Made by a program: the position numbers and the translations under genes. From Candidatus Freyrarchaeum guaymasense (lineage in GTDB: Archaea > Asgardarchaeota > Jordarchaeia > Jordarchaeales > Freyrarchaeaceae), in the NCBI GenBank assembly GCA_030587405.1, contig JAUQZD010000075.1:1-7403 (forward strand): a stretch of DNA of 7,403 nucleotides. Direction: 5' to 3'. Each line of letters starts with the position of its first letter. The first letter of the stretch is position 1. Positions 1 to 7,403 of this stretch are shown piece after piece. Below the pieces are notes generated by a model. That model saw nothing but the letters and a program-made list of their open reading frames with translations, ran no database searches and was not told where the DNA came from.

Positions 1-60
1 TACTAGGAAAAGAAACCTAGCCAAGAAACCAACAACAAAACCAAAAAGACCAATCTCCAT
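1..60 (-). CDS. Partial: N-terminus of a probable membrane protein
   Basis: A minus-strand reading frame begins with ATG at 60-58 and stays open to the window edge, giving 20 residues (MEIGLFGFVVGFLARFLFLV). They are almost entirely hydrophobic, as expected for a first transmembrane segment or signal anchor. A purine-rich GAGGGG sits just before the ATG, and the next in-frame codons upstream run into TGA within eight codons, so no longer start exists. No family can be named from 20 residues. It could also be a chance frame, since the region is T-rich on this strand and would encode Phe/Leu/Val in any case. Confidence 0.35.
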   Translation of the reverse strand, partial: MEIGLFGFVVGFLARFLFLV

Positions 61-361
61 CCCCTCTTTCTTCGCCTTAAATCAACCCAACCCCCAAACT
101 AAACTTCTCCCCATGACGAAACCAGAAACACCCGCTCCCTTCCATTTTTAACAAAAGGAAAATCGCCCCTCCGCGTTTTCCATGAATGTACCCCCTGACG
201 CAGGCAGGTGGTTCAAGTAGAGTATTTTTCATGTTCTGGGAGCGGAGCCGCCTAAAAGCAACCGAACACAGAACACTCAAACGACAAACGATAAATTAAA
301 ATAGATTACTTAGGACTACAATCACTGTTACTTGCACGTTAGCTTTAAGAGGAGGTTTTTC
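61..361. other. Intergenic region between divergent genes
   Basis: I see no convincing gene here. The minus-strand open frame at 77-280 has no recognisable domain and no good ribosome-binding site. An A/T-rich stretch around 290-303 (ATAAATTAAAATA) is the best TATA candidate for the ribbon-helix-helix gene at 362, which would give a leader of roughly 35-45 nt. A GGAGG at 351-355, seven nt before the ATG at 362, is the ribosome-binding site that decides that gene's start. A short inverted repeat (CCTG ACG CAGG) lies near 194-204; its role is unclear. Confidence 0.4.
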
Positions 362-577
362 ATGTCGAAGGAGAAGGTTCCTGTGTTTATCTCTAAGGAA
401 CTTTACGATGATATTCAAAAGAAAGTAGAAGAGAGTCAGGGGGAGTTTGAAAGCGTTGAGGATTATGTTGAATTTGTTCTAAGAGAAGTAACTAAAGAAG
501 AATTTGAAGAAGACGTTTATTCTCCTGAAGAGGAAGAAGAAATAAAGAAAAGATTGAAAGGGTTGGGGTATCTTTAG
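362..577 (+). CDS. Small ribbon-helix-helix (CopG/Arc-type) DNA-binding protein, RHH-1
   Basis: This 71-residue protein has the RHH layout: a short beta strand (VPVFIS, residues 6-11), helix 1 (about 12-25) and, after a Gly turn, helix 2 (about 31-43, with YVEFVLRE). It ends in an acidic tail closing with IKKRLKGLGYL. RHH proteins dimerise, pair their strands into a sheet and bind palindromic operators, usually as autorepressors or antitoxins. The ATG at 362 is preferred over the upstream in-frame TTG at 332 because GGAGG lies seven nt before it. The tail is nearly the same as that of the RHH protein at 1028, so the two are paralogues. No toxin partner is adjacent. The stop codon abuts an antisense tnpB remnant, and compared with RHH-2 the last Gly is missing, so the very end may have been remodelled by that insertion. 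Confidence 0.8.
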   Translation: MSKEKVPVFISKELYDDIQKKVEESQGEFESVEDYVEFVLREVTKEEFEEDVYSPEEEEEIKKRLKGLGYL

Positions 578-805
578 GGGTTCAGCTTACGTAGATATTG
601 GTAAGTCTATGTAGGTCTTGGTGTTCATTGGGTCGGTCTCCCTCTTGGGTTCATCGGGGACATGTCATAACCCTTACCCTCATTCGTGGCAACCCCACTC
701 CCCTCCTCATTTGCACCTTCCACGGAGGGATCATCCCAATCACCGCTCTGTAGAAGATCTTGGAGAGGGAGGAAAGCCACACATCCTTAGCGTGTTTTAA
801 GACCA

Positions 806-842
806 CCCCTTTCGGTGCTTCATTCTTCCACCACATCCGGGG
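806..842 (-). repeat. Hairpin A (two-part stem at the zinc-ribbon position)
   Basis: On the minus strand CCCC (842-839) can pair with GGGG (809-806), and inside it GGTG (832-829) pairs with CACC (817-814) around an 11-nt loop. The unit is 37 nt long. Equivalent 36-nt units with the same C-rich/G-rich outer stem and an inner stem occur at 5370-5405 and 7015-7050, at the same place relative to the TnpB zinc-ribbon codons. Confidence 0.55.
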
Positions 843-862
843 CAGGCCAAGTATGACATCCG

Positions 863-874
863 CCTATAAAATTT
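863..874 (-). promoter_or_regulatory. TATA-like box in front of hairpin A
   Basis: On the minus strand AAATTTTATAGG has the form of an archaeal TATA box. Its centre (about 868) is 26 nt before the first C of hairpin A at 842, which is the usual archaeal TATA-to-start distance. It would therefore start a transcript right at the hairpin. TATA-like sequences are frequent in AT-rich spacers, so this is only suggestive on its own. Confidence 0.4.
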
Positions 875-967
875 AACAGTTACGCAAGGCGACGCGGCCT
901 ACAAAAGAATGGTTAGTTTCCGGTTTCATCCATTATTTATATATTAATTTAAAAACCAACTTAACGA

Positions 968-981
968 AATGTATATATACT
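968..981 (+). promoter_or_regulatory. Promoter (TATA box) of the RHH-2/sat operon
   Basis: GTATATATAC at 971-980 is both a strong archaeal TATA match and a perfect 10-bp palindrome. A start site about 25 nt downstream would fall near 1000-1005, leaving a leader of about 25 nt before the ATG at 1028. A second A/T-rich site (TTATTTATATATT, about 934-946) lies further up. An operator overlapping the TATA box would suit autorepression by the ribbon-helix-helix product of the first gene, but the palindrome may be nothing more than the TATA repeat. Confidence 0.55.
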
Positions 982-1027
982 TACCCTCATCTTGTCTTAC
1001 TTAATTATATTTAATTAGGTGTTGTTT

Positions 1028-1279
1028 ATGTTCGGGTCTGCTGGTAAACTGAGTGTTGACGAGAAGCGAAAATACACTACGGTCTCAATACCGGTCACCC
1101 TTTTCAAGCGTATTCAAAAGCTCATCGAGGGAACCGGCTTCTCCTCAGTATCCGAATACGTTACCTATGTTTTACGGGAGATCGTTGCCATGCACGAGGC
1201 TGAGAAGGAGGAGCCGTTTAGCGAGGACGACGTTGAGCAGATCAAGAAGAAGCTGAAGGCCCTAGGCTACCTAGGTTGA
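1028..1279 (+). CDS. Ribbon-helix-helix protein RHH-2, first gene of the sulfate-activation operon
   Basis: An 83-residue protein: a basic N-terminus, a beta strand (KYTTVSIPV, about 15-23), helix 1 (about 24-33), helix 2 (SVSEYVTYVLREIV) and an acidic tail (PFSEDDVEQIKKKLKALGYLG). It is a paralogue of RHH-1: the helix 2 core YVxxVLRE and the tail IKK.LK.LGYL match. Start choice: ATG 1028 has AGGTG six nt before it; the in-frame GTG at 1019 is possible but has no clear Shine-Dalgarno. It ends 11 nt before sat and is almost certainly co-transcribed with it, so the likely role is to regulate the operon. This is inferred from position and fold only; a non-DNA-binding adaptor role through the tail cannot be excluded. 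Confidence 0.8.
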   Translation: MFGSAGKLSVDEKRKYTTVSIPVTLFKRIQKLIEGTGFSSVSEYVTYVLREIVAMHEAEKEEPFSEDDVEQIKKKLKALGYLG

Positions 1280-1290
1280 GGTGAGTCGAA

Positions 1291-2439
1291 TTGCCCTCCA
1301 GGCCTCATGGTGGCCGGCTCGTTAACAGACTAGCCTCCGAGAGCGTCCGCGAGAAAGTAGGCGGTGAACTCTCCGAGTTCGCGGCGGTCGCCGTCAGGGA
1401 AGGGGTAGCGTTCGACGTTGAAAACATAGCGTATGGCGTTTACAGCCCCCTTGAGGGATTCATGGTTGAGGAAGAGTTTCACTCGGTCTTAGACACGCTA
1501 CGCCTACCAGACGATTTACCCTGGGGTATCCCGATAGTCCTTGACGTCTCGGAGGAGGAAGCATCCAAGTTCGCCGAAGGCGACTCAATCCTCCTCACCC
1601 ACGGTGGAGCCCCCCTCGCCCTCCTGCACGTAGAGGACATCTATGGTTATGATAGGAGAGAGCTTGCATCCCGCGTCTTCGGAACAACGGATCCAAACCA
1701 TCCGGGAGTCGGCAAGGTTCAGGCGATGAACGCCATTCTAGTTGGCGGGAAAATAGACCTGATAGGTGAAGTAGCTAATCCCTTCGAAAGGCATACTCTC
1801 AGGCCGGTCGAAACCAGGGTTCTCTTCAGGGAGAGAGGGTGGAGGACGGTCGTCGGCTTCCAGACGAGGAACGTCCCCCATCTGGGGCACGAGTACCTTC
1901 AAAAGTCCGCTTTAGTGTTCGTTGACGGCCTCTTCATAAACCCGGTCATAGGGAGGAAGAAGAGAGGCGACTTCAGGGACGAAGTGATCCTAAAGGCATA
2001 CGACACGCTGATCGAAAACTACTACCCAAGGGACTCCGTGGCTCTGAGCATTGTCAGGTATGAAATGAGGTACGCGGGGCCAAGGGAAGCCCTGCATCAC
2101 GCCATCATGAGGAAGAACTTCGGGTGCACCCACTTCATAGTTGGAAGAGACCACGCTGGGGTTGGAAACTACTATAAGCCCTACGAAGCCCAGGAACTCC
2201 TCAAAGAGTTCCCCGACCTAGGCATAACCCCCCTCTTCTTCAAGGAGTTCTTTTACTGTAGAAAGTGTGGAGGAATGGTTAACAGCAGGGTTTGCCCCCA
2301 CGGGGAAAGCTACCGGGTAAAGTTCAGCGGAACGAAAATCAGAAAAATGTTCTTAGACGGGAAGACCCCTCCCCCCGAGCTCATGAGGCCGGAGGTATCC
2401 GAGGTGATCTTAAGCTTCGACAAGCCATTCGTAGAATAA
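1291..2439 (+). CDS. sat: Sulfate adenylyltransferase (ATP sulfurylase)
   Basis: This cytoplasmic enzyme makes adenylylsulfate (APS) and pyrophosphate from ATP and sulfate, or runs in reverse in sulfite oxidation. Family signatures are all present over 382 residues, the normal archaeal length: an N-terminal PHGGRLVNR block, GVYSPLEGFM (49-58), the nucleotide-binding QTRNVPHLGHEYLQ (191-204), GRDHAGVGNYY (285-295), a Cys cluster CRKC...C (323, 326, 335) typical of the zinc-binding archaeal/thermophile form, and FSGTKIRKM (345-353) with PPPELMRPEV after it. The TTG at 1291 is chosen because AGGTGA lies about six nt upstream and the product begins right at the conserved N-terminal block. It sits between the RHH-2 gene and a phosphodiesterase, with cysC downstream, so the forward activation direction is favoured. 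No frameshift or missing catalytic residue was seen. Confidence 0.97.
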   Translation: MPSRPHGGRLVNRLASESVREKVGGELSEFAAVAVREGVAFDVENIAYGVYSPLEGFMVEEEFHSVLDTLRLPDDLPWGIPIVLDVSEEEASKFAEGDSILLTHGGAPLALLHVEDIYGYDRRELASRVFGTTDPNHPGVGKVQAMNAILVGGKIDLIGEVANPFERHTLRPVETRVLFRERGWRTVVGFQTRNVPHLGHEYLQKSALVFVDGLFINPVIGRKKRGDFRDEVILKAYDTLIENYYPRDSVALSIVRYEMRYAGPREALHHAIMRKNFGCTHFIVGRDHAGVGNYYKPYEAQELLKEFPDLGITPLFFKEFFYCRKCGGMVNSRVCPHGESYRVKFSGTKIRKMFLDGKTPPPELMRPEVSEVILSFDKPFVE

Positions 2440-2464
2440 CCATTAGAAGGGAGGCATCTTAAAC

Positions 2465-3880
2465 GTGGAATATAAGGAAAGAAAGGTTTTGGTTGTCGGC
2501 CTTGACTCGGCTGCGCCGGACCTGGTCTTTGACCGGTTCAAAGACGAGCTTCCGAACCTGAAGCTGATGGCTGAGGAGGGAGTGTACGGCAGGCTTAGGT
2601 CGTGCCACCCTCCTATTACCATCCCTGCATGGATCACTATGGCTACGGGGGTTAACCCCGGCAAACTAGGCCTTTACGGCTTCAGGCACAGGAAGAACAA
2701 CTCTTACACTGAAATCTCGCTTCCCACCTCCCGCTCTGTTAAGGAAAGGAGGGTCTGGGATTACATCGGCGATGCAGGCCGGAAAGTGTGTGTGGTGGGT
2801 GTGCCACCAAGCTACCCGCCGCAAAGGGTTAACGGCTGGATGGTCTCGTGCATGATGACACCCAGCGCCAAATCACAGTACACCTATCCACGCGGCTTAA
2901 GGGACGAAGTCGAGAGAGTCGCGGGGGAATACGTGTTTGACGTCGCATTTAGAAAGGAAGATCGAGAGGGCGTTCTGAGGGACATATACGACATGACCGA
3001 GAAACACTTTAAGGTGGTCGAATACCTCATCGCCGAGAAGCCCTGGTCCTTCTTCATGTTCGTTGAGATAGGCTTGGACAGGATCCAACACGCTTTCTGG
3101 AGGTTCTTCGACGAGGAACACCACCTATACGAGCCAAGCAAGTTTAAGAACGTCGTCAAAGACTACTACAAATACTTAGATGAGAAAATCGGCAGGATCC
3201 TATCGATGATCGACGATGACACGGCTGTCCTCGTCGTCTCCGACCATGGAGCGAAAAGGATGAAGGGCGCCTTCTGCGTGAACGAGTGGCTGATTAGGGA
3301 GGGCTACCTGAAAGTTAAGGGGGGAAAAGCAACCAGAGGGGTAAACGACTGCGAACCTGGAGTCGCGGAGCCTGAGGAAGTAGACGTTGATTGGGAACAT
3401 ACCAAGGCTTGGGCTTGGGGCGGCTACTACGCAAGGGTTTTTATAAACTTAAGAGGGCGGGAGGAGAAAGGCGCCGTCAAACCCAGCGATTACGACAGGG
3501 TGAGAGATGAGCTGGCTGAAAAGCTGAAGGGGATCAGGGGGCCGAGAGGGGAGAAGTGGAACACTAGCGTTTACAAGCCGGAAGAACTATACCCCGTCTG
3601 CAACGGCTCCCCTCCAGACCTAATAGTGTACTTTGACGACTTATCTTGGAGGTCTGCTGGAACCATAGGGCATAAGACACTGTACTTGGCCGAGAACGAT
3701 AGGGGGCCCGACGACGCAGTCCACGACTACGATGGAGTGTTCATCCTCTACGATCCCCGAAGGAGTCTTGGAGGGCGCCGCGTCGCCGTCGACATCCTCG
3801 ACGTTGCCCCCACGATCCTAAAGCTGATGGGGTTGCCCGTCCCAGCCACTATGGAAGGAAGACCCGTGGAAGGAGTTTGA
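2465..3880 (+). CDS. Alkaline-phosphatase-superfamily protein, type I phosphodiesterase/nucleotide pyrophosphatase-like
   Basis: A 471-residue two-metal hydrolase of the phosphodiesterase/nucleotide pyrophosphatase branch. Seen in order: the metal Asp in VVGLDSAAPD (Asp14), the likely nucleophile Thr52 in PPITIPAWITMATG, GLDRIQHAFW (Asp205, His209), VVSDHGAKRM (Asp260, His261) and the late His419 in DAVHDYDGVF. The full metal set is therefore present. There is no signal peptide or membrane segment, so it probably acts in the cytoplasm. GTG 2465 has GGGAGG about ten nt upstream. It is placed between sat and cysC, and its stop codon touches the cysC ATG. That context suggests a substrate made by this pathway (APS, PAPS, PAP or a sulfated/phosphorylated metabolite), but the sequence does not tell phosphate-ester from sulfate-ester hydrolysis. 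It ends at EGRPVEGV, without the long acidic tail many relatives carry. Confidence 0.88.
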   Translation: MEYKERKVLVVGLDSAAPDLVFDRFKDELPNLKLMAEEGVYGRLRSCHPPITIPAWITMATGVNPGKLGLYGFRHRKNNSYTEISLPTSRSVKERRVWDYIGDAGRKVCVVGVPPSYPPQRVNGWMVSCMMTPSAKSQYTYPRGLRDEVERVAGEYVFDVAFRKEDREGVLRDIYDMTEKHFKVVEYLIAEKPWSFFMFVEIGLDRIQHAFWRFFDEEHHLYEPSKFKNVVKDYYKYLDEKIGRILSMIDDDTAVLVVSDHGAKRMKGAFCVNEWLIREGYLKVKGGKATRGVNDCEPGVAEPEEVDVDWEHTKAWAWGGYYARVFINLRGREEKGAVKPSDYDRVRDELAEKLKGIRGPRGEKWNTSVYKPEELYPVCNGSPPDLIVYFDDLSWRSAGTIGHKTLYLAENDRGPDDAVHDYDGVFILYDPRRSLGGRRVAVDILDVAPTILKLMGLPVPATMEGRPVEGV

Positions 3881-4405
3881 ATGTCCGGAGTAGTCGTCTG
3901 GCTGACAGGGTTGCCAGGGTCCGGGAAAACCACTCTTGCAAGATCCTTGGAAAGGGAGCTGAGGGAGAAAGGGGTTAAAGTCGAGGTCTTAGACGGGGAC
4001 GACGTTAGAAAGTGGCTTAGCCCGGAGGCAGGATTCAGCAGAGAGGATAGGGAACGCCACCTAAAACGCGTAGCCCACGTTTCAAGGCTCCTAGCAAGAA
4101 ACGGCGTCACGGTCATCGCATCCTTCGTATCCCCCTACCGGCACGTGAGAAGAGAGGTTAGGCGGATCATCGAGGAGGAAGGACTAAGGTTCATAGAGGT
4201 CTACGTCAAGTGCAGCCTGGAAACTTGCCTAAAAAGGGATCCTAAAGGACTCTACAAGAAAGCTCTTAAAGGCGAGGTTAAGGACATGACTGGGGTACAG
4301 GACGCCTACGAGGAGCCGCTAAACCCGGATGTGGTGGTTGACACCGAGAGGGAAGGAGTTAGCGAATGCACACGGAAAATCCTCGACTACATCCCAACGG
4401 AATAA
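3881..4405 (+). CDS. cysC: Adenylylsulfate (APS) kinase
   Basis: It phosphorylates APS at the 3' position with ATP, giving PAPS, the activated sulfate donor. The 174-residue chain is a standard single-domain APS kinase: Walker A GLPGSGKTT (10-18), LDGDDVR (38-43), the helical GFSREDRERHLKRV segment, FVSPYR (82-87), VKCSLETCLKRDPKGLY (109-124) and the closing MTGVQDAYEEPLNPD (136-150). It begins at the base after the stop codon of the phosphodiesterase gene, indicating translational coupling; the family P-loop starts eight residues in, so the start is secure. With sat it completes the two-step activation. No PAPS reductase or sulfotransferase is visible nearby, so the fate of PAPS (sulfation or reduction) is open. 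Confidence 0.96.
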   Translation: MSGVVVWLTGLPGSGKTTLARSLERELREKGVKVEVLDGDDVRKWLSPEAGFSREDRERHLKRVAHVSRLLARNGVTVIASFVSPYRHVRREVRRIIEEEGLRFIEVYVKCSLETCLKRDPKGLYKKALKGEVKDMTGVQDAYEEPLNPDVVVDTEREGVSECTRKILDYIPTE

Positions 4406-4409
4406 GAGA

Positions 4410-5201
4410 GTGTGTGACCCAAAGTTGCTTGACTTCCTGCTCCCCCTAGTAGGCTTTGCCGTAGGCTTAACCGTGGGCCTATCAGGTATAGGCGGAGCAG
4501 CCCTGATGACGCCCATGCTTGTAATTCTCGGCGTCCCCCCAACGTACGCGGTAGGGTCAGACTTGATATTTAACGCCGCAACCAAGCTTCTAGGGTCAGC
4601 CCTCCACGTTAAAAGGAAAAACGTCGAGTTTAACGTGTTAAAGCTGCTTTTAGCTGGAAGCATACCTGCACTTCTATCCTGCTCCCTCACCCTCCTATAC
4701 CTAAAGGAAGCCTACGGGTGGATCCACCTAAATACGTTGCTGTCGGCTGCGATAGGTCTAGTGCTAATAGCCGTCTCCACCATCCACCTCGTAAGGTTGC
4801 GAAGCCGGGAAAACCCTCCCCCACCCCTTCAAACACGAAACCGGTGGAAAACAACTGTTTTCACAGGATTCCTAATAGGCTTCCTAATACAGTTAACATC
4901 CATAGGGGCAGGATCCATCCTCATGCCATACCTGATGAAACGCATAAACTCGCCTAGGAAAATGGTTGGGACAAGCCTCCTCTACGGCTTACTGGCGTCA
5001 AGCATCGCAGCCCTCCTCCACGCCAGCCTAGGAAACATCCAAGTCAACATAGTCCTCCTAATGCTAGCAGGATCCCTCCCAGGAATCACGTTAGGCGTAA
5101 AGCTAAACGATAAGGCCGCACCGAGCAGCATCCGCACGGTAATAGTCACACTAATCCTCCTCTCAGGAATCACCGTCCTCCTCAAAACCTTCCTCCTCTA
5201 A
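4410..5201 (+). CDS. TauE/SafE-family membrane transporter (sulfite/sulfonate/sulfate-related)
   Basis: A 263-residue integral membrane protein with about eight hydrophobic segments in two similar halves. The first half has GLTVGLSGIGGAALMTPMLV followed by GVPPTYAVGSDL; the second has GFLIQLTSIGAGSILMPYLM followed by SPRKMVGTSLLYG. This duplicated glycine-rich motif is the hallmark of the TauE/SafE (DUF81) family, whose members are proposed to move sulfite, sulfonates, sulfoacetate and other anions. The start is placed at GTG 4410, four nt after cysC; TTG 4425 is an alternative, and the longer frame from 4329 would overlap cysC with a non-membrane leader. Its place at the end of the operon suggests import of sulfate or export of a sulfur anion. 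Direction and substrate cannot be read from the sequence. Confidence 0.88.
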   Translation: MCDPKLLDFLLPLVGFAVGLTVGLSGIGGAALMTPMLVILGVPPTYAVGSDLIFNAATKLLGSALHVKRKNVEFNVLKLLLAGSIPALLSCSLTLLYLKEAYGWIHLNTLLSAAIGLVLIAVSTIHLVRLRSRENPPPPLQTRNRWKTTVFTGFLIGFLIQLTSIGAGSILMPYLMKRINSPRKMVGTSLLYGLLASSIAALLHASLGNIQVNIVLLMLAGSLPGITLGVKLNDKAAPSSIRTVIVTLILLSGITVLLKTFLL

Positions 5202-5332
5202 GGAGCCTCCACGCTTAAGCAAAACAGGAGAGCGGAGTCCTCACTCATCACCCTAAACCCACCTCTCCCGGCTAGCCTTGCGAAGCAGTAACATTTTTCA
5301 TAGGCATTGATAGGCGCTCTGCGGCCGCAACA
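5202..5332. other. Operon tail / intergenic spacer
   Basis: I see no gene here. A run of five T (5294-5298) about 90 nt after the transporter stop could serve as an archaeal T-run terminator for the operon, but it is short. No tRNA, box C/D or box H/ACA pattern was found on either strand. Confidence 0.35.
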
Positions 5333-5340
5333 CATTTATA
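5333..5340 (+). promoter_or_regulatory. TATA-like box in front of element B
   Basis: CATTTATA at 5333-5340 fits an archaeal TATA box; a start about 25 nt downstream falls near 5362, eight nt before hairpin B. Element A has a TATA-like box in the same position relative to its hairpin. Element C, where the same sequence lies inside tnpB, has no equally good match there. Confidence 0.45.
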
Positions 5341-5500
5341 CCTCTCCTTCCAGACATGCTTAATCGGAGCCCCGTCTGCTCAGGCAGCCTGGCTGCCTAT
5401 CGGGGCAAGCACCTTCGGATGTGGGGCTCCCGGGGTTACCCCGAAAGGGGACGAGCCCCTGAAGGATAAAACCTTCAAGGGTGATGCGTCCCAAAGCGGA
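5341..5500 (+). mobile_element. Element B: internally deleted tnpB 3'-end derivative
   Basis: One frame (5368-5469) reads SPVCSGSLAAYRGK, then HLRMWGSRGYPERGR, ending at TAA. The first part matches the zinc-ribbon start of TnpB in element C (CPVCQATMVAYRGR) and the second its C-terminal LRVWGSG; about 20 residues containing the second Cys pair and DRD are absent at the junction. The flank TTCCAGACATGC (5348-5359) resembles TTCCAGGACATGC before the ribbon in C. At DNA level both copies share CCCCGTCTG, GCCTATCGGGGCA and CCTTCGG.TGTGGGGCTCC, and later a GATG...AAA.CG motif. The right boundary is uncertain because it merges near 5480-5505 into an antisense HEPN gene fragment. No start codon or ribosome-binding site is seen, so it is not a protein gene now. 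Confidence 0.65.
5362..5500 (+). ncRNA. Candidate structured RNA, free-standing omega-RNA-like
   Basis: Three strong hairpins follow one another after a TATA box. Hairpin 1 is 5370-5405: outer CCCCG/CGGGG and inner GGCAGCC/GGCTGCC. Hairpin 2 is 5423-5459: GGGGCTC/GAGCCCC enclosing CGGGGTTACCCCG. Hairpin 3 is 5460-5477: TGAAGG/CCTTCA with a six-nt loop. In TnpB systems the omega-RNA (guide RNA scaffold) is transcribed from the 3' end of tnpB and the element end, which is exactly the part kept here. Hairpin 1 is equivalent to 7015-7050 of element C with two compensatory base-pair changes (A-T to T-A, G-C to A-T). That is evidence for selection on structure, although only a few sequences are compared. 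Whether it is transcribed, and where it ends, cannot be seen. It may instead be a decaying miniature element. Confidence 0.45.
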
Positions 5501-5686
5501 CATACGTCTAAAAGACTATATCCGCTGAACCCCTCGTTCAAACTGTAAAGAAGAGCCTTCACAGCCTTCTCAGCCGCCTGATGAGAATAGAAAACAGCAG
5601 CGTTAAACCTCCCTCCCTATGGAGGATCTCAGCCGTCCCTAAATCCACAACGCCTCGCTAAACCACCTCTCAGCCTCACCCCGCAC
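5500..5686 (-). pseudogene. Broken HEPN-domain protein gene
   Basis: On the minus strand the segment from about 5620 to 5500 encodes RFNAAVFYSHQAAEKAVKA and then LLYSLNEGFSGYSLLDV. This is the typical central helix of archaeal HEPN (PF05168-type) proteins (HQAAEKAlKALL, then a G.SLL motif). Upstream, a second frame from a possible GTG at 5686 gives VRGEAERWFSEALWI, the usual HEPN N-terminus, interrupted by TAG at 5641-5639. A third stretch (TAEILHREG, about 5634-5607) links the two, so there is at least one stop and one or two frameshifts. The C-terminal half is missing: the homology stops where element B begins, so that element or an associated deletion removed it. HEPN proteins are usually paired with a nucleotidyltransferase (MNT) as toxin-antitoxin units; no MNT gene was recognised next to it. 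Confidence 0.72.
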
Positions 5687-5845
5687 TCCAATCACCCACC
5701 CACTCAACCACCCTAAACACTAAAATCGCCCACGTATTAAGTCTGCCCAAGCCATCACCATCCACCATCAAATGGGAAACAGCAAAAGCACCGCACCCCT
5801 CCTCCTAATAGAACACCGAAGCCTTGTGTAGCTGTTGCTTTTTAG
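5687..5845. other. Spacer between the HEPN remnant and element C
   Basis: I see no recognisable gene. The strand is C-rich and the minus strand has a frame of moderate length without a known motif. An MNT nucleotidyltransferase partner for the HEPN fragment was looked for on the minus strand (GSRARG-type motif) and not found. Confidence 0.35.
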
Positions 5846-5847
5846 AT

Positions 5848-5857
5848 AAGTTTATAT
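5848..5857 (+). promoter_or_regulatory. TATA box of the IS607-like element
   Basis: AGTTTATATG lies about 38 nt before the HTH gene start at 5891, placing a transcript start near 5876-5880 and leaving a very short leader that holds the GGTGG ribosome-binding site. Confidence 0.5.
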
Positions 5858-5890
5858 GTTTGTTTGCTTGTTTTGGTGTTTGTGGTGGAT

Positions 5891-6097
5891 ATGGATAGAA
5901 GGGAGAGGATGCTGAGGAGCGGCGAGGTAGCCAAGATCCTCGGAGTCGATAGGCACACCGTTGTTAAGTGGGTCAAGGAGGGCTGGATCAGAGCCATTAG
6001 GCTCCCAAGCGGAAGGTACAGGATCCCGGAGAGCGAGGTGAAAAAGATACTTGAAGGAGGAAGCAACCGCAACCGCAACCGCAACCAAAGCATATAA
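5891..6097 (+). CDS. HTH-only remnant of IS607-type TnpA (MerR/excisionase-like DNA-binding domain)
   Basis: A 68-residue protein. Residues 9-54 form the N-terminal winged-HTH of IS607 serine transposases: SGEVAKILGVDRHTVVKWVK, then the wing IRLPSGRYRIPESEV. Full TnpA has about 130-150 more residues with the serine-recombinase domain; here the frame ends in SNRNRNRNQSI and TAA. Start: the ATG at 5891 has GGTGG five nt before it; the in-frame start at 5864 has none. The frame itself is intact, and its end overlaps the TnpB start by 47 nt. It may still bind the element ends or its own promoter as a repressor, but cannot catalyse transposition. Either an internal deletion removed the catalytic part, or this is a standing HTH-plus-TnpB architecture; the tandem repeat at the junction hints at the former. 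Confidence 0.78.
   Translation: MDRRERMLRSGEVAKILGVDRHTVVKWVKEGWIRAIRLPSGRYRIPESEVKKILEGGSNRNRNRNQSI
6062..6085 (+). repeat. Tandem hexamer, four copies of GCAACC
   Basis: Four perfect GCAACC units lie inside the overlap of the two element genes. They read as Asn-Arg repeats in the HTH frame and Ala-Thr repeats in the TnpB frame. Whole hexamers can be gained or lost without shifting either frame. The position coincides with where the TnpA catalytic domain is missing. Confidence 0.9.
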
Positions 6098-7014
6098 AGT
6101 TCCAGTAGAAGCCCCAAAAGATCTAATAGAAGCATACTTCGAAGCCAAGAAGAAAGCACTAGAAGAGGTTCTGAGCCACATCACCCACCACCGAACCGGA
6201 AAGGCCCACCTAAAACTCAAAGCCGGGGACAGGGGGAGGCTGAGGAACAACCTCCTAAAGGACTGGAAGTACTCTAGGTACTACGTCGGCTCAGCCATAG
6301 GACTGGTTAAGGGGTGGACTAGGCTCCACAACAGGGGGAGGGCGAAATCCAAACCCAAAGTAGCGGGGAAAACGGTCTACATAAAATCAACGCTGTTCAC
6401 GTATAGGGATGGAAAACTAAAAATCAGCATCGAACCGGGTAAACGGATACTTGGAAGTAAACCTAGCAAGGTATGATTACCTGCCAAGGGACTTCGACGC
6501 CATCGGCGGACTACTGACAGAAAACAGGCTCATAGTCAACTTCAAGAAAAAGTGGAAAGCGTCAATCCCAGAGATTGGGCTTCGTTCGACGTGAACCTGG
6601 CCAACGTGACCGCCCTGACCAACGGGGGAGTGGTCAGGTATGACCTCAGGCAGCTGTACCACGTCCACAGGGTCTACGAGGAGAAGAGGAGAAGAATACA
6701 AAAGCTATCTAAACGTAAGCCCAGGACGGCTGGGAGGCTGATGCGGAAGTACTCCAGGAGGGAAAAGGATAGGGCTAGGGACTTCATGCATAAGCTGACG
6801 GCTAGGATAGCCGGGGAGCTGGAGGAGCTGCGTAGCGGGCGGTGCTCGAGGGCCTGGAGGGCGTTAAGGGCAGGGTTCTACACCGGGGCAAAGGAATCAG
6901 CCGCAGGCTCTCGAAGTGGAACGCAAGAACATTCCAGCTCATGCTCAAATACAAGCTGAAATGGGCTGGGCTACCGGTCAGGCACGTTAACCCATCCTAT
7001 TCTTCCAGGACATG

Positions 7015-7243
7015 CCCCGTCTGTCAGGCTACCATGGTAGCCTATCGGGGCAGATTGATGAGGCGTTAGTGCGGGTGTGGGGTCGTTCTTGATAGGGATG
7101 TTGCTGCTGTCCTGAACCTTCGGGTGTGGGGCTCCGGTACCCCGAATGCTCCATCAGGGCTTGGCCCGATGACGGGGAAACGCCTGACAGACCAAAACCA
7201 CATTACCCATAAAAACCTATCAAGCGTGAACCCCCACGGCTAA
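7015..7243 (+). ncRNA. Predicted omega-RNA region at the 3' end of tnpB
   Basis: By the known biology of TnpB, the guide-scaffold RNA comes from the last part of tnpB and the element end. Here that part holds a hairpin at 7015-7050 (outer CCCCG/CGGGG, inner 16-bp perfect palindrome GGCTACCATGGTAGCC at 7027-7042). It is followed by GGGGCTCCGGTACCCC, by GGGC/GCCC around TTG (7157-7167), and by the right-end motif GTGAACCCCCACGGC. Elements A and B keep equivalents of the first hairpin and of the segment after it. The exact 5' and 3' ends of such an RNA are unknown here. Confidence 0.45.
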
Positions 7244-7403
7244 AGCATACAAACTTAAAGGTTTAACGAATACATCTCCGACGGACACCATCCGCCCTTA
7301 CAGCATCACCCACAGCCACCTAAGCCATTAACTTCTGTAGAAAACCCTACCCTGCTTTCCCCACGTCCAGAATGCTCCAGCAACCTGTAACCATCCCTCC
7401 GGC
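7244..7403. other. Flank after the element, no gene seen
   Basis: Short frames exist on the minus strand, one ending in WTWGKQGRVFYRS, but none has a start, a ribosome-binding site or a motif I recognise. This may be the tail of a gene entering from the right on the minus strand, which cannot be decided from 160 bases. Confidence 0.3.

What the first reader, a model, noticed from the sequence alone, without database searches (positions are those of the whole stretch)
5333..5500. Protein-less omega-RNA-like locus with its own promoter
Element B keeps only the tnpB 3' part that makes guide-scaffold RNA. It carries three consecutive hairpins, has no start codon, and has a TATA box placed to start transcription just before hairpin 1. 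If expressed it could guide a TnpB acting in trans from elsewhere in the genome, or act as a decoy or regulator. Seen directly: hairpins, TATA-like box, residual zinc-ribbon codons. Inferred: expression and partnership.
Basis: partly seen in the sequence, partly recalled or inferred. Interest (0 to 1): 0.75.

Follow-up and report, generated by a model that had tools for sequence, protein, structure and literature searches.

The report
Miniature transposon carrying only guide RNA
A 258-base mobile element in an archaeon appears to have kept the promoter and guide-RNA part of a jumping gene but lost both of its proteins, so it probably borrows the cutting enzyme of its larger relatives to stay in the genome.

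Summary
B is a 258-nt miniature element (5275-5532) with an IS607-type left end, a TATA box, an omega-RNA-like scaffold and an IS607-type right end. A 95% identical copy lies in another genome between other genes. B is not unique. Genome G355 has 10 related tnpB-less copies, each with a different 3' flank, beside intact TnpB frames with a cognate RNA end. B-like solos have lost most of the coding stretch between hairpins 1 and 2 (starts 40-54 nt apart against about 97-102), apparently in several lineages. The window holds a second such element, C (578-890, minus). Best reading: a non-autonomous IS607 derivative using TnpA and TnpB in trans, its guide being its own right flank. Transcription and partnership are inferred. 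Miniature IS607-related elements are known in archaea, and guides in trans from broken loci have been suggested in print; guide-RNA-only miniature elements were not found in my searches. New variant of a known kind.

The parts
5275..5532 (+). Element B: tnpB-less miniature IS607-type element encoding an omegaRNA-like scaffold
   Evidence: 95% identical 261-column match in G527, limited to 5275-5532, between other genes
5275..5289 (+). Left end GCCTTGCGAAGCAGT
   Evidence: With at most 1 mismatch the motif GCCTTGYGNAGCNGT (written from the A and B ends) occurs 3 times in the window, at the left ends of A, B and C; the other 3 listed matches have 3 mismatches
5335..5340 (+). TATA box (TTTATA), start expected a few nt before hairpin 1
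   Evidence: 34 nt upstream of hairpin 1. Of 12 solos scanned, 8 have a similar box starting 28-44 nt upstream, 3 do not by that scan, 1 was mis-anchored; not tested experimentally
5369..5406 (+). Hairpin 1, in codons of the first zinc knuckle
   Evidence: Lower stem 96.7% paired over 26 chosen sequences, 24 double-changed cells, 0 of 500 shuffles reach the covariation score
5407..5412 (+). Junction where the second zinc-knuckle codons are missing
   Evidence: Hairpin 1 to hairpin 2 starts: 42 nt here, 97-99 in six tnpB-type copies, about 102 in A
5423..5459 (+). Stem 5423-5428/5454-5459 enclosing the GGGGTTACCCC hairpin (5431-5443)
   Evidence: 89-90% of cells paired over 8 sequences, no double changes, so weak evidence
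5448..5492 (+). Helix 5448-5452 with 5488-5492, crossing the stem above
   Evidence: 95% paired, one pair with double changes (G-C to A-U)
5460..5477 (+). Variable middle hairpin
   Evidence: Double changes at two pairs; three of its four pairs have letters in only 3 of 8 sequences
5495..5526 (+).
   Evidence: z -5.2; 5 of 9 pairs with double changes
5528..5532 (+). Right-end AACCC, proposed pseudoknot with GGGTT 5433-5437
   Evidence: Exact 5-mer complement at -125..-85 in 50 of 95 related ends, shuffled mean 6.2, largest 14 (selection by the model may inflate it); two TnpB ends of G200 found through Pfam have CCGTTC/GAACGG
5533..5548 (+). Putative guide: flanking DNA, not part of the element
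   Evidence: By analogy with IS607 reRNAs (PMC10711439, section read); the flanks differ after the fixed end in 10 of 10 G355 solos
578..890 (-). Element C: second tnpB-less miniature element, another RNA subtype
   Evidence: Left end at 890-876, RNA model hit 691-578; 15-20 nt between two matched blocks where copies that keep the coding stretch have 66-74 nt
5821..7233 (+). Element A: IS607-type element with HTH-only TnpA remnant (5891-6097) and broken tnpB
   Evidence: Pfam HTH_17/MerR, OrfB_IS605 and Cas12f1-like_TNB on separate open frames, stops and frame changes, model hit 7116-7233

Best explanation
B is a non-autonomous miniature derivative of an IS607 element. Internal deletion removed tnpA, most of tnpB and most of the stretch between hairpins 1 and 2, leaving left end, promoter, hairpin 1, omegaRNA core and right end. 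A transcript started at the TATA box would begin at about hairpin 1, run through the scaffold and continue past the right end into flanking DNA, which serves as guide. A TnpB of a related autonomous element would bind this RNA in trans and cut chromosomes that have lost B, so that repair restores it, while TnpA in trans moves B. Shown: ends, a second insertion site, compensated scaffold, recurrent spacer loss, coexistence of similar solos with open TnpA and TnpB frames in other genomes. Inferred: transcription, TnpB binding, cutting, retention.
For: Mobility: a 95% identical copy with other flanks. Multi-copy relatives: 10 RNA-bearing solos in G355, two of them cut at a contig start, each with another 3' flank after AGAACCC. 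RNA selection; among 11 solos alone 61 of 62 hairpin-1 lower-stem cells pair, with four pair types at the innermost pair. Spacer loss: of 44 loci with hairpin 1 within reach of hairpin 2, 14 tnpB-less lie at 40-58 nt, 29 that keep the coding stretch at 98-105, one degenerate at 73-74, in that call's measure (G355 gives 8 of the 14 and 19 of the 29). In hairpin 1, 9 of 11 solos (G200, G474, G002, G310, G355) are closer to a tnpB-type copy than to any solo of another genome. Partners: G200 has an open 395-aa TnpB frame with a B-type RNA; in G355, 11 open 386-aa TnpB frames end where a solo query matches the 3' half; resolvase-type TnpA in G355, G200, G527 and G002. B keeps the common letters at four paired or proposed-paired scaffold sites that differ in the G527 copy.
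Against: No transcript data. The window's genome is not held, so a TnpB partner there is untested, and A's tnpB is broken. In G527 the tnpB with the closest right end is interrupted. G310 and G474 carry solos, but no resolvase-type TnpA was found there. In the G527 copy four of eight scaffold changes hit paired or proposed-paired positions without compensation, so that copy may be dead. Hairpin 1 lies outside the minimal scaffold needed in ISDra2 (PMC10097598), so its role is unclear. B and G527 are nearest each other, so they are probably one origin. Pair types that differ between solos may come from different tnpB ancestors rather than from change after the loss. Two of five measures do not exceed shuffles: pairs with double change in hairpin 1 (3 against 2.5, 264 of 500) and further pair types in the 3' part (13 against 12.5, 259 of 500). 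The TATA box is not found at this place in 3 of 12 solos scanned. Of the 8 G355 solos with upstream DNA, one has its left-end region inverted and one no recognisable left end.
Confidence: 0.6

Rival explanations
1. B is only a miniature IS607 element moved by TnpA. The RNA structure is a fossil of the parental tnpB 3' end and does nothing now.
For: Such deletion derivatives need only ends; the G527 copy has uncompensated changes in stems; no expression data; element A is also decayed; one copy in G002 has hairpin 2 to right end without hairpin 1 (L099); nine G227 copies also lack hairpin 1.
Against: Several lineages kept hairpin 1 and the core while losing the coding stretch between them; 61 of 62 lower-stem cells pair in solos; a TATA box sits at a similar distance in 8 of 12 solos scanned.
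Confidence: 0.27
2. The RNA is a competitor or decoy that occupies TnpB of autonomous elements and lowers their guide loading, or a regulator of host genes.
For: A scaffold with a fixed core and a different 3' end could titrate TnpB; PMC13418256 (passages) describes nuclease-dead TnpB relatives as RNA-guided repressors and says a broken tldR locus may still give gRNAs in trans.
Against: Each of 10 G355 solos carries its own insertion flank as 3' extension, as for self-targeting guides. The 16-nt guides of A, B and C have no second match with 0 or 1 mismatch in the 1.78 Mb held, four with 2 mismatches; this is a small and biased sample.
Confidence: 0.1
3. The inverted repeats are DNA sites for TnpA or replication, not RNA.
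For: Transposon ends often contain palindromes (general knowledge).
Against: Hairpin 1 ends 126 nt from the right end and lies inside tnpB codons of autonomous copies, where paired bases in two zinc-ribbon codon regions change together; the order of parts follows the omegaRNA of ISDra2.
Confidence: 0.03

Closest known systems
omegaRNA/reRNA of TnpB (ISDra2, PMC10097598; ISXfa1, PMC10711439)
   Same: Derived from the tnpB 3' end and right end, core of about 120 nt, helix at about -85/-45 near ISDra2 stem 2 (-84/-35), proposed pseudoknot between the last nt and about -100 (ISDra2 -5..-3 with -105..-103), guide from the right flank, fixed flanking base counted as scaffold in IS607
   Different: No tnpB in cis, TATA box next to the RNA, coding stretch lost, an added hairpin 1 outside the ISDra2 minimal scaffold
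IS607-related miniature elements of Staphylothermus marinus (14 copies, about 260 nt; PMC2678158, passages)
   Same: Archaeal, similar length, attributed to IS607 elements
   Different: Described with inverted repeats and likeness to DNA upstream of the transposase genes; no guide RNA in the passages seen; I did not fetch those sequences
Frameshifted tldR locus that may give gRNAs in trans (PMC13418256, passage)
   Same: Idea of a guide supplied without its protein
   Different: Broken tldR gene beside csrA in a bacterium, not a miniature mobile element
Stand-alone IscB omegaRNAs (Altae-Tran 2021; recalled, not read here)
   Same: omegaRNA loci away from their protein gene
   Different: IscB rather than TnpB; details recalled only
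MITE-derived sRNAs (QMITE1/2, PMC5896051, passages)
   Same: Small RNAs arising from miniature elements
   Different: Another element; no RNA-guided nuclease in the passages seen

Membership tests
IS607-family element (non-autonomous) | Ends shared with an IS607 element that encodes TnpA and TnpB | tested here: met
   Left-end motif shared with A and C; the G527 element with an open TnpA frame and a broken tnpB has left end GTCTTGCGAAACTGTT and a very similar last 50 nt (74% over 121 columns)
IS607-family element (non-autonomous) | Inserted copies at different sites | tested here: met
   Window and G527; related solos 10 copies in G355
IS607-family element (non-autonomous) | TnpA available in trans in the same genome | tested here: inconclusive
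   PF00239 matches in G355 12, G527 7, G002 5, G200 3, G310 0, G474 0; the window's genome is not held
MITE in the strict sense | Terminal inverted repeats | tested here: not met
   By reading: ends are GCCTTGCGAAGC... and ...GCTGAACCC, no inverted repeat; IS607 elements lack them too (PMC6188088, abstract start in listing)
TnpB omegaRNA/reRNA | Structured RNA with conserved pairing, derived from tnpB 3' end | tested here: met
TnpB omegaRNA/reRNA | Pseudoknot next to the guide | tested here: inconclusive
   Complement present, little varied within B-type copies; CCGTTC/GAACGG in two G200 ends, no formal count
TnpB omegaRNA/reRNA | Fixed right end followed by a variable guide | tested here: met
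   10 of 10 G355 solos; for B itself two copies, window and G527
TnpB omegaRNA/reRNA | Transcribed, bound by TnpB, directs cleavage | not testable with these tools
   No RNA data, no biochemistry
Rfam families | Match to any curated RNA family | tested here: not met
   Only an irrelevant E 0.91 match in the window

The most novel reading that the evidence does not exclude
Thermophilic archaea carry a widespread, repeatedly arising class of selfish elements whose main product is a guide RNA: ends, a promoter and an omegaRNA, parasitising both TnpA and TnpB of autonomous IS607 relatives, stripped of coding sequence between RNA modules, and able to move between distant archaeal lineages.
Probability: 0.45. 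Interest if true: 0.8.

Novelty: new variant of a known kind. Interest (0 to 1): 0.62.

Why it matters
If true, TnpB acts on guides it does not encode, so parasites of RNA-guided nucleases arise by simple deletion, a possible model of how guide and nuclease became separate genes on the way to CRISPR-like systems. The short natural solos also show which parts of a long archaeal omegaRNA can be dropped, and make the question 'does TnpB work in trans in nature' directly testable with genomes such as G355 and G200.

Tried and rejected
The window's own genome is not held, so its TnpB repertoire could not be searched. A viral-contig scan with the neighbouring phosphodiesterase found no relative. A match of the solo pattern in G204 looks like chance: it does not resemble hairpin 1, and the reversed control pattern also hit once in 398 genomes. 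A first regex for right-end modules was too strict and was dropped. The ten-sequence alignment A3 was not used for pair counts, because one row was badly gapped. An ISDra2-like stem 1 in B was considered and not claimed; by eye the pairing is not kept across types. In the TATA scan G002 and G474 showed no box near hairpin 1, G200a only one at -13, and the G200d anchor fell on another site; a TTAAATATT is visible upstream of G200d. The empty-site comparison with Baldrarchaeum is weak, because the gene after tauE differs from the window's.

Alignment A1 (26 rows) and A2 (8 rows, 5 of them from G002) were chosen by me from the loci held, not all of them. Searches capped the candidates scored per genome (2 or 5 for B for C, 40 for G355), so counts are lower bounds.

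Census limits: one search scored at most 9 candidates per genome; 105 places were listed in 39 of 398 genomes, two of which were in the model's training set. Sequence was at hand for 97 of 105, and 78 of 97 had at least 1000 nt upstream. Of these 78: 28 follow at least 250 aa of TnpB-like sequence, 7 follow 110-249 aa, 19 a remnant under 110 aa, 24 none (25 reference frames, some partial; tblastn). Some remnants are N-terminal pieces or belong to a neighbour. The 8 places without sequence and the 19 with short upstream DNA were not classified. Weak model hits (for example in G543 and G310:C1:438658, E up to 1e-3) are counted but may be chance or decay. Not all tnpB-less places are B-like: the G227 copies lack hairpin 1.

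Full report
Setting. The window looks archaeal. It holds two small genes (359-577, no Pfam match; 1028-1279, RelB/RHH_1 matches below their cut-offs), sat, a type I phosphodiesterase, apsK and a TauE-type permease, then element B, then an IS607-type element A. The run from the second small gene through tauE is found in the same order in Candidatus Baldrarchaeum yapensis (L002; Promethearchaeati) at 70-76% protein identity, TauE at 38%. There a relative of the first small gene follows tauE directly, with no element between. No whole genome is held for the window.

What B is. B shares 95% identity over 261 columns with a copy in genome G527, and the match stops at 5275 and 5532. In the 14 kb held around it nothing else matches the window except the right end of a nearby IS607 element, and the copy lies between a membrane-protein ORF and a nucleotidyltransferase-like ORF (my reading of the translations). 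So the element has been inserted at two sites. G527 does not look like a close relative: its best match to the window's TauE is 31% over 89 residues, one gene only; it was drawn from the phylum of G001, the genome of the Aigarchaeota contig L001. Transfer between lineages is possible, with binning error as a caveat. The left end recurs with at most one mismatch only at the starts of A and C.

Structure. The unit carries hairpin 1 (5369-5406), a stem enclosing a GGGGTTACCCC hairpin, a helix 5448-5452/5488-5492, a variable middle hairpin and a terminal hairpin 5495-5526. Hairpin 1's lower stem was counted on 26 sequences (11 solos): 96.7% of cells pair, 24 cells carry double changes, and no shuffle of 500 reaches the covariation score; partners slid by 1-3 columns fall to 59% or less. 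The number of pairs with a double change (3) is not above the shuffles. The 3' part was counted on 8 B-type sequences: 89.3% paired, 8 pairs with double changes (5 of 500 shuffles reach that), covariation 0.180 against 0.104 (0 of 500); the number of further pair types is not above the shuffles. Shuffles do not keep relatedness; the slid control keeps it and also falls well below. A covariance model from those 8 sequences finds A and C, which were not in it, at E 1.9e-5 and 3.9e-5; the next matches are chance-like at 0.36 and 0.89.

Likeness to omegaRNA. Counting back from the right end (5532 = -1), B's core has a helix at -85..-81/-45..-41, a middle hairpin at -73..-56, a terminal hairpin at -38..-7 and a possible pseudoknot -5..-1 with -100..-96. 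The ISDra2 structure has stem 2 at -84..-81/-35..-32 and a pseudoknot -5..-3/-105..-103 in a 116-nt scaffold (PMC10097598, section read). In the IS607 element ISXfa1 the fixed flanking base is part of the scaffold and the guide follows (PMC10711439, section read). Hairpin 1 lies outside the ISDra2 minimal scaffold; its conservation here is unexplained.

Solos elsewhere. BLAST with B found matches in 2 of 148 genomes of the Baldrarchaeum phylum and in 14 of 398 of the G001 phylum. A pattern for the short spacing hit 5 of 398 genomes (one probably chance), seven times in G355; it missed the G527 copy. In G355 a search with one solo gave 45 matches: 10 copies with the RNA part, two 102-nt fragments at contig ends, and shorter matches, mostly to the 3' half. 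I read 18 of these; all 18 have the long spacing of tnpB-type copies (15, three more). Each of the 10 solos is followed by a different flank; one of them carries the terminal stem of the tnpB-linked type. G355 has 63 PF07282 matches, and 11 open 386-aa frames end where the solo query matches.

Recurrent spacer loss. From the start of hairpin 1 to the start of hairpin 2 the distance is 42 nt in B, 41 G527, 40 G310, 50 G002, 46 G200, 44 G474, 51 and 54 G355, against 97-99 in six tnpB-type copies and 71 in one degenerate copy. Over the loci then held, 14 tnpB-less loci fall at 40-58, 29 at 98-105, one at 73-74 (a measure about 2 nt longer, blind beyond 130 nt). In hairpin 1, 9 of 11 solos are nearer to a tnpB-type copy than to solos of other genomes; B and G527 are nearest each other. 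The simplest reading is several independent deletions that kept both RNA modules and dropped codons that autonomous copies must keep.

A second solo in the window. Element C (578-890, minus) has a left end whose TTAAATTTTATA can serve as TATA box, its own hairpin 1 and right end. Between the two matched blocks C has 15-20 nt where L153, L130 and L232 have 66-74 (L214: 7 against 60). G200 has two loci that match C in one piece across this place. G527 has a C-type element with an open TnpA frame of 204 aa, an open TnpB frame of 457 aa and an RNA part 82% identical to C.

Census. The model matched 39 of 398 genomes; among 78 classifiable places 43 had no TnpB or under 110 aa of it, in 16 genomes. 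This includes weak matches and other RNA types, but tnpB-less copies are not rare.

Mechanism. IS607 TnpB with a reRNA guided by the right flank would cut the empty site. A solo with intact ends and RNA, in a cell with TnpA and TnpB, could be moved by the one and kept by the other. Coexistence of solos with open partner frames is seen in G355 and G200; in G527 the tnpB with the closest right end is interrupted, and in the window partners are unknown. The G527 copy of B shows four uncompensated changes at paired or proposed-paired sites, at which B keeps the common letters. So B looks like the sounder copy, and the class contains dead members.

Literature. Searches in the held library (open-licence PMC papers only) listed no paper on guide-RNA-only miniature elements, as judged from listings and the passages read. 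Term look-ups in PMC11061315, PMC8612924 and the MITE review PMC10969869 found nothing on such elements. Related: S. marinus elements of about 260 nt tied to IS607 (PMC2678158, passages), a remark on gRNAs in trans (PMC13418256, passage), circular archaeal omegaRNAs (PMC12558985, abstract start and two passages). The 2021 paper on stand-alone IscB omegaRNAs is recalled, not read.

Verdict. Observation confirmed and extended; interpretation partly supported; new variant of a known kind, interest 0.62. Confidence values are unchanged after the fact check.

Noticed in passing
window 578-890, minus strand: Element C, a second tnpB-less miniature IS607-type element of another RNA subtype; its right end abuts the stop codon of the small gene 359-577.
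   Followed up: yes
window 5821-7233: Element A keeps only the HTH part of TnpA (5891-6097, ending in an Asn-Arg repeat) and a broken tnpB; its GGGGTT strand, seen in the related L103, is shortened to GGT.
   Followed up: partly
L219, L259, L281-L284, L286, L294, L297 (genome G227): Nine copies of another right half ending in CAGAACCC, seven with a shared left half, without hairpin 1; the seven with at least 1000 nt held upstream show no TnpB.
   Followed up: partly
alignment A1 (hairpin 1 in tnpB codons): In tnpB, bases of the Pro codon and the next codon change together with the codon after Tyr (for example GTC with CGG or CTG, CTC with GAG, GGG or GCG), as if RNA pairing constrained two zinc-ribbon residues.
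   Followed up: partly
window 1330-4405: A phosphodiesterase/nucleotide pyrophosphatase gene sits between sat and apsK here and in several archaeal and Aminicenantes loci, suggesting an unnamed part of sulfate activation.
   Followed up: no
genome G355: 63 PF07282 (TnpB) matches and 12 resolvase-type TnpA matches in a genome of about 1.8 Mb, with several kinds of TnpB 3' end.
   Followed up: partly
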